DNA of 64,000 nucleotides, taken from the NCBI GenBank assembly GCA_021773095.1, contig JAJFKR010000015.1, positions 124,001 through 188,000 of the forward strand. The letters run 5' to 3'. This document shows positions 1-64,000 of this stretch, in pieces. Position 1 is the first letter of the stretch. Each line of letters opens with the position of its first letter. The notes under the pieces were generated by a model. It did not search any database, had not been told where the DNA came from, and was given only the letters and a program-made list of their open reading frames with translations. The stretch comes from Woeseiaceae bacterium. Its GTDB lineage: Bacteria > Pseudomonadota > Gammaproteobacteria > Steroidobacterales > Woeseiaceae. Both the position numbers and the translations under genes were made by a program.

Positions 1-606
1 TGCGGCATTGGCCGTACCAACCAACGCCCTTCCCGTATTAATGCGGGGTGTGGGTCTGAGGAATCGCTGTGCAAGAAAATCGTCGGACGCTCCGACTTGT
101 AACAGCTTGAGACCCGCGGCGGCGTCTCCCAATGTGCCGGTAACGAATATCGCATCACCGGGTTTCGCACCACTTCGTAACAGTGCAGCGCCCGGTTCGA
201 TATCGCCGGTCAGGGTCACTGTCACCGTAACGACCGGACCGCTCGTTGTGTCACCACCGATTAGCGCGACGTCGTATTGTCCGGCGGCCTCGAAAAGGCC
301 ACTCGCAAATGAATCAATCCAGTTCTCGCTGGAATCGACCAGCGTCAGAGCTAATGTCATCCACCGCGGCTCTGCGCCCATCGCCGCGATGTCTGAAAGA
401 TTCACTGCGACCGCCCGGTAGCCGATATCAGCCGGATTTGTGTCGGCGGGGAAATGCACACTTTCTACAAGCGTGTCGATGACCTGAACCTGTTGCTTTG
501 CGTCGTCAGGCGCCAGAACGGCGCCATCGTCTCCGACTCCGACCACAACACCTGGCATCTCGCCTTTGCGATCGAAGAAGCGGCGAATCAGTTCGAACTC
601 GTCCAT
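1..606 (-). CDS. thiL: Thiamine-monophosphate kinase (3' part missing)
   Basis: ThiL phosphorylates thiamine monophosphate to thiamine diphosphate, the last step of cofactor synthesis. The frame is open from an ATG at 606 to the window edge, about 202 codons, so the C-terminal third is outside. The N-terminus reads MDEFELIRRFF, followed by the metal/ATP-binding GVGDDGAVL, the segment DTLVESVHF, and NLSDIAAMGAEP, all typical of ThiL. It starts 4 bases after the nusB stop, so it is co-transcribed with nusB, a common gammaproteobacterial order (nusB-thiL). Identification is by family motifs seen in the translation; the only defect is truncation by the window. Confidence 0.95.
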   Translation of the reverse strand, partial: MDEFELIRRFFDRKGEMPGVVVGVGDDGAVLAPDDAKQQVQVIDTLVESVHFPADTNPADIGYRAVAVNLSDIAAMGAEPRWMTLALTLVDSSENWIDSFASGLFEAAGQYDVALIGGDTTSGPVVTVTVTLTGDIEPGAALLRSGAKPGDAIFVTGTLGDAAAGLKLLQVGASDDFLAQRFLRPTPRINTGRALVGTANAA

Positions 607-610
607 CGCC

Positions 611-1060
611 CTATCCCTGGGCCTGAATCTCGATCTCTCGCAATGACTTCGCCGCTACGTCGAGGCAAGCGTTAATGTACTTGTGTCCTTCGATCGAACC
701 GAAGCGTTTGGCGAGATTCACGCTTTCATTGATAACAACCCGGTAGGGAATGTCGATACGAGACTCAAGCTCGTAAACACCGATCAGCAGGATGGCGAGT
801 TCGACAGGATCGAGTTGCTCGAGTGGCCGATCGGTCAACTCATCGATCTTTTTCTCAAGCTCGCCCTGCGAATCACTGATCGCTGGAAACACCTCATCGA
901 AAAACGGCTGATCCACACGCTCGTAAGCCACTTGCTCGTGAAACTGAGAAACAAGCTCAGACGTCGAATGGCCGGCGAGTTGCTTTTGATAAAGCGCCTG
1001 CACCATCAACTCGCGTGCACGGGTTCGTGCACCGGCTCCCTTTGAACTGGATTTACTCAT
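611..1060 (-). CDS. nusB: Transcription antitermination protein NusB
   Basis: NusB binds boxA RNA together with NusE (ribosomal protein S10) and helps form the rRNA antitermination complex. The 149-residue length fits the family. The N-terminus carries the basic segment TRARELMVQALYQKQLAG, and the C-terminal half has the conserved ELESRIDIPYRVVINESVNL and FGSIEGHKYINACLD. The gene lies 106 bases downstream of nrdR and 4 bases upstream of thiL on the same strand. In many relatives ribD, ribC, ribBA and ribH lie between nrdR and nusB; none is here. Confidence 0.97.
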   Translation of the reverse strand: MSKSSSKGAGARTRARELMVQALYQKQLAGHSTSELVSQFHEQVAYERVDQPFFDEVFPAISDSQGELEKKIDELTDRPLEQLDPVELAILLIGVYELESRIDIPYRVVINESVNLAKRFGSIEGHKYINACLDVAAKSLREIEIQAQG

Positions 1061-1166
1061 TTACCTGAAAACTCAACGATGAATTACGCTGTATCGGTTG
1101 CCGGGATGATACCTCGCGTTCGCGATCGATCCAATACTGGAAAATGCACTCGTCTCGGGCATACGA

Positions 1167-1685
1167 TTATTTCTTTTTCTTGCCGAGCATCTCGGGCAGC
1201 AATGACATCTGCTCCCGACTCGCCGCCGTTTCTGAAATTCTCTGCAGGCGTTTGATCTCTTCTTCGAACTCGGTAATGTCCTGGAAGCGCCGGTATACGG
1301 ACGCGAAGCGCACGTATGCAATTTCGTCGAGCTCGTGCAGTTCTTCCATGACCAGCTCACCGACCAGTCGGGACGGGACTTCGCGCTCACCCATCGTTCG
1401 TAGTTTGTGAATCAGTCGACCGATCGCCTGCTCCAGCGCGTCGCTCGGAACCGGTCGCTTCTCGAGGGCACGCACCATACTGTAGCGCAGCTTGGCTTCA
1501 TCAAATGGCTGACGACTGTTGTCGTTTTTGACCAGGCGAGGCATGACCAGTTCGGCCGTCTCAAATGTCGTAAAACGTTCGTTACACGCCAGACACTGGC
1601 GGCGTCGACGTATCTGCCGGCCATCACCCGCGAGACGCGAGTCGATTACTTTGGTTTCCTCATGTGCGCAGAACGGACAGTGCAT
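1167..1685 (-). CDS. nrdR: Transcriptional repressor NrdR
   Basis: NrdR is a zinc-finger and ATP-cone protein that represses ribonucleotide reductase genes when dATP is high. The four zinc cysteines are visible at Cys3, Cys6, Cys31 and Cys34. The ATP-cone follows (about residues 49-139), with [20 protein letters not shown] at its beginning. At 172 residues it is slightly longer than the usual 150-160 because of a lysine-rich tail ending GKKKK. It is downstream of glyA by 31 bases and probably in one transcript with it. No NrdR box was sought beyond the window, and no nrd gene is in the window. Confidence 0.96.
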
Positions 1686-1716
1686 TGGCTTTTGTCGGGT
1701 GGGTCGTTAGCGGTTG

Positions 1717-2970
1717 TTACCCATAGACCGGGAACTGCTGGCAAAGATCCAGCACCTGACTCCTGACTCGATCGACGATTTCCTCATTTTCAACGTCATC
1801 CAGTATATCTGCTATCCAGCCCGTGAGCAGACGGGTTTCATCCACACCGAAACCGCGCGTTGTGATCGCCGGCGTTCCGAGACGTAATCCGCTGGTGACA
1901 AACGGAGATTGTGGATCATTCGGCACCGAGTTCTTGTTCACTGTGATAAACGCGCGGCCCAATGCCGCATCCGCCGCCTTGCCCGTAATACCTTTCTCAA
2001 TAAGGCTGACCAGCATCAGATGGTTCTCGGTACCGCCCGAGATGATCGGGTAACCGCGCTCAGCGAGAACGGCCGCCATCACTTTCGCGTTTTCGCACAC
2101 CCTGCCCTGGTAGTCCCTGAATTCAGGTTTTAGGGCTTCCTTGAGAGCAACCGCCTTGGCGGCAATAACGTGCATTAGCGGGCCGCCCTGCGTACCCGGA
2201 AATACCAGCGAATTGAACTTCCTGGTCAGTTCATCATTGGCACGCGCGAGTATCATGCCGCCACGCGGTCCGCGCAGCGTCTTATGAGTGGTCGTTGTGC
2301 AAACATCAGCGTATGGAATCGGGCTCGGATAATGGCCTGCTGCGACAAGGCCTGCGACGTGCGCCATATCAACAAACAGATAAGCACCCACGCTGTCCGC
2401 GATCTCACGAAAGCGTGCCCAGTCGACGACCTGCGAGTAGGCCGAGAATCCCGCGATGATCATCTTCGGCTGATGATCGGTCGCGAGTGCCTTTACCTGC
2501 TGGTAGTCTATGAGGCCGCTTTGTGCCTCCAGTCCATACGGGATTACATTGAACAACTTGCCCGAGAAATTGACTGGCGAGCCGTGCGTGAGATGCCCGC
2601 CTGCATTGAGATCCATACCAAGAATCGTATCGCCAGGCTCAACCAGCGCGTGATAAACCGCGGCGTTCGCCTGCGACCCGGAATGCGGTTGCACATTCGC
2701 GTAGTCCGCACCGAACAGTTCCTTGGCGCGCTCGATCGCCAGCGTTTCAACATCGTCGACGTATTCACAACCGCCGTAGTAGCGCTTTCCGGGGTAACCC
2801 TCAGCGTATTTGTTCGTCAGTTTCGAACCTTGCGCCTGTAACACGCACGGGCTGGCATAGTTTTCTGACGCGATGAGTTCGATGTGTTGCTCCTGACGCT
2901 GGCTTTCCTGAGCCAGGGACTTGGCTACTTCAGGATCGAAATCTTCGAGCGTCGTCGTTGGATCGAACAT
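1717..2970 (-). CDS. glyA: Serine hydroxymethyltransferase
   Basis: GlyA interconverts serine and glycine with tetrahydrofolate, feeding one-carbon units to purine, thymidylate and methionine synthesis. The 417-residue length is normal. Hallmarks include ASENYAS near residue 35, the YYGGCEYVD segment, [11 protein letters not shown] and the PLP-lysine motif [14 protein letters not shown] with Lys230. It heads the minus-strand run glyA-nrdR. Its upstream side is occupied by the 48-bp tandem repeat array (3061-3274), so its promoter must lie in the roughly 90 bases 2971-3060 or inside the array. Confidence 0.98.
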
Positions 2971-3060
2971 GGGGTCTCCGGAGGGGGCAGCAAAAGACGG
3001 CGATATTACCTGTTATGGGCCAGGGATGGCACTGCGGGATTGCAGGCTGCCGCTGTGCTT

Positions 3061-3274
3061 CGCGCGTGGGACGCGCTCGTACGAGGCCGTCTCACGGCCG
3101 AAGCGTGTCGCGCGTGGGACGCGCTCGTACGAGGCCGTCTCACGGCCGAAGGGTGTCGCGCGTGGGACGCGCTCGTACGAGGCCGTCTCACGGCCGAAGG
3201 GTGTCGCGCGTGGGACGCGCTCGTACGAGGCCGTCTTACGGCCGAAGGGTGTCGCGCGTGGGACGCGCTCCTAC
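3061..3274. repeat. Tandem array of a 48-bp REP-derived unit
   Basis: Units begin at 3061, 3109, 3157, 3205 and 3253: four full 48-bp copies, nearly identical, and a fifth partial copy ending in the canonical foot CTAC (3271-3274). Each full unit holds two perfect hairpins: GCGCGT-GGG-ACGCGC and GGCCGT-CTC-ACGGCC. Read on the minus strand the partial copy is GTAGGAGCGCGTCCCACGCG, the same GTAG foot and GAGCGCG stem start as the REP pairs at 7461-7544 and 52339-52503. Because 48 is divisible by three, the array is open in several frames, which creates long spurious ORFs. The last copy supplies the TAG stop of the deacetylase gene (3271-3273). Confidence 0.93.
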
Positions 3275-4224
3275 GGCCGGGTCTCGACGAACGATTGCAC
3301 TACCCGGGTCCACGCGCGTGCCACATTGTGGCGGTTGTAACCGCCGCCGCCCGTGCCAATGATACGGCCATTGCAATGCTTATCCGCCAAGCGGCAGAGA
3401 CTGGCCGCCGCAGCCGCATGCGCTTCTTCGGTCCAGCACAGATGTGTGATCGGATCGCCCTCCAGGCTATCCGCGCCGCACTGCATCAATATGAATTCGG
3501 GTCGGGCGGCCTCAAGATAGGCCTCAACCTGCCCCCACACACGATGAAAATCCGAATCATCGGCGCCGGGCGCCAGAGGAATGTTGAGTTTGGTGCCGCG
3601 TGCCCTGCCCTTGCCGGTTTCTTCTGCCGCACCCGTACCCGGATACAAGTGCCGACCGTCCTCGTGAATATCCGCAAACAGGAGGTCCGGATCCTCTTCG
3701 AAGCCGTAAAACACGCCGTCGCCGTGATGGGCGTCGATATCCACGTACGCAATTCGCTTCAGACCAAACTCCTTGCGCAGATACTCGACCGCAATTCCGC
3801 AGTCATTAAATACGCAAAAGCCGGCGGCATGATCGCGTGCCGCATGATGCAATCCGGCTATGGGTATGAACGCACGCTTGTAATTACCGTGCATGACTTC
3901 GTCGGCAGCGCACAAGACAGCGCCAACAACGGCCGACGCCGCATCATAAATTCCGGGGACCGCCGGCGTATCGCCGTCGTCCAGCCAGCCCTTACCGTCG
4001 GACGACATGCGCGAAACTTTGTCGATGTACTCGGCGGTGTGAAAGAGCGCAAGTTCATCCACCAGCGCAGGGCGTGGGTGACCGTAGTCGATTGAATCGT
4101 TGAGTCCGGCCTTGTCGAGCTCGGCGTGAAATACGTCGTGCCGATCGGTGCCAAACGGATGCTCGTCGCCAAAGCCGTAGGCCGCGATCTCGCTCCCCTT
4201 GTAAACAAGCACGGTGTCGCTCAT
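3271..4224 (-). CDS. Histone deacetylase family / acetylpolyamine amidohydrolase
   Basis: A 317-residue zinc deacylase of the arginase-fold HDAC superfamily. These enzymes remove acetyl groups from polyamines or protein lysines in the cytoplasm. Visible active-site elements are [17 protein letters not shown] (His126/His127 and Asn140-Asp141), [11 protein letters not shown] (Asp162, Asp164, His166), a later [11 protein letters not shown] and the GGGGYN tyrosine loop. The start ATG at 4224 gives [10 protein letters not shown]; it is divergent from ettA with 72 bases between. The stop TAG is formed by the GTAG foot of the REP-derived repeat, so the last residues (ETRP) abut the array. Substrate cannot be decided from sequence. 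Confidence 0.88.
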
Positions 4225-4296
4225 GGACGCCTTATGGTTGTTTTAATGCGTTGCAGCATACCGGATAATGCCCGCTCACTAATAATTGGTCCGAAC

Positions 4297-5970
4297 ATGG
4301 CACAGTACATCTACACAATGAACCGCGTTGCGAAGGTCGTAGCGCCCAAGCGCCACATCCTGCGCGATATTTCACTGTCCTTTTTTCCCGGTGCCAAAAT
4401 CGGAGTGTTGGGCCTGAACGGTTCGGGCAAGTCGACACTTTTGCGCATCATGGCGGGTCTCGATACCGAGATTGACGGTGAAGCACGACCACAGCCGGGG
4501 ATAAAGATCGGCTACCTGCCGCAGGAACCCGAGCTCGATGCCGATAAGGATGTGCGCGGCAATGTTGAAGACGGCGTTGCCCAAACCAAAGCTCTGCTCG
4601 ACCAGTTCAACGCTATCAGCGACAAGTTTGCAGAGCCGATGAACGACGATGAAATGAATGCTTTGCTCGAAAAACAGGGCAAGCTGCAGGACGCGATCGA
4701 CGCCGAAGGTGCTTGGGAACTCGATCGCAAGCTCGAAATCGCTGCCGATGCGTTGCGTTTGCCACCGTGGGACGCAGATGTCACAAAATTGTCGGGCGGC
4801 GAGCGCCGCCGTGTTGCGCTGTGCCGCCTGCTGCTCTCACAACCCGACATGTTGTTGCTCGACGAGCCAACCAACCATCTCGATGCCGAATCCGTCGCCT
4901 GGCTTGAACGCTTTCTTGATGAGTATCCAAGCACCGTAATCGCGGTCACTCATGATCGCTACTTTCTCGATAATGTCGCGGGCTGGATCCTCGAACTCGA
5001 TCGTGGCCACGGCATCCCGTGGGAAGGCAATTACTCTTCGTGGCTGGAGCAGAAAGAGGACCGGCTCAGAAATGAGGAATCATCGGAGAAGGCCAGACAA
5101 AAAGCCATGGCGGCCGAGCTGGAATGGGTTCGCAGCAACCCGAAAGGCCGGCAGGCAAAATCAAAAGCGCGCCTGCGACAGTTCGATGAGATTTCGTCAG
5201 CACAATATCAAAAGCGTAATGAGACCAATGAAATTTATATCCCGCCGGGCCCTCGTCTCGGCGACGTGGTTCTCGAGCTCAATGACCTTAAGAAGGGCTT
5301 CGGCGACAAGCTGCTGATTGATGGTCTCAGCTTGCAATTACCACCGGGCGGCATCGTTGGTGTTATCGGGCCCAACGGTGCGGGTAAAACAACCCTGTTT
5401 CGAATGATCACAGGCGAGGAAAAACCGGATGCGGGTACATTGCGACTCGGCGAGACCGTACAACTGGCCAGTGTTGATCAGTCCCGTGACAGCCTGAACG
5501 ATGACAGAACCGTTTGGGAAGAGATTTCGGATGGCCTCGATCTTATTCAGGTGGGTAACTACGAAACATCATCACGCGCGTACGTCGGACGCTTTAATTT
5601 CCGCGGCCAGGACCAGCAAAAGAAAATCGGCCTGTTATCGGGCGGTGAGCGGAATCGCGTCCATCTTGCCAAAATGTTACGGGCGGGCGGCAACCTTTTA
5701 TTGCTCGATGAGCCCACCAACGATCTCGATGTAGAAACATTGCGGGCGCTCGAAGAAGCTTTACTCGAGTTTCCAGGCTCGGCCATCGTTATTTCGCATG
5801 ACCGCTGGTTTCTCGACCGCATCGCGACGCACATTCTCGCGTTTGAAGGTGATAGTGAGGTGACGTGGTTTGCCGGCAACTACGCCGATTACGAAGCGGA
5901 TCGGAAACATCGTCTGGGTGCCGATGCAGCAAACCCTCACCGGATAAAGTATAAGAGACTCACCGCCTAG
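4297..5970 (+). CDS. ettA: Energy-dependent translational throttle protein EttA (ABC-F)
   Basis: EttA is a soluble ABC-F ATPase that binds the ribosomal E site and gates elongation according to the ADP/ATP ratio. The start chosen, ATG 4297 ([11 protein letters not shown]), gives 557 residues, against about 555 in E. coli; an in-frame upstream start at 4126 would add 57 residues overlapping the divergent deacetylase gene. Two ABC domains are seen: Walker [10 protein letters not shown] and signature LSGGERRR, then GPNGAGKTT and LSGGERNR, both with LLLDEPTN. The EttA arm insertion lies in the first domain and the basic linker ([17 protein letters not shown]) between them. Confidence 0.97.
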
Positions 5971-5987
5971 AACCGCACGGGGAACGA

Positions 5988-6647
5988 ATGATGAATCTGT
6001 TGCTGACATTGAGTGCGGTCTTCATATTCATCGCTTTGTATTTCGTGTTCTCAATGACGCGCCACGCGCGACGCCGGCGTCCGGTCCGGGCGACGCGCTC
6101 ACTCGCCGGCGGTGTTGTATCCGGCGCATTGGGAAGCGCCAGCATTCTGCTGGCTTTTAGTTATTATGGTTACGGTCGCCTGGTCGACGAACAACTGGTC
6201 AGCCGGATTGAGTTTTCAGAGTCCGCGCCGGGCGAATATACGGCGCGTGTCATGATCGACGGTAAAATGGATCGCCTTTTGATATTGCGAGGCGAAGAAT
6301 GGCAAATAGATGCGCGCGTTATTAACTGGAAACCACCCGCTACCCTGCTTGGGCTCGACCCGATTTATCAACTGGACCGACTGAGCGGACGTTATTCGGA
6401 TATCGATGACGAGATGTCCGAGGAGCGTACCGTCTATGCGCTGTCTGAAGAAATGACACTCGATGTCTGGCGCGTTGCTCGAAAGTTTCCGGGATTGATG
6501 CCGGGCGTTGATGCCTATTACGGTACGGCAACGTACTTACCCATGGCCGACGGCGCACGATTTGAAGTGACTTTAAGCAGAACGGCACTATTGGCACGAC
6601 CGGTTAACGACGCCGCACGAGAAGCCGTTGGCAACTGGGCTCGTTAA
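5988..6647 (+). CDS. Uncharacterised membrane protein with two N-terminal helices
   Basis: A 219-residue protein of unknown function. An N-terminal hydrophobic helix (about residues 3-22), a very basic stretch (RHARRRRPVRATR) and a second hydrophobic segment (about 40-60, GVVSGALGSASILLAFSYYGYG) suggest an inner-membrane anchor with both segments near the N-terminus. The remaining 150 residues are soluble and probably periplasmic or cytoplasmic depending on topology. A GGGGA ribosome site precedes the double ATG at 5988. It follows ettA by 17 bases, so it is likely co-transcribed. Possibly one of the short cation/multidrug efflux-annotated hypothetical proteins of gammaproteobacteria, but I cannot confirm a family. 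Confidence 0.75.
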   Translation: MMNLLLTLSAVFIFIALYFVFSMTRHARRRRPVRATRSLAGGVVSGALGSASILLAFSYYGYGRLVDEQLVSRIEFSESAPGEYTARVMIDGKMDRLLILRGEEWQIDARVINWKPPATLLGLDPIYQLDRLSGRYSDIDDEMSEERTVYALSEEMTLDVWRVARKFPGLMPGVDAYYGTATYLPMADGARFEVTLSRTALLARPVNDAAREAVGNWAR

Positions 6648-6774
6648 GTATTCCCAGATTATGTCAATCTGACGAGGCAGCTGCGAGTTCTTGGTGCATA
6701 CTGGAAGTCGCTGATTAGACTAAAGAAAACTGTCGCCAAAGAGCGACCGATGATAACGGCGGGTTAAGGGCGAA

Positions 6775-7464
6775 ATGACAATAGTTTTAGACAAGGATCA
6801 GGGAGTCGAAAGCGGACTCGAGGAACGAATAGGCCTCGAATGCCCGTACTGTGGCGTCTATGCTCATATGAGCCCGCAGTCCGTTCCTGACGCGGCATCC
6901 CTGTTACGCGACAAACCAAAACATGTCGGCCTCGTCTACCAGTGTGATGCCTGCCGCGCGCCAGTCTTCTTAAGGTTCGCCGTTCGCGAATACGCCGATA
7001 ATCGAGTGGAGTTGCTGCGTAATTTCGTCGAACTCGAAAGACCGAAGGAACGCTTTGCATTTTCCTATCTGCCAAAACACACAGAAGTCATGTTCCGGGA
7101 AGCGCTCACCTGTTATTCGAATAACAGCTTCAACGCGTTCGCGTCAATGTGCCGCCGCGCCGCCAGAAGTTCGTTCATCGCATTAGGCGAAGGCGGCAAG
7201 CTGCGCGCATTTGAGGAAGTGCTGGTCGCCCAGGACATTGCCGGAATTGACGACGACACATTCGCACCGATTAAAGCGATTTTGTTCAGCACGGGCCAGC
7301 AAGAAGACCTGCCAATATTAAATCGCGCACAGGCCGGCATTTTGCTGGAAGTCCTGAAGGACCTTTTTTACCAGTGCTTTGTGCGTCATGGAAAACTGAC
7401 CCGCGCGATCAAAGTCCGACAGTTCTTCGTCTCCGAAGAAAAAAACAAACTGCATTCCGCGTAG
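6775..7464 (+). CDS. DUF4145-like protein with N-terminal zinc-ribbon-like cysteines
   Basis: A 229-residue soluble protein. The N-terminal part has paired cysteines (ECPYCGVYAHMS and YQCDACRAPVF), the layout of a small zinc ribbon. The C-terminal helical half (EALTCYSNNSFNAFASMCRR, then the HGKL region) resembles DUF4145, a domain found alone or in restriction/defence-associated proteins. Start ATG 6775 follows a 127-base gap without a gene after the preceding ORF. The stop TAG (7462-7464) is supplied by the GTAG foot of the REP pair. Function is unknown; the DUF4145 assignment is by resemblance only. Confidence 0.7.
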   Translation: MTIVLDKDQGVESGLEERIGLECPYCGVYAHMSPQSVPDAASLLRDKPKHVGLVYQCDACRAPVFLRFAVREYADNRVELLRNFVELERPKERFAFSYLPKHTEVMFREALTCYSNNSFNAFASMCRRAARSSFIALGEGGKLRAFEEVLVAQDIAGIDDDTFAPIKAILFSTGQQEDLPILNRAQAGILLEVLKDLFYQCFVRHGKLTRAIKVRQFFVSEEKNKLHSA

Positions 7465-7544
7465 GAGCGCGCCTTGCGCGCGACCTAACTACAAGGATCA
7501 CAAGCGGCGGTCGTCACGAGGTCGCGCGCAGGGCGCGCTCCTAC
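7461..7544. repeat. REP pair (inverted repeat) with GTAG feet
   Basis: Left arm 7461-7485 and right arm 7520-7544 are 25-base inverted copies with one mismatch, both starting (outward) with GTAGGAGCGCGCC. Each arm folds on itself (GCGCGC with a three-base loop then GCGCGC) and the two arms also pair. The 34-base centre (7486-7519) is shared in its left part with the element at 52339. The TAG of the left foot ends the upstream plus-strand gene, and that of the right foot ends purL on the minus strand. It probably also acts as a bidirectional transcription or RNA-stability element between the convergent genes. Confidence 0.92.
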
Positions 7545-10500
7545 GTGCCGATGGTGGTTCGAGCATTGTGGAACATCCGCATCCAGGGTCCGTCTTCGCC
7601 CCATTCATCCGGGTGCCATGAGTTTTGACGCGTCATCGCGACGCGCTCCGGGTGCGGCATCATGATCGTTACGCGTCCGTCTTCGTTGCTCAAACCGCAA
7701 ATACCGTCGGTTGAACCGTTCGGATTGGCGGGATAGGAATCGGCAACGTTGCCGTAATTGTCGATATAGCGCACCGCTACTGTAAACGACGACGTATATC
7801 GTGCCGTGTCGTCGACAAAAACTGCTCTGCCCTCTCCGTGAGACGTCGCGATCGGCATGCGTGATCCCGCCATTCCTTGCAGGAATATCGACGGACTTTC
7901 GACAACCTCGACGAGGCTGAGGCGTGCTTCGAATTGTTCGGACTTATTGCGCAGGAACAATGGCCAGTTCTCCGCGCCGGGAATCAGTTCCCGCAGATGC
8001 GACATCATCTGACAGCCGTTGCATACGCCCAACGCAATCGTGTCGCTGCGCTCGAAAAACGCTGCAAACTGATCGCGCGTTCGAGAATGATAAAGAATGG
8101 ATTTCGCCCAACCGCCGCCCGCACCCAGAACATCGCCAAAGGAAAACCCGCCGCAGGCCACCAGGCCCTGGTAATTTTCCAACGTATCCCGGCCGCTCAG
8201 GAGATCGCTCATGTGCACGTCAACGGCCGAGAATCCTGCACGCATGAAAGCAGCTGCCATCTCATACTGACTGTTAACACCTTGTTCGCGAAGAATCGCC
8301 ACGCGCGGTTTTTCACTCGCACGAGACGTACGAGCAATATCCTGAGATGGATCAAAGCTCAGAGCAGCACCGAGTCCCGGGTCATTGTCATCCAGGATGC
8401 GATCGTATTCTTCTTTCGCGGTGCCTGGATTGTCACGCAATGCCTGAATGCGATAACTCATCTCTGACCATTCGCGCTGCATGGTGACGCGGTCGAGATT
8501 AAGCACAAGCTCGTCGTCGCCGGAAACATCGGAATGAACGGTCAGTTTTGCGTCACCACCCACCCGACCGATAGCGGTTGCGTCTACACCGTGCCGATCA
8601 AGCACCATTTGTACCTGTGTCAGTTTAGTCTTCTCAACCTGCACAACCGCACCCAGCTCTTCGCTGAACAGCTGACGAATCAGGTCAACTCGCGATCCGC
8701 TCAATGACAGCGATGCACCAATACGACTGGCGAATATCATCTCGGCAACCGTCGCGAACAAACCACCGTCACTACGGTCGTGATAGGCCAGCAACATGCC
8801 GCGTGAGATCATCTCCTGAATGGCCGCAAAAAATCCCGTAAGCCGCTCTGCATCATCGAGATCCGGAGTTCGCCCACCAGTGCGTCTGAAAGACTGCAAC
8901 AGGCAGGAGCCACCCATGCGATTCGCACCATTAGCCAGGTCAAACAACAACAGGTAACTCGGGTCCTCGGTCTGTCGCAGTTGCGGCGTCAGGTGACGAG
9001 TCACGTCCGTAACCGGCGCAAACGCCGATACGATGAGCGACACCGGTGCGACGACCTGGTGCTCACCATCATCATCCTCCCAACGTGTCCGCATCGACAT
9101 GGAGTCCTTGCCAACAGGAATGGCGACTCCGATTTCGCGACACAGCTCATCGCCGACGGCCTTGACCGTGTCGTAGAGGTTCGCGTCTTCACCCGGGTGT
9201 CCTGCCGCGGCCATCCAGTTTGCGGACAAACGCACTTTGCTTAGGTTCTCTATCGGCGCCGCGGCGATATTCGTAATGGCCTCGGCAACTGCCATGCGGC
9301 CCGATGCCGGAGCATTGGTTGCTGCGAGTGGCGTACGTTCACCCATAGCTATGGCTTCACCGGTCTTGCTGTTGAAACCCGACGACGTTATCGCGACATC
9401 ACTGACCGGCACCTGCCACGGGCCAATCAGTTGATCGCGAGCGCTCAACCCACCAACCGTTCGATCGCCGATATGAATCAGAAACGATTTGTCGGCGACC
9501 GCAGGAAAATGCAGTACGCGCATTGCCGCTTCCTCGAGCTCGATGCCATCAAGATCCAGAGCGTTCGGAGGCAAGGGCTTACGAACCACATCGCGCTGCA
9601 TTTTCGGTGGGTTGCCGAACAACATTTCCATCGGCATATCGACCGCGCGGTTGCCGAATTCGCGGTCATTCACGACGAGATTGCCGTCTGCGGTTAACTT
9701 GCCGATGACCGAGACCGGGCAACGCTCGCGCTCGCAAAGCGACCGGAATTCTTCGATGCGATCGTCGCCGACCAACAACACATAGCGCTCCTGCGCTTCG
9801 TTGCACCAGATACCCATCGGCGACATGCCGGGCTCCGCGTTGGCAATTTCACGGAGCTCTATCTCCGCACCGTGCTTACTATGGTCAACCGCCTCGGGAA
9901 CCGCGTTCGACAGTCCACCGGCGCCGATGTCGTGGATGAGCAGGATAGGGTTACTGTCACCCATCGCCCAGCAACGGTCGATCACCTCCTGCGCCCGCCG
10001 TTCTATTTCAGGATTACCGCGCTGCACCGACGCGAAATCAAGATCCTCACTCGAACTGCCACTCGCAAGTGAGGAGGCGGCACCACCGCCGAGGCCAATC
10101 AGCATCGCCGGACCACCAATAATGGCAATATTGGCAGCAACCGGAACATCGATTTTATTCGTGTGCTCCGCACGGACATTGCCCAGCCCGCCCGCGATCA
10201 TGATGGGCTTGTGATAACCACGTATCTCGTTGTCTGCAAGGCCGGGGTAATGGCTTTCGAAGGTGCGGAAATAACCTGCCAGATTCGGCCGGCCGAATTC
10301 GTTATTGAATGCGGCGCCACCTATCGGCCCGTCGATCATTATCTCAAGCGGTGTTGCCATCCGTTCAGGGTGCGGAAAGTCGTCTTCCCAGGGTTGTGAA
10401 TACCCGGGAATCCTCAAATGCGAAACGCTAAAACCGGACAAGCCTGCCTTGGGCTTGGCACCGAGGCCCGTCGCACCTTCATCTCGAATCTCACCACCCG

Positions 10501-11434
10501 AACCGGTCGCGGCACCCGGAAACGGGGAGATCGCTGTAGGATGATTGTGCGTCTCTACCTTGATCAGAATATGAATCGGCTCATCAACATAGGTAAATTC
10601 GCGATCGTCCGGCGCGGGCATCAGGCGCGCACCATTCCAGCCTTCGATGACAGCGGCATTATCGCTGTAAGCAGAAATAACACCGTCCGGTGTTGTATCG
10701 GTCGTCGATCGGATCATGCCGAACAGGCGTTTGTCCTGCTCTTCCCCGTCGATACTCCAGCTTGCGTTGAATATCTTGTGACGACAATGCTCGGAGTTCG
10801 CCTGCGCGAACATCATCAACTCGGCATCCGTCGGATCACGGTCCAGCTCGGTATAGCTCGCAACCAGATAGTCGATCTCGTCACCACTGAGTGCCAGCCC
10901 CAATTCGGTATTGGCGCTGACCAGTGCTTCACGTCCATTTTCCAGTAGCGGAACGATAACCACCGGCGCCGGATCGTGCGTCTCGAACAAAGCCGCGACC
11001 TGCCCGGCCTCGTCGAACACAGCCTCGGTCATGCGATCAAAAAGCATAGGGGCCAGAGCCCTTTTGGCATCCTCCTCGACTTTGCACGCAAACTTCAGCG
11101 CGTAGCAAATACCCCGCTCGATTCGATCCACCGCATCAATTTCACAGGCCTTGGCGATATCGGTCGCTTTCGATGACCAGGGTGAAATGGTTCCGGGTCT
11201 CGGGACGACAAAAAGACACCTGGTGCCCTTTTTGAGCTTGACCGGCTTGTCACCGGATAACAACAGGCCGTCCAGCCGCGAGCGTTGTTCCCGCGACAAT
11301 TCTGCGTTGGTCGCAACGAAATAAACATAGCATGCTTGCAGTGATTCGACGCGTTCATCGACTCGTTTCAATGCACGCGTCAACTTGGCAACGCGGAAGT
11401 CCGAGAGAGCCGGTTGCCCGGGCAGTTCAAGCAT
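7541..11434 (-). CDS. purL: Phosphoribosylformylglycinamidine synthase (single chain)
   Basis: PurL converts FGAR, glutamine and ATP to FGAM in de novo purine synthesis. The 1297-residue length is that of the large gammaproteobacterial enzyme, with N-terminal domain, two AIRS-like ATP-binding halves and a C-terminal class I glutamine amidotransferase. Visible motifs: [33 protein letters not shown], and in the amidotransferase [13 protein letters not shown] (nucleophile Cys) and MPHPERVAM (His/Glu). The stop TAG lies in the REP foot. Convergent with the DUF4145-like gene; 50 bases downstream of the DUF1820 gene on the same strand. Confidence 0.98.
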
Positions 11435-11484
11435 AATGAGCGAGAGTCCGCGACGAAAACGGGATGATACCAGTACTCTTCGTA

Positions 11485-11814
11485 CTAGGTCTTGTCCCCC
11501 GGCGTATACACCGGCATGGGAAACTGCGCGATATTGCCATTTTCAAGCTTGCTGATCTTGCTGACGCCCTGCTTGTCGACTTCGTCAATACGGATGATGG
11601 CGTGCATCGGCAAATAGGTTCGTTTGACGTTCTCGAACTCGGATTGGATCTTCTCTTCCGATGGATCAACAACCAATGTCGTCCGCTCACCAAACACCAG
11701 TTCCTCGACTTCAACAAAGCCGAACATTTCACCATGGCCTACTCTGCGCGCATAAATTTCATAGACCTGACCCTGGGCCATGAAAATAACTTTGAAGAGG
11801 TTTTTTTTGCTCAT
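11485..11814 (-). CDS. DUF1820 family protein
   Basis: A 109-residue conserved gammaproteobacterial protein of unknown function (DUF1820). The family pattern is clear: [31 protein letters not shown], and a C-terminal segment [20 protein letters not shown] 11814 is preferred because the family starts with this segment; an in-frame TTG two codons upstream (11820) is the alternative. It is upstream of purL by 50 bases in the same direction. I know of no assigned biochemical role; the small beta-rich sequence suggests a regulator or binding protein. Confidence 0.88.
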
Positions 11815-11886
11815 TGCCAATGCTACCGACGAGGGGCGCGTAGTTTACCCAAAACTGCTGCCAAGGGCGTCATTTTGAAAGCACAA

Positions 11887-11917
11887 TAAAAAATACCCAT
11901 ATATGGTCTTTTATTCA
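11887..11917. promoter_or_regulatory. AT-rich dyad upstream of the FHA gene
   Basis: A perfect 10-base palindrome CCATATATGG (11897-11906) sits in an A- and T-rich stretch between two divergent genes (DUF1820 to the left, FHA protein to the right). The surrounding bases are also roughly symmetrical (AATAAAA on the left, TTTTATT on the right). It could be an operator or simply promoter DNA; there is no direct evidence of the factor. Confidence 0.3.
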
Positions 11918-12018
11918 CATTTATTGATACCCCAATCGCCCGATTATGTGAACTACTCGGCATCCTATCTCCTTGTTTCGATGCAAAATTTACCCAAGTC
12001 ATTGGACTGGGACTCGCA

Positions 12019-13422
12019 ATGCCCCTCGAACTCAAAATTGTGAGCGAACACGCCGAACTCGTCGGCGACGATGCCGTACGTGAATATCACGAAAGCGGTG
12101 GCACTATTGGACGCTCATTGCACAACGACTGGATTCTTCCGGACCCGGATCGCTATATCTCCGGCTGTCACGCCACCATCGATTTTAAGGGTGGCATGTA
12201 CTACCTGGCCGACACCAGCAGTAACGGCGTTTACATGAACGATGAAATGGAGCCGATCGGCAAAGGCAACCCGCGCCGGCTGTTCGACGGTGACCGAATG
12301 CGAATGGGCGACTTCGAGATTGAAGTCTCCGTAGACTCTGGCGAAAGCCTGGTCATGCCGATGGAAAAAGAGCCTTCGGTTGCGCCCGATAACATCGAGC
12401 AATTCGTCGATGAAGACTCGCTACGCACCGGTATGCAGCTCCTCGAAGAGGAAGCAATTACAGGTGATGAGGAATTCCAGTCGGTGTTATTTAGCGGCAG
12501 TGCCAGGAAGGATACGCCGAAGGCAAGGCCTGAAGTCGAGATCAAGGTTGACGTGCCGGGCAAAGGCGCGGACCAGCAATCGCTTGCCGTCACGGCAGAG
12601 GACTTGTTCGACTCATTCCTCGATGGTCTGGGCATCAACCGCGTTGAGCTGCACCCGTCTGTAAACCGACCGGAGATGATGCTCACCGCCGGTCAGGTCC
12701 TGCGCGAATTCGTCAAAGGTACGACTGACCTTCTGGCCAGCCGGGCTAACCTGAAGAATACCTTCCGACTGGACCAGACGACGGTCCTGCCGCGCCACAA
12801 TAACCCGATGAAGTTCTCGGAAAACACCAATGATCTGCTGAAGCAGTTGCTGGTTGGCGACGAGGGTGAATACCTGGGCGCAGAGGACTCAATTCGTGAA
12901 GTCTGCCGCGACCTCATCAATCATCAAAACGCCTTCCTCGATGCAATGAACAGTGCGTTTATCGAATTCGCTGATCGCTTCGATCCGGCCGAATTGCAGG
13001 AAGGCTTCGACCGCACAATGGGCAAGAAACTGTTTGGCTTCGTCAGCCAGATGAAGTACTGGCAGTTGTATTGTGATATGTACCCTATCATCACCGAGAA
13101 AGGCGGCGGTCGGTTCCCACAAATGTTTGGTGAAGAATTCGTGAAAGCCTACGAGCGCCAGGTCGCTGAATACCAGCGCCACGATCGCGACGGCACAGCC
13201 AGCAACTCATCGCAGGACATGGTGGATCAGGACGACGACCCGGGCCTGATGGCAACGCAAAAACTTGAACCGTCACAACTGCCTGTCGAATCCGCTCTTG
13301 AAGACGACGACGTTGTCGATGCACTCTCCGATTCGGCAGCCACCGAGATCGATCAAAGCTTTATTGACGAACTCGAAGACGGCATGAACGAAGAAGTTCC
13401 GCAGGACCGGATTAACTCCTGA
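12019..13422 (+). CDS. FHA-domain protein of type VI secretion type (TagH/Fha-like), orphan
   Basis: A 467-residue protein with an N-terminal forkhead-associated domain (about residues 1-105: GGTIGRSLHNDWILPDPDRY, ISGCHATI, SNGVYMNDE), which binds phosphothreonine. An acidic linker follows, and then a helical region (about 195-395: AEDLFDSFLDGLG, LREFVKGTTDLLASR, PMKFSENTNDLLKQLL, GRFPQMFGEEFVKAYE) that matches the C-terminal domain of T6SS-associated FHA proteins, which act in threonine-phosphorylation control of sheath assembly. No other tss gene is in the window, so it is either an orphan or part of a dispersed system. Its tail meets the convergent acs gene 7 bases away. Confidence 0.82.
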   Translation: MPLELKIVSEHAELVGDDAVREYHESGGTIGRSLHNDWILPDPDRYISGCHATIDFKGGMYYLADTSSNGVYMNDEMEPIGKGNPRRLFDGDRMRMGDFEIEVSVDSGESLVMPMEKEPSVAPDNIEQFVDEDSLRTGMQLLEEEAITGDEEFQSVLFSGSARKDTPKARPEVEIKVDVPGKGADQQSLAVTAEDLFDSFLDGLGINRVELHPSVNRPEMMLTAGQVLREFVKGTTDLLASRANLKNTFRLDQTTVLPRHNNPMKFSENTNDLLKQLLVGDEGEYLGAEDSIREVCRDLINHQNAFLDAMNSAFIEFADRFDPAELQEGFDRTMGKKLFGFVSQMKYWQLYCDMYPIITEKGGGRFPQMFGEEFVKAYERQVAEYQRHDRDGTASNSSQDMVDQDDDPGLMATQKLEPSQLPVESALEDDDVVDALSDSAATEIDQSFIDELEDGMNEEVPQDRINS

Positions 13423-13429
13423 CACACCA

Positions 13430-15379
13430 TCAATCGGCTTTGTTCTGCCGGTTTTCAACAAGATCGTCAACGACCGCCGGATCGGCGAGCGTCGATGTGT
13501 CCCCCAGGTTCCCAAAGTCATCCGCCGCAACTTTTCGAAGGATTCGGCGCATGATCTTGCCGGAGCGGGTCTTCGGCAGCCCCGGAGCCCATTGCAGGAG
13601 ATCCGGTTTGGCAATCGGACCGATTTCCTTGCGCACCCATTGTTGCAGTTCCGCCTTGAGCGCATCGCTCGACTCAACGCCAGCCATCAAGGTGACATAC
13701 GCGTAGATACCCTGACCTTTGATGTCATGCGGGTAACCGACGACGGCGGCTTCGGCAACATCTTTGTGAGAGACCAGCGCACTTTCGACCTCTGCCGTGC
13801 CCATGCGATGCCCTGATACATTCAGAACATCGTCTACTCTTCCGGTAATCCAGAAGTAACCGTCTTCGTCGCGACGCGCACCATCACCTGTAAAGTAACT
13901 TCCTTCGAACGTCGAAAAATAGGTTTCGACAAAGCGTTGATGATCGCCGTAAATGGTGCGCATCTGTCCGGGCCAGCTATCGGTTATCGTCAAAATACCC
14001 TCGGCCGCGCCCTCTTGCCGATTACCTTCGCCATCAACGATTTCTGCCTTTATGCCGAACAGCGGTTTAGTTGCCGAGCCGGGCTTGAGTGCTGTCGCAC
14101 CGGGTAACGGGCTGATCAGGATGCCACCGGTTTCGGTCTGCCACCAGGTGTCAACGATCGGGCAACGCTCATCGCCAACAACCCGGTAATACCACTCCCA
14201 GGCCTCCGGATTAATAGGCTCACCAACAGAACCCAATAAACGCAAACTCCTACGAGAGGTTTTCCTGACGGGCTCATCGCCGTCACGCATTAGTGCACGA
14301 ATCGCGGTCGGCGCCGTGTAGCAAATATTAACGTTGTGCTTGTCACAAACTTCCCAGAATCGTGATGAGGTCGGATAGTTGGGCACACCTTCAAACATCA
14401 GGGTGATCGCGCCATTCGCCAACGGACCGTAAACGATGTAGCTGTGGCCGGTTACCCAACCAACGTCAGCCGTGCACCAATAGACATCACCGGGTTGGTA
14501 ATCGAACACGTATTCGTGAGTCATCGATGCGTAAACAAGATAACCGCCCGTCGTGTGCAATACGCCCTTCGGCTTACCGGTTGAGCCCGATGTATAAAGT
14601 ATGAACAGCGGATCTTCCGCACTCATCTCTTCACAAGGGCAATCCGCATCGACCTGTTGTTCTATTTCATGTAGCCAGACATCGCGGCCGTCGAGCCATT
14701 CAATATCGTTACCGGTGTTTTTGACGACCAGAACTTTCTCGAGCGTCGTCACTTCGTCCCGTTCGGCAGCGGCATCAACGTTCGCTTTGAGTGGTATTCC
14801 CTTGCCGCCACGAAGGCCTTCGTCTGCCGTGATAACGATATTGGATTCGCAATCGTGAATACGACCCGCAAGCGCGTCGGGCGAAAAACCACCGAATACC
14901 ACGGAATGTACAGCGCCAATACGAGCACATGCGAGCATCGATATGGCCGCATCCGGAATCATCGGCATATAAATCGTGATGCGGTCGCCCCGCTTGGCGC
15001 CCAGCGCCTTTAATGCATTGGCAAACCTGCAGACACGCTCGTGCAATTCAGCATAGGTGATCGTCAGATCGCGTCCCGGGTCATCACCTTCCCAGATAAT
15101 CGCGACATCATCGGCTTTGCTTACGAGGTGACGATCCACACAGTTGTAGCAGGCGTTGAGCGTGCCGTCTTCGTACCAACGAATATGCAGGTCGTCTTTA
15201 GCATAGCTGACGTCCTTCACTTTGCTGAACGGCTTGATCCAGTCGACACGCTGTGCCTGCTCCTGCCAGAAGCCCTCGTTGTCGTCCACCGACCGGGCGT
15301 ACATCTCGTCGTACTGGTCGGCGGTTATCAATGTGCGCTGTTTGGTCGATTCCGGAACCGGATAGATATTCGTTGCCAT
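13430..15379 (-). CDS. acs: Acetyl-CoA synthetase
   Basis: Acs activates acetate with ATP and CoA through acetyl-AMP. The 649-residue length fits. ANL-family motifs visible: [16 protein letters not shown] (ATP loop), [28 protein letters not shown] and the C-terminal [15 protein letters not shown], whose lysine is the usual acetylation control site. It is the third gene of a minus-strand set MaoC-CoA lyase-acs, 11 bases after the lyase stop. The co-location suggests that the lyase releases acetate or acetyl units for which Acs is useful, but this is inference. Confidence 0.97.
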
Positions 15380-15390
15380 TTTTTGTGCCT

Positions 15391-16254
15391 TTATGGTTTG
15401 TTATTTCGTGCCGAGTTCAGCAGGCGCCGTGCCTGAACAAGATGCGGCCGGTCGATCATCTTGCCATCCATGCCTATGGTGCCGGCGCCGGGATTCGCCT
15501 CGAACAATTCGACGATTCTCGCCGCGTGCTGCAGTTCTTCGACGGTCGGTTCGAAAGCCGTATTTATTACTTCGACCTGTGCCGGATGAATCGCGAGCAT
15601 GCCCGAAAAACCGTCGCGTCTCGCGTTCGATGCATATCGTCGCAAGCCTTCATTATCTTTGAAATCCGCGAATACCGTATCTATCGCCGCAACTTCCGCA
15701 GCCGCGGCAGCGAGTAAGCAAAAGGACCGCGCCATCTCAAAAGTCGGTAACCAATTACCGTCCTTGTCGCGATTGGTTGTCGCGCCGACTGCCGCACTCA
15801 AATCCTCGGCACCCCAGGATAAACCGGCAAGGCGTCGCGTCGCTCCGATATAGCCATGGAGTGTGAACAGCGCTTCCGGATGCTCGGTACACAATGGCAA
15901 TATCCGGGTACTGCCCGGGTCGATGCCGTATTTTTCTTCAAGTGAAGACAACCTGTCATCCAGCTCATTTGCAGCCGCCGCACTCTTCGGTTTTGGCAAT
16001 ACAATGCCGGCGGGTGCAGACGGCATGACACTGTCCAGATCGGCCTGAGCATCGTCTGTATCGATGGGATTAATGCGAACCCAGACGTTTTCATTGCCTT
16101 CAAGATACTCGCGTGCGAGTACACGTGCATCCGGTCGTGCATCGACCGCAACGGAGTCCTCCAGATCAAGAATTAGCGCATCCGCACCAACTCCGGCCGC
16201 TTTTTGCATTTTGCGTTCGCTGTCAGCGGGCACGAACAGGAAACTTCGATTCAT
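15391..16254 (-). CDS. HpcH/HpaI-type CoA ester lyase (CitE/malyl-CoA lyase-like)
   Basis: A 287-residue TIM-barrel lyase of the citrate lyase beta / malyl-CoA lyase family. These cleave or hydrolyse citryl-, malyl- or methylmalyl-CoA type esters. The start chosen ([16 protein letters not shown]) fits the family; the open frame runs 12 codons further upstream into the MaoC gene. Visible: [45 protein letters not shown] and [14 protein letters not shown]. Its ATG overlaps the MaoC stop (ATGA). The pair MaoC + lyase is the usual arrangement for C4-dicarboxyl/methyl-branched CoA esters (mesaconyl-CoA type), but the exact substrate cannot be read. Confidence 0.87.
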
Positions 16255-16703
16255 TTTGGTTTTCGCATCATTAGCGCAGTACGTTTGCACTCACCGACGA
16301 GCACGTCGTTTTGATTGTATGCACGGTGGGCAAAAATCACGATGCCATTATCCGGGCGCGATTTACTGTCGCGCAATTCGAGCACTTCGGTTTCGACGCG
16401 AATCGTATCGCCGCAAAACAAGGGCTTTGGAAACCGTACCTCGTCCCAACCCAGATTCGCAACCGTCGTTCCGTGCGTCGTATCGCCGACGGAAATTCCG
16501 ACCATAAAGCTCAGCGTCAGGCAACTGTTGACCAAAGGTTGGCCGAATTCCGTGCCCTTCATATACTCGGCATCAAGATGCAAGGCCGCCGGGTTATGCG
16601 TCATGGTCGTCATGAGCACGTTGTCGGTTTCGGTGATAGTGCGTCGTATCGGATGATCGAACGACTGACCAACAGAAAACTCTTCAAAATACAATCCAGG
16701 CAT
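16251..16703 (-). CDS. MaoC-family hydratase (mesaconyl-CoA hydratase-like)
   Basis: A hot-dog-fold (R)-specific enoyl-CoA hydratase-like protein of 150 residues from ATG 16703 ([17 protein letters not shown]). That start has AGAGG about 8 bases upstream; an in-frame start at 16736 would add [11 protein letters not shown]. Family marks: [20 protein letters not shown], the catalytic Asp/His-like LHLDAEYM, and [19 protein letters not shown]. First gene of the operon with the HpcH/HpaI lyase (4-base overlap) and acs. Known relatives hydrate mesaconyl-C1-CoA or beta-methylmalyl-CoA next to such lyases; here this is inferred from neighbours. Confidence 0.85.
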
Positions 16704-16813
16704 GATCGCCTCTGATGCTTGGTTCGGTTTCGCCATTGTGCCAGCGTCGTGCACATCATTACAGCACCGGGCATAATGCCCTGACAAGATTCAATATCAG
16801 GACATCAATAATC

Positions 16814-17719
16814 ATGGACCGACGGGAATTTACAAAAGCCAGTCTGGGAGCCGCTTCACTGGCCGCATTGGGTCCGGTTATTGCCGCTCCTGAGCACATC
16901 ATACAAAAAGCAATCCCGTCGTCGGGCGAGTTGGTACCGATTATCGGTCTTGGCACGAGCCGTTATGGCGTTGCTGAATCCGAGGCGTCGAGAGCACCGT
17001 TGCGAGCGGCCCTGGCCCGGTTCCACCAACTGGGAGGAACGCTGATCGATACCGCACCGCAATATCGAACCTCGGAGACAGTGCTTGGCGATCTGATTGC
17101 CGATCTCGGTATTCGGAACGATCTGTTCATCGCGACGAAGACGGACAAATCGAGTGCCCCGGCGACCGATGCGCAAATGCGGGATTCCGCTCGCAAACTC
17201 AAAGCAACGAAGATTGACTTGATGCAGGTTCATAATTTGCGCGGCTGGAAAACCGCCTTGCCCGTTATGCGGGAGTGGCGTGACGAAGGCCGCATTCAAT
17301 ACGTCGGCATATCGACATCACGAGCTCGCCAATACGAAGATTTTGAGGTCGTAATGCGCAACCAGGAACTGGATTTCATCCAGATCAACTATTCACTTGA
17401 ACAAAGAGAAGCGGCCGACCGAATTCTGCCACTGGCCGCGGATCGTGGCATTGCCGTAATTATCAATCGTGCGTTTGGCGGCGGTCGAATTTTCGATGCG
17501 GTGGGCGACAAGCCTTTACCTGGCTGGGCGCAAGACTTCGGTTGCTCGAGCTGGGCACAATTTCTGCTCAAGTTCGCGTGCGGTCACCCGGCTGCAACAC
17601 TCGCAATTCCGGGAATGACAAAACTGCACCACGTGGAGGACAACTTCGGCGCAGCACGCGGCCGCCTGCCTGATGAAGAAGAGCGCAAGCAACAGGAAGC
17701 CTTTTACGATTCTCTCTGA
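16814..17719 (+). CDS. Tat-exported aldo/keto reductase
   Basis: A 301-residue aldo-keto reductase. The start MDRREFTKASLGAASLAALG is a twin-arginine signal (RREFTK followed by a hydrophobic run and IAAP), so export in folded form is expected; the open frame extends 33 codons further upstream but the Tat start is preferred. The catalytic tetrad is present: Asp79 and Tyr84 (IDTAPQYRTSE), Lys109 (FIATKTD), His140 (IDLMQVHNL). A periplasmic NADPH-type reductase is odd because free NADPH is not there; the cofactor would be loaded before export. Divergent from the MaoC gene. Confidence 0.88.
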   Translation: MDRREFTKASLGAASLAALGPVIAAPEHIIQKAIPSSGELVPIIGLGTSRYGVAESEASRAPLRAALARFHQLGGTLIDTAPQYRTSETVLGDLIADLGIRNDLFIATKTDKSSAPATDAQMRDSARKLKATKIDLMQVHNLRGWKTALPVMREWRDEGRIQYVGISTSRARQYEDFEVVMRNQELDFIQINYSLEQREAADRILPLAADRGIAVIINRAFGGGRIFDAVGDKPLPGWAQDFGCSSWAQFLLKFACGHPAATLAIPGMTKLHHVEDNFGAARGRLPDEEERKQQEAFYDSL

Positions 17720-17824
17720 TCGGCTCCTGGACTTAATTCCGTCGGGTGGTTCGCCGACCGGCGCCGCGAAAGCAAGAGCTTTCCATCGGGGAGATACCGA
17801 CGCCGGCCAGCGAGATTGTTGACG

Positions 17825-18223
17825 CTAACTGCCGCTAGCGTCGGATTCGAAATGATTGATGGCAGGCTGTTCGTTGCGACTTGCTGTTGTGCTTGATATC
17901 GGTAGCATCATTGTTACTCCATTTAGTTCTGCGACCGCCAGCGCATTCGCCTGAAGGCCCTCATAAACGAGCTCAATATCCCGAACCTCACACCAGGAGG
18001 CCCACTCCATCAGGACAGCGAGGCCAGCAGTGCTCGACATTTCAGCGGCAGCCGTATCCATGACGACACGATCGTGGTCAGCAAATAGTTTTTGCCCCTC
18101 CGCCATTACCTGGCCGGCACTATCAAAATCGATCGCGCCAAGCAAAGAAAATCGCCCGCTACCGTGATGCTTGATTTCAATATCTGTAGCTACTGTCACT
18201 GTTACCACCGATGCATTGTTCAT
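17825..18223 (-). CDS. mlaB: STAS-domain protein, MlaB-like
   Basis: A 132-residue protein with a STAS fold (GSGRFSLLGAIDFDSAGQVM, VVMDTAAAEMSSTAGLAVLM), placed last in the Mla operon. In the MlaFEDB complex MlaB binds the ATPase MlaF in the cytoplasm and is needed for its activity and stability. The start ATG at 18223 abuts the mlaD stop (TAAATG). The C-terminal 30 residues are low-complexity and not conserved by eye. MlaC, which usually lies between mlaD and mlaB, is absent here. Confidence 0.8.
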   Translation of the reverse strand: MNNASVVTVTVATDIEIKHHGSGRFSLLGAIDFDSAGQVMAEGQKLFADHDRVVMDTAAAEMSSTAGLAVLMEWASWCEVRDIELVYEGLQANALAVAELNGVTMMLPISSTTASRNEQPAINHFESDASGS

Positions 18224-18685
18224 TTAGTCCGAGCCTCCGTTCAGCATGAACTTGCCTATCAGGTTCTCTATTGATATCGAAGATTGCGTCAAAAGTATTT
18301 CGTCGCTGTCCTTTAGGACCTCGCTATCGCCTCCAGGTTCCAGTGCAACGTACTTTCCGCCCAGCAATCCGGATGACTCGATGATGGCGGTCGTATCGGC
18401 AGGAAGAGCATCGAAAATTGCATCGACTCGCAGCATAACGACTGCCTGAAAATCAATGGGGTCGGCAAGAATCGACTCAACCCGACCTATCGGTACGCCC
18501 GCCAGACTGACCGGCGCCCGAACCTTCAGATCACCGACATGATCAAACCGGGCTGCGAGCAGATAGCTGTCACCGGAATTCATCTTGCCGTGTCCGATGG
18601 TCTGTGCAGCCAGCACTAACATTGCTGCCAAACCAAGAAGAATGAACAGTCCGACACTGACGTCTATGGCGCGATTGTTTTGCAT
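18224..18685 (-). CDS. mlaD: MCE-domain substrate-binding subunit MlaD
   Basis: A 153-residue MCE protein. MlaD forms a hexameric ring anchored in the inner membrane that hands phospholipid to or from the transporter. One N-terminal membrane helix (residues about 9-27, VGLFILLGLAAMLVLAA) and the MCE segment (YLLAARFDHVGDLKVRAPVS, LAGVPIGRVESI, SSGLLGGKYVALEPGG) are clear. The length is typical of gammaproteobacterial MlaD. It follows mlaE by 8 bases and is followed directly by mlaB. Confidence 0.93.
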   Translation of the reverse strand: MQNNRAIDVSVGLFILLGLAAMLVLAAQTIGHGKMNSGDSYLLAARFDHVGDLKVRAPVSLAGVPIGRVESILADPIDFQAVVMLRVDAIFDALPADTTAIIESSGLLGGKYVALEPGGDSEVLKDSDEILLTQSSISIENLIGKFMLNGGSD

Positions 18686-18693
18686 AAAGTTCT

Positions 18694-19476
18694 CTAGGTT
18701 CCTGGCAAGGTCAGGCTCGTTACAATGAGGTCAAGTAATAAGATCCAGACCGACGAAATGACAACAGTACGAGTCGCCGCCCGGCTAACACCCGCCGCGT
18801 TGGGCGCCGCGTAAAAGCCTTCAAATACAGCCATCAGGCTGGCAGACATGCCGAACAGAATGCTCTTGAAGAAGCCGGTTAGGACGTCCTGGTACAGATC
18901 GACCCGCTCGCTGATTTGTGCCCAAAACTCGCCACCATCCACTCCAAGCAAAGTAGTAGCGACGAAATGCGCACCGAGAATACCCATCGCACTAAAAATT
19001 GCAGCCAGCAAAGGTACGGAAATCACACCAGCAATTACGCGCGGCGCGACAATGCGCTGCATAGGGTCGATGGCCATGAGTTCGAGTGCCGCAATCTGCT
19101 GGGTTGCCCGCATCAATCCGACTTCGGAGGCAACGGAAGCTCCGGCACGCCCGGCGAACAACAACGCCGCGACAACCGGTCCCAGCTCGCGCACCAGCGC
19201 TTCGGCTGTGAACGCGCCAATGGAGCCGGTTGAGCCAAATTCAGCGAGCGTATTGTACGACTGTAGCGCAAGCACCATGCCAACGAACAATCCACCAAAC
19301 ATGATAAGAACCAGCGACAAAGCACCAACAAAATACAACTGCTCGCTAATCAGACCTGGCCGTCTCAGAGCCTTTGCCAGGTGTGGCAGAACGCGAAAAG
19401 AAAACAGCTGAAAGCTGCCAAAGGTTTCGGCAAACCGACTGGCACTAATCCAGCAATCTCGAATAGCACTACTCAT
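18694..19476 (-). CDS. mlaE: Phospholipid ABC transporter permease MlaE
   Basis: MlaE is the permease of the inner-membrane Mla complex, which moves phospholipids between the inner and outer membranes to keep the outer leaflet asymmetric. 260 residues with about five membrane helices; marks include QLYFVGALSLVLIMFGGLFVGMVL, ELGPVVAALLFAGRAGASVASEVG and the EGFYAAPNAAGVSRAATRTVV end. The ATG overlaps the mlaF stop by 4 bases (ATGA). Confidence 0.94.
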   Translation of the reverse strand: MSSAIRDCWISASRFAETFGSFQLFSFRVLPHLAKALRRPGLISEQLYFVGALSLVLIMFGGLFVGMVLALQSYNTLAEFGSTGSIGAFTAEALVRELGPVVAALLFAGRAGASVASEVGLMRATQQIAALELMAIDPMQRIVAPRVIAGVISVPLLAAIFSAMGILGAHFVATTLLGVDGGEFWAQISERVDLYQDVLTGFFKSILFGMSASLMAVFEGFYAAPNAAGVSRAATRTVVISSVWILLLDLIVTSLTLPGT

Positions 19477-20294
19477 GCGGAGCTCATCGACTGAAGTTGC
19501 TCAGAGAAACCAGGACCGGGCCGGTGAAATGGCACCGGACCGTCTGCCTCACCACGCATAAACTGTCGTACAAGCTTCGAATCGTGATCGTGCAGTTCGG
19601 CAGGCGTGCCGCTGGCAGCGACCTTACCGTCATTGATCAGGTACGCCAGGTCAGCAAGCTGCCGGGTTTCCTCGACGTCGTGCGTTACCACAATGCTGGT
19701 GATACCCAACACCCTGTTGGTCTCGCGTATCAGGCGCACAATTACGCCCATCGCGATCGGATCGAGACCGGTGAAAGGTTCGTCATAGATTATGAGTTTA
19801 GGGTCCATTACCAAAGCACGCGCGAGCGCCACACGGCGCGCCATTCCGCCCGATAGTTCTGCAGGCATGCTCTCCGATGCGGTACGCAATCCTACGGCAT
19901 GGAGTTTTGTCAGAACGATCTGTCGAATCAGCGCCTCCGGCAATTTCGTATGCTCGCGCAGCGGCATAGCCACATTTTCAAAAACGGTCAAATTGGTTAA
20001 CAGCGCTCCTTCCTGGAAAAGGACGCCTATTTGCTTTCGAACCTGGTACAGGCGATGACGTGAGCAGGGACAGACGATTCGACCGTCGAACATCACTGCC
20101 CCCAGGTCCGGATTGATCTGACCCGCGATAAGATTCAATAGCGTTGTCTTTCCCGTGCCGCTCGGTCCAAGCACAGCCGTCACTTTACCGCGCGGTATTC
20201 GCATCTCCAGGCCACTGAAGATAGCCCTGCCACCGCGGCTATAGTGAAGGTCACGAACCTCCAGGAGATTTTTTTTCAGGTCTTCGACTAACAT
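19473..20294 (-). CDS. mlaF: Phospholipid ABC transporter ATPase MlaF
   Basis: ATPase of the Mla transporter, 273 residues. Walker A GPSGTGKTT (near residue 43), signature LSGGMARRVALARAL, Walker B LIIYDEPFTGLDP and the H-loop VTHDVEE are all present. The C-terminal tail (VRQFMRGEADGPVPFHRPG) is the part that contacts the neighbouring MlaF subunit in this family. First gene of the operon mlaFEDB. Its start lies 138 bases from the divergent ECF sigma gene, so promoters of both must share that gap. Confidence 0.94.
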   Translation of the reverse strand: MLVEDLKKNLLEVRDLHYSRGGRAIFSGLEMRIPRGKVTAVLGPSGTGKTTLLNLIAGQINPDLGAVMFDGRIVCPCSRHRLYQVRKQIGVLFQEGALLTNLTVFENVAMPLREHTKLPEALIRQIVLTKLHAVGLRTASESMPAELSGGMARRVALARALVMDPKLIIYDEPFTGLDPIAMGVIVRLIRETNRVLGITSIVVTHDVEETRQLADLAYLINDGKVAASGTPAELHDHDSKLVRQFMRGEADGPVPFHRPGPGFSEQLQSMSSA

Positions 20295-20384
20295 TCGATC
20301 CGGCGAATTGCTGTTCCGATTGCCTGTAGTTGCCGACCGGTCCAGAAAGGTTACACTGCCAAAACCAGCTCGATACCGGGTTTT

Positions 20385-20412
20385 GAACTTTGCATTCTGA
20401 TGTTAGTCTCAA
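20385..20412 (+). promoter_or_regulatory. Candidate ECF-type promoter of the sigma factor gene
   Basis: GAACTT (20385-20390), 16-base spacer, TCTCAA (20407-20412), about 20 bases before the start codon at 20433. This resembles the GAACTT / TCTGA or TCAAA promoters used by RpoE-like ECF sigma factors, so the gene may be autoregulated. A strong ribosome site GAGGAGG follows (20422-20428). Confidence 0.5.
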
Positions 20413-20432
20413 CCTGTCGCTGAGGAGGCGAT

Positions 20433-21098
20433 ATGGCGCTGACAAGAGAACTATCTGCTGAGACCAGGCAAGTAAATGGTGAGAACACCAGTCGCGTCGT
20501 TGTGTCAGCCGCAGCGGATAAAGAGTTGGTCGATAGTCTGCGTAGAGGTGAAGAAGCATCTTACGAATCGCTGGTGCGATCGTTCGGACCCCAGGTGCTG
20601 GCCATCACCCGGCGATACCTCAAGTCCGAGGCAGATGCGGCGGATTGCTTTCAGGAAACATTCATCGCCGTATTCAAAGGTATTGACACCTATGCGGGGC
20701 AGTCATCACTGCGGCAATGGGTACGCGGCATCGCCATAAATCAAAGCCTGATGGCATTGCGAAAACGCAAACGAGCTCGCGAGGAAAGTATCGAGCATAT
20801 GATGCCGCTGTTCGATGACTCAGGTAGCCGTGTTGAGTCTGCCGGTGAACATCAACGCTCGTCGATTGAGGCTGAAATTGATACTGCGTCTTTGAAGGTG
20901 AGCGTCAGACAGGGCATTGACAAGCTACCGGATGACTTTCGGGTTGTACTGTTACTGCGCGACATAGACGGGCTTAACACGCGTGAAACAGCAGCAATAC
21001 TGGGAATTGAGTTAAATGCCGTGAAGACAAGGCTACATCGGGCTCGAACAGCGCTGCGGTATATATTACAACCTGTTTTTGGAGCAAGTAAATCGTGA
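20433..21098 (+). CDS. RNA polymerase sigma factor, ECF subfamily (RpoE-like)
   Basis: A 221-residue sigma-70 family protein with region 2 (YESLVRSFGPQVLAITRRYL, DAADCFQETFIAVFKGI, LRQWVRGIAINQSLMALRKR) and region 4 (GIDKLPDDFRVVLLLRDIDG, NTRETAAILGIELNAVKTRL). A 40-residue N-terminal extension precedes region 2, longer than in most ECF factors. It directs polymerase to stress or envelope promoters; its anti-sigma partner is probably the next gene (start codon overlapping its stop, TGATG). The candidate promoter upstream suggests autoregulation. Confidence 0.92.
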   Translation: MALTRELSAETRQVNGENTSRVVVSAAADKELVDSLRRGEEASYESLVRSFGPQVLAITRRYLKSEADAADCFQETFIAVFKGIDTYAGQSSLRQWVRGIAINQSLMALRKRKRAREESIEHMMPLFDDSGSRVESAGEHQRSSIEAEIDTASLKVSVRQGIDKLPDDFRVVLLLRDIDGLNTRETAAILGIELNAVKTRLHRARTALRYILQPVFGASKS

Positions 21099-21343
21099 TG
21101 CTAACGTGTAAAGAATTCGACGACTTCATGGTTGACTACCTTGGAGATGGATTGCCGGTCTGGCAGAAATACATGTGCTGGCTACACGTAAAGATGTGCC
21201 GGGAATGCGCGCATTTTGTTCGTGAATACAAGCGAACCATTGACCTCGGGAAGGCCGCGTTCGACGATCAGGGCGATCAGGTGCCCGACTCGGTGCCCGA
21301 GGAACTCATCAGGGCGGCGCTGGCACATCGGAAGAATAATTAA
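21098..21343 (+). CDS. Putative anti-sigma factor, short zinc-finger type
   Basis: An 81-residue protein starting MLTCKEFDDFMVDYLGDGL, with the zf-HC2-like His/Cys cluster HVKMCRECAHF. This is the anti-sigma domain seen in ZAS-type regulators: the N-terminal ELSD-like helix and the HxxxCxxC zinc site. It lacks a membrane segment, so it would be a soluble, possibly redox-sensitive anti-sigma. ATG 21098 overlaps the sigma stop codon; an in-frame GTG at 21095 is the alternative. Confidence 0.8.
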   Translation: MLTCKEFDDFMVDYLGDGLPVWQKYMCWLHVKMCRECAHFVREYKRTIDLGKAAFDDQGDQVPDSVPEELIRAALAHRKNN

Positions 21344-21346
21344 ACA

Positions 21347-21718
21347 ATGCGTTGCTTTAAGCACCAGGATGAACCAGCGATCGGGATCTGCAGCAATTGC
21401 GGTAAAGCCGTGTGTCAACAGTGTTGCCGCGATGAGGCTCGTCAAATAGCTTGCAGCGAGACTTGCGTTCAGGAAACCTTTCTCGCGCAACAACTGAACA
21501 GTCGCCTGCGCCAGAGTTTGGGCGTCGGCATCAAACCACCCATGCCGCCGTCCGTCTCCACTTATTTTCTATTTGGCCTGATTCTGTTGTTGACCGGTGT
21601 CTATTTGTCATTGCAACGGGGCAGCTTCGACATGTTGACATTTGCTGTCGCGGCCGTGTTTTTCGTCATGTCCGGGGTTTCCTACCGGCAGCATCGCAAC
21701 CGGTGTTTGAGCTGCTAG
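21347..21718 (+). CDS. Small membrane protein with B-box-like zinc cysteines
   Basis: A 123-residue protein: a cysteine-rich N-terminus (MRCFKHQDEPAIGICSNCGK, then CQQCCRDEAR and ACSETC) of B-box/zinc-finger layout, followed by two membrane helices (about residues 66-82 and 89-107). Such B-box plus membrane helix proteins are common small hypothetical proteins in gammaproteobacteria. It lies 3 bases after the anti-sigma gene, so it belongs to the same operon and may be part of the sensing arrangement. Function unknown. Confidence 0.7.
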   Translation: MRCFKHQDEPAIGICSNCGKAVCQQCCRDEARQIACSETCVQETFLAQQLNSRLRQSLGVGIKPPMPPSVSTYFLFGLILLLTGVYLSLQRGSFDMLTFAVAAVFFVMSGVSYRQHRNRCLSC

Positions 21719-21731
21719 GGTTCCACGGGTC

Positions 21732-22490
21732 ATGTGGCTAAAAGACAAATTGACTAACGCGCTGGTTCGTTATCTGACCAGTGAATCACGAAACTACGAG
21801 CCGTTCGCGATCAGCCCACCGGACATTCTCGAATCCGCTCTGGAACGGGCGGACGTCCTGCTCGTCGAAGGCAATCAGCGTTTTAGTACCGCCGTCAAAT
21901 ACCTGACTCGGTCCACCTGGTCGCACGCCGCTATTTTTGCCGGCACTGCAGCGGGCCTGGATAATGTGCCCGACGGTGTGCCGATTCTGATTGAAGCCGA
22001 TCTTAAAAATGGTGTGATCGCGGTACCTCTGGACAAATACGCAAAATTTAATATTCGCATTTGCCGCCCAGTCAGTCTGACCGAGAGTGAGCGCAATGAC
22101 GTTGTGCAATTCATGCACGACAGTATCGGAATGCAGTACGACCTCAAGAACGTCATTGACCTGGCGAGATACCTGATACCAACACCCCCTGTTCCGTCCC
22201 GTTGGCGCCGGTCCCTATTGGCACTGGGAAGCGGAGACCCGACTCGCGCAATATGCTCGACGCGGATCGCTCAGGCCTTTCAGTCGGTCAGCTATCCGAT
22301 ACTCCCTGACGTTGAGCGTCTCACTGATAAAGAATGCGAGGATTGTACTGAGTCGGTGCGCGAAGTAATGCGCATCCGGCATCACAGTTTATTTACACCG
22401 CGCGACTTTGACGTGTCACCCTATTTCCAGATTGTGAAACCGACGATTCAGCATGGCTTCGATCACCACAAATTGAGCTGGAGTGATTAG
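21732..22490 (+). CDS. YiiX-like permuted papain-fold amidase/peptidase (C92 family)
   Basis: A 252-residue protein of the circularly permuted NlpC/P60-papain superfamily (YaeF/YiiX). The permuted order of active residues is visible: His65 in STWSHAAIFAG first, then Glu88 in PILIEAD, and Cys175 in RAICSTRIAQAF late in the chain. Known members are lipases or amidases with unsettled substrates, and some act in the envelope. No signal peptide is seen, which differs from YiiX and suggests cytoplasmic or membrane-associated action. Co-operonic with the ECF sigma/anti-sigma pair. Confidence 0.8.
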   Translation: MWLKDKLTNALVRYLTSESRNYEPFAISPPDILESALERADVLLVEGNQRFSTAVKYLTRSTWSHAAIFAGTAAGLDNVPDGVPILIEADLKNGVIAVPLDKYAKFNIRICRPVSLTESERNDVVQFMHDSIGMQYDLKNVIDLARYLIPTPPVPSRWRRSLLALGSGDPTRAICSTRIAQAFQSVSYPILPDVERLTDKECEDCTESVREVMRIRHHSLFTPRDFDVSPYFQIVKPTIQHGFDHHKLSWSD

Positions 22491-22872
22491 GGTGCCGGTG
22501 AGCATTGAATCCGGGACATTAAGATATGCACCGATTCTCGCAGCGCTGGTGTTTGGAAGTTGGGCAGCATTCGTGAACAGCGAGTACGGTACCTTCGTGC
22601 TGGTACGAACGGGGCTCGGGCAGGGAATCTACGCATTGTTTTCGACCTGGATAGTTACCCGCACGGTGTCTGAGGTTATGCGGTTTACACACGGTCATTC
22701 GCTCAGATTTCTGGTCAGCTTCGTATCGGGATTTATCGTCATGGTGAGTATTCCGCTGGCATTACACGCAGCTTTGGGCACGCCGAAAATCCTGCTCGCC
22801 ATCGCCCCGGGTATCCTGTGGGGCAGCGTATATATCGTGGGATGTATTTGGGCTACTAGAGCGCAGCCATGA
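22483..22872 (+). CDS. Uncharacterised inner-membrane protein
   Basis: A 129-residue hydrophobic protein with about three to four membrane helices (roughly 14-31, 43-61, 73-96, 101-124). The start GTG at 22483 overlaps the amidase stop by 8 bases; GTG 22492 is an alternative. The end overlaps the convergent NADH dehydrogenase gene by 17 bases. No family recognised; its place in the sigma operon suggests an envelope role. Confidence 0.65.
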   Translation: MIRVPVSIESGTLRYAPILAALVFGSWAAFVNSEYGTFVLVRTGLGQGIYALFSTWIVTRTVSEVMRFTHGHSLRFLVSFVSGFIVMVSIPLALHAALGTPKILLAIAPGILWGSVYIVGCIWATRAQP

Positions 22873-24400
22873 ATGGATCGGGACGATGCATCACGAGGAC
22901 CTCGGCTCGCTCCGTTGCCGACAGAGTTCCTGCAGATAATATGGTTGTGTTGGTGCCGGCCTCGCCCCAACTATCTCCCGGTCCAATGACCCGGACGACC
23001 TCACGCTGACCATTTGGGTTCGGTACGCGCCACTCAAGGGTTCCCGTGATCACAAGGTATCTGCCATCAACGATCTGACCCGGTTCGCAGATCAAATCTC
23101 CGGATGCGTAGTGGCGACGGGCAGTATCAACAGCTGACTTGTTCGCGATCTGGACAATGCTCCGGGGCAGGAAATAATCAAACAGCCAGTTGAGGGCGAC
23201 GCGCAACCGGGTTGAGAACCCGGGTAACATACCGATATAGACAGCTCTCCAAGTCAACCATGCGAACAATCCGGAAAGACGCCAACCATACAGCTCCGCG
23301 ACCGCTTTGTAGTTTCCGATAGACGCAAGTGATCCAATTGGCCGGTAGGCAAAAGCCGTAAGCTCATTGCCGTTTGCGGTCGCAACAATGTTATCCGCTA
23401 CGGTGCGCGCTTCACGAATAGCGAATTGAGCCGTAGGTGGCGCGTAATGATTTTGGTCGGAATCGGCAGATGGCATCGGAATCGATGCGGCGTCCCCGAT
23501 GCACCAGACACTCTCGCGGCCCTGGACTCTTAAGAACTCATCCACAGCAATTTTGCCACGGCGTAACTCACTACCAATGTTCGTCGCTAGCCGTCGCGGT
23601 CCGCTGCCAGCCGTTATGACGAGCGTATCTGTGGGAATGCGGGTCCCATCATCCAGATGCGCTGCATGGGCGGTCGCTGATTCGATCCTCGTGCTGAGGC
23701 GAAACTCGACATTGCGAGCGCGCAGTCTTTCCTCAGCATAACTGCCGAGACCTGTGGACAGTTCAGGTAATATCCGGTCGCCACTCTGGATCAATACCGT
23801 ACGAATCTCATCGCTGGCTATGTTCGGATAAAACCGCAGCGTACGGCGAATCATTTCAACGAGCTCGCCCATTATTTCAACCCCGGAAAATCCGCCGCCT
23901 GCAACCACAAAGGTCAACAAGCGTTTTTTGATATCAGGATTCTGCGTGATATCAGCATGTTCCAGACATTGTATTACTCGATTACGAAGCTCATGCGCGC
24001 CAGCAAGGTCGCGGACACAAAGGCCGTGCGCCTCAAGCCCCGGGGCAAGGGACAAGTCCGTCTTTTGCCCGACGGCAATTATCAGTTGGTCGTAGTCAAT
24101 TGACTGCGGGAAACGTCTTGTGCCCTGCAATAAATCGACCCTCTTCGCGTGCATGTCAATATTCGTGACTTCGGCCATGCGCACGCTCACGCCGGGCAAC
24201 ATGTACCGCAATGGCGTCACCGCGTCCGGCGCACTGATGGTGCCGGAGACAACTTCCGGCAGCAGTGGCTGAAAAACAAAATAGTTGGTCGAGTTTATGA
24301 GCTCAATTTCGAATTGATCTGCGGCCTTTCGACGCAAATGCTTGGCAGCAAATGCGCCGGCAAAGCCACCGCCAACGATGAGGACTTTTTGTTTCGACAT
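22856..24400 (-). CDS. Type II NADH dehydrogenase-like flavoprotein with C-terminal cNMP-binding-like domain
   Basis: A 514-residue pyridine nucleotide-disulphide oxidoreductase. NDH-2 marks: FAD site IVGGGFAGAFAAKHL at the N-terminus, NYFVFQPLLPEV, the second dinucleotide site VVAGGGFSGVEIMGEL near residue 165, VWCIGDAAS (near 300) and the C-terminal amphipathic/quinone region (GLFAWLTWRAVYIGMLPG). Unlike classical Ndh (about 430 residues) the chain continues with about 90 residues of cyclic-nucleotide-binding fold (HYASGDLICEPGQIVDGRYL, VRVIGPGDSWGE), suggesting regulation by a nucleotide or membrane state. It transfers electrons from NADH to quinone without pumping protons. Confidence 0.87.
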   Translation of the reverse strand: MSKQKVLIVGGGFAGAFAAKHLRRKAADQFEIELINSTNYFVFQPLLPEVVSGTISAPDAVTPLRYMLPGVSVRMAEVTNIDMHAKRVDLLQGTRRFPQSIDYDQLIIAVGQKTDLSLAPGLEAHGLCVRDLAGAHELRNRVIQCLEHADITQNPDIKKRLLTFVVAGGGFSGVEIMGELVEMIRRTLRFYPNIASDEIRTVLIQSGDRILPELSTGLGSYAEERLRARNVEFRLSTRIESATAHAAHLDDGTRIPTDTLVITAGSGPRRLATNIGSELRRGKIAVDEFLRVQGRESVWCIGDAASIPMPSADSDQNHYAPPTAQFAIREARTVADNIVATANGNELTAFAYRPIGSLASIGNYKAVAELYGWRLSGLFAWLTWRAVYIGMLPGFSTRLRVALNWLFDYFLPRSIVQIANKSAVDTARRHYASGDLICEPGQIVDGRYLVITGTLEWRVPNPNGQREVVRVIGPGDSWGEAGTNTTILSAGTLSATERAEVLVMHRPDPFMAAL

Positions 24401-24442
24401 GACTATGGCTGCGAATTACAGACGCCTGGATCTGAAGCGCGC

Positions 24443-25063
24443 CTATTTGCCCCAAAAGACGAAGTCGATTCCGACCATGTTGACGCCGGGGTTTACCTCA
24501 TCGAGGCCACCATTCGATATGTGTTCATAGCGAAACTTAACGACATGATTTTTGTTTTCACCAAATCGCAACCCGAGCGCCACGTGCGAGGTAAGGTTAA
24601 ACGATGTTCCGAGTTTCGTGTCACCGTAGGTCGTACCGTCGATAACAGTCGGGCTCAGTCCTACATCGATAAAGATTGGTTTTCTCCAGCGGTCGTTAGT
24701 AAGACGCAGCGTCGGACCAAGCGACAGAAAATTTCGATAATCAGAGTCCTTAGTCATGCGTCCGGCCTCGAGCGTTAGCAACGATGTTGCCGACATACCG
24801 CTCTTTCCAGTCCATGTCCATGGCAGCCCGAAATCCAGAAACAGTGCATGTCGGGTCAGCCCATCAAATTCGTCACCGTCGGAAGTGGTTACCCGATAGC
24901 CCATGCTTTGAATATTGCTGACCAGGGGAAGGCGGAACAAATTGTGCTCAGCCTGCGAGTCAAGCTCTATGCTGCGATCATCGGCACCCGCTGTCACGGC
25001 AATGAGAATAAGCGGCAGTGCGTTGACGATTGTTAACGTGAACTTCTTTCCAACTAATTTCAA
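24443..25063 (-). CDS. PagL-like lipid A 3-O-deacylase (acyloxyacyl hydrolase)
   Basis: A 206-residue outer-membrane beta-barrel esterase. PagL removes the 3-O acyl chain of lipid A. A TTG start at 25063 with GGAG about 9 bases upstream gives MKLVGKKFTLTIVNALPLIL and a signal peptide ending near AGA; the open frame further upstream has no such signal. The catalytic signature is present: RYEHISNGG with His181 and Ser183. The third residue, Glu140 in Pseudomonas PagL, aligns with Asn195 (NPGVN), a variation also common in other members. Nearby LPS genes (kinase, kdsB, waaA) fit an LPS-remodelling role. Confidence 0.85.
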   Translation of the reverse strand: MKLVGKKFTLTIVNALPLILIAVTAGADDRSIELDSQAEHNLFRLPLVSNIQSMGYRVTTSDGDEFDGLTRHALFLDFGLPWTWTGKSGMSATSLLTLEAGRMTKDSDYRNFLSLGPTLRLTNDRWRKPIFIDVGLSPTVIDGTTYGDTKLGTSFNLTSHVALGLRFGENKNHVVKFRYEHISNGGLDEVNPGVNMVGIDFVFWGK

Positions 25064-25240
25064 AAAAATACTCCAATGGCGAAAATTGCTTCGATTGTTC
25101 TGCTTAGTTGCCGCTGACAACGAAGCGGTTACAGGCAAGTTGAAAGAACAAATACGGCGTGTGGGAACGCAACCCATGTAATATTGCTTGCAACCGACCG
25201 GTCACTATTGGCGCCCTGTATCCACACACTGGAGAAAAAC

Positions 25241-26893
25241 ATGAAAGCATCCGATCTGTTAGTCGAGTGCCTGGAAGAAGAAGGAATCGAGTACATATTC
25301 GGCGTGCCCGGAGAAGAAAACGCTGATTTCATGATGTCCCTGGAAAAATCGGCAAAGATCAAATTTATTTTGACGCGCCATGAGCAAGGCGCAGCATTTA
25401 TGGCAGAAATCTATGGTCGCCTGACCGGCAATACAGCCGGCTGCCTCGGGACTCTCGGGCCTGGCGCCACCAACTTGATTACCGGTGTCGCGGACTCCAA
25501 TATGGATCGTGCACCAATGCTGGTCCTGACCGGCCAGGGCGCAACAGACCGATTGCACAAAGAGTCGCATCAGATCATGGATGTCGTGAGTATGTTTGAA
25601 CCCGTGACCAAGTGGTCGACGACTATTCTCAATCCCGACACTATCCCGGAAATCGTCCGCAAAGCCGTACGTCTCGCGCGTACCGAAAAGCCGGGTGCCG
25701 TGCATATCGAATTGCCGGAAGATGTTGCAGAAATGGAAACTTCCAAAAAGCCGATGGCACCACGGCGCTTCCGGCGTCCGGTCCCCGACGCCAAAATTAT
25801 TGATGCGGCATTCACGATGCTAAAAAATGCGAAACGGCCAATAATCATCGCGGGAAACGGTTGCATTCGCAGGCGTGCCAGCAAACAGCTAAGAGTGTTT
25901 TGTGAGAAAACCGGTATCGGTGTTGTCAGTACATTCATGGCGAAAGGTTGTGTCGATATGGACGCAGACTACTGCCTGTACACCGTCGGTCTTGGCAGCA
26001 AAGACAGAATTTCGATGGCCATTGATGATGCCGACCTTGTAATCACGCTCGGCTTTGACATGGTTGAATACCATCCTCAACTGTGGAATGCGCGCGGCGA
26101 CAAGAAAGTGTTACATGCCGACTTCCTGCCCGCCGAGATCGATGAGTATTACCACCCGGAAACCGAGGTAATCGGTGATCTCGCACATACGCTGTGGATG
26201 TTGAATGAGTGCGTCGATGCTAAGAGCCTTCCGAAGTTCGACCTTGCGTTACAACATAAATGCCGGGATGAGATGACGGCGGATTTCGCCGAGTATAAAG
26301 ATGATAAGACGGAAGGAACGATCCGACCGCAAAAAGCCTTGTGGGATGCACGCCAGGTTATGGGGCCGGCAGACATACTTCTTTCCGATGTCGGCGCGCA
26401 CAAGATGTGGATCGCCAGGCACTATCAGTGCCACGAACCAAACACCTGCCTGATACCCAATGGCTTCTGCTCGATGGGCTTTGCTTTACCTGGCGCCATC
26501 GCGGCCAGTATCGTGCATCCCGAGCGACGGGTTCTCGCTATCGCCGGCGACGCCGGATTCCTGATGAACGTCCAGGAGATGGAAACGGCGAAGCGAATTG
26601 GCAGCAATATCACCGTCATGGTTTGGGAAGACGAGGAGTACGGTTTGATAGCGTGGAAGCAGGAAACCAGTTTCGGTCGCCATACCGACCTCTCTTTCGG
26701 CAACCCGGAGTGGACTACACTGGCGAAAGCTTTCGGCTGGAATGGACACTACGTGAAAGATGCTGCCGACTTGCTGCCGGCGCTTGACGCGGCACTTGAC
26801 GAGGAAGGTCCAAGCCTGATCGTTATTCCGATCGACTACCGCGAGAATCCACTGCTAACAAAGAAACTCGGAGAAATCACGTGCTCGATTTAA
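25241..26893 (+). CDS. Acetolactate synthase large-subunit-like ThDP enzyme
   Basis: A 550-residue thiamine diphosphate enzyme of the acetohydroxyacid synthase/AlsS family. Start ATG 25241 has GGAG 10 bases upstream and fits the family (MKASDLLVECLEEEGIEYIF). The catalytic Glu48 is in RHEQGAAFM. The ThDP/metal motif, normally GDG followed 25-27 residues later by N, reads GDA (436-438) and then WED with Glu463 in place of Asn. There is no regulatory small subunit next to it; instead it is translationally coupled to an aldehyde dehydrogenase. So it may not be biosynthetic AHAS, but a 2-oxoacid decarboxylase or carboligase. Confidence 0.85.
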   Translation: MKASDLLVECLEEEGIEYIFGVPGEENADFMMSLEKSAKIKFILTRHEQGAAFMAEIYGRLTGNTAGCLGTLGPGATNLITGVADSNMDRAPMLVLTGQGATDRLHKESHQIMDVVSMFEPVTKWSTTILNPDTIPEIVRKAVRLARTEKPGAVHIELPEDVAEMETSKKPMAPRRFRRPVPDAKIIDAAFTMLKNAKRPIIIAGNGCIRRRASKQLRVFCEKTGIGVVSTFMAKGCVDMDADYCLYTVGLGSKDRISMAIDDADLVITLGFDMVEYHPQLWNARGDKKVLHADFLPAEIDEYYHPETEVIGDLAHTLWMLNECVDAKSLPKFDLALQHKCRDEMTADFAEYKDDKTEGTIRPQKALWDARQVMGPADILLSDVGAHKMWIARHYQCHEPNTCLIPNGFCSMGFALPGAIAASIVHPERRVLAIAGDAGFLMNVQEMETAKRIGSNITVMVWEDEEYGLIAWKQETSFGRHTDLSFGNPEWTTLAKAFGWNGHYVKDAADLLPALDAALDEEGPSLIVIPIDYRENPLLTKKLGEITCSI

Positions 26894-28311
26894 TGCTTGA
26901 GAGCGGCATTCCGGCCATCGGCAGTTTATCCGTCACATCGCCATTTGACGGTCGGGAACTCCAACAGGTCGCGACAGCGGGGCCTGATCACGTTGCAGAC
27001 GCGTTGCGCGCCGCGTATTCAGGATTTCGCGACAGAGAGTCGTGGTTATCGATTCCAGAACGGATTGAAATTCTCGACAGGACTGCGGCGATTATGAGCA
27101 GACAAGTCGATGACCTCACGATGCTCGCAGCATCCGAAGGCGGTAAACCGTACAGTGATTCCAGGGTCGAAGTCATTCGGGCCATTGATGGCGTGCGTCT
27201 TTGTGCCGAATCTCTGCGCGCCCATTCAGGCTCTGTCATTCCGATAGGAAAGACTGCAGCAACCACGGGCAGGATTGCCTTTACGCAAAAGGAGCCGATC
27301 GGTGTTGTTGTTGCCGTGAGTGCTTTCAACCATCCGCTGAACCTCATTGTTCATCAGGTCGGTCCGGCGGTCGCGAGTGCTTGTCCGGTCATCGTGAAAC
27401 CTGCGGCGGACACGCCCTTGTCATGTTTGAGATTCGTCGAAATTCTCCGCGAGGCAGGATTGCCTGATTCGGCTTGCCAGGTAATCGTAACGAATGACCG
27501 CGATACAGCCGAGAGCCTGGTGACCGATTCGCGAGTCGGCTTTTTCAGCTTCATCGGCAGTGCTGCGGTTGGCTGGATGCTGCGTTCCAAACTTGCGGCT
27601 GGCGCACGCTGCGCACTTGAGCACGGTGGCGCAGCCCCCGCCATTCTTGTGGACCCGTTCGACACGGAGCTCGCGATTACGTCGGTGTTAAAAGGCGGCT
27701 TTTATCACGCAGGACAAGTCTGCGTATCCACCCAGAGAGTATTTGCGCCCTCCTCACTTGCTGAGGCCTTTGCGTCGGAACTCGCAAAACGTGCGGAAGC
27801 ACTCGTAGTCGGTGCGCCCGAAGACGCAGCTACCGAAGTCGGACCACTGATTCGCGCCAAAGAGGTCGACAGAGTGGCTGAGTGGGTCGATGAAGCTGTG
27901 GCCGCTGGTACGGAATTAATTTGCGGTGGCAAGAAGATATCCGAGAGCTGCTACGCCCCGACAGTGCTCCTTAATCCACCTGACGATGTTCGTGTCAGCA
28001 CTATGGAAATTTTTGGACCCGTTGTTTGTGTTTACGCATACGACAATATCGACGCGGCCATTCAGCAGGCGAACGCTCTGCCGGTAGCGTTCCAGGCATC
28101 GATTTTCAGCAAGGATACCGACGCTTCAATGCGCCTGTACAAGCGGCTTGACGCGTCCGCCATCATGATCAACGAACATACGGCCTTTCGCGATGACGTT
28201 ATGCCATTTGCGGGTCTGCGCGAGTCGGGCCTGGGCGTCGGTGGCATTCCCTACACGATGGAAGACATGCAAATCGACAAAATGATGGTAGTGAAATCAC
28301 CGGAGCTCTAG
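26881..28311 (+). CDS. NAD(P)-dependent aldehyde dehydrogenase
   Basis: A 476-residue aldehyde dehydrogenase superfamily member. Catalytic Glu247 (ALEHGGAAP) and nucleophile Cys281 (HAGQVCVSTQR) are visible, and the cofactor-site VSAFNHPLNLIVHQVGPA is typical. GTG 26881 has GGAG 7 bases upstream and overlaps the end of the ThDP enzyme gene by 13 bases; ATG 26893 (TAATG) is an alternative start. The tight coupling suggests that it oxidises the aldehyde made by the ThDP enzyme, which is inference. Substrate unknown. Confidence 0.9.
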   Translation: MLDLMLESGIPAIGSLSVTSPFDGRELQQVATAGPDHVADALRAAYSGFRDRESWLSIPERIEILDRTAAIMSRQVDDLTMLAASEGGKPYSDSRVEVIRAIDGVRLCAESLRAHSGSVIPIGKTAATTGRIAFTQKEPIGVVVAVSAFNHPLNLIVHQVGPAVASACPVIVKPAADTPLSCLRFVEILREAGLPDSACQVIVTNDRDTAESLVTDSRVGFFSFIGSAAVGWMLRSKLAAGARCALEHGGAAPAILVDPFDTELAITSVLKGGFYHAGQVCVSTQRVFAPSSLAEAFASELAKRAEALVVGAPEDAATEVGPLIRAKEVDRVAEWVDEAVAAGTELICGGKKISESCYAPTVLLNPPDDVRVSTMEIFGPVVCVYAYDNIDAAIQQANALPVAFQASIFSKDTDASMRLYKRLDASAIMINEHTAFRDDVMPFAGLRESGLGVGGIPYTMEDMQIDKMMVVKSPEL

Positions 28312-28404
28312 TGCTTCTGCAGGTTCGACGCTTTAACGCCCCCCCTTTGTAACCTTTTTCGGTCAGCCAACAACCTTAAGGGATACAGAAATGGGAATCA
28401 GCAC

Positions 28405-28992
28405 GTGTCAAATCGAACCAGGTCGTTACCACCGCTTAGCCAACCGCTCTATGTCATAAGAGAGATGCGTTACCACGAAGCATCGCGTCAGGGACTCGGA
28501 CTGATTCTGGCCGCTGCATTCGCGATTGTCGCCAATCCCACACCAATCACCCTGTTCCCGGCCGCTGTTCTCGTCATAATCGGCGTCGGAATTCGTCTGT
28601 GGGCCTCCGGCTTTATTATCAAGAACGCCGAATTGGCGACGCACGGCCCGTACGCTTTTGTCAGGCATCCACTTTATGTGGGAAACATTCTCATCGTGTT
28701 TGCTTTTGCTGCAGCATCAGGTTTCTGGTGGCCATTTCTTGTCGTATTTTCCTTCCTCGGCTTTTACTACCCAACGGCGATCGAATATGAGGACCGGAAA
28801 CTGGCCACCCTGTTTGGTAACAACTGGTTCGAGTACGCGAAGCACACGCCGGCATTGCTACCAAATTTTAGCCGCCGAGACAGGAAGTTTTCCGGTAGCT
28901 GGTCTTTGAAGAAAAGTCTGGCCGGCAATCTGGAGCTGGTTGTCACCATCTACCTGCTGGCGTGCTTCGCCTACATCTGTCTTCAGTTATGA
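28405..28992 (+). CDS. Isoprenylcysteine carboxyl methyltransferase-like membrane protein
   Basis: A 195-residue integral membrane methyltransferase of the ICMT/PEMT-like family. The S-adenosylmethionine motif is seen (GPYAFVRHPLYVGNILIVF, and the C-terminal YEDRKLATLFGNNWFEYAK). Bacterial members methylate small substrates or phospholipids, mostly unknown. The start is GTG 28405; no ATG in frame fits before the first helix. It ends overlapping the next gene (ATGA). Confidence 0.83.
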   Translation: MSNRTRSLPPLSQPLYVIREMRYHEASRQGLGLILAAAFAIVANPTPITLFPAAVLVIIGVGIRLWASGFIIKNAELATHGPYAFVRHPLYVGNILIVFAFAAASGFWWPFLVVFSFLGFYYPTAIEYEDRKLATLFGNNWFEYAKHTPALLPNFSRRDRKFSGSWSLKKSLAGNLELVVTIYLLACFAYICLQL

Positions 28993-29657
28993 ACAGGCCC
29001 GGCATTACTGAGGCAGATGCTATTGCTTGTGTCAGAGATGGCAGGCGACTGGATCGCCGTGGCTACCAGGGCGGCATCCACATCGGCAATATTGGTGGCC
29101 ACAAAATCCTGGTGAAGTCAGCTGCGGAAAAAGGCATGACCTCTTCCATGTGCCGCTGGTTTTTGCGGCGTGAATACCGCGTTTACCAGCGGTTGACAGG
29201 CATCAAGGGGATTCCGCACTGTTACGGATTTTTCGCAGGTCGCTTTCTGGTCCTTGAGTATATTGACTCGAAGACGATGCGACAGGCGAGCCTCGGGAAT
29301 CGGCAGGTTTTCTTTGATGAGATGTTCGAAATTATCGAATCAATCCATGCGCGCGGCGTAGCACATGGCGATCTGAAACGAAAAGACAACATTCTGGTCA
29401 GGGAAGGAATGCACCCGTGCATACTTGATTTCGGCGTGGCGGCGGTCAAGAAAGACGGCCTGCACCCTTTTAATCACTTCTGGTACAGATTCGCTAAACA
29501 GCACGACCTAAACGCCTGGCTGAAACACAAGTACGATCGTAAATTTCAGAATCTCTCGTCTGCCGATGCTGATTATTATCAGCCAATGCGTATCGAAAAA
29601 ATGTCCCGCGTGATCAAACGCGCGTGGTTTACGTTCAAAAACGGTCTTGTCTCCTAA
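28989..29657 (+). CDS. LPS/Kdo-type protein-kinase-like sugar kinase (WaaP/KdkA/RIO-like)
   Basis: A 222-residue eukaryotic-kinase-like fold. Visible kinase elements: a glycine-containing N-lobe with lysine (GGHKILVKS), the catalytic loop HGDLKRKDNILV and the metal-binding DFG in CILDFGVAA. This layout is that of LPS heptose kinase WaaP, Kdo kinase KdkA and InaA-like proteins. Position next to kdsB and the waaA-kdsA operon favours phosphorylation of Kdo or inner-core sugar. ATG 28989 overlaps the previous gene's stop (ATGA); 4-base convergent overlap with kdsB. Confidence 0.78.
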   Translation: MNRPGITEADAIACVRDGRRLDRRGYQGGIHIGNIGGHKILVKSAAEKGMTSSMCRWFLRREYRVYQRLTGIKGIPHCYGFFAGRFLVLEYIDSKTMRQASLGNRQVFFDEMFEIIESIHARGVAHGDLKRKDNILVREGMHPCILDFGVAAVKKDGLHPFNHFWYRFAKQHDLNAWLKHKYDRKFQNLSSADADYYQPMRIEKMSRVIKRAWFTFKNGLVS

Positions 29658-30421
29658 CGCACCTTCATGCCACCGTCCTCACCCATTATCCTTGCGACAA
29701 TTGCCAGGTCCTCCGCGGTGTCGACACCCCGGGCGATGGGTATCGTTACTCGCCCAACGCGCAGCGTGATGTTGAGCCACAGCGCTCGTAATTGCTCAAG
29801 CCTCTCGATTTGCTCCAGCTCACAAGGTCCGGCGTCCACCAGTTGCCGCAGCACATGACGTCGATACGCGTAAATTCCATGATGCCGCAAAGCGACTGCG
29901 CCGAGCATTGCGTTCGACTCATCATCGCGGCAAAAGGGGATCGCTGCGCGGCTGAAGTAGAGCGCATTGTCTTTCATATCCGTTATGACTTTGGCGAAAT
30001 TTGGATTTTCAATATCCGAGATGGCATCGAAAGCGCTTGCCAGAGTGGCCATCCCAACCCCATCGGAGTCGAGAAGACCCGCGCATTGAGCGATCAATGC
30101 AGGCGGCATCAATGGCTCATCTCCCTGCACGTTTACCACGACCAAATCGTCCGGCCATGAATTCAGATCGCAAACCTCAGCGATGCGGTCTGTTCCGGAC
30201 TGGTGCTCCGATCGTGTCATACATACGTTGGCGCCGAAGCCCAGTGCCGCTTCCTGAATGCGTTCGTCGTCTGTCGCAATCCAGACCTCCTTCGCACCAC
30301 TTTGTAATGCCAGTTGATGGACGTGCCAGATCATTGTTTGGCCAGCGATCAATCGCAACGGCTTTCCTGGCAAGCGCGTACTCGCATAGCGAGACGGAAT
30401 TACTACAATAAAGTCATTCAA
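29654..30421 (-). CDS. kdsB: 3-deoxy-manno-octulosonate cytidylyltransferase (CMP-Kdo synthetase)
   Basis: KdsB activates Kdo with CTP to CMP-Kdo for the Kdo transferase. 255 residues; all classical motifs are intact: IPSRYASTRLPGKPL, HQSGTDRIAEV, VNVQGDEPLMPP, ALYFSRAAIPF, HHGIYAYR and GVDTAEDL. The start is TTG at 30421, sharing its base with the ATG of the divergent waaA paralogue; no closer ATG is in frame. It opens the LPS sugar block by divergent transcription. A second 8-amino-Kdo specific variant is known in some marine bacteria, but no kdnAB is near. Confidence 0.93.
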   Translation of the reverse strand: MNDFIVVIPSRYASTRLPGKPLRLIAGQTMIWHVHQLALQSGAKEVWIATDDERIQEAALGFGANVCMTRSEHQSGTDRIAEVCDLNSWPDDLVVVNVQGDEPLMPPALIAQCAGLLDSDGVGMATLASAFDAISDIENPNFAKVITDMKDNALYFSRAAIPFCRDDESNAMLGAVALRHHGIYAYRRHVLRQLVDAGPCELEQIERLEQLRALWLNITLRVGRVTIPIARGVDTAEDLAIVARIMGEDGGMKVR

Positions 30422-31788
30422 TGCATTCTTTCCAAACGAATCGATTTGCTACCATACGTCTTGAGCTACCCCAAGAGTCGGCCTTGTTCATACTAGATAC
30501 CTTTTACGCCTTGCTGTTCGTGCTGCTATCACCGTGGTGGTTGCTGATGTTAGCAATAAAGCCGGCATTTCGGGCTGGTTTTGCCGCCCGATTTGCTCTT
30601 CGAGGCGTTGCTGCCGCATCGACTGAGTCGATCTGGCTGCACGGCTCGTCCGCTGGCGAAATAGATCTTCTGCGGCCGTTGGTGCAAATGATCGAACAAC
30701 GCCCGGATCATTGCAGCATTGTTGTATCGGCGTTCTCGATATCCGGCTACACAGCGGCTAAGAAGCTGTTTCCACAACACCGCGTTATTTATTTTCCCGC
30801 CGATTTCTCGCCTGTAATCGGGCGCTTTCTGAAAGCACTAAGACCTCGTTTGATCGTGCTTGTCGAATCCGAATTCTGGCCAAACTTCATCGCTACCGCC
30901 AATAAATCCGGCATTCCAACCTGCGTGCTGAACGGCAGGATGTCGCACAAATCCTTTCAGACACACCGGCGAACGCGTTTGATTCCATGGGCGCTCAAGA
31001 AAGTATCTCTGCTTGCGGTTCAGACTGCGGACGACGCATCTCGATTCCGCGATCTGGGCGTCGCATCGAGTCGCATCACGGTGACCGGCAACATGAAGTA
31101 CGACTTGCAGGATCGGGGTAAATCGCAAGACTGGGAGCAGGTTCGGCACTCGTTTCGTGAACGCTATAAGCTCGATAAAAACATACCGGTTTTGATCGGT
31201 GGCAGTATCCACCAGGGCGAAGATCAAGCACTGGCCTGGGCCTACCAGAGACTGATATCAGAGGGCTATCGCTTGCGCATGATAATCGTACCTCGATATC
31301 CGGCCGAAGCGTTGGCTGTCAGCCGTACGCTGAAAAGCCATCATCTGCTCGCTGCGCTCAGCTCGGAGGCGTCCGCTAAGGAAAGTGATTTCTTCGTTGA
31401 CCCGCAGCGCGTTCTGATCGTTGATACAATCGGTGAGCTAAAAAACTATTACGCCACATCGGATTTCGCTTTTGTTGGGGGCAGCCTGCATTTTCGCGGT
31501 AGTAATAAAGGCGGTCACAACCTCATGGAACCGGCTATCCTTGGGCTGACTGTGATGTTTGGACCGCACAACTATAGCTTCCGGGAAACAGTTCGCGATT
31601 TGCTTGAAAACCGTGCCGCATTACTGGTACATGACCGGGAAGAAATTTATTCCAGTATCAAGGGTCTTCTGGATAAGCCGATGACTGCGGTGGACCTCGG
31701 TAAGCGGTCTCGCGAAGTCATATTGAACAACCGCGGCGCAACGGATCTAAACTTTGAGTTAATTAAGCAATACATGCCGTTGAGCTAA
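30421..31788 (+). CDS. Kdo transferase paralogue (WaaA/KdtA family, GT30), copy 1
   Basis: A 455-residue GT30 family protein. Family features: N-terminal membrane segment (about residues 23-46, ILDTFYALLFVLLSPWWLLM), catalytic Glu80 in HGSSAGEIDLL (VGE in typical WaaA), VESEFWPNF, LNGRMSHKS, the two-domain fold of GT-B enzymes and GPHNYSF at the end. WaaA moves Kdo from CMP-Kdo to lipid A. A second, more typical waaA lies 4 kb downstream in the same operon, so this copy may add another or a modified residue. The ATG 30421 start is doubtful; TTG 30484, just before the helix, is an alternative. Confidence 0.85.
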   Translation: MHSFQTNRFATIRLELPQESALFILDTFYALLFVLLSPWWLLMLAIKPAFRAGFAARFALRGVAAASTESIWLHGSSAGEIDLLRPLVQMIEQRPDHCSIVVSAFSISGYTAAKKLFPQHRVIYFPADFSPVIGRFLKALRPRLIVLVESEFWPNFIATANKSGIPTCVLNGRMSHKSFQTHRRTRLIPWALKKVSLLAVQTADDASRFRDLGVASSRITVTGNMKYDLQDRGKSQDWEQVRHSFRERYKLDKNIPVLIGGSIHQGEDQALAWAYQRLISEGYRLRMIIVPRYPAEALAVSRTLKSHHLLAALSSEASAKESDFFVDPQRVLIVDTIGELKNYYATSDFAFVGGSLHFRGSNKGGHNLMEPAILGLTVMFGPHNYSFRETVRDLLENRAALLVHDREEIYSSIKGLLDKPMTAVDLGKRSREVILNNRGATDLNFELIKQYMPLS

Positions 31789-31827
31789 ATGATGCCGCGG
31801 CCTGCAACAGGGGTTTTAAATCAAATC

Positions 31828-32661
31828 ATGAATACAGTAAAACACGTCAATGTCGCCGGTATCGATTGTGGATCGGACGATCTTTTCCTGATTAGCGGTC
31901 CGTGTGTCATTGAGGAAGAATCAATGATGATGAAGACTGCGGAGCGTCTAAAGGAGATTGCGACCCAGCTCAATTTGCCGCTTATCTTCAAGTCGTCGTT
32001 TACCAAGGACAATCGCAGTTCACTCGATTACTTCCAGGGGCCCGGGCTGGACGAAGGCCTGCGAATACTGGCGAGGATCAAGGCGGAATTTGAACTGCCA
32101 GTGCTGACGGACATTCATTATCCTGCGCACGCTGTGCCTACAGCAGAGGTTGTCGACGTCATGCAAATTCCAGCGTACTTGTGTATGCAGACGGAACTCG
32201 TAACTGCTGCCGCTAAAACCGGCTGTGTCGTGAATCTCAAACACGGACAATTCATCGCACCAGAAGGCATGTCCAAGCCGGTGCAGAAAATCGAAGCTGT
32301 CGGCGGGGACAAAATTATTCTCACCGAACGCGGCTACGCCTTTGGGTACAACGACCTGATCGTCGATCCGCGCAGCTTTTTCATGCTGCGCGAAGTCGGC
32401 TATCCGGTCGTATTCGACGTCACGCATACGATTCGAAAATACGGTATACCGAGCAAGGATCCGAAGGGCGGCACACGTCAATACCTGAAGGTTCTGGCTC
32501 GCTCAGGTGTTGCTGCCGGTATCGACGGACTGTTCGTCGAGGCGCACCCGAATCCGCCCGACGCCCTGTGCGATGCTGCCAGTCAGTATTATCTGGACGA
32601 TCTGGCCGAATTTTTAAAACCCTTGATCGACATTCATCAACTTGTTCGCAACACCGCCTAA
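31828..32661 (+). CDS. kdsA: 3-deoxy-8-phosphooctulonate synthase, metal-dependent class
   Basis: KdsA condenses PEP with arabinose 5-phosphate to Kdo 8-phosphate. From ATG 31828 it has 277 residues, numbering almost as E. coli KdsA. The metal-site residues of the Aquifex-type class are present: Cys26 (GPC, Asn in E. coli), His200, Glu238, Asp249; the A5P-site NRSS is at 62-65. Unusual: Met120 replaces the Arg that E. coli and A. aeolicus have in the CRQTD/ARQTD segment, and the KKPQF/KKGQF segment reads KHGQF. A start at 31789, right after the waaA stop, is possible. Confidence 0.92.
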   Translation: MNTVKHVNVAGIDCGSDDLFLISGPCVIEEESMMMKTAERLKEIATQLNLPLIFKSSFTKDNRSSLDYFQGPGLDEGLRILARIKAEFELPVLTDIHYPAHAVPTAEVVDVMQIPAYLCMQTELVTAAAKTGCVVNLKHGQFIAPEGMSKPVQKIEAVGGDKIILTERGYAFGYNDLIVDPRSFFMLREVGYPVVFDVTHTIRKYGIPSKDPKGGTRQYLKVLARSGVAAGIDGLFVEAHPNPPDALCDAASQYYLDDLAEFLKPLIDIHQLVRNTA

Positions 32662-32682
32662 CCAAACTACGAAGGTTTAACG

Positions 32683-33714
32683 ATGGAACTATACCTAGAC
32701 TCAGTCAATTTTCAGGAAATCGAAGAAGCATTCAATTTGGGCTTCGTAACAGGCCTGACCACGACCCCTACTTTCATGCACCGTCATGGCATCACCGATG
32801 TCGATGGCGCCATCGTAGAATTATCAAAGATGGTGCCGGAATTACAGGTCGAGGCTCTGGGCGATACGCACGACGAGATCATTAATGAAGCACACAGACT
32901 GCTGGACCTGCCGCTCGCGCTAAAACCGGTTTTCAAAGTACCCATTTCAGAGGTTGGCGTACGTGCGTGCAAAACCTTAACCGATGAGGGACACCGCGTT
33001 AACGTCCATCTTATCTATACGCTCAATCAGGCGTATATGGCCATGGCGGCGGGAGCAGCGTTTGTTTGCCCGCTGGCCGGTCGTTTTCAGGACGAGGGTC
33101 ACGACGCCATCGCATTGTTCGAGCAATGCGTCAACGTCGTCGAAAAATACAACTACGCGACGAAGATCATGTTCTCGTCAGTCAGGTACCCGGAGCATGT
33201 ACGCCAGGCGCTTCTCGCGGGTGTACACGTTTGCACCATACCGTGGGGCGTGATGCGAAAATTGACGAAGAATGCACTAACGACCGTCGGCACGAATCAA
33301 TTCGTCGAACACACACGGCTGCTGACTTATCGAGTTGGTGAAGTGATGCGCGAAGAAAATCCGTTGAGCAAGAAGTCGGATACGGTAACGAGTGCCATGA
33401 TCAGGATGACCGAATCCCGACTGGGCGCAGTCACGGTGGTCGATGACAATGGCAACGCGGTGGGTATGTTTACCGACGGAGATCTGCGACGCAAATTGCA
33501 GGATCAGGGTTCGGACGTTGTCAGTTCCACCCTCGAAGATCTCGGCTTCTCCGAAAATCCGGTGACGATCACCGACGATGCCCTGCTCAATGATGCTGTT
33601 GCACTGTTTGAGAAAACGCACATCGACTCGATTATCGTCCTCAATAAAGACAAGCCCGTGGGCATTCTCGATATCCAGGACATCGTCAACCTCGGCCTGG
33701 TCGGGCGCGACTAG
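32683..33714 (+). CDS. FSA-type transaldolase fused to a KdsD-type CBS pair
   Basis: A 343-residue two-part protein. Residues 1-215 match fructose-6-phosphate aldolase/transaldolase of the FSA type: MELYLD start with Asp6, Schiff-base Lys85 in FKVPIS (same number as in E. coli FsaA), and Ser166. But the transaldolase signature TTNP is TTTP (Thr28 for Asn), and the Tyr131 site is Leu. Residues about 217-340 are two CBS motifs; FTDGDLRRKL is the signature found in KdsD/KpsF arabinose-5-phosphate isomerase. The sugar-isomerase (SIS) domain of KdsD is absent. AAGG ribosome site; 21 bases after kdsA, so it takes the place of kdsD. Confidence 0.9.
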   Translation: MELYLDSVNFQEIEEAFNLGFVTGLTTTPTFMHRHGITDVDGAIVELSKMVPELQVEALGDTHDEIINEAHRLLDLPLALKPVFKVPISEVGVRACKTLTDEGHRVNVHLIYTLNQAYMAMAAGAAFVCPLAGRFQDEGHDAIALFEQCVNVVEKYNYATKIMFSSVRYPEHVRQALLAGVHVCTIPWGVMRKLTKNALTTVGTNQFVEHTRLLTYRVGEVMREENPLSKKSDTVTSAMIRMTESRLGAVTVVDDNGNAVGMFTDGDLRRKLQDQGSDVVSSTLEDLGFSENPVTITDDALLNDAVALFEKTHIDSIIVLNKDKPVGILDIQDIVNLGLVGRD

Positions 33715-34433
33715 TGAGCGCAGCCGAGAAGGATCGATCTGGCTCAATTGCTGCTGAATTTCAGGCGATCGGAGCCAGATTTATCCTGCCCATCGAGGAA
33801 TTATCAAAACGGCTTGGCAATTGCCGGGCCGTAGTCTTCGACTGGGACGGCGTTTTCAATAGTGGCCAGAAAGGTGATACAGCAACGACCGGATTCAGTG
33901 AACCGGACTCGATGGGCACCAATATGCTCCGTTATGGGCTGTGGCGTGAACGGGGTGAGCTGCCGTTTACAGCCATTATCAGCGGCGAAAACAATGCCAG
34001 CGCAATCGCTTTCGCCAAGCGTGAACATCTGCACGAAGTTCATACCGGAGTACAGAACAAGCGCCTCGTCATAGAGCATATCTGTCAAGTTGAAGGCCTG
34101 AGTCCGGACCAGATCGCTTGTGTATTTGACGACATCAATGACTTGCCCATGGCCGAATTGTGTGGGCTTAGACTTATGGTCCGCAGAAATGCCAATCCGT
34201 TACTGTCCCGATACGCTGAGAAACGCTCGCTTTGCGACTACATTAGTGGAGCAGATTCGAGCAGTTACGCCGTCCGGGAAATTTGTGAATTGCTGCTCGG
34301 ACTTCTCGGTATCTATGAACAGGTGCTGGACTCGCGAGTCGCCAGCGACGACGATTACCAGACCTATCTGCAGCAGCGGCAATCGGTTGTTACGGGATTT
34401 TTCGGCAAGGATGGGCCTGGAAAACCGGAATGA
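33714..34433 (+). CDS. KdsC-like HAD phosphatase
   Basis: A 239-residue HAD-superfamily protein resembling Kdo-8-phosphate phosphatase KdsC, with an N-terminal extension of about 35 residues. Motif I FDWDGVFNSG (Asp43 and Asp45), Ser90 in IISGEN (motif II; Thr in KdsC), Lys117 in QNKRLVIEH, and FDDINDLPMAE (Asp139, Asp140, Asp143) are visible; NANPLLSR and AVREICELL correspond to the end of KdsC. In the Kdo route KdsC removes the phosphate from Kdo-8-P. The GTG start at 33714 overlaps the preceding stop (TAGTG). An altered loop (SEPDSMGTNMLRYGLW) may mean a changed substrate. Confidence 0.82.
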   Translation: MSAAEKDRSGSIAAEFQAIGARFILPIEELSKRLGNCRAVVFDWDGVFNSGQKGDTATTGFSEPDSMGTNMLRYGLWRERGELPFTAIISGENNASAIAFAKREHLHEVHTGVQNKRLVIEHICQVEGLSPDQIACVFDDINDLPMAELCGLRLMVRRNANPLLSRYAEKRSLCDYISGADSSSYAVREICELLLGLLGIYEQVLDSRVASDDDYQTYLQQRQSVVTGFFGKDGPGKPE

Positions 34434-35737
34434 TCTATTCTCGGAATCTTCTTTATACCATTGGCGCCTACGTTTATTTGCCCTGGGCATTGTTGCATCT
34501 AATTAGACGTGGCATACGCTATCGACCGTATTTTCGGCGCTGGCATGAGCGTTTTGGCTATGCCCCACGAGTCGATACCGAAAGCCTGATCTGGGTGCAC
34601 GCCGTCTCTGTTGGCGAGGTTCGAACGATCGTTCGTCTGGTTGAGCATCTGCAGCGAGAATACTCTGACAGTCGCATTCTCGTGACTACTATGACGCCGA
34701 CCGGGTCGACACAGGTCAGACAGTGCCTCGGCGATGAGGTATTACACTGCTATATACCCTACGACCTTCCGGGATCCGTTCGCCGCTTTCTGGATCGGGT
34801 ACAACCAAAGCGTGCTTTCATTGTTGAAACAGAGTTCTGGCCTAATATTTTCCGGCTCTGTAGTGATCGCTCGATTCCGTTGCTGCTCGTCAATGTGCGT
34901 TTGTCACCAAGATCATTTGAGGGCTACCGACGATTTCCACGCTTCACACGCAACATGTTGTCCAAAGTGGCGATGCTGGCGGTACAGTCGGAGGGAGATG
35001 CGGAAAGATTGCGAGCGCTCGGCGCACCCGAAGACGTCATGCGCGTCACGGGCAACTTGAAGTTTGATGCCTTCCTGCCCGACGACCATGCGGATAAAGC
35101 GGCGGTATTGCATCGAAACTGGGGCGAGTCAAGACCTGTCTGGATCGCTGCCAGTACCCACGAGGGCGAAGAAAAAATAGCGCTTGACTCGTTTCAGGAG
35201 TTACGGCGACAACATCCCAGGCTGCTATTGGTATTAGTACCGCGCCACCCGGAACGTTTTTCCCGCGTCGCGCGGTTATGCGAACGCGATGGCCTGAATG
35301 TCATTTTGCGCAGTGAGTACCCGGAGGCTATTCCGGACAACACGGACGTGCTGCTCGGCGATACGATCGGCGAATTACACCAACTGTATGCGGCGGCGAA
35401 CGTTGCCTTTATCGGTGGCAGCCTGATTCGGCACGGCGGGCATAATCTTGTCGAAGCAATGGTGGTGGGTGTGCCCACGGTATTTGGCCAGCACGTGTTC
35501 AACTTCGAACAGAGCAGTAACATCGCTTTGGATCGCGGCGCCGCTACGCAGATTCGCGACGGTAGTGAGCTTGCTGCGGCAGTCGGTGCCTACCTGAGTG
35601 ATTCCGCGCTACATGCGCGCGCGTCACAGGCCGCTACGCAGGTGATCGACGACAATCACGGGTCGCTACAGGCGACACAGGACCTGATTCAACAAACAGT
35701 GGGGCACGATAGCAACATGGAGTGGAGACAGCGATGA
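34430..35737 (+). CDS. waaA: 3-deoxy-D-manno-octulosonic acid transferase, copy 2
   Basis: A 435-residue GT30 Kdo transferase with all typical segments: N-terminal membrane stretch (about residues 8-27), catalytic Glu63 in HAVSVGEVRTI, VETEFWPNIF, NVRLSPRSFEGY, and FGQHVFNFEQ near the C-terminus. It transfers Kdo from CMP-Kdo to lipid IVA. It is closer to classical WaaA than the first copy. ATG 34430 overlaps the KdsC-like stop (ATGA), and its own stop overlaps the next start (ATGA), so it is translated as part of one operon. Confidence 0.95.
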   Translation: MIYSRNLLYTIGAYVYLPWALLHLIRRGIRYRPYFRRWHERFGYAPRVDTESLIWVHAVSVGEVRTIVRLVEHLQREYSDSRILVTTMTPTGSTQVRQCLGDEVLHCYIPYDLPGSVRRFLDRVQPKRAFIVETEFWPNIFRLCSDRSIPLLLVNVRLSPRSFEGYRRFPRFTRNMLSKVAMLAVQSEGDAERLRALGAPEDVMRVTGNLKFDAFLPDDHADKAAVLHRNWGESRPVWIAASTHEGEEKIALDSFQELRRQHPRLLLVLVPRHPERFSRVARLCERDGLNVILRSEYPEAIPDNTDVLLGDTIGELHQLYAAANVAFIGGSLIRHGGHNLVEAMVVGVPTVFGQHVFNFEQSSNIALDRGAATQIRDGSELAAAVGAYLSDSALHARASQAATQVIDDNHGSLQATQDLIQQTVGHDSNMEWRQR

Positions 35738-37599
35738 AAACTGCATCAATTCGCGTGGGATGGTTTGCTCTTTTGTTATCATCCTCGCTCTCGGCGGCCG
35801 AAGGCATCGACTGGAAGCACTGGGAACTGGACGCTTTTGAGACGGCCGAGGCACAGAACAAGATGATTCTTGTCAATGTCGGCATGGAGGGCTGTGCGGC
35901 GTGTGCGAGGATGGAAGCTCTAACCTATGCGCATGATGACGTTATAGGTCTTGTCAGCGAGCACTTCGTCGCGATCGAGGTCGATGCAGAAGCACGACCG
36001 GATATCGGCGAGCGCTATTCGGACTGGGCGTGGCCAGCGACAATTTTTCTTGCGCCGGATGCCACACAGGTGCTGGCGGTGCGCGGTAACCGGCTGCCGA
36101 GGAACTTCATCCCGATTCTCGATGACCTTATCGGCAAACATAAGGCCGACGAGCTCAAACCGGACCCACGATCCCCATTTACGACGCCACCTGAACCTGC
36201 GAAAACCGAACTGACCCGCATACGGGACCAATTACGGGCACGGCTCGATCGTTCGCTCAATCGAAAATACGGCGGCTGGGCAAGCAGCGGTATTCGGGGC
36301 GAAACCAGTGGTTCGCGCTTGCGCCATTTATATCTCCGAGCGCACCTGTATGACAACGCCGAGTTACTCGATCTTGCGTTGCTGGGTTCAGCCGGCTTTC
36401 TTATTACGATAGATCCGGTGTGGGGCGGCAGCTACAGCGCCGCATTTCCGAAAGACATGCAGGCACCGGGTAAATTCGCGGCGCTTCGGGCGATACCTGA
36501 GAAAAGAATCCGCGTGCAGGCCAACGCGATTACGGCGTTCGCGCTCGGCTATCAGCATACGAACGAGAACAGGTATGTTGAAGGGATTGAAGCGATCGAC
36601 GGATTCCTGAAGAGCTGGATGATGGCGCCCGACGGCACTTTCTATACCAATCAAAAAAGCGAGCCACCGAATTTACCGCGAGGTATGACCAGCAGTGATT
36701 ACTGGCTGCTGCCAAGTGACCGTGAACGGCGCGAACACGGAATACCACCGATCGACCATGCCGTTTATGCCGACCGCAACGGCGAAGTTATAGCCGCCTA
36801 TGTGCTCGCTTATGAAGCAACCGGCAACAGCGACTACCTCAAAACAGCGATAAAAGCCGCGACATCGATTCTTGAAAATCGTTTGCATGCAGATGGCTGG
36901 GTTATTCAGGCGCAAAGCAGCAAGGCCTCTGACCAGGATGTCCGCATGCGAACGCTCGTTACGGAAGAGAGGCCGTTCCTAAGCGCGCAGGCCTGGTTCG
37001 GTACGGCATTACTGTCACTCTACCGGGCCACAGGTCAGGACATTTGGCTGACTGCGGCTGACGGCATAGGCCGGGCAACGCTGGCAGCGCTCTATGATCG
37101 GGAACTGGGTGGCTTTTACGCGACGACGCCAGATGCCACCGCAGCGATCATCGCGCCGCGAAAACCTCTGGAAGCAAACGGCACCGCGGCCGGTTTCTAC
37201 TACGATCTTGCGATTTACACGAAAGATGAAGACTATGAAACCATCGCGGCAAGTACCGTTCGGTCGGTGGCCGAACCCGACTACATCCGCAACGAAGGCA
37301 AGATTACCGGTGAGTTCGCGATAGCGCTGGAGAAACTGACGACCGCCTACGTCGAGTTCTCAATCGTTGGGGACACAACGCACAAGAATGCTGCTGCCTT
37401 GTTCGATGCCGGCCGCGAAGTTTTCGAGCCAAGGAAGCTGTTGCATTACGAGGCAGCGGGCCGCTACCCGGACCGCGGCAAACCGGCCATGTACATCTGC
37501 AATCCGGATATGTGCTCAATGCCGATTGAAGATCCAGCGGAAGTCGCGAGCCAGGCAGCCTTTTTTCACGGCCCTGCCAGCACGATATTGGCGGACTGA
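35734..37599 (+). CDS. Exported thioredoxin-domain/DUF255 protein with alpha-toroid domain
   Basis: A 621-residue protein starting with a signal peptide (MKTASIRVGWFALLLSSSLS, cut near SAAEG). An N-terminal thioredoxin-like domain with Cys54-Ala-Ala-Cys57 (NVGMEGCAACARM) and a long helical C-terminal part (about 150-600: RATGQDIWLT, RKPLEANGTAAGF) of glycosidase-like toroid shape form the DUF255/YyaL/SPATA20-like family. Function is not known; periplasmic redox or glycan-related roles have been suggested. Start overlaps the waaA stop (ATGA), so it is in the Kdo operon. Confidence 0.82.
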   Translation: MKTASIRVGWFALLLSSSLSAAEGIDWKHWELDAFETAEAQNKMILVNVGMEGCAACARMEALTYAHDDVIGLVSEHFVAIEVDAEARPDIGERYSDWAWPATIFLAPDATQVLAVRGNRLPRNFIPILDDLIGKHKADELKPDPRSPFTTPPEPAKTELTRIRDQLRARLDRSLNRKYGGWASSGIRGETSGSRLRHLYLRAHLYDNAELLDLALLGSAGFLITIDPVWGGSYSAAFPKDMQAPGKFAALRAIPEKRIRVQANAITAFALGYQHTNENRYVEGIEAIDGFLKSWMMAPDGTFYTNQKSEPPNLPRGMTSSDYWLLPSDRERREHGIPPIDHAVYADRNGEVIAAYVLAYEATGNSDYLKTAIKAATSILENRLHADGWVIQAQSSKASDQDVRMRTLVTEERPFLSAQAWFGTALLSLYRATGQDIWLTAADGIGRATLAALYDRELGGFYATTPDATAAIIAPRKPLEANGTAAGFYYDLAIYTKDEDYETIAASTVRSVAEPDYIRNEGKITGEFAIALEKLTTAYVEFSIVGDTTHKNAAALFDAGREVFEPRKLLHYEAAGRYPDRGKPAMYICNPDMCSMPIEDPAEVASQAAFFHGPASTILAD

Positions 37600-37622
37600 C
37601 GCAAGACGACCGCTTGAAATGC

Positions 37623-39095
37623 TTAACTCGGCTTGATATTTGCGTTCAGCCTGAACAAATTGCCCGGGTCGTACTGATTCTTGAGCTCCACGAGCCGCGG
37701 GTAGTTCGGGCCGAAGTTTCCCCAGGTTTTTTGCTCGGATTCCTCGTTGAGATTGTTGTAAAAACCTGCCATGTACGGCTCCATCTCTTTGTAATACTCA
37801 CGGACCGCAGCGATTTTGGTTTCGTTCTGAGCCGGATCGTCGCCGATATACATGACGCCGAAATTGAATGCCGCGCCACGATGTGTGAACGCGGTCGCGT
37901 CGGCAGCCACCGTCGCTGTAACACCCCCCATGTGCTGAAACCACGACCTTACTGCGCCACGGTTTGCGTACTCGACGATGACGTCAATAGCACCCGGGGT
38001 AAGCTCATTGAGAAAACCAGACTTCAGGTAATACTGTTTGCCGTGGCCAAGAAATCCGTCAGCGCCGGTCTGTATGTCGTGATAGGCAATGGGTGCCAAC
38101 GTGCCACTCTTGAGGCCAGGAAACGCCAGCATCGGCGCGAGCGCTTTCTCGCCGGCAGCATGATCGCCACACCAGGTCACGCCGACGATCGCCAGAGTCT
38201 CACCGTCTTCGCCCGCGCCCGGAGCCATCTGCGGTTCGATGTTCGCCTCAATGGGTAGCCTGTCGGCCAGCTCGGCAAAAAACTCGAAAAAGTCTTTGTC
38301 GACCGCATAAGTCAGGCTGCCGCCGTATACCACCGGATTGAAGGGATGCAGCCGGTAAACAAACTCCGTGGCAACGCCGAAATTACCGCCGCCGCCGCGT
38401 AAGCCCCAAAACAAATCGCTGTTCTCTTCTTCGCTGGCGCGAAGGACATCACCGCTGGCCGTTACAACAGTCGCAGCGAGCAGGTTGTCGACAGCGAGAC
38501 CCATTTTGCGGTCGGTACGGCCAACGCCACCGCCCAATGTGAATCCACCGCTACCGGTATGAGAAACAATACCGGTCGTGGTCATTAAATTGTGCGCCGT
38601 TGACGCAACATCCAGATGGCCCAGCAGCGAGCCACCATCGGCGCGCATGCTCATCGCCTCAGGATCGACGTCAACCGAATGCATTTGCGAGAGGTCGATC
38701 ATCATGCCGCCGTCCGATGTTGACTTGCCCGGGAAGCTGTGGCCACCGCACTTTACGGACAGCAGCAGATTGCGCTCGCGGCCGAAATTGACGGCGTTAA
38801 CGACGTCGCCCGTCGACACGCATTGCACGACCATCGCGGGCCGCTTGCTGTCGAACATGCCATTCCAGATTTTTTTCGCCGCAGCGTAGCCATCGTCAGC
38901 TTGCAGGAACACCCGACCCTCAAGACTCCCGGCTAATTCGGATACCGCGGCGGACTCGATTGAAAGCTCCTCGCCCGTGCTCGAAACAGCGGAGATCAGA
39001 CTACCGAAGTCGGTTTTCGACTCGGAACCACAACCGGGTAGTACAGTGGCAACAGCCGCTGCCAGCGTTGCATTGCAGAATGTACGTCTAAGCAT
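37623..39095 (-). CDS. Exported FAD-binding oxidoreductase (PCMH + BBE type)
   Basis: A 490-residue berberine-bridge-type flavoenzyme. MLRRTFCNATLAAAVATVLPGC resembles a Tat signal (RRTFCN) ending in a lipobox (LPGC), so a Tat lipoprotein is likely. The FAD-binding PCMH domain has VKCGGHSFPGKSTSDGG (His of the 8-alpha-histidyl link) and SGGFTLGGGVG; the cysteine of bicovalent members is not visible. The C-terminal BBE segment NYPRLVELKNQYDPGNLFR is clear. Substrate unknown (oligosaccharide or alcohol type). Divergent from an HxlR regulator. Confidence 0.88.
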   Translation of the reverse strand: MLRRTFCNATLAAAVATVLPGCGSESKTDFGSLISAVSSTGEELSIESAAVSELAGSLEGRVFLQADDGYAAAKKIWNGMFDSKRPAMVVQCVSTGDVVNAVNFGRERNLLLSVKCGGHSFPGKSTSDGGMMIDLSQMHSVDVDPEAMSMRADGGSLLGHLDVASTAHNLMTTTGIVSHTGSGGFTLGGGVGRTDRKMGLAVDNLLAATVVTASGDVLRASEEENSDLFWGLRGGGGNFGVATEFVYRLHPFNPVVYGGSLTYAVDKDFFEFFAELADRLPIEANIEPQMAPGAGEDGETLAIVGVTWCGDHAAGEKALAPMLAFPGLKSGTLAPIAYHDIQTGADGFLGHGKQYYLKSGFLNELTPGAIDVIVEYANRGAVRSWFQHMGGVTATVAADATAFTHRGAAFNFGVMYIGDDPAQNETKIAAVREYYKEMEPYMAGFYNNLNEESEQKTWGNFGPNYPRLVELKNQYDPGNLFRLNANIKPS

Positions 39096-39158
39096 GATGT
39101 ATCTCCCATATGGTTCTTGAGATACTCATATCGCAAGGGACAAAAATCTACTAGTATT

Positions 39159-39187
39159 TTCGAAGTTGAATCTCAATAATCTTCGAA
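39159..39187. promoter_or_regulatory. Inverted repeat between FAD oxidoreductase and HxlR gene (possible operator)
   Basis: TTCGAAG (39159-39165) and CTTCGAA (39181-39187) form an inverted repeat with 15 bases between, in the 105-base gap separating two divergent genes. HxlR proteins bind such dyads near their own promoter. No experimental or strong statistical support. Confidence 0.35.
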
Positions 39188-39200
39188 CGAGTATCGACCA

Positions 39201-39929
39201 ATGAAAAGTACCTACGGACAGTATTGCCCGGTGTCCCTTGCCAGTGAGGTGTTGGGGGAACGGTGGACTATTCTTATCATTTTTGCCTTGTCCGAAGGAA
39301 GCAGTCGATTCAACCGCTTGCAACGTGCGCTGCCACGAATCTCAGCCTCAACACTCGCGCAGCGCCTTCGATCTTTGGAAGAGTCACGAGTTATCAGCAA
39401 GCAAAAGAGTGTTGACGGTGGCGCCATCGAGTATCAACTCACTGATGCGGGTGAAGATCTCGTTCCGATAGTCAAACAGATGGGCCAGTGGGGACAGCGC
39501 TGGGCGCGCGACCTTGAAGTGGAGGACCTCGATCCACGACATTTGATCTGGAGCGTGCATTTGCGTTTGGATCTTGACGAAATGCCGTCCGGCAGGACAA
39601 CGATCCAATTCGAGTTCACGGACTTGCGGAAAGTCGATCGGTTCTACTGGATCGTAGTTAACAAGCGCAAGGTCGATGTATGTCTAAAACACCCGGGGCA
39701 CGAACCGGATGTTTGCGTGGCATCCGAGATACTTCGTTTTATCGAAGCGTGGCGAGGATTTCGGTCCCTGGAAAATGAGGTGAAGTCCGGTCGAATCAAG
39801 GTTACAGGCGCACCTGAAATGCGGCATGCATTTACGAGCTGGTTGTTACTAAGCGCCGTCGCACACGTTGGTCGGCAACGGCAAGGACGCGAACGCACAC
39901 TGCAACGTCGAAATAAAAAGAGCTATTGA
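39201..39929 (+). CDS. HxlR-family transcriptional regulator
   Basis: A 242-residue regulator. Residues about 5-105 form the HxlR/MarR-type winged helix: YCPVSLASEVLGERWTILII, FNRLQRALPRISASTLAQRL and SVDGGAIEYQLTDAGEDLVP. The C-terminal 130 residues are an extension not common in short HxlR proteins (about 110 residues) and may bind a ligand; it resembles an SCP2/sterol carrier-like tail. Divergent arrangement suggests that it controls the exported FAD oxidoreductase and itself. Confidence 0.87.
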   Translation: MKSTYGQYCPVSLASEVLGERWTILIIFALSEGSSRFNRLQRALPRISASTLAQRLRSLEESRVISKQKSVDGGAIEYQLTDAGEDLVPIVKQMGQWGQRWARDLEVEDLDPRHLIWSVHLRLDLDEMPSGRTTIQFEFTDLRKVDRFYWIVVNKRKVDVCLKHPGHEPDVCVASEILRFIEAWRGFRSLENEVKSGRIKVTGAPEMRHAFTSWLLLSAVAHVGRQRQGRERTLQRRNKKSY

Positions 39930-40265
39930 GAGGCCTGATTATCCGCATCGACGTGATTCAGGCACAGATCGGCCTCAACAGCAATTATCCTTCCTGCGGC
40001 CGGTCTGGTGATCTAAGCTAAGATGTCGGCCATCAACCCAATACAATCAGTCTTTGTAATCTCGGCGCTAAGCAATTTTTGTGATGGCGGAGAGGGTGGC
40101 AAGAATCACCTTTCCGAGAAAATCCAAGGAAGTCCAAAACTCTTTTAGTATCTTGCACTTAGGGAACTTCCTGCGCTAGGGTGGTGCCAAGAAATCCAGC
40201 CAAAGCCGGGCTTTAATCGTGGGCCCGATTGTAGGCTGTCCAATTTCAAGTGCAAGGAGTTGAGT
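39930..40265. other. Gene-free stretch at the left island border
   Basis: No convincing ORF is seen. It contains the attL-like core (40084-40099). Between the core and the integrase there is a 9-base inverted repeat, CTTGCACTT (40152-40160) and AAGTGCAAG (40248-40256), which might be integrase arm sites or an operator of the integrase promoter. The integrase ribosome site AAGGAG is at 40254-40259. Confidence 0.5.
40084..40099. other. attL-like core (direct repeat)
   Basis: The 16 bases ATGGCGGAGAGGGTGG are identical to the tRNA-Ser 3' end at 43988-44003. The flanking base differs on both sides, so the identity block is exactly 16 bases. Confidence 0.8.
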
Positions 40266-41513
40266 GTGGCGGAGAGAATCACCGCTTTGTTTGTCAAACA
40301 CGCCAGGCGTCCGGGCAAGTATCCCGATGGTGGCAATCTGTATTTGCAAGTCAGAAAGTCAACGCGACGTATTGAGACCGACAGGGTCACCAAGTCGTGG
40401 CTGTTTCGCTACTCCCGTTTCGGCAAGGATACCTGGTTGGGGCTTGGCCCCTATCCCGATGTGACCCTGACTGACGCTCGTGACCTGGCCACACGCGAGC
40501 GCAAGAAGATGCGCCTGGGCATCGACCCCCTGACCGACAAACGCGCCCGGCGGATCGCCGCACGTACGGCACACGAGAACATGCTGACCTTCGCCGAGTG
40601 TGCAGAGCTTTACATCGAGTCCCAGGCCCCAGGCTGGAGTAACCCCAAGCACATCGAGCAATGGCGCAGCACCCTCAAGAACCTCGCTGGGCCGATCATC
40701 GGGCACCTACCCGTTGATCAGATCGACACGGCGCTCATCATGCGATGTGTCGAACCGATCTGGGCCACGAAGACGGAGACGGCAAGCCGTCTGCGAGGAC
40801 GCATTGAATCGGTTCTGGACTGGTCGGCCGTCCGTGGCTACCGCACGGGCGATAACCCGGCTCGCTGGCGTGGCCATCTCGACAAGTTGTTGCCACGACC
40901 GAGCCAGGTTGCTCGGGTCAAGCATCACGCTGCTCTACCTTACACTGAGGTCGGCGCATTCATGCGACAACTGCGTGAAGATACAGGTGTCGCAGCAAGA
41001 GCACTCGAGCTGCTAATTTTAACGGCAGCTCGCACGAATGAAGCGATCAAAGCAGAGTGGTCGGAGATCGACCTGGATCGCAAAATCTGGGTCGTTCCGG
41101 CCGAGCGCATGAAGTCTAAGCGTAGCCACCGGGTACCATTGTCAGCGGATGCTGTTGCCGTGCTCACGGCGGTAAAGGGACGCAACAAGATTTACGTATT
41201 TCCCGGCCATAAGCGAAACAGTCACCTTTCCAACGTGGCGATGCTGCAGGTCTTGAGGCGACTGGAGCGAACTGGAATTACCGTTCACGGATTCCGATCC
41301 ACGTTTCGGGACTGGTGCGCCGAGTCGACGAATTACCCTGCTGAGGTTGCCGAGATGGCACTGGCGCACACTCTCCGAGATAAAACAGAGGCGGCTTACA
41401 GACGTGGTGATTTGTTCGAAAAACGCGCCCGACTCATGACGGACTGGGCCCGTTATTGCAGCAAGCCGAAGGTACCGGCCGCCGTGATTTCAATAAGACA
41501 AAGCAGCGGATAA
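40266..41513 (+). CDS. int: P4-type tyrosine integrase
   Basis: A 415-residue site-specific recombinase from GTG 40266, with AAGGAG six bases before it (an upstream TTG at 40260 is the other start). The N-terminal arm-binding domain (DUF4102: GKYPDGGNLYLQVRKS, WLGLGPYPDVTLTDARDLA), the core-binding SAM-like domain and the catalytic domain are all present: Arg in TAARTNEAIKAEW, HGFRSTFRDW (His-x-x-Arg), LAHTLRDKTEAAYRRGDL (His and Tyr nucleophile). Such integrases target tRNA 3' ends, fitting the tRNA-Ser island. Confidence 0.95.
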   Translation: MAERITALFVKHARRPGKYPDGGNLYLQVRKSTRRIETDRVTKSWLFRYSRFGKDTWLGLGPYPDVTLTDARDLATRERKKMRLGIDPLTDKRARRIAARTAHENMLTFAECAELYIESQAPGWSNPKHIEQWRSTLKNLAGPIIGHLPVDQIDTALIMRCVEPIWATKTETASRLRGRIESVLDWSAVRGYRTGDNPARWRGHLDKLLPRPSQVARVKHHAALPYTEVGAFMRQLREDTGVAARALELLILTAARTNEAIKAEWSEIDLDRKIWVVPAERMKSKRSHRVPLSADAVAVLTAVKGRNKIYVFPGHKRNSHLSNVAMLQVLRRLERTGITVHGFRSTFRDWCAESTNYPAEVAEMALAHTLRDKTEAAYRRGDLFEKRARLMTDWARYCSKPKVPAAVISIRQSSG

Positions 41514-41540
41514 AGGATCGCTCTAGGCTCTTCGAAGATT

Positions 41541-41828
41541 CTACGTTTCTACTGGAAATTCCGGTAATTCGTATTTTTCCATGAAGTTTTTCTCCATGTA
41601 TCTAATCTTGTCTGTGATTTCTCTTAGGTCTGTAACCAACGCATCCAGGAAATGTCGAGCTTCGCGCTGATACTCGAAAATCCTGACTTCATTTTCTTCG
41701 TATTTGAACGAGTAGCAGTACTTGGATGGGGGTAGGCCCATACGAGAGCCATGATGCCGTTCAATTTCGAAAGGACCGTAATGGAGGTGGCTCTGAGTTC
41801 CCGCCATTTTTATCTTGAAGCTTGACAT
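41541..41828 (-). CDS. Hypothetical protein in the island
   Basis: A 95-residue protein from ATG 41828 (MSSFKIKMAG); the frame is open five codons further up. No family recognised. Mixed beta/helical composition with FEIERHHGSRM and a charged C-terminal helix (VTDLREITDKIRYMEKNFME). Convergent with the integrase (28 bases between). Higher A/T content than the core genes suggests recent acquisition. Confidence 0.55.
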   Translation of the reverse strand: MSSFKIKMAGTQSHLHYGPFEIERHHGSRMGLPPSKYCYSFKYEENEVRIFEYQREARHFLDALVTDLREITDKIRYMEKNFMEKYELPEFPVET

Positions 41829-41939
41829 GATCTCTCCATGCATTCAGATCGACGAAAATTGATCGACCCAATTCGCATGCTCCTTCGTATTGAACACTAG
41901 CTTATTTGATTAGCATAGGGTTTCGGATTCTGCTTCAGC

Positions 41940-42389
41940 CTAATTGATACCCAGTGCTTGACGCAAAGTTAGAGCGAGATCTGTTGACAGTTCGCTAACA
42001 TTTTTTCCCCACATCAGCTTGCCTTTTGTCGGTGTACGTAAAGAAATCTCATTGACTTGGAGAGTGCAGCTATCGATCGTCTCAAGTATTTCGTCAGGAT
42101 TGTTGTCGAGATATGGCTTGACTCCTCGACCTTCTTTCTTGAACGCTGCCAACTTCTCGCCCGGTACCTTCTCATCCTCATAATAGATCGAAAATAGTAG
42201 TGCTGTCGTTCTGCTTTGTTGCATAATCATCATCTTCGCAGCTCCCTCGTTGTCTTGAACGAGGAACCAATTCGCACCATATGCGAACACGGAAATACAA
42301 GCCGCTAGGTTTTTTGAGTCAGGATCGAGTTGCGACTGCGCGAGTGCGTCAGATGATAAGATGAATAACAAGGAAACCAAGACTCTCAT
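41940..42389 (-). CDS. Hypothetical secreted protein in the island
   Basis: A 149-residue protein with a signal peptide (MRVLVSLLFILSSDALAQ, cut after ALA). The mature part has two cysteines (ACISVF and DSCTLQV) that may form a disulphide. No family recognised. A/T-rich codons. Confidence 0.65.
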   Translation of the reverse strand: MRVLVSLLFILSSDALAQSQLDPDSKNLAACISVFAYGANWFLVQDNEGAAKMMIMQQSRTTALLFSIYYEDEKVPGEKLAAFKKEGRGVKPYLDNNPDEILETIDSCTLQVNEISLRTPTKGKLMWGKNVSELSTDLALTLRQALGIN

Positions 42390-42546
42390 GAATATGCCGC
42401 TAGCCCGTATGTTTGTCTGGAGTGATTTCGCAGGGAATTGCCCTTTTGTTACGTTGAACTAGAATTTATCACAAGTGGCCAAAAATAGACGGGGAACCCT
42501 AAGTTGCTCGGCAATGACAGGCCTTAGACTCCTGGGGAAAGGTGAA

Positions 42547-43020
42547 ATGTGGAGGTTTATAGCTACACTTCTTGTGTGTCTTGCACCAAGCATCGCTATC
42601 GCTGATTTGTTCGGAGGACCAAGCAATTATGAGGCCTGCGTTGCTGAGCGTATGCAAGGCCTTGAACTGAAGTTATTCGACACCGTTAGACGGTCTTGCG
42701 AGCGGGAATTTGAAGTTAAATTAGTTCCTCGGGACAAGAGACTTGTTGATGTAGGTTGGACAAATACGACTGAAACAAGCGTCGAAGTTAACATACAAAA
42801 AAACGATAGCGACTTTCTGGTCACAAAGGTTGTCTTGGCATTTTCGAAAAAGTCCTGTGAGGAATCGGAAGGGAGCGATTACGAAATCACTCGAGAAGTA
42901 GATTTTACGCATTGGATGCCAGGAAGTGACCCGAAAACTGATGCAGCGATCAAGTTTGTCGACGCATCAACAGTGCGCTGCTTTATCACGAAAGACGTTT
43001 ATGGGAAACGATATAAGTGA
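42547..43020 (+). CDS. Hypothetical secreted protein in the island
   Basis: A 157-residue protein. ATG 42547 with an AAAGG site eight bases before it is chosen; it gives a signal peptide (MWRFIATLLVCLAPSIAIAD). Four cysteines (EACVAE, RRSCERE, KKSCEES, VRCFITK) suggest disulphides in the periplasm. No family recognised. It diverges from the preceding secreted protein gene and may pair with it. Confidence 0.65.
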   Translation: MWRFIATLLVCLAPSIAIADLFGGPSNYEACVAERMQGLELKLFDTVRRSCEREFEVKLVPRDKRLVDVGWTNTTETSVEVNIQKNDSDFLVTKVVLAFSKKSCEESEGSDYEITREVDFTHWMPGSDPKTDAAIKFVDASTVRCFITKDVYGKRYK

Positions 43021-43200
43021 GGGTCTTGTGCCGAGGCGCGGTAGACCTCCTCTCCGGCCTCACGGACAGCGGTCTTGATGCGCATTCTGAATGATCGGAG
43101 TTTGCCGCGCAGACCGCGGCGGACTTCTTCGGACAACGATTGCATCAAAGAAGTGATTGGTAGGACGAAGGCTGCTAAGTTGAGCAAGCTGATCCGAAGC

Positions 43201-43233
43201 GCCCTCGTCACCAGTTGCACTGGTGACGAGGGC
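43201..43233. repeat. Perfect 15-bp palindrome with 3-base loop
   Basis: Arms GCCCTCGTCACCAGT (43201-43215) and its exact complement (43219-43233) with loop TGC. No run of T follows on either side, so it is not an ordinary terminator. Possibly a structured RNA, a recombination or replication element. Confidence 0.8.
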
Positions 43234-43872
43234 CGCAACGCCAGGTACCACGTTGCTCCTGGATTGATTTTTCGGGTTACGCTGGGGTTATCTATTATTG
43301 ATAACGTGGTTGTTTGATCGAATTTAGACGCGGCCACTGCGTATAAAGTGGCAACAGGGCGCTTCAGGACTCCATTTAAAGCGCCGCGATCAATGATCGT
43401 GAGTCCATCTTGAACGACGCCGTATTTTCTTACGGCCGTGCCAGGCTCTTAATCAGAACTGGCTTTCAACGCATGCGGTATTGGGTTTGGCAGGCGATGC
43501 TTGTCTTGATCCGGTGTTCCGCATTTTCAACCAAGCAGAACAATTGCTCTGCATTAAATAAAAAAGGAGGTATTCAAAAACAATAATTAACGTAGGCCCT
43601 TGAGGCCATGTTGGAATATTGTTCGGGCGCTTTCCACCAGGAATTCCCGACATGCCTGCGATCAGGCAGGTTCAGAGCGGGGCTGGTGTCCCACGACCAT
43701 TACCACTTCGGTGGGCCTTTGCAGGTCAGACTGCAGGCGGTCAGAATCACTTACCAACTGTGAGCAACACCATTAACTCTGAGCCAACCAACATCGACGG
43801 ACAGACCATGAAAAGCTGGGTGGGAGTTGCGAGAGTTTGCGCGCCCGATGGTCTAGTGCTACATCACGCATT

Positions 43873-43904
43873 GGGGGCAATATCAGCATGCCCCCATTCT
43901 TTTC
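43873..43904 (+). terminator. Intrinsic terminator-like hairpin
   Basis: GGGGGCA (43873-43879) pairs with TGCCCCC (43889-43895), followed by ATTCTTTT. It is about 850 bases after the last plausible gene of the island, so it may end an unrecognised transcript. Confidence 0.5.
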
Positions 43905-43987
43905 GCTCACAGTCTGTAGGTTGAACCGTGGGCCGGGGTGAAGGGTCCTATTATAACTCGTTAACTTTCAACGGGTTATATCAATAT

Positions 43988-44079
<92 letters not shown>

Positions 44080-44096
44080 AAAAGTCGTGACGCGGG

Positions 44097-44125
44097 ATAT
44101 TGAGAAGCATTAGGGCAATTGTCAA
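44097..44125 (-). promoter_or_regulatory. Promoter of tRNA-Ser
   Basis: Read on the minus strand: TTGACA (44125-44120), 17-base spacer, CAATAT (44102-44097), then a GC-rich discriminator CCCGCG typical of stringently controlled stable-RNA promoters. The -35 is perfect; the -10 matches three of six bases. Confidence 0.65.
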
Positions 44126-44208
44126 GCCGGGCCGGAATTTCGAGACCCGACAATGGAACTATTTTGGTGCCGCCGTCGTGTAGTTAGGGACTGCTCGCGG
44201 AGACCGGG

Positions 44209-44565
44209 ATGAATGCGATTGCGCGTAAGCCTGACAAGAATGTTGACTCGATATCCGGGATGTCGGCAGCCTTTTCCTTTACAAAAGACGATTCACTGGC
44301 ATCGCTGATGCTCAATCATGGCATCAAAGTAAGAGACTTTATTCTGCTGTCATTTCTTTCTGACCAGGGGCCAATGAGTATTCTTGGCCTGGCGCGCGTG
44401 GCGGGGCTGGAACCGGAAGTTGCATCAAGGTGCTCAAAGCGCCTGTCCGCTGCAAGTTTGCTCGTCCGCGACCCGGCAGAAAACGGGGACGAACTGGAGT
44501 CGGTCGCAAGACTCACGTGGCGGGGCGAAGACATAGCTGGCCGAATTAACGAGCAGCTGGAGTAA
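44209..44565 (+). CDS. MarR-like winged-helix protein
   Basis: A 118-residue protein. VRDFILLSFLSDQGPMSILG, LARVAGLEPEVASRCSKRLS and VARLTWRGEDIAGRI give the helix-turn-helix and wing of MarR-type regulators, though shorter than typical MarR (about 140). It starts just beyond the tRNA-Ser promoter, in opposite direction. Target unknown. Confidence 0.7.
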   Translation: MNAIARKPDKNVDSISGMSAAFSFTKDDSLASLMLNHGIKVRDFILLSFLSDQGPMSILGLARVAGLEPEVASRCSKRLSAASLLVRDPAENGDELESVARLTWRGEDIAGRINEQLE

Positions 44566-44618
44566 GACTTGCGGCAGTACGTCGGCAGCTCGATCGAGAC
44601 GCTGAATCGCTTGTCAAG

Positions 44619-44648
44619 TTCACAAAGTGCCTCCCTTGATGCCATAAT
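44619..44648 (+). promoter_or_regulatory. Candidate promoter of mltF
   Basis: TTCACA (44619-44624), 18-base spacer, CATAAT (44643-44648), 26 bases before the TTG start of mltF. Only the -10 is a good match. Confidence 0.35.
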
Positions 44649-44674
44649 CGGGCCGTCGGAACGGAGATCCGCCA

Positions 44675-46075
44675 TTGCGCCCTTTGTTAATCATTACACT
44701 TGCAGGACTGCTCGGTACCTGTTCGAACCCTCCTCCATTGCTGGATCAGGTGCTCGAAACCGGCCAGCTCCGCGTTGTGACACGCGACGCTCCTACGTCA
44801 TATACCATTAGTCCCGACGGTCCGTCCGGGCCGGAATTCGACCTCGCGCAGGCGTTCGCCGATGAGCTGGGTGTTGCGCTGGTTATCGACCCGGTTTTGA
44901 GCGTTTCGGAAATCCTGCCAAAACTGCTATCCGGCGATGCGCACATGGCCGCTGCGGGTTTGTCGATCACCGATACGCGACGCGAGTTTCTCAATTTTGG
45001 CCATCCGTACGAGTCGGTCGACGTTCACATGATTTACAAACTCGGCACCGGCAAACCGCGCTCGATTGAAGACGTTTTCGGCCGCTCGATTGAGGTAATG
45101 GCCAGTGGCAGCCACGTTGACCTGCTGGAGTCGCTGCAAGCCGTTTATCCCGAGCTGACCTGGGTCGAAAATGCGGACATTGGTGGCGCGGAGCTGTTGA
45201 CCAAGGTCGCAATGGGGGAAGTCGACCTAACCGTTTCAGACAGTTCCGACTTCAATATCCAGCGACATTTTTATCCGGATCTGCGCGTCGCGCTCGACCT
45301 GGACATAGGCGATCCGATTGCGTGGGCGTTCCCCAAAGAATCCGGCGACTCACTACTTGCACGAGCCGATGCTTTTTTGATCAGGGCAGATCGAGCCGGC
45401 CTTCTGGCACAGGTTCACGATCGTTATTACGGCTACACGAAGAAATTTGATTACGTCGGCACGCGAAATTTCATCCGCCATTTCGAAAATCGACTGCCTC
45501 GCTATCGGGAGATGTTCGAGAATGCCGGGGCAGAATGGGGTGTGGACTGGCGACTGCTGGCCGCGATTGGCTATCAGGAGTCGCATTGGCGTTCGCAAGC
45601 CGTTTCACCCACCGGTGTTCGCGGCATTATGATGCTGACCCTGGATACTGCCGAATACCTGGGACTGGACGATCGTCTGGATCCAGAAAGCAGTATTTTT
45701 GGTGGCGCTCGCTACTATGCGCGGCAGACGGAGCGAGTCGCCGACACAGTCGCCGAACCGGATCGTACGTGGATGGCACTGGCAGCGTATAACGTGGGTT
45801 TTAATCACATAAAAGACGCCCGCACGCTCGTCGAATGGGACGGTGGCGATCCTGATACGTGGATCGATATGAGTGATGCGCTGCCGTTGCTGTCGCAACG
45901 CAAGTGGTATTCGCAGCTGCCTTTTGGTTATGCGAGAGGCTGGGAGCCCGTCCTTTATGTCAACAATATTCGTGCGTACTACAACATACTGAAGTGGCTG
46001 ACCGAGAAAGAGTATGCCGAACGAGCCGTTGAAACCGATTCCACCGATGCAGTCGCCACCACTCCGGAAGTCTAG
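44675..46075 (+). CDS. mltF: Membrane-bound lytic murein transglycosylase F
   Basis: MltF cuts peptidoglycan glycan strands to 1,6-anhydro ends at the outer membrane. 466 residues: N-terminal solute-binding-like domain (QLRVVTRDAPTSYTISPDG to about 260) and C-terminal lysozyme-like SLT domain with the catalytic Glu in IGYQESHWRSQAVSPTGVRG and the ALAAYNVGFNHIKDAR segment. TTG start with GGAG ten bases before it. The lipobox is LGTC, a weak match (Thr at -1). Convergent 4-base overlap with tadA. Confidence 0.93.
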   Translation: MRPLLIITLAGLLGTCSNPPPLLDQVLETGQLRVVTRDAPTSYTISPDGPSGPEFDLAQAFADELGVALVIDPVLSVSEILPKLLSGDAHMAAAGLSITDTRREFLNFGHPYESVDVHMIYKLGTGKPRSIEDVFGRSIEVMASGSHVDLLESLQAVYPELTWVENADIGGAELLTKVAMGEVDLTVSDSSDFNIQRHFYPDLRVALDLDIGDPIAWAFPKESGDSLLARADAFLIRADRAGLLAQVHDRYYGYTKKFDYVGTRNFIRHFENRLPRYREMFENAGAEWGVDWRLLAAIGYQESHWRSQAVSPTGVRGIMMLTLDTAEYLGLDDRLDPESSIFGGARYYARQTERVADTVAEPDRTWMALAAYNVGFNHIKDARTLVEWDGGDPDTWIDMSDALPLLSQRKWYSQLPFGYARGWEPVLYVNNIRAYYNILKWLTEKEYAERAVETDSTDAVATTPEV

Positions 46076-46539
46076 CGTCGCGCCTCGAAAAATTGTTGCA
46101 ACAATCTCGAACATTCATCCGCGAGCAGTCCGCCATTGATCTCGAATCGATGGTTTAGCGCACGCGAATCAGACAAATCGGTCGCACTGCCCAGCGCCCC
46201 TGCCTTCTTGTCGTAGGCGCCGAAAACAACCCGTGTCAATCGAGCCTGAACGATCGCGCCCGTACACATAACACAAGGTTCCAGCGTCACGAAAAGCGTG
46301 CCACCCGTCAGCCTGTGATTGCCCTGATTAGCACCAGCCCCACGCAAGGCGATGATCTCGGCATGGGCACAGGGATCCAATTGTGCAACCGAACAATTGC
46401 GCCCGGTCGCAATGACTTCGCCGTTTACAACAACGGCAGCGCCGACCGGAACTTCGCCCTCGTCCGCCGCCCGCTCAGCCTCGGCAAGGGCCGCACGCAT
46501 ACCGTCGATATCCTGTTGCGGCCAATCGGAATTTTTCAT
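46072..46539 (-). CDS. tadA: tRNA-specific adenosine deaminase
   Basis: TadA converts A34 of tRNA-Arg(ACG) to inosine; it is essential in most bacteria. 155 residues with zinc site His59 and catalytic Glu61 (AHAEIIAL) and Cys89/Cys92 (LEPCVMCTGAI). N-terminal AALAEAERAADEGEVPVGAA is typical. It ends against mltF, and follows a membrane protein gene by one base. Confidence 0.97.
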   Translation of the reverse strand: MKNSDWPQQDIDGMRAALAEAERAADEGEVPVGAAVVVNGEVIATGRNCSVAQLDPCAHAEIIALRGAGANQGNHRLTGGTLFVTLEPCVMCTGAIVQARLTRVVFGAYDKKAGALGSATDLSDSRALNHRFEINGGLLADECSRLLQQFFEARR

Positions 46540-46540
46540 T

Positions 46541-47023
46541 CTAGGGCTGCTTGCGTAACCACTTTATTTGAAAACCCAGTCCAACGACGTACGTGACCAG
46601 AAAAGCCAGGTAAAACCCGCGCAGCAGTGGATCTTCCGGACTGGTGGCGATCGGCGAACCGACCGGCAAGCGCATTAAACCGTCGGTAATCGCCGGGATC
46701 ATATGAAACAAGAACGTTGCTGAATAACTGGCTGCCTGAATGTAGCGCGAACCACCGCCAAACAAACCGGTCTTCTCGGCGACACCGCCAACCAGCACAG
46801 CAAGAAGTGTTAATACAGCTAGGGCATGCGCAATACCGAATCCACCGTGCTTATAAATACCCAGGGCCGATAGCGCGGCAATCAATGTACAAATCAGATA
46901 GATTTTTCCTGTGAGCTGATGAGACTGGATTACCTTGAATCTCACCAGGGAATAAACCCCCGTCAGTATGGCAAGCAGCCCTATTACGGTATGAAACCAA
47001 CCTATCAATGTAATTTCCGGCAT
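46541..47023 (-). CDS. Uncharacterised membrane protein (DUF2306-like)
   Basis: A 160-residue protein with four to five membrane helices (about 4-26, 39-57, 63-83, 93-112, 134-152). A histidine in the first helix (WFHTVIGLLAILTGVYSLVR) and HQLTGKIYL fit DUF2306-like small membrane proteins. It lies 21 bases after guaA and one base before tadA on the same strand. Function unknown. Confidence 0.7.
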   Translation of the reverse strand: MPEITLIGWFHTVIGLLAILTGVYSLVRFKVIQSHQLTGKIYLICTLIAALSALGIYKHGGFGIAHALAVLTLLAVLVGGVAEKTGLFGGGSRYIQAASYSATFLFHMIPAITDGLMRLPVGSPIATSPEDPLLRGFYLAFLVTYVVGLGFQIKWLRKQP

Positions 47024-47044
47024 CTCGAACCTCGCAAGTTTTTG

Positions 47045-48610
47045 TTATTCCCACTCGATGGTCGCGGGCGGCTTACCACTAATATCGTAAGTTACGCGCG
47101 AGATACCATCAATCTCATTAATTATTCTGAGTGATACATGTTCCAGAAACTCATAGGGTAGTCGAGCCCAGCGCGCGGTCATGAAATCGACCGTCTCGAC
47201 GGCACGCAATGCCACAACGTAGTCGTATTTACGGCCATCGCCCATCACACCAACTGATTTCACGGGCAAAAATACCACAAACGCCTGGCTGGTCTTATCG
47301 TATAGATCCTGCTTGCGAAGCTCGTCGATGAAAATGTCGTCGGCCAACTGTAACAGCGCGACGTATTCAGGCTTAACCTCACCTAGGATTCGCACGCCCA
47401 GCCCCGGCCCTGGAAACGGGTGCCGCATGACCATATTGCGAGGCAAGCCCAGTTCCAGCCCGATGCGGCGAACTTCGTCCTTGAATAACTCTCGCAAAGG
47501 CTCGACGAGTGACATACGCATGTGCTCGGGAAGTCCGCCAACATTGTGATGCGACTTAATGACCTGTGCTTTGCCCGTCTTCGCGCCAGCCGATTCGATA
47601 ACATCCGGGTAAATCGTTCCCTGAGCCAGCCACTCGATGCCATCGAGCTTGCGCGCCTCCTCATCGAATACTTCGATAAACTGACCGCCAATGATCTTGC
47701 GTTTTTCCTCGGGGTCAGTGACGCCCTCCAAGGCACTAAAATAACGTTCGGCGGCGTTGACCCGAATGACATTGACACCCAAGTGTTCGGCAAACAGCGC
47801 CATGACCTGGTCACCCTCGTTGTAACGCAGCAGACCGTGATCGACAAAAACGCAGACCAGCTGGTCGCCGATCGCTTCGTGCAGTAATGCCGCCACGACC
47901 GAGGAATCGACGCCGCCGGATAATCCGAGCAGGACTTTGCCGTCACCGATCTGTGCACGGGCGTTATCGATAGCATCCGAGACGATATTTCCGGCAGTCC
48001 AGTCACCAGGGCAGCCACAGATATCACGCACGAAGCGTCTCAGGATTTCCTGGCCTTGCAGCGTGTGCGTGACCTCGGGATGAAATTGCACGCCGTAGAA
48101 ATGCCGCGCTGGATCTTCCATCGCGGCAAGTGGCGAATTCTTGCTGCTGGCCGTCGCCTTGAAGCCCGGCGGAATCGACCCGACGCGGTCACCGTGGCTC
48201 ATCCAGACTTTCAGAAGCGGCTCGTCATCCGAGTCGCTCAGGTCACCAAACAGGCTGGAGTCGCCCGGCTGAATTTCGGCATAGCCAAACTCGCGATGTG
48301 ATGATGCCTCAACCTTTCCACCCAGTTCGGCCGCCATGGTCTGCATGCCGTAGCAAATACCGAGTACCGGGACTCCGAGATCGAATACCGCATGCGAAAC
48401 CCGGGGCGGGACATCGAGGTTGACCGATTCCGGACTGCCCGAGAGGATAACGCCATCCGGAGCGTAGGCCCGGATTTTATCGTCAGTCATGTCCCAGGGG
48501 TGAATTTCGGAGTAAACACCCGCCTCGCGAACGCGGCGGGCGATTAGTTGCGTGTACTGGCTGCCGAAATCGAGTATCAGCAGCCGATGGGCATGAATAT
48601 CCGGATGCAT
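47045..48610 (-). CDS. guaA: GMP synthase (glutamine-hydrolysing)
   Basis: GuaA aminates XMP to GMP. 521 residues: class I amidotransferase with Cys86 ([12 protein letters not shown]), the ATP-pyrophosphatase P-loop [14 protein letters not shown] and the C-terminal dimerisation domain ending [10 protein letters not shown]. It lies 8 bases after guaB, the usual operon. Confidence 0.98.
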
Positions 48611-48618
48611 TTGAAGTT

Positions 48619-51541
<2,923 letters not shown>

Positions 51542-51549
<8 letters not shown>

Positions 51550-52342
51550 CCGTTGTATTGCCTTCGCGGCCCTGCTCTGCCTGACCACATTTGCTGCAGC
51601 GACCGAGCAGTCGCTGCGACCGGGAGGAATCGCCATCGTCGAGATTGGTGCTGCCCAGGATGCGGCTCCCAGTGCATCACTAAATGGCAAGAAGGTTCTG
51701 GTTCTGCGTCGCGATGAACATTGGTACGCCGTTGTCGGCATACCACTCAGGACGAACCCGGGTGAGCTGACGATTCTCACGGGCGATGAGCAGAAAATCA
51801 TTAACGTCGGTGCACACAAGTACCGCGAGCAACACCTGACTATCAAGAATAAATCTCAGGTTAATCCCGATCAGAAACAACTGGATCGAATATTCGGTGA
51901 ACGCAAAATAATCGATGCGGCTCTCAATAACTTCCGCAGCGTTTTACTCGATGACGTTTCATTGTCGGCACCGGTTGCAGGCGCACACAGCTCAAGCTTT
52001 GGTTCGCGACGCTTTTTTAATGAGCAGCCGCGTTCACCGCACTCAGGTATGGATATCGCCGCTAACACCGGTACGCCAATTACTGCAGCGCGTAACGGCA
52101 TCATCGCGGCTACAGGCAACTACTTTTTCAATGGCAACACCGTCATCGTCGACCACGGTCAGGGATTCGTAACGATGTACTGTCACTTGAGCGAAACCGC
52201 AGTCAGCGAAGGACAACACGTCACCTCCGGCGAAATTCTCGGTGCGGTAGGGGCAACAGGCCGAGTAACAGGCCCGCACCTCCACTTCGGAACCTACCTG
52301 AACGGCACAGCAGTCGATCCCGCAATCTTCCTGGACCCGTAG
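51542..52342 (+). CDS. Exported M23 (LytM) peptidase
   Basis: A 266-residue secreted zinc endopeptidase-like protein. ATG 51542 overlaps the xseA end by 8 bases and gives a signal peptide (MTNRCIAFAALLCLTTFAAA); a longer frame upstream is only xseA antisense-frame noise. Zinc residues of the LytM fold: PHSGMDIAANTGTPI and GPHLHFGTYLNG. Probably cleaves peptidoglycan cross-bridges or acts as a regulator. Stop TAG formed by the REP foot (52340-52342). Confidence 0.92.
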
Positions 52343-52503
52343 GAGCGCGCCCTGCGCGCGACCTAACTACAAAGGTCACAAGCGGTGGTCGAGATACTGT
52401 TTACAGGAAATAAAGCGGACCGAAGGGAGCCATTCCAGTAAACAGTATCTCGACCGACGCGTGCGATGATCGTCACGAGGTCGCGCGCAGGGCGCGCTCC
52501 TAC
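52339..52503. repeat. REP pair with GTAG feet and a nested insertion
   Basis: Arms 52339-52363 and 52479-52503 are perfect 25-base inverted copies (GTAGGAGCGCGCCCTGCGCG and on). Compared with the pair at 7461-7544 the centre is the same on both sides (TAACTACAA..TCACAAGCGG on the left, TCACGAGG on the right) but has 81 extra bases. The TAG of the left foot ends the M23 gene; the right foot ends six bases before the TAA of metX. Confidence 0.93.
52387..52455. repeat. Inner 18-bp inverted repeat of the nested insertion
   Basis: GGTCGAGATACTGTTTAC (52387-52404) and its exact complement (52438-52455) with a 33-base loop. It lies within the extra 81 bases (52392-52472) and is flanked by TCG on both sides, which might be a 3-base target duplication. 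Confidence 0.88.
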
Positions 52504-52509
52504 GGTTGT

Positions 52510-53613
52510 TTATTTGCAGCTTTCGAAGAACTTGCAGATGACCGGTCGAAACGCGTCCATATCGACCAGGAACGAGTCGTGCCCGCGGATACAATCGAGT
52601 TCTGCCAGGTGAGTATCGCTGCAGACTGATGAAATACCCTCGGCGAGTTCGCGCTGCTGTTCTATCGGAAAAAGAATATCGGTCTCGACGCCGATGATGA
52701 GCGCCTGATCCAACTTGAGCCGCTTGAATCCTGCGGCCAGTGAGCCACCGTGTTCCGCAAGATCGAACAGGTCCGATGCATGCGACAGATATAAATAGCA
52801 GTTGGGATCAAATGCACCACTGAATTTGTTGGCGACATTTTCAAGATAGGACTCTACTGCGAATTCCGACACGAATTGATCTTCAATGCGCGCATGATCT
52901 GTCGATCGTTCCCGCCCGAACCGCTGCGCCCACTCCTGAGCGGAACGGTACGTAATCATGCCCAGCTTGCGTGCCAGGCGTTGCCCTGCGGTGGGCGGAT
53001 CGCCCTCGTCATAATTACCTTTTGCCCATTTTGGATCGGAGCGAATCATTTCCCGTTGCAAGGAGCGCACCGCTATCGAAAAAGGCAATGCCCGCGCGGC
53101 CGAAGAGATCGAAACAAAACGTTGCACGGCGTCGGCATGACGCACGCAAAATGCGAGTCCGCTCATACCGCCCATCGAGCAACCCACCACCGTGTGTAGA
53201 CTACTGATTCCGAAAAGACCGTCGACAACGAGGAACGCAGAATCTGCAACATCTTCAAGCGTCAGGACCGGAAACGTCAGGCGATAGCGTTCACCGGTAT
53301 CCGGATTGATCGATGCGGGCCCGGTGCTCCCGAAGCAGCTCCCCAGAGAATTCACCGAGATCACGAAGAATTTGTCGGTGTCGATCGGTAACCCGGAACC
53401 GATCATGTCTTCCCACCAACCGGCCGACATATCGTCCTCTGATGATGCCGCGTGTGCTGAGGGAGACAGGCCGCCGAATATCAGCACCGCATTGTCCTTA
53501 GCCGGATTCAGTTCACCCCAGGTCTCATAGGCCAGCGTTGGCGACTGCAAGTGCCCCGCCCGGTGCATGCGGAAGTCTCCTTCAAACGTATAGGTCTTTC
53601 GAGCAGAACTCAT
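52510..53613 (-). CDS. metX: Homoserine O-acyltransferase (MetX family)
   Basis: An alpha/beta-hydrolase acyltransferase of 367 residues. It acylates homoserine (first step to methionine); some relatives use serine and succinyl-CoA. Nucleophile Ser146 in [11 protein letters not shown], oxyanion segment [17 protein letters not shown], Asp in GVETDILFP and His in RGHDSFL are present. The choice between acetyl and succinyl donors cannot be made by eye. ATG 53613 overlaps the der stop (ATGA), so it is co-transcribed with der. Confidence 0.9.
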
Positions 53614-55010
53614 TTTTTGACCCTTTTCATCAGGCGTTTGCGCTTGCGCTCCTGCCGCGGCGTCAAAGTGTTGCGCCGCCCTTCGTACGGGTTTTTGCCC
53701 TTTTTGAAGGCCAGGCGTACCGGCGTACCTTTGAGTTTAAACGCTTTTCTGAAGCGATTGATCAGATAGCGTCGATACGCCTCCGGCAAACGGTCTGTTT
53801 GATTGCCATGGATGACAATGACCGGGGGGTTTCGACCCCCCTGATGTGCGTAACGAAGCTTGATTCGCCGACCACGAACTAATGGCGTCGGGTGCGCCAT
53901 AACGGCGGCTTCGAGTTCGTTAGTAAGTTCCGTCGTCGACATATCGCGCATTGCGGCTTTGTAAGCGCGTTCGACGGCCGGCAACAGATCGCCCACAGCC
54001 GTGCCGTGCAAGGCAGAAATCGTAATCCTCTCAGCGAAATCAAGGAATGGCAGACGCCGTTCGAGGTCGTCGCGAACTTTCTTGCGTTTGTCGGCTGACA
54101 AGCCGTCCCACTTGTTCGTAACCACGACGAGGGCGCGGCCACGCTCCATGACGAGTCCGAGCAGGCTGACGTCCTGTTCCGTGACACCCTCCTGCGCGTC
54201 CAGCACTGAAATAACCACCTCAGCCTGTTCGATGGCCTGCAGGGCTTTGACGATACTGAATTTCTCGATCGTTTCATGCACGCGCGCCTTGCGACGAATA
54301 CCCGCCGTATCAATCAATACGTATTTTCGATCGCTGCGCTCAAACGGTACGGCTACGCTATCGCGTGTCGTGCCCGGCTGATCGAAGACGACCAGACGGT
54401 CCTCGCCGATGATTCGATTGATCAGTGTCGACTTTCCAACATTCGGCCGTCCAACGACAGCAATACGCAGTTCGCGTTCTTCATCGTCTGCGTCACCGGC
54501 TTCTTCCTCTGCTTCCTCGATGACGAAACCACTAAGGAGATCGTCCATGAGAGCGCCGATACGGTCACCGTGGGCCGCCGATATGGCAATGGGCTCACCG
54601 AGTCCAAGCGCATGGAACTCGCTGTTGGCGATTGCCTCATCGAGTCCTTCCGCCTTGTTGACCGCAAGCCAGGTCTGCTTTGCGTGGCGACGCGCAAGTT
54701 CTGCGACGTGTTCGTCCGCGGCCGTGAGGCCGCTGCGGCCGTCAACCATGATAACGGCGACATCCGCTTCCCGGAGCGCACGAATGGTCTGATCAACCAT
54801 CGCTTCTTCGATGCCTTCTTCGCCGCCGGCGACACCACCGGTGTCAATAACCAGATAGGGAACCGGCCCCAGTTTGCCGAATCCGTATTTACGATCGCGA
54901 GTCAAACCCGGGTAGTCTGCGACGAGTGCGTCGCGCGAGCGCGTTAGCCGGTTAAATAAAGTGGACTTGCCAACATTGGGTCGGCCGATCAGAGCGATGA
55001 CAGGAAGCAT
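53610..55010 (-). CDS. der: Ribosome-associated GTPase Der (EngA)
   Basis: Der has two tandem GTPase domains and a KH-like domain and is needed for 50S assembly. 466 residues. First domain: [20 protein letters not shown]; second: [27 protein letters not shown]-terminal basic end [15 protein letters not shown]. Usual place next to bamB. Confidence 0.97.
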
Positions 55011-55035
55011 GAATAAGCACCTTTACCGCGTCCGG

Positions 55036-56241
55036 TCAGGACTCGTCAGCAGATTCCGCGGCGTCGGGTTTTCGTCGCTTCGAGCGATCCTGCACAATCT
55101 CGAAGGCCGCCACCGAGCCATTATCGCTTTGCACATAGAGACGATTTGCAATAACCAGTGGCGCGCTACTGATCGCCTGGCTGCCGTGCCGAAGCCTCGC
55201 TACGGGTTTACCGTCGATGCTGCTAAAAAAATGCAAATAGCCTTCAAAATCACCAACCACGACCGCCGTGTGAAAAGGAATCGGTAATGTCGGGTCTCGC
55301 CGCAGCAAATCGTCGTTACGCCAGGTCTCTGCACCGTTGGTCCGTAACAGCGAGATGACTTCACCATTGTCGCGAGTCGTATAGACACTGTTCCAGTCAG
55401 CGGCCATGCCAACGTGAGACGATATCTCTCGCGACCACAATACCTGGCCGGACTCGACAGCGAGGGATGCAATGCGTCCCTGATAGCCGGCCGCATAGAC
55501 ATCCTGGCCGACTACAGCAATTGCGCCATCAATATCGGACAATCGATCAAGATCTGAGCGACCGGTTGGCAATGACAACATTGAGTCCCACTCGATATCG
55601 CCTGTGTCCAGGTTCACTGCAACCAATTGTCCATTGTCGAACCCGGCGATCACCGATGATCCAACGGACATCGGTGACGACGCGCCCCGCATCGTCAAGA
55701 CCGGTGTTTTTTGCTCGATTGCCCAACGCTGCCTGCCGTCAAATTTTGCATAGGCCACCAGGCGATTGTCGATGGTTTGAACGACGACTGAATCACCCTT
55801 GACCAAAGGTTGCGCGAGCGTCTCACCGCCCACAAAAGAACGCCATTGCTCGTCACCGGAACTCGTCTCGAGTACGACGACATAACCGTCTTTCGAAGCG
55901 ACCGCTACGACGCCTTCGCCAACGCCTGGACCCGCCGAAAGCTCGACATCCAGATCTGTCTTCCAACGCTGTTTACCGGAATTCGGGTCTATTGCTACAA
56001 CTTTTCCATCCTGGCTGGCAGCGTAGATCAGATTGCCATCCCCGGCCGGCCGCAAACCAACCAGCAGAAACTCGGAATCACCTCCTACTTTGGTGCTCCA
56101 AAGACGCTTTACATTCAAAGTGTCCTTGAACTTGACCAGCTTTTTGGGTTGGAGTTCTTCTTCCTTGTCACCAAACAGCCCGCAGGACGCCAGCACCAAC
56201 GTCAATGCGATTAACCCTGACAGTCGCCAAACCTTATTCAC
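55036..56241 (-). CDS. bamB: Outer membrane assembly lipoprotein BamB
   Basis: BamB is an eight-bladed beta-propeller lipoprotein of the BAM complex that inserts outer-membrane proteins. 401 residues with lipobox LVLASC near residue 20 and repeats such as VVAIDPNSGKQRW, VVVLETSSGDEQW and VAVNLDTGDIEW. ATG overlaps the yfgM stop by 4 bases. Confidence 0.95.
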   Translation of the reverse strand: MNKVWRLSGLIALTLVLASCGLFGDKEEELQPKKLVKFKDTLNVKRLWSTKVGGDSEFLLVGLRPAGDGNLIYAASQDGKVVAIDPNSGKQRWKTDLDVELSAGPGVGEGVVAVASKDGYVVVLETSSGDEQWRSFVGGETLAQPLVKGDSVVVQTIDNRLVAYAKFDGRQRWAIEQKTPVLTMRGASSPMSVGSSVIAGFDNGQLVAVNLDTGDIEWDSMLSLPTGRSDLDRLSDIDGAIAVVGQDVYAAGYQGRIASLAVESGQVLWSREISSHVGMAADWNSVYTTRDNGEVISLLRTNGAETWRNDDLLRRDPTLPIPFHTAVVVGDFEGYLHFFSSIDGKPVARLRHGSQAISSAPLVIANRLYVQSDNGSVAAFEIVQDRSKRRKPDAAESADES

Positions 56242-56963
56242 TCATCTTCCTCAGAACCCGACTCTTCTGATTCGACCTCTGCCGCAGGAGCAGGTTCATC
56301 GGCTTCGGGCTCGCTGTCGGATACAGGCTCAATCTCAGGAAGATCCAGCGACTTCCACTGCACGAGCTGCTGATCAACGGTGCCTTGAGATAGTGGGTCC
56401 AGCAGGACTTTTTGATAGGCATCCTGAGCTTCGGCAATTCGACCCAACGCGGTGTACGCGTCTCCGAGCACCTCACCGTAGGCCGCTGCAAATGCAGTGG
56501 ATTCTTCACCCGCCAGCAAGTCCAGGACTTCCTGTGCCTTGTCCTGATATAGGTAGATCCGTGCCAGACGCAATCGAGCGACGTGTTTCAGCTCGCTGTC
56601 AGTGTCGCCGTCGACCACTGCAAGCAATGCGTTTGCCGCATCCTGGTCACGATTTTTGTCCATGTAGAGACGCGCCATCGCCAGACCCGCTTGCCCGACA
56701 TAGGTGGTACCACCGTAAGCCGTCGCAATTTCATCAGCCACAGCTTCTGCTTCCTCAAGCTTGCCGTCCACTACGTGCACGATGAGCGCCTCGTACGCAG
56801 TTGAAGCGTCGAGTTGCGCCTGCAATTGGGTATTTTGGTAATAGTTAATACCAAATAGCAGAGCCGCACCCATGACAATACCGCCAATAACGAATGCGCC
56901 ATTCTGCGACCACCAGGCCCGCATTTGATCAATTTGTTCTTTTTCTGAAAGTAATTCGTCCAC
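56238..56963 (-). CDS. yfgM: YfgM-family tetratricopeptide protein (SecYEG ancillary)
   Basis: A 241-residue inner-membrane protein with one N-terminal helix (about residues 24-42) and TPR repeats in the periplasm; in E. coli YfgM binds PpiD and the translocon. Starts MDELLSEKEQIDQMRAWWSQ and has an acidic C-terminus (PEADEPAPAAEVESEESG) longer than usual. Between hisS and bamB as in E. coli. Confidence 0.9.
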   Translation of the reverse strand: MDELLSEKEQIDQMRAWWSQNGAFVIGGIVMGAALLFGINYYQNTQLQAQLDASTAYEALIVHVVDGKLEEAEAVADEIATAYGGTTYVGQAGLAMARLYMDKNRDQDAANALLAVVDGDTDSELKHVARLRLARIYLYQDKAQEVLDLLAGEESTAFAAAYGEVLGDAYTALGRIAEAQDAYQKVLLDPLSQGTVDQQLVQWKSLDLPEIEPVSDSEPEADEPAPAAEVESEESGSEEDE

Positions 56964-56973
56964 AAAACTGCCT

Positions 56974-58245
56974 TTAACGTAATTTCATTGCCAGCGTTGC
57001 CGCCAGCTCGTTCCGCGCAACACTGGTCTGTTCATCAGTGCTGCGCAATGGTTTGATACCAACACTACTATCGGCGAGCTCCTGCTCACCCAAAATCAAC
57101 GCAAAATCAGCGCCACTCTTATCAGCGCGTTTCATTTGCGACTTGAAACTGCCGCCCCCCAGGTTGAGTTCAACCCGAATATCCGCAATGCTGTCACGAA
57201 GCTCTTCCGCCAGTACGAAAGCCTGTTCCAGCGTACCATCGCCAAGCGCCGCGATATAAATATCCGCATCGGGAGCTGGCGCTTGACCTCCGCACGCCTC
57301 GTACAGCGCCACAAATCGCTCAATGCCCATCGCCCAACCGATAGCCGGTGTCGCGCGACCGCCCAGTTTTTCGACCAGCCCGTCGTAGCGACCACCGGAA
57401 CAGACAGCACCTTGCGAACCCAGCGCATCGGTAACCCACTCGAATACCGTCCTCGAGTAATAATCGAGCCCGCGCACGAGCCGTTGATTCACGCTATAGC
57501 TCACCCCCGCAGCATCAAGCAAAGCCCTCAAGCCCGCAAAATGTGCGGCCGACTCCTCATCCAGATAGTCCAGCATGACTGGCGCGGCATCAACAATCGC
57601 CTGCATGTCCGGATTCTTGCTGTCGAGGATTCTGAGCGGATTCTGCTCGAGGCGGCGAATACTATCCTCATCGAGCTGATTTTTCACGCCTGAAAAATAC
57701 TCAATCAGTGCCTGCCGGTAGGAGACCCTCGCATCCGGCGTGCCCAGTGAATTGATTTCGAGGGCGATTTTCGAAATTCCGAGGCGCTGCCACAAGCGTG
57801 AACTCATGATAATCAGCTCGGCGTCGACGTCAGGACCGTCGTAGCCAACGGCCTCGACGTCAAACTGGTAAAACTGACGGTAGCGACCCTGCTGCGGTTT
57901 TTCGTAGCGGAACATCGGTCCGGAGGTCCACAATTTTTGCTTTTGATTGTGAAACAACCCGTTGCTCATGCCCGCCCGAACCATCCCGGCAGTTGCCTCA
58001 GGCCGCAGTGTCAGGCTCTCTCCATTGCGGTCCGAAAATGTGTACATCTCCTTCTCGACAATGTCGGTGACTTCACCGATAGAGCGCTTGAAAAGCTCTG
58101 TGTGCTCCAGCAATGGCAGTCGAATCTCGGAATAGCCGTACGAATGCACGATCTCCTGTACGACTGATTCCAGATACCGCCAGGTACCCGAGACGTCGGG
58201 CAGGATATCGTTCATCCCGCGAATAGCTCTTGGTTTAGTACTCAT
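56974..58245 (-). CDS. hisS: Histidine-tRNA ligase
   Basis: Class II aminoacyl-tRNA synthetase, 423 residues. Motif 2 region [15 protein letters not shown], histidine motif [23 protein letters not shown] and motif 3 [12 protein letters not shown]. Its ATG overlaps the rodZ end (ATGA). ispG, often between rodZ and hisS, is absent. Confidence 0.98.
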
Positions 58246-59087
58246 GAGCCCGTGATCGTCAACCTGGCGGTTCGTCCGCGGCGGTCCGCTGCGGGGATAT
58301 CGAATGACCGGCCGTTGACTTTGATGCTCACGTTCGCCGCATCGCCGAACAATACATTGAAAGGCGCCTCGCCAGAGAGATTGATCGTGCGTCCTACCTT
58401 GCCGAGATCAAAGTACAGGCGCCGGCCACTGGCATCCGTAATTTCGGTCCAGCAATCGCCCAAGTAAGTAATGCTCATGTTCATAGCAGAAGAATCTGCC
58501 GGGGTAAGATCCTCAACGATAACTGGTTCAGGTTCGATAGAAGCAATCGGCTCGTCTGTTTCAGCGTCATTCACTGCGCCAGCGATGTCCGTTGGCTGTT
58601 CATCCGCCAGCTCGGAATCCTGCGGCAACGGCGCAATCACACCGGTTACCGGCGGTGGCTCGACATTAGTATCGCGAACTGCGAACCACCAATACGCAGC
58701 GGCAACGATAATAATGACCCCAATAGCTACAATCCAGGGTCCGGGCGATACGACCGACCGTGGCTTTGCCCGAGTGTTGAGAACCGGCGGCGCACCGGCC
58801 GAGCGATTGAGGTGGTAATAGTCGGCCATCACGTCGGCTTCATCGACTTTGACCAACTGCGCGTATTTTCTAAGGTGTCCCTTCGCAAAAACGGGCGCAC
58901 CGATAACGTCGAAGTCATTGCGCTCCAGCGCGCGCACTTTGTACTCGTCGAGGTGCAATTCCTTGGCTATATCGATGACCGCGATTTGCTGCTCACGTCT
59001 GGCCACGGCCAATCGCTCTCCGCCCACAGGTCCAGGAGACTCATCGTCCTGAGAGGATTCTTCGAGTTTGTCGTTCTCGTCGCTCAT
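58242..59087 (-). CDS. rodZ: Cytoskeletal protein RodZ
   Basis: RodZ links MreB to the elongation machinery. 281 residues: N-terminal HTH ([20 protein letters not shown]), one membrane helix (about residues 116-134, [17 protein letters not shown]), and a C-terminal DUF4115 beta domain ([20 protein letters not shown]). Start overlaps the pilW stop by one base (TAATG). Confidence 0.93.
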
Positions 59088-59851
59088 TATCCGGAGCCCA
59101 GTACCTTTCTTGCCTCTGACGAGGTCGGGAATTCGCGAATCAACTGGTCTTCGTATTCCGTTCGACCGCGGTCATTACCCAGCATGTCTTCGATTCTCGA
59201 TGCCAGATATAGCACGCCGGCCGTCGGAATATTGCTCGACATGAATCGTTGCAGGAACGCGCGCGCGCCCAGATAGTCTTTCTGCTGATATTTGAGCAAA
59301 CACAATTGAATCAGCGCGTCTCCATGCCTTGGTTTGCGTTCCAGTGCAACGCGAAAATAGGCCTCTGCCTTATCAACGTCGGGTTTTTCCATCATGCACA
59401 GACCGGCGTTCGTCAGGGTTACCTCAGAATCGTCGTTTTCAGAATGACTGATCGCCTTGTCAAAATGTTTGGCGGCACCGTTGTAGTCCTCTTGCCGACA
59501 GAGGAATACGGCGTAGGCGTTCTGAACGTTGAAGTCTTTAGGCGCAACGCGAACCGCCCTTTCATAGGCTTGCGTTGCCAGCCGCAGGTTATCCAACGCT
59601 TCGTAGGTCAGTGCTAGTGTTGTGAATGCAACTGCCATTTTCGGATCGATCTCGGTGGCCAGCAACAATCGGTCCCGGGCAAGAACGTAGGATCCCTGCT
59701 GGTAATAGCGCGCGCCGAGTTGATAGTTCAACTCAGACGCATCTTTGTCATCTCGTACCGGCTCAGTGATCGATCCGGTCGTCGTCGAAACGCAGCTAGC
59801 CGTCAACAAAAGGAACAGCAAGCCAGAAACTACCCGATATGCTTTATTCAT
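59087..59851 (-). CDS. pilW: Type IV pilus biogenesis/stability lipoprotein PilW (PilF)
   Basis: A 254-residue TPR lipoprotein that assists assembly of the PilQ secretin. Lipobox LLTASC near residue 19, then about five TPR units (GARYYQQGSYVLARDRLLLA, AFTTLALTYEALDNLRLATQ). Overlaps rlmN by 4 bases. The same place as pilF/yfgC neighbours in many gammaproteobacteria. Confidence 0.93.
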   Translation of the reverse strand: MNKAYRVVSGLLFLLLTASCVSTTTGSITEPVRDDKDASELNYQLGARYYQQGSYVLARDRLLLATEIDPKMAVAFTTLALTYEALDNLRLATQAYERAVRVAPKDFNVQNAYAVFLCRQEDYNGAAKHFDKAISHSENDDSEVTLTNAGLCMMEKPDVDKAEAYFRVALERKPRHGDALIQLCLLKYQQKDYLGARAFLQRFMSSNIPTAGVLYLASRIEDMLGNDRGRTEYEDQLIREFPTSSEARKVLGSG

Positions 59852-60999
59852 GCTGACGAAATCCTTATATCTTTGTTTTCGTTGAAATTTCCAGTGCTGT
59901 TCTTCTGGCCGCGGCTCTTTTGACCCAGCCGCTTCCTGACACGGTCGCTGACCTTGCCCGCTAGCTGCCCGCAGGCCGCATTGATGTCATCGCCACGAGT
60001 TTTTCGGGTAGTCGCAACCATTTTGCGTTGACGGAGTCGATCCTGAAAATGGCGGATCGTTTCGATGGATGAGCGTTTGTATTGGCTGCCTGGAAACGGG
60101 TTGAAAGGGATCAGATTCACTTTCGCAGGCTTGTCTTTCAGTAATGTCGCCAATTGATTGGCATGCGCTATAGAATCATTGATGCCCCGCAGCATGACGT
60201 ACTCGAAGGTTATGAAGCGATTCGAGCGCTTCGCAGCATACTCCCAGCAAGCATCGAGTAAGGTGTTGATCGGATGCAGTTTGTTAATCGGCACGATTTG
60301 ATCACGTAACTCGTCGTTCGGAGCGTGCAAAGAAACTGCCAGTGCCACATTGCAATCGTCAGCCAGTTTCTGGATATGCGGAACGATGCCGGACGTACTA
60401 ACCGTAACGCGCCGCCGGGACATGCCGTACGACCAGTCAGAAACCAATAGCTCCAGCACAGGCACTACATTCCTGTAATTGGCCAGCGGCTCACCCATGC
60501 CCATGAAAACAACGTTGGAAATTGCCGCCTCGCCGTTGTCGCGACGTGGCAATTCGTTGATCGCGTGGCGCACCTGGCCGATGATTTCCGCGCTCGTCAG
60601 GTTTCGATTAAACCCTTGTGCGCCCGTTGCACAAAACGAGCAATCGAGCGCGCAACCGACCTGAGAGGAAATACACAATGTTCCGCGATCGGATTCCGGA
60701 ATAAAAACCGTTTCTACCGCTTGTCCGGAGCCGCTTGCAAACAGCCATTTAACACAACCGTCTTTCGAGTCATGTCTGGCCTGTACCGGTGGCGAGATAA
60801 TTTCTGCGTCGTCCTGGAGACGGGCGCGTAGTGTTTTCGACAGGTCCGTCATCGCATCGAATTCGTCGACGCCGCGTTGATAAATCCACTGCATAATCTG
60901 CCGTGCCCGAAACGGCTTTTCATCTCGCGCAAGCAAAAACTGCTCGAGACTGTCTTGCGACATTCCGAGCAGATTGATTTTTTTGTCAGTGCTAGCCAC
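59848..60999 (-). CDS. rlmN: Dual-specificity RNA methyltransferase RlmN
   Basis: Radical SAM enzyme that methylates C2 of A2503 in 23S rRNA and A37 in some tRNAs. 383 residues with the cluster motif Cys116, Cys120, Cys123 (VGCALDCSFCATG) and VVFMGMGEPLANY. The C-terminal methyl-accepting Cys is in the segment GDDINAACGQL. It follows ndk by 12 bases. Confidence 0.97.
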   Translation of the reverse strand: MASTDKKINLLGMSQDSLEQFLLARDEKPFRARQIMQWIYQRGVDEFDAMTDLSKTLRARLQDDAEIISPPVQARHDSKDGCVKWLFASGSGQAVETVFIPESDRGTLCISSQVGCALDCSFCATGAQGFNRNLTSAEIIGQVRHAINELPRRDNGEAAISNVVFMGMGEPLANYRNVVPVLELLVSDWSYGMSRRRVTVSTSGIVPHIQKLADDCNVALAVSLHAPNDELRDQIVPINKLHPINTLLDACWEYAAKRSNRFITFEYVMLRGINDSIAHANQLATLLKDKPAKVNLIPFNPFPGSQYKRSSIETIRHFQDRLRQRKMVATTRKTRGDDINAACGQLAGKVSDRVRKRLGQKSRGQKNSTGNFNENKDIRISSA

Positions 61000-61011
61000 A
61001 GTGAGGTCCGC

Positions 61012-61443
61012 CTAGCGAGTCCTCGGGCAAACGCCGTCATCACCGAAGAAATAGGCAATTTCATTTGCAGCCGTCTCGGCAGCGTCAGAACCGTGCACAA
61101 CATTCTCTTCAATGCTGGCCGCATGGTCCGCACGAATCGTGCCAGGATCAGCGTCCGCCGGATTCGTCGCACCCATGATCTCGCGGTTTTTTGCGATTGC
61201 GTCATCACCGCTCAAAGCCTGTACGACAACTGGCCCCGAAGTCATATAGCTAACCAGATCATTGAAGAATGGTCGTTCGCTGTGAACCGCGTAGAAACCC
61301 TGTGCCTGCTCTTTGGTCAGGTGCATCATGCGGGCGGCAACGATTTCCAGGTCCGCGGCTTCAAAACGGCCATAGATTTCGCCGATCAGGTTCTTTTGTA
61401 CGCCATCAGGTTTGATGATGGAGAGCGTTTGCTCAACTGCCAT
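61012..61443 (-). CDS. ndk: Nucleoside diphosphate kinase
   Basis: Ndk transfers the terminal phosphate among nucleotides. 143 residues with the phosphorylated His117 in [13 protein letters not shown] and the nucleotide-binding [20 protein letters not shown]. First gene of a tight set with rlmN and pilW. Confidence 0.98.
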
Positions 61444-61482
61444 GTGCTACTTCCTCTTTTGCGATAAATGGTGATGGTCAGC

Positions 61483-61502
61483 GTCCGGTAACGTAACCGG
61501 AC
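61483..61502. other. Hairpin between iscA and ndk
   Basis: GTCCGGT (61483-61489) and ACCGGAC (61496-61502) with a 6-base loop. Without a T-run on either strand it is a weak terminator candidate or an attenuator-like structure. Confidence 0.3.
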
Positions 61503-61538
61503 GAATAGATGTAAACCCTTAATTCTACTCCGGTCAGT

Positions 61539-61862
61539 TCAGACGTTGAAGCTTTCACCGCAGCCGCATTCGCCCGAGATATTCGGATTGCGGAAACTGA
61601 ATGCCTCATTCAGGCCGTTTTTGACAAAATCGACCTCTGTGCCATCGATCAGTTTGAGTGCATCAGGGTGGACCACGACCCGGACCCCCTTGTCCTCAAA
61701 TACGACATCCACGTCCTCAATTTCGTCCGCATAATTGATGACGTAGGAATAACCGGAGCAGCCGGTCTCGGTAACCCCGAGGCGCAGGCCGACACCGGAA
61801 CCGCGCTTGTCGAGATAGCTACGCACTCGTTCAGCCGCCGAGTCCGTTAATGAAATGGCCAT
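61539..61862 (-). CDS. iscA: Iron-sulfur cluster assembly protein IscA
   Basis: A-type iron-sulfur carrier, 107 residues from ATG 61862 ([13 protein letters not shown]). The three ligand cysteines are at 35, 99 and 101 (ETGCSGYSY and GECGCGESF), the same numbers as in E. coli IscA. An in-frame upstream start (61928) would overlap the preceding gene. Last gene of the isc-like group; two bases after the IscU-like stop. Confidence 0.94.
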
Positions 61863-61863
61863 G

Positions 61864-62244
61864 TCATTCCTGTGTTGTTGATAGTTGGTCCTTGATGGCG
61901 GCCCTGAGCGAGCGAACCGTGTCTTCAAGCACTAGTATACGTCCGGTTTTCTCTACAGGTACAGCCAGATCCTGCATTATCGGGTCGGACGCAAATTGTT
62001 CAAGCTCGGCAGCATGCCGGCCCTCAAACTGGCGGCAAAACAGCTCGGTCGCAGCGATCACGTGCGGACATCCCCAGGCCAGAAAACGCAGCTCCCTGAT
62101 GACGCCCTCCGAGACGTCGGCGGAGAGGCGAATACGCATCCCCTGATCTTCGAAAAAAGCCTCGACGCCGCCAGCAACAATGCCCGCGTGGTCGGGATCG
62201 GAAAAGCAATCCCGAACGGCTGGATTATAGGGATTATCGCTCAC
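61864..62244 (-). CDS. IscU-like protein lacking two scaffold cysteines
   Basis: A 126-residue protein aligned with IscU/NifU N-terminal scaffold: [19 protein letters not shown] corresponds to the GCGSAIASSS segment, and Cys59 to IscU Cys63. The other two scaffold cysteines (CGD loop and the C-terminal HCS) are replaced (AFFEDQGM and [10 protein letters not shown]); two more cysteines at 13 and 70 are elsewhere. It lies between iscS and iscA, in the normal place of iscU, without hscBA, fdx or iscR. It may be a divergent scaffold, or one that works with other ligands. Confidence 0.8.
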
Positions 62245-63407
62245 TGGACGACCGCCTTAGGTGCAAGCTTGCGCAACTTCCCGACAGCGCGGCGATAAAG
62301 GGTAATCGCAATATCGATGTCCGCAGGCGTTGTCGGCCTGCCGAGACTGAAACGTACCGCACTTTGTGCTTCCAGATCGCTACGCCCCAGCGCTCGCAAA
62401 ACGTACGACGGTTCCTGACTTTGGGAGTTGCAGGCTGACCCCGTAGCAACACACAGAGGCTCCAAAGCCAGCAACAGGCTTTCGCCCTCCACACCGTCCA
62501 CGCCGACGTTGAGAATTCCGGGAAATCCGCCCTCTACCGGACCGTTAATGTTGAGCCCTTCAATATCCTGAATACCGGCCAGTAAGCGGCTTTTGAGCTC
62601 GCTGAGCTTCTCGAGATCCTCCAACATACTCACGGCAGCCACAGCAGCAGCCTCGCCGAGACCAGCGATCAGATCCACAGGCAGCGTTCCAGGGCGCAGG
62701 CGGCGCTGCTGTCCCCCACCAAACATCAACGGATCTATTCGTGTGCCATCAGCAACAAAAAGGGCTCCGACCCCTTTGGGTCCGTAGAATTTGTGTGCGG
62801 TCAGCGAATACAGGTTCACGGGCAGATTTGTCAGATCAACCGGAATCTTGCCAGTCGCCTGCGCACCATCGACGTGCAACACGATGTCGCGCTTCTTGCA
62901 GGCCGTGCCGATCGCAGCAACGTCCTGAATCGCACCGGTTTCGTTATTAACGTGCATGATCGACACGAGCTGTGTGTCATCCCGCAATGCAGCCTCCAGA
63001 CGCTCGATCGGCAAGTGTCCGTCCGCATCAGGATCCAGCCACGTGACATCAAAGTTCTGTTTTTCCAGCGTGCGGAACACATCGACGACGGCTTTGTGCT
63101 CAGTCCGCATCGTCACAAGGTGTTTGCCGCGATGCTCGCGCTGCCTTGCGGTCCCCGTGATCGCCAGGTTATCGGCTTCCGTCGCTCCGGAGGTCCAGAT
63201 TAGTGATGTGGGATCGACGCTCAGCAAGGCGGCGAGCTGCTCTGCCGCAAGCGCGACGACCGCCGCGCTGATTCTGCCGCCCTGGTGACTGGATGATGGG
63301 TTGTACCAGGCATTCTCCTGCACATCGCGCATGCGTTTTGCCACTTGCGGTGACAGCGGCGTTGTCGCCGCATAGTCGAGATACACCGGATCGGCATCCT
63401 CTGACAT
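62241..63407 (-). CDS. iscS: Cysteine desulfurase IscS
   Basis: PLP enzyme that takes sulfur from cysteine for iron-sulfur clusters and tRNA thiolation. 388 residues. PLP Lys206 in SLTAHKFYGPKG, His103-like MRTEHKAV, and sulfur-carrying Cys326 in CVATGSACNSQSQEPSYVLR. Its start overlaps the trmJ stop by one base (TAATG) and its stop overlaps the IscU-like start by 4 bases. Confidence 0.95.
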   Translation of the reverse strand: MSEDADPVYLDYAATTPLSPQVAKRMRDVQENAWYNPSSSHQGGRISAAVVALAAEQLAALLSVDPTSLIWTSGATEADNLAITGTARQREHRGKHLVTMRTEHKAVVDVFRTLEKQNFDVTWLDPDADGHLPIERLEAALRDDTQLVSIMHVNNETGAIQDVAAIGTACKKRDIVLHVDGAQATGKIPVDLTNLPVNLYSLTAHKFYGPKGVGALFVADGTRIDPLMFGGGQQRRLRPGTLPVDLIAGLGEAAAVAAVSMLEDLEKLSELKSRLLAGIQDIEGLNINGPVEGGFPGILNVGVDGVEGESLLLALEPLCVATGSACNSQSQEPSYVLRALGRSDLEAQSAVRFSLGRPTTPADIDIAITLYRRAVGKLRKLAPKAVVQ

Positions 63408-64000
63408 TAGCCAGACCGCCTTGTCTGGTCGATAGCCGTCAGAAAGCCACGCAGGATATTCACCTCATTCTGGTCGGGCCGTGCTCGAATGAACATCCGC
63501 CGCATACGACGCATCAGGTGACGTGGGCTGTCCGGGTCCAGAAAATCGATGTCGGTCAGAACCCGTTCGAGGTGCGTATAGAAGTGTTCCATCTCCTCTC
63601 CGCTTGCGGGCGGTGCGTCACTTTCGAATCCGGGGCCACCATCCAGTGTGCTGGCAACTCGCAGCTCATAGGTCAGGACCTGTACGGCCATCGCAAGATT
63701 CAGCGAGCTGAATTCCGGATTCGTCGGAATGGTCAGCAACGTGTGGCACAAATCCAGATCGTCGTTTTGCAGGCCCGATTTCTCCGGACCGAAAACGGCG
63801 GCAACCTTGCCCTGCTTGCTCTCCAGCATCATGCGCTCGGCACAGTCCCGCGGACCCATACTCGGCCAGCTTATCGATCGCGCACGTGCACTGGCGCCGG
63901 CCACATAGACACAATCAGTCAGCGCCTCGCTGAGCGAGCCAACTAGCGTGGCGGAGTCAAGAATATCCGTGGCGCCCGACGCTCGAGCAGTCGCGTCCTC
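63407..64000 (-). CDS. trmJ: tRNA (cytidine/uridine-2'-O)-methyltransferase TrmJ (5' part missing)
   Basis: SPOUT methyltransferase that methylates nucleotide 32 of tRNA. 197 codons before the stop are in the window, open to the edge. SpoU motifs: VFGPEKSGLQNDDL and the cofactor knot IPTNPEFSSLNLAMAVQVL. The C-terminal helical tail (HLMRRMRRMFIRARP) is typical of TrmJ. Position upstream of iscS is the common gammaproteobacterial order (trmJ-[iscR]-iscS); iscR is missing here. Confidence 0.94.
   Translation of the reverse strand, partial: EDATARASGATDILDSATLVGSLSEALTDCVYVAGASARARSISWPSMGPRDCAERMMLESKQGKVAAVFGPEKSGLQNDDLDLCHTLLTIPTNPEFSSLNLAMAVQVLTYELRVASTLDGGPGFESDAPPASGEEMEHFYTHLERVLTDIDFLDPDSPRHLMRRMRRMFIRARPDQNEVNILRGFLTAIDQTRRSG

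Follow-up and report, generated by a model that had tools for sequence, protein, structure and literature searches.

A transaldolase fused to a KdsD-type CBS pair beside kdsA: a putative arabinose 5-phosphate-forming enzyme in Kdo synthesis

Introduction

Kdo is near-universal in the lipopolysaccharide (LPS) of Gram-negative bacteria, and the supply of arabinose 5-phosphate (A5P) by KdsD is regarded as the standard first step of its synthesis. The fusion protein described here resembles the KdsD/KpsF/GutQ enzymes (TIGR00393, PRK10892) in that it adjoins kdsA and a KdsC-like gene in many loci and carries a CBS pair with the motif FTDGDLRR, but it has no SIS isomerase domain; a barrel of the class I aldolase/transaldolase type forms its catalytic half. 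With the small transaldolases of the TAL/MipB type (T. maritima 1vpx, B. subtilis 3r8r, T. acidophilum 3s0c) it shares ~30–33% identity over ~210 residues and a TM-score of ~0.9 by target length. Lys85, D6, E57, N107, R134, S166 and R168 are common to the fusion and nine stand-alone transaldolases, whereas N28 has become T, T109 H, S129 C or T, F131 L and A165 S, and a CBS pair has been added. FsaA of E. coli has the same fold and Schiff-base lysine, but it is a more distant relative, and the fusion differs from it in having a CBS pair and in lacking the Tyr131 proton shuttle.

FsaA condenses glycolaldehyde and glyceraldehyde 3-phosphate (G3P) to A5P (PMC6298115, PMC9947464), with a KM of 0.2 mM and a kcat of 16/s for the glycolaldehyde condensation (PMC6298115), and according to PMC9947464 A5P is the only product that it yields from this pair. 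Both papers, in the parts available, present this aldolase reaction as part of synthetic pathways. No description of the fusion was found in the literature searched, which took in few subscription papers; its parts are known, whilst their union in one protein and a natural function as a stand-in for KdsD seem to be new.

Domain make-up and fold of the fusion

The window, by which we mean the whole 64,000-nucleotide stretch of DNA analysed, encodes the fusion within a compact group of Kdo genes:

29654–30421, minus strand: kdsB, CMP-Kdo synthetase, divergent from the operon (TIGR00466, 258 bits)
30421–31788, plus strand: first waaA-like gene, a divergent Kdo transferase (PF04413, E 8.6e-52; PRK05749, 301 bits, under the 438-bit cut-off)
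31789–32661, plus strand: kdsA, Kdo8P synthase of the metal type (Cys39), in the subtype that accompanies the fusion (TIGR01362, 320.6 bits, cut-off 314)
32683–33714, plus strand: transaldolase/FSA-CBS fusion, putative A5P-forming enzyme, 343 aa
32683–33309, plus strand: transaldolase/FSA domain of the fusion, residues 1–209, with the Schiff-base Lys85 (TIGR00875 on 1–209; Foldseek match to 1vpx)
33319–33702, plus strand: KdsD-type CBS pair of the fusion, approximately residues 213–340 (TIGR00393 on 213–329; KdsD model on 212–340; PDB 4o9k, 3k2v, 3fna)
33714–34433, plus strand: KdsC-related HAD phosphatase (FDWDGVFNSG), probable Kdo8P phosphatase (TIGR01670, 41.9 bits; KdsC, 41.4 bits; each under its cut-off)
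34430–35737, plus strand: second waaA-like gene, a Kdo transferase nearer the standard type (PRK05749, 495 bits, above the 438-bit cut-off)

An earlier, sequence-only reading of this DNA had described the protein as an FSA-type transaldolase joined to the CBS pair of KdsD with the SIS part absent, an architecture that Pfam and NCBIfam bore out. Pfam places TAL_FSA (PF00923) on residues 3–201 (E 9.7e-33, 114 bits against a cut-off of 27), finds two CBS stretches (E 2.2e-17) and detects no SIS domain in the protein. In NCBIfam, fsa_talC_mipB (TIGR00875) covers residues 1–209 at 146 bits, under its 246-bit equivalog cut-off, and the KpsF (TIGR00393) and KdsD (PRK10892) models match residues 213–329 (66.6 bits) and 212–340 (61.7 bits), in both cases with the CBS part of the model only, from model position 152 on in TIGR00393. 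An AlphaFold2 model built from 39 fusion sequences (mean pLDDT 90, pTM 0.65) was matched most closely in Foldseek by the T. maritima transaldolase 1vpx (TM-score by target length 0.93), and a profile of eight fusions searched against the PDB scored 141 bits to 1vpx, 69 bits to the A5P isomerase CBS pair 4o9k and 57 bits to FsaA (1l6w). Judged by this Foldseek match and the scores to 1vpx and 1l6w, the catalytic half is closer to the small transaldolases than to FsaA.

Over its full length, FTDGDLRR included, the CBS pair can be aligned with its counterparts in E. coli KdsD and in the KdsD of the source genome, and it matches the A5P isomerase CBS structures 4o9k, 3k2v and 3fna; its proposed KdsD-like character is thus upheld by curated models, PDB matches and alignment alike. 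The ligand held in 4o9k is presumably CMP-Kdo. By this likeness, an end product of the Kdo pathway such as CMP-Kdo may act on the CBS pair of the fusion.

The operon and the second Kdo route of the source genome

Downstream of the divergent kdsB, the genes run in the order divergent waaA-like gene, kdsA, fusion, KdsC-like HAD gene and second waaA-like gene, with intergenic gaps of −4 to +21 nt; kdsA ends 21 nt upstream of the fusion, and the HAD gene overlaps the end of the fusion by 1 nt. The HAD protein has no Pfam match at E ≤ 0.001, and because its TIGR01670 score lies below the KdsC cut-off (41.9 against 107 bits) we can only infer its role as Kdo8P phosphatase. Only the second of the two waaA-like genes passes the curated cut-off; the first, whose homologues precede kdsA in loci of the window's family (f1) and of a second family (f6), may add further Kdo or a different sugar. 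The two genes represent two types, and their homologues in f1 and f6 loci are ~29–33% identical across types. Beside kdsB, on the other strand, lies a small protein-kinase-like gene (28962–29657; PF00069, PRK12274), which from its sequence could be a candidate sugar or Kdo kinase. Upstream of the operon, at 25184–28311, are acetolactate-synthase-like and aldehyde dehydrogenase genes (named by eye), which are probably unrelated to the fusion because they were unmatched in nine fusion loci of eight other genomes, some of these loci being short.

The source genome, a 3.41 Mb MAG that is 89% complete, holds a further set of Kdo genes. The sequence-only reading had counted a complete SIS-type kdsD elsewhere in the genome as half of what would speak against it, and such a gene was found (371 bits; yrbG-, kdsC- and lptC-like neighbours, named by eye), along with a second, standard kdsA (401 bits). 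These two genes rule out a simple replacement of KdsD in the window's organism: the placement of the fusion "in the place of kdsD" holds for the operon and fails for the genome. With a full kdsD and a standard kdsA standing elsewhere, the window operon constitutes a second Kdo route, one that was probably acquired. The kdsB of the window is the sole TIGR00466 match in the genome (E ≤ 1e-15). The fusion is also the only PF00923 protein found in this MAG, and the organism may therefore be without an ordinary transaldolase.

Distribution of the fusion and exclusion of KdsD

The fusion was present in nine of the 149 genomes searched, a number that counts the window's own: four of the 91 that belong to the window's family and all five that belong to family f6. 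In G132 it is split over two contigs. A contig scan returned at least 588 stretches with the search patterns, at least 502 of which encode fusion relatives; the loci of the best 80 of these were kept, seven of them from genomes already among the nine. By record title, these best 80 belong to Gammaproteobacteria, Desulfobacterota and other "Deltaproteobacteria", Scalindua, a Nitrospira MAG and many Bacteroidota. The fusion tree is ordered mostly by phylum (seven label changes against a minimum possible of four), and the nearest named rows to the window fusion are Woeseiaceae MAGs. Within the 80 loci, kdsA lies ≤400 nt from the fusion in 55 and a HAD gene does so in 51, with the two found together in 43, whilst a waaA-like gene occurs anywhere in the locus in 33 and kdsB in 8; other LPS-type genes, named by eye, also stand near the fusion. 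SIS-KdsD was found in none of the 80, some of which end at contig ends and 74 of which have >1000 nt upstream.

The genomes themselves gave a similar picture. No SIS-KdsD over the cut-off was present in 49 of 59 fusion genomes (four f1, five f6 and 50 further genomes from the best 80), although the KdsD-less ones are mostly draft MAGs; the other ten, the window's included, keep a full KdsD. Divided by source, KdsD was retained in 4 of 4 f1, 0 of 5 f6 and 6 of 50 further fusion genomes. The five f6 genomes are 92–98% complete and have a single KdsA each, and the KdsD-less strains include Raineya orbicola (G182), Thermoflexibacter ruber (G184) and Thermonema rossianum (G187).

A sample of 198 Bacteroidia genomes drawn by class (G168, G180 and G187 overlap with the 50) contained a full-length, high-scoring fusion in 34, SIS-KdsD at E ≤ 1e-30 in 113 (104 above the cut-off, two full-length just below it and seven comprising just the SIS part). 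KdsA was present at E ≤ 1e-55 in 143 of the genomes (138 above the cut-off). Among these 143 KdsA-bearing genomes, 109 had KdsD only (101 above the cut-off and eight lower-scoring), 33 had the fusion only, none had both and one had neither. The Fisher p-value for this exclusion is ~1e-31, which is too small given shared ancestry, though the pattern is nearly complete. The 55 KdsA-less genomes included one with a strong fusion (G349, in which KdsA was not detected), four with KdsD, five with a divergent or split fusion (G346 being in both of these groups) and 46 with none of these. The single KdsA-bearing genome without SIS-KdsD and without a strong detected fusion, G370, is either incomplete or represents a third solution.

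The pattern expected of a KdsD substitute, a fusion with no SIS-type kdsD over the cut-off in the same genome, was seen in 49 of 59 fusion genomes, and no genome among the 143 KdsA-bearing Bacteroidia had both a strong fusion and KdsD. As a statement about many genomes the proposed replacement of KdsD has strong support; for the window's genome it does not hold. Because the distribution is near-exclusive in Bacteroidia, the fusion and KdsD probably share a product. We consider it likely that the fusion took over from KdsD and forms A5P through a Schiff base under the regulation of its CBS pair.

Active site

In an alignment of 81 distinct fusions (80 sequences after near-copies were merged), D6, T26, T28, E57, K85, N107, H109, L131, R134, S165, S166 and R168 are invariant, the count for Thr28 being in part a product of the search, since this residue belonged to one of its two patterns; position 129 carries C in 75 sequences and T in the other six. 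Lys85, Thr28 and Leu131, all three singled out in the sequence-only reading, are accordingly constant in the aligned set. N28, T109, S129, F131 and A165 are present in all nine stand-alone transaldolases compared, of which seven come from fusion genomes, so that Asn28, Ser129 and Phe131 of the small transaldolases are all replaced in the fusion (T28, C/T129, L131).

The available portion of PMC13259622 assigns roles to the corresponding residues of FsaA: Asp6 and Asn28 contact the donor, Asn28 and Ala129 stabilise dihydroxyacetone, Gln59, Thr109 and Tyr131 hold the catalytic water, with Tyr131 transferring a proton, and Ser30, Arg134, Ser166 and Lys168 form the phosphate region. Compared with these roles, the barrel of the fusion keeps its Schiff-base lysine and phosphate site (K85, R134, S166 and R168 invariant), whilst the donor site and the catalytic-water site have been rebuilt, the Gln59-Thr109-Tyr131 network being absent, with E57, H109 and L131 in 81 of 81. 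The suggestion that Thr28 and Leu131 signal a changed active site was well founded, and the change extends to H109 and C/T129. As the Tyr131 proton shuttle is replaced by Leu, the fusion is not simply an FsaA. With the phosphate region kept and the donor and water sites rebuilt, it would suit a donor that lacks the C1 hydroxymethyl group, in other words a glycolaldehyde unit.

Proposed reaction and the source of the two-carbon unit

We propose that the catalytic half, descended from small transaldolases, would form a Schiff base on Lys85 and act on the C2–C3 bond of an aldopentose 5-phosphate, with G3P in the phosphate site (R134, S166, R168). The A5P would then pass to the partner KdsA, the KdsC-like phosphatase, KdsB and WaaA in turn, and the KdsD-type CBS pair would control the fusion. 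The family and active site of the protein point to aldol-type chemistry, and by analogy with FsaA the formation of A5P through C–C bond chemistry is plausible; on chemical reasoning, A5P is fructose 6-phosphate (F6P) minus C1, with the stereochemistry that FSA enzymes would make. An imine-based conversion of ribulose 5-phosphate to A5P was rejected on similar grounds, since a ketose C2 imine cannot hydrolyse to an aldose and the phosphate would lie one carbon out of register.

Free glycolaldehyde is our preferred, though only tentatively held, source of the two-carbon unit. In its favour, KdsA would pull A5P away with PEP. A glycolaldehyde-to-A5P shunt in a Calvin cycle setting was, however, estimated to need >1 mM glycolaldehyde (available text of PMC6298115), and the affinity of FsaA for glycolaldehyde was considered too low for in vivo flux (available text of PMC9947464).

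A sub-case of the same explanation draws its carbon from ribose 5-phosphate (R5P), and would make the fusion an R5P 2-epimerase working by retro-aldol cleavage, which we regard as possible but rather unlikely. Lys85 would form an imine with R5P, the C2–C3 bond would be cut to give G3P and a bound glycolaldehyde enamine, and the two would be rejoined as A5P with no release of glycolaldehyde. R5P and A5P share the spacing of F6P from imine carbon to phosphate and so, on chemical reasoning, would fit the kept phosphate site. The fusion shares E57 with the stand-alone transaldolases, and at position 131, where FsaA has Tyr, it has Leu and they have Phe; both features favour a bound intermediate; the new H109, in place of T109 in 81 of 81 fusions, would suit an intermediate that stays bound. 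Furthermore, no glycolaldehyde-supplying gene was recognised by eye among the recurring neighbours of the fusion, whereas R5P is always available. Against this, the literature searched held no record of such an activity, and R5P has the erythro configuration, not the threo one that transaldolases favour in their products.

In its widest form, the proposal is that hundreds of Gram-negative bacteria (at least 502 stretches, of which the best 80 were examined) obtain the sugar that opens the dedicated route to Kdo from a Schiff-base enzyme of transaldolase descent and not by isomerisation of ribulose 5-phosphate, most boldly through an R5P/A5P 2-epimerase and otherwise through a natural A5P aldolase; put so broadly, we hold it to be a speculative claim that is more probably wrong than right. 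In many Bacteroidota, Desulfobacterota-type bacteria, Scalindua and Gammaproteobacteria, a replacement so widespread would close a gap in the Kdo pathway. It would also be a case of an aldolase converted to a new sugar-phosphate job with the regulatory domain of the old enzyme retained, and it would offer enzyme engineers a natural A5P-forming aldolase or epimerase. The proposal is directly testable in cultured species.

The partner KdsA and the identity of the product

The KdsA proteins of the fetched loci fall into two clear sets, a special set of 65 rows (61 after near-copies were merged), with scores of 362–598 bits against the window KdsA, and a standard set of 12 rows, 11 of which score 217–262 bits, the twelfth being E. 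coli. All special rows have A61 replaced by D, R120 by M and Q205 by R together with a rewritten loop after H202, and most also have E98 replaced by Y, F117 by Y and K139 by H, whilst K55, K60, N62, R63, S64, D95, K138, R168, H202, E239 and D250 are kept in all. The window KdsA carries the subtype residues as D74, Y111, Y130, M133, H152 and R216; it passes the TIGR01362 equivalog cut-off for Kdo8P synthase and belongs to a separate subtype. Calling the subtype by TIGR01362 score alone proved only rough, as some KdsD-only genomes also score 324–343 bits.

These replacements speak against our preferred explanation. R63, S64, R120 and Q205 are residues that we take to hold the phosphate of A5P in known structures (no list of KdsA contact residues was found in the literature searched), and the changes R120 to M and Q205 to R, with the altered loop after H202, could mean that the partner KdsA uses another acceptor. 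The fusion would then make a different aldose phosphate and the special KdsA a different ulosonic acid, leading to a Kdo analogue. This reading, improbable in our view, draws on the special KdsA being altered at positions 61, 98, 117, 120, 139 and 205 and in the following loop, and on the subtype remaining special where kdsA stands away from the fusion, in the eight KdsD-less genomes where it was fetched. The exchange of R120 and Q205 for M and R nevertheless retains one Arg, and the phosphate site may for that reason persist.

The content of individual genomes also bears on the product. In G155, G169 and G170, draft genomes with no detected KdsD, the fusion is accompanied by both a special KdsA and a standard KdsA (A61, R120, Q205); the fusion is the sole visible source of A5P for that standard KdsA, which makes A5P its likely product, although in draft genomes a KdsD may have been missed. 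Two Bacteroidia genomes, G313 and G352, resemble these three by score only. In the one-contig MAG G194, a full KdsD is combined with the special KdsA alone. Both Kdo routes occur in ten fusion genomes, and the seven of these tested for KdsB have one each, that of G194 being broken by a stop; overall, KdsB was found in 53 of 56 genomes tested and not found in G154, G174 and G180. The dual-KdsA genomes, G194 and the single KdsB favour A5P over a different sugar, though they fall short of proof, and on the sequence evidence as a whole A5P is probably the product of the fusion. G169 and G170 are Candidatus Scalindua, anammox bacteria in which the fusion and two KdsA types occur with no SIS-KdsD over the cut-off (loci L165, L169, L114 and L115).

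Stand-alone transaldolases in fusion genomes

That the fusion is an ordinary transaldolase of the pentose phosphate pathway, with CBS domains and an LPS operon acquired by chance, is very improbable. Its position as the sole PF00923 match in the 89% complete MAG of the window would agree with such a role, but six Bacteroidia fusion genomes and G095 hold a separate stand-alone transaldolase (N28, T109, S129, F131), and 32 of the 34 strong fusion genomes in the Bacteroidia sample have at least one further profile match. All four of these residues are lost in the fusion, and the exclusion of KdsD would be left unexplained. The active-site residues and the separate transaldolases led us to reject this role.

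Divergent fusions

Four Bacteroidia genomes without detected KdsA encode divergent FSA-CBS fusions of 35–37% identity (L202:4777–5781, minus strand; L203:4389–5390, minus strand; L204 at ~4430–5458, minus strand; L205 at ~4506–5648, plus strand). These have lost the catalytic lysine (R, R, S and R at position 85) and Arg134 but kept FTDGDLRR, and on these residues they are apparent pseudo-aldolases. They lend some colour to the view that the fusion is a non-catalytic regulator with a borrowed fold, which is hardly credible for the main group, where Lys85, D6, R134, S166 and R168 are intact in 81 of 81 sequences and the KdsD-less genomes need a source of A5P. The neighbours of the divergent fusions in L202 and L203 are a peptidase-like and an alkaline-phosphatase-like gene (named by eye).
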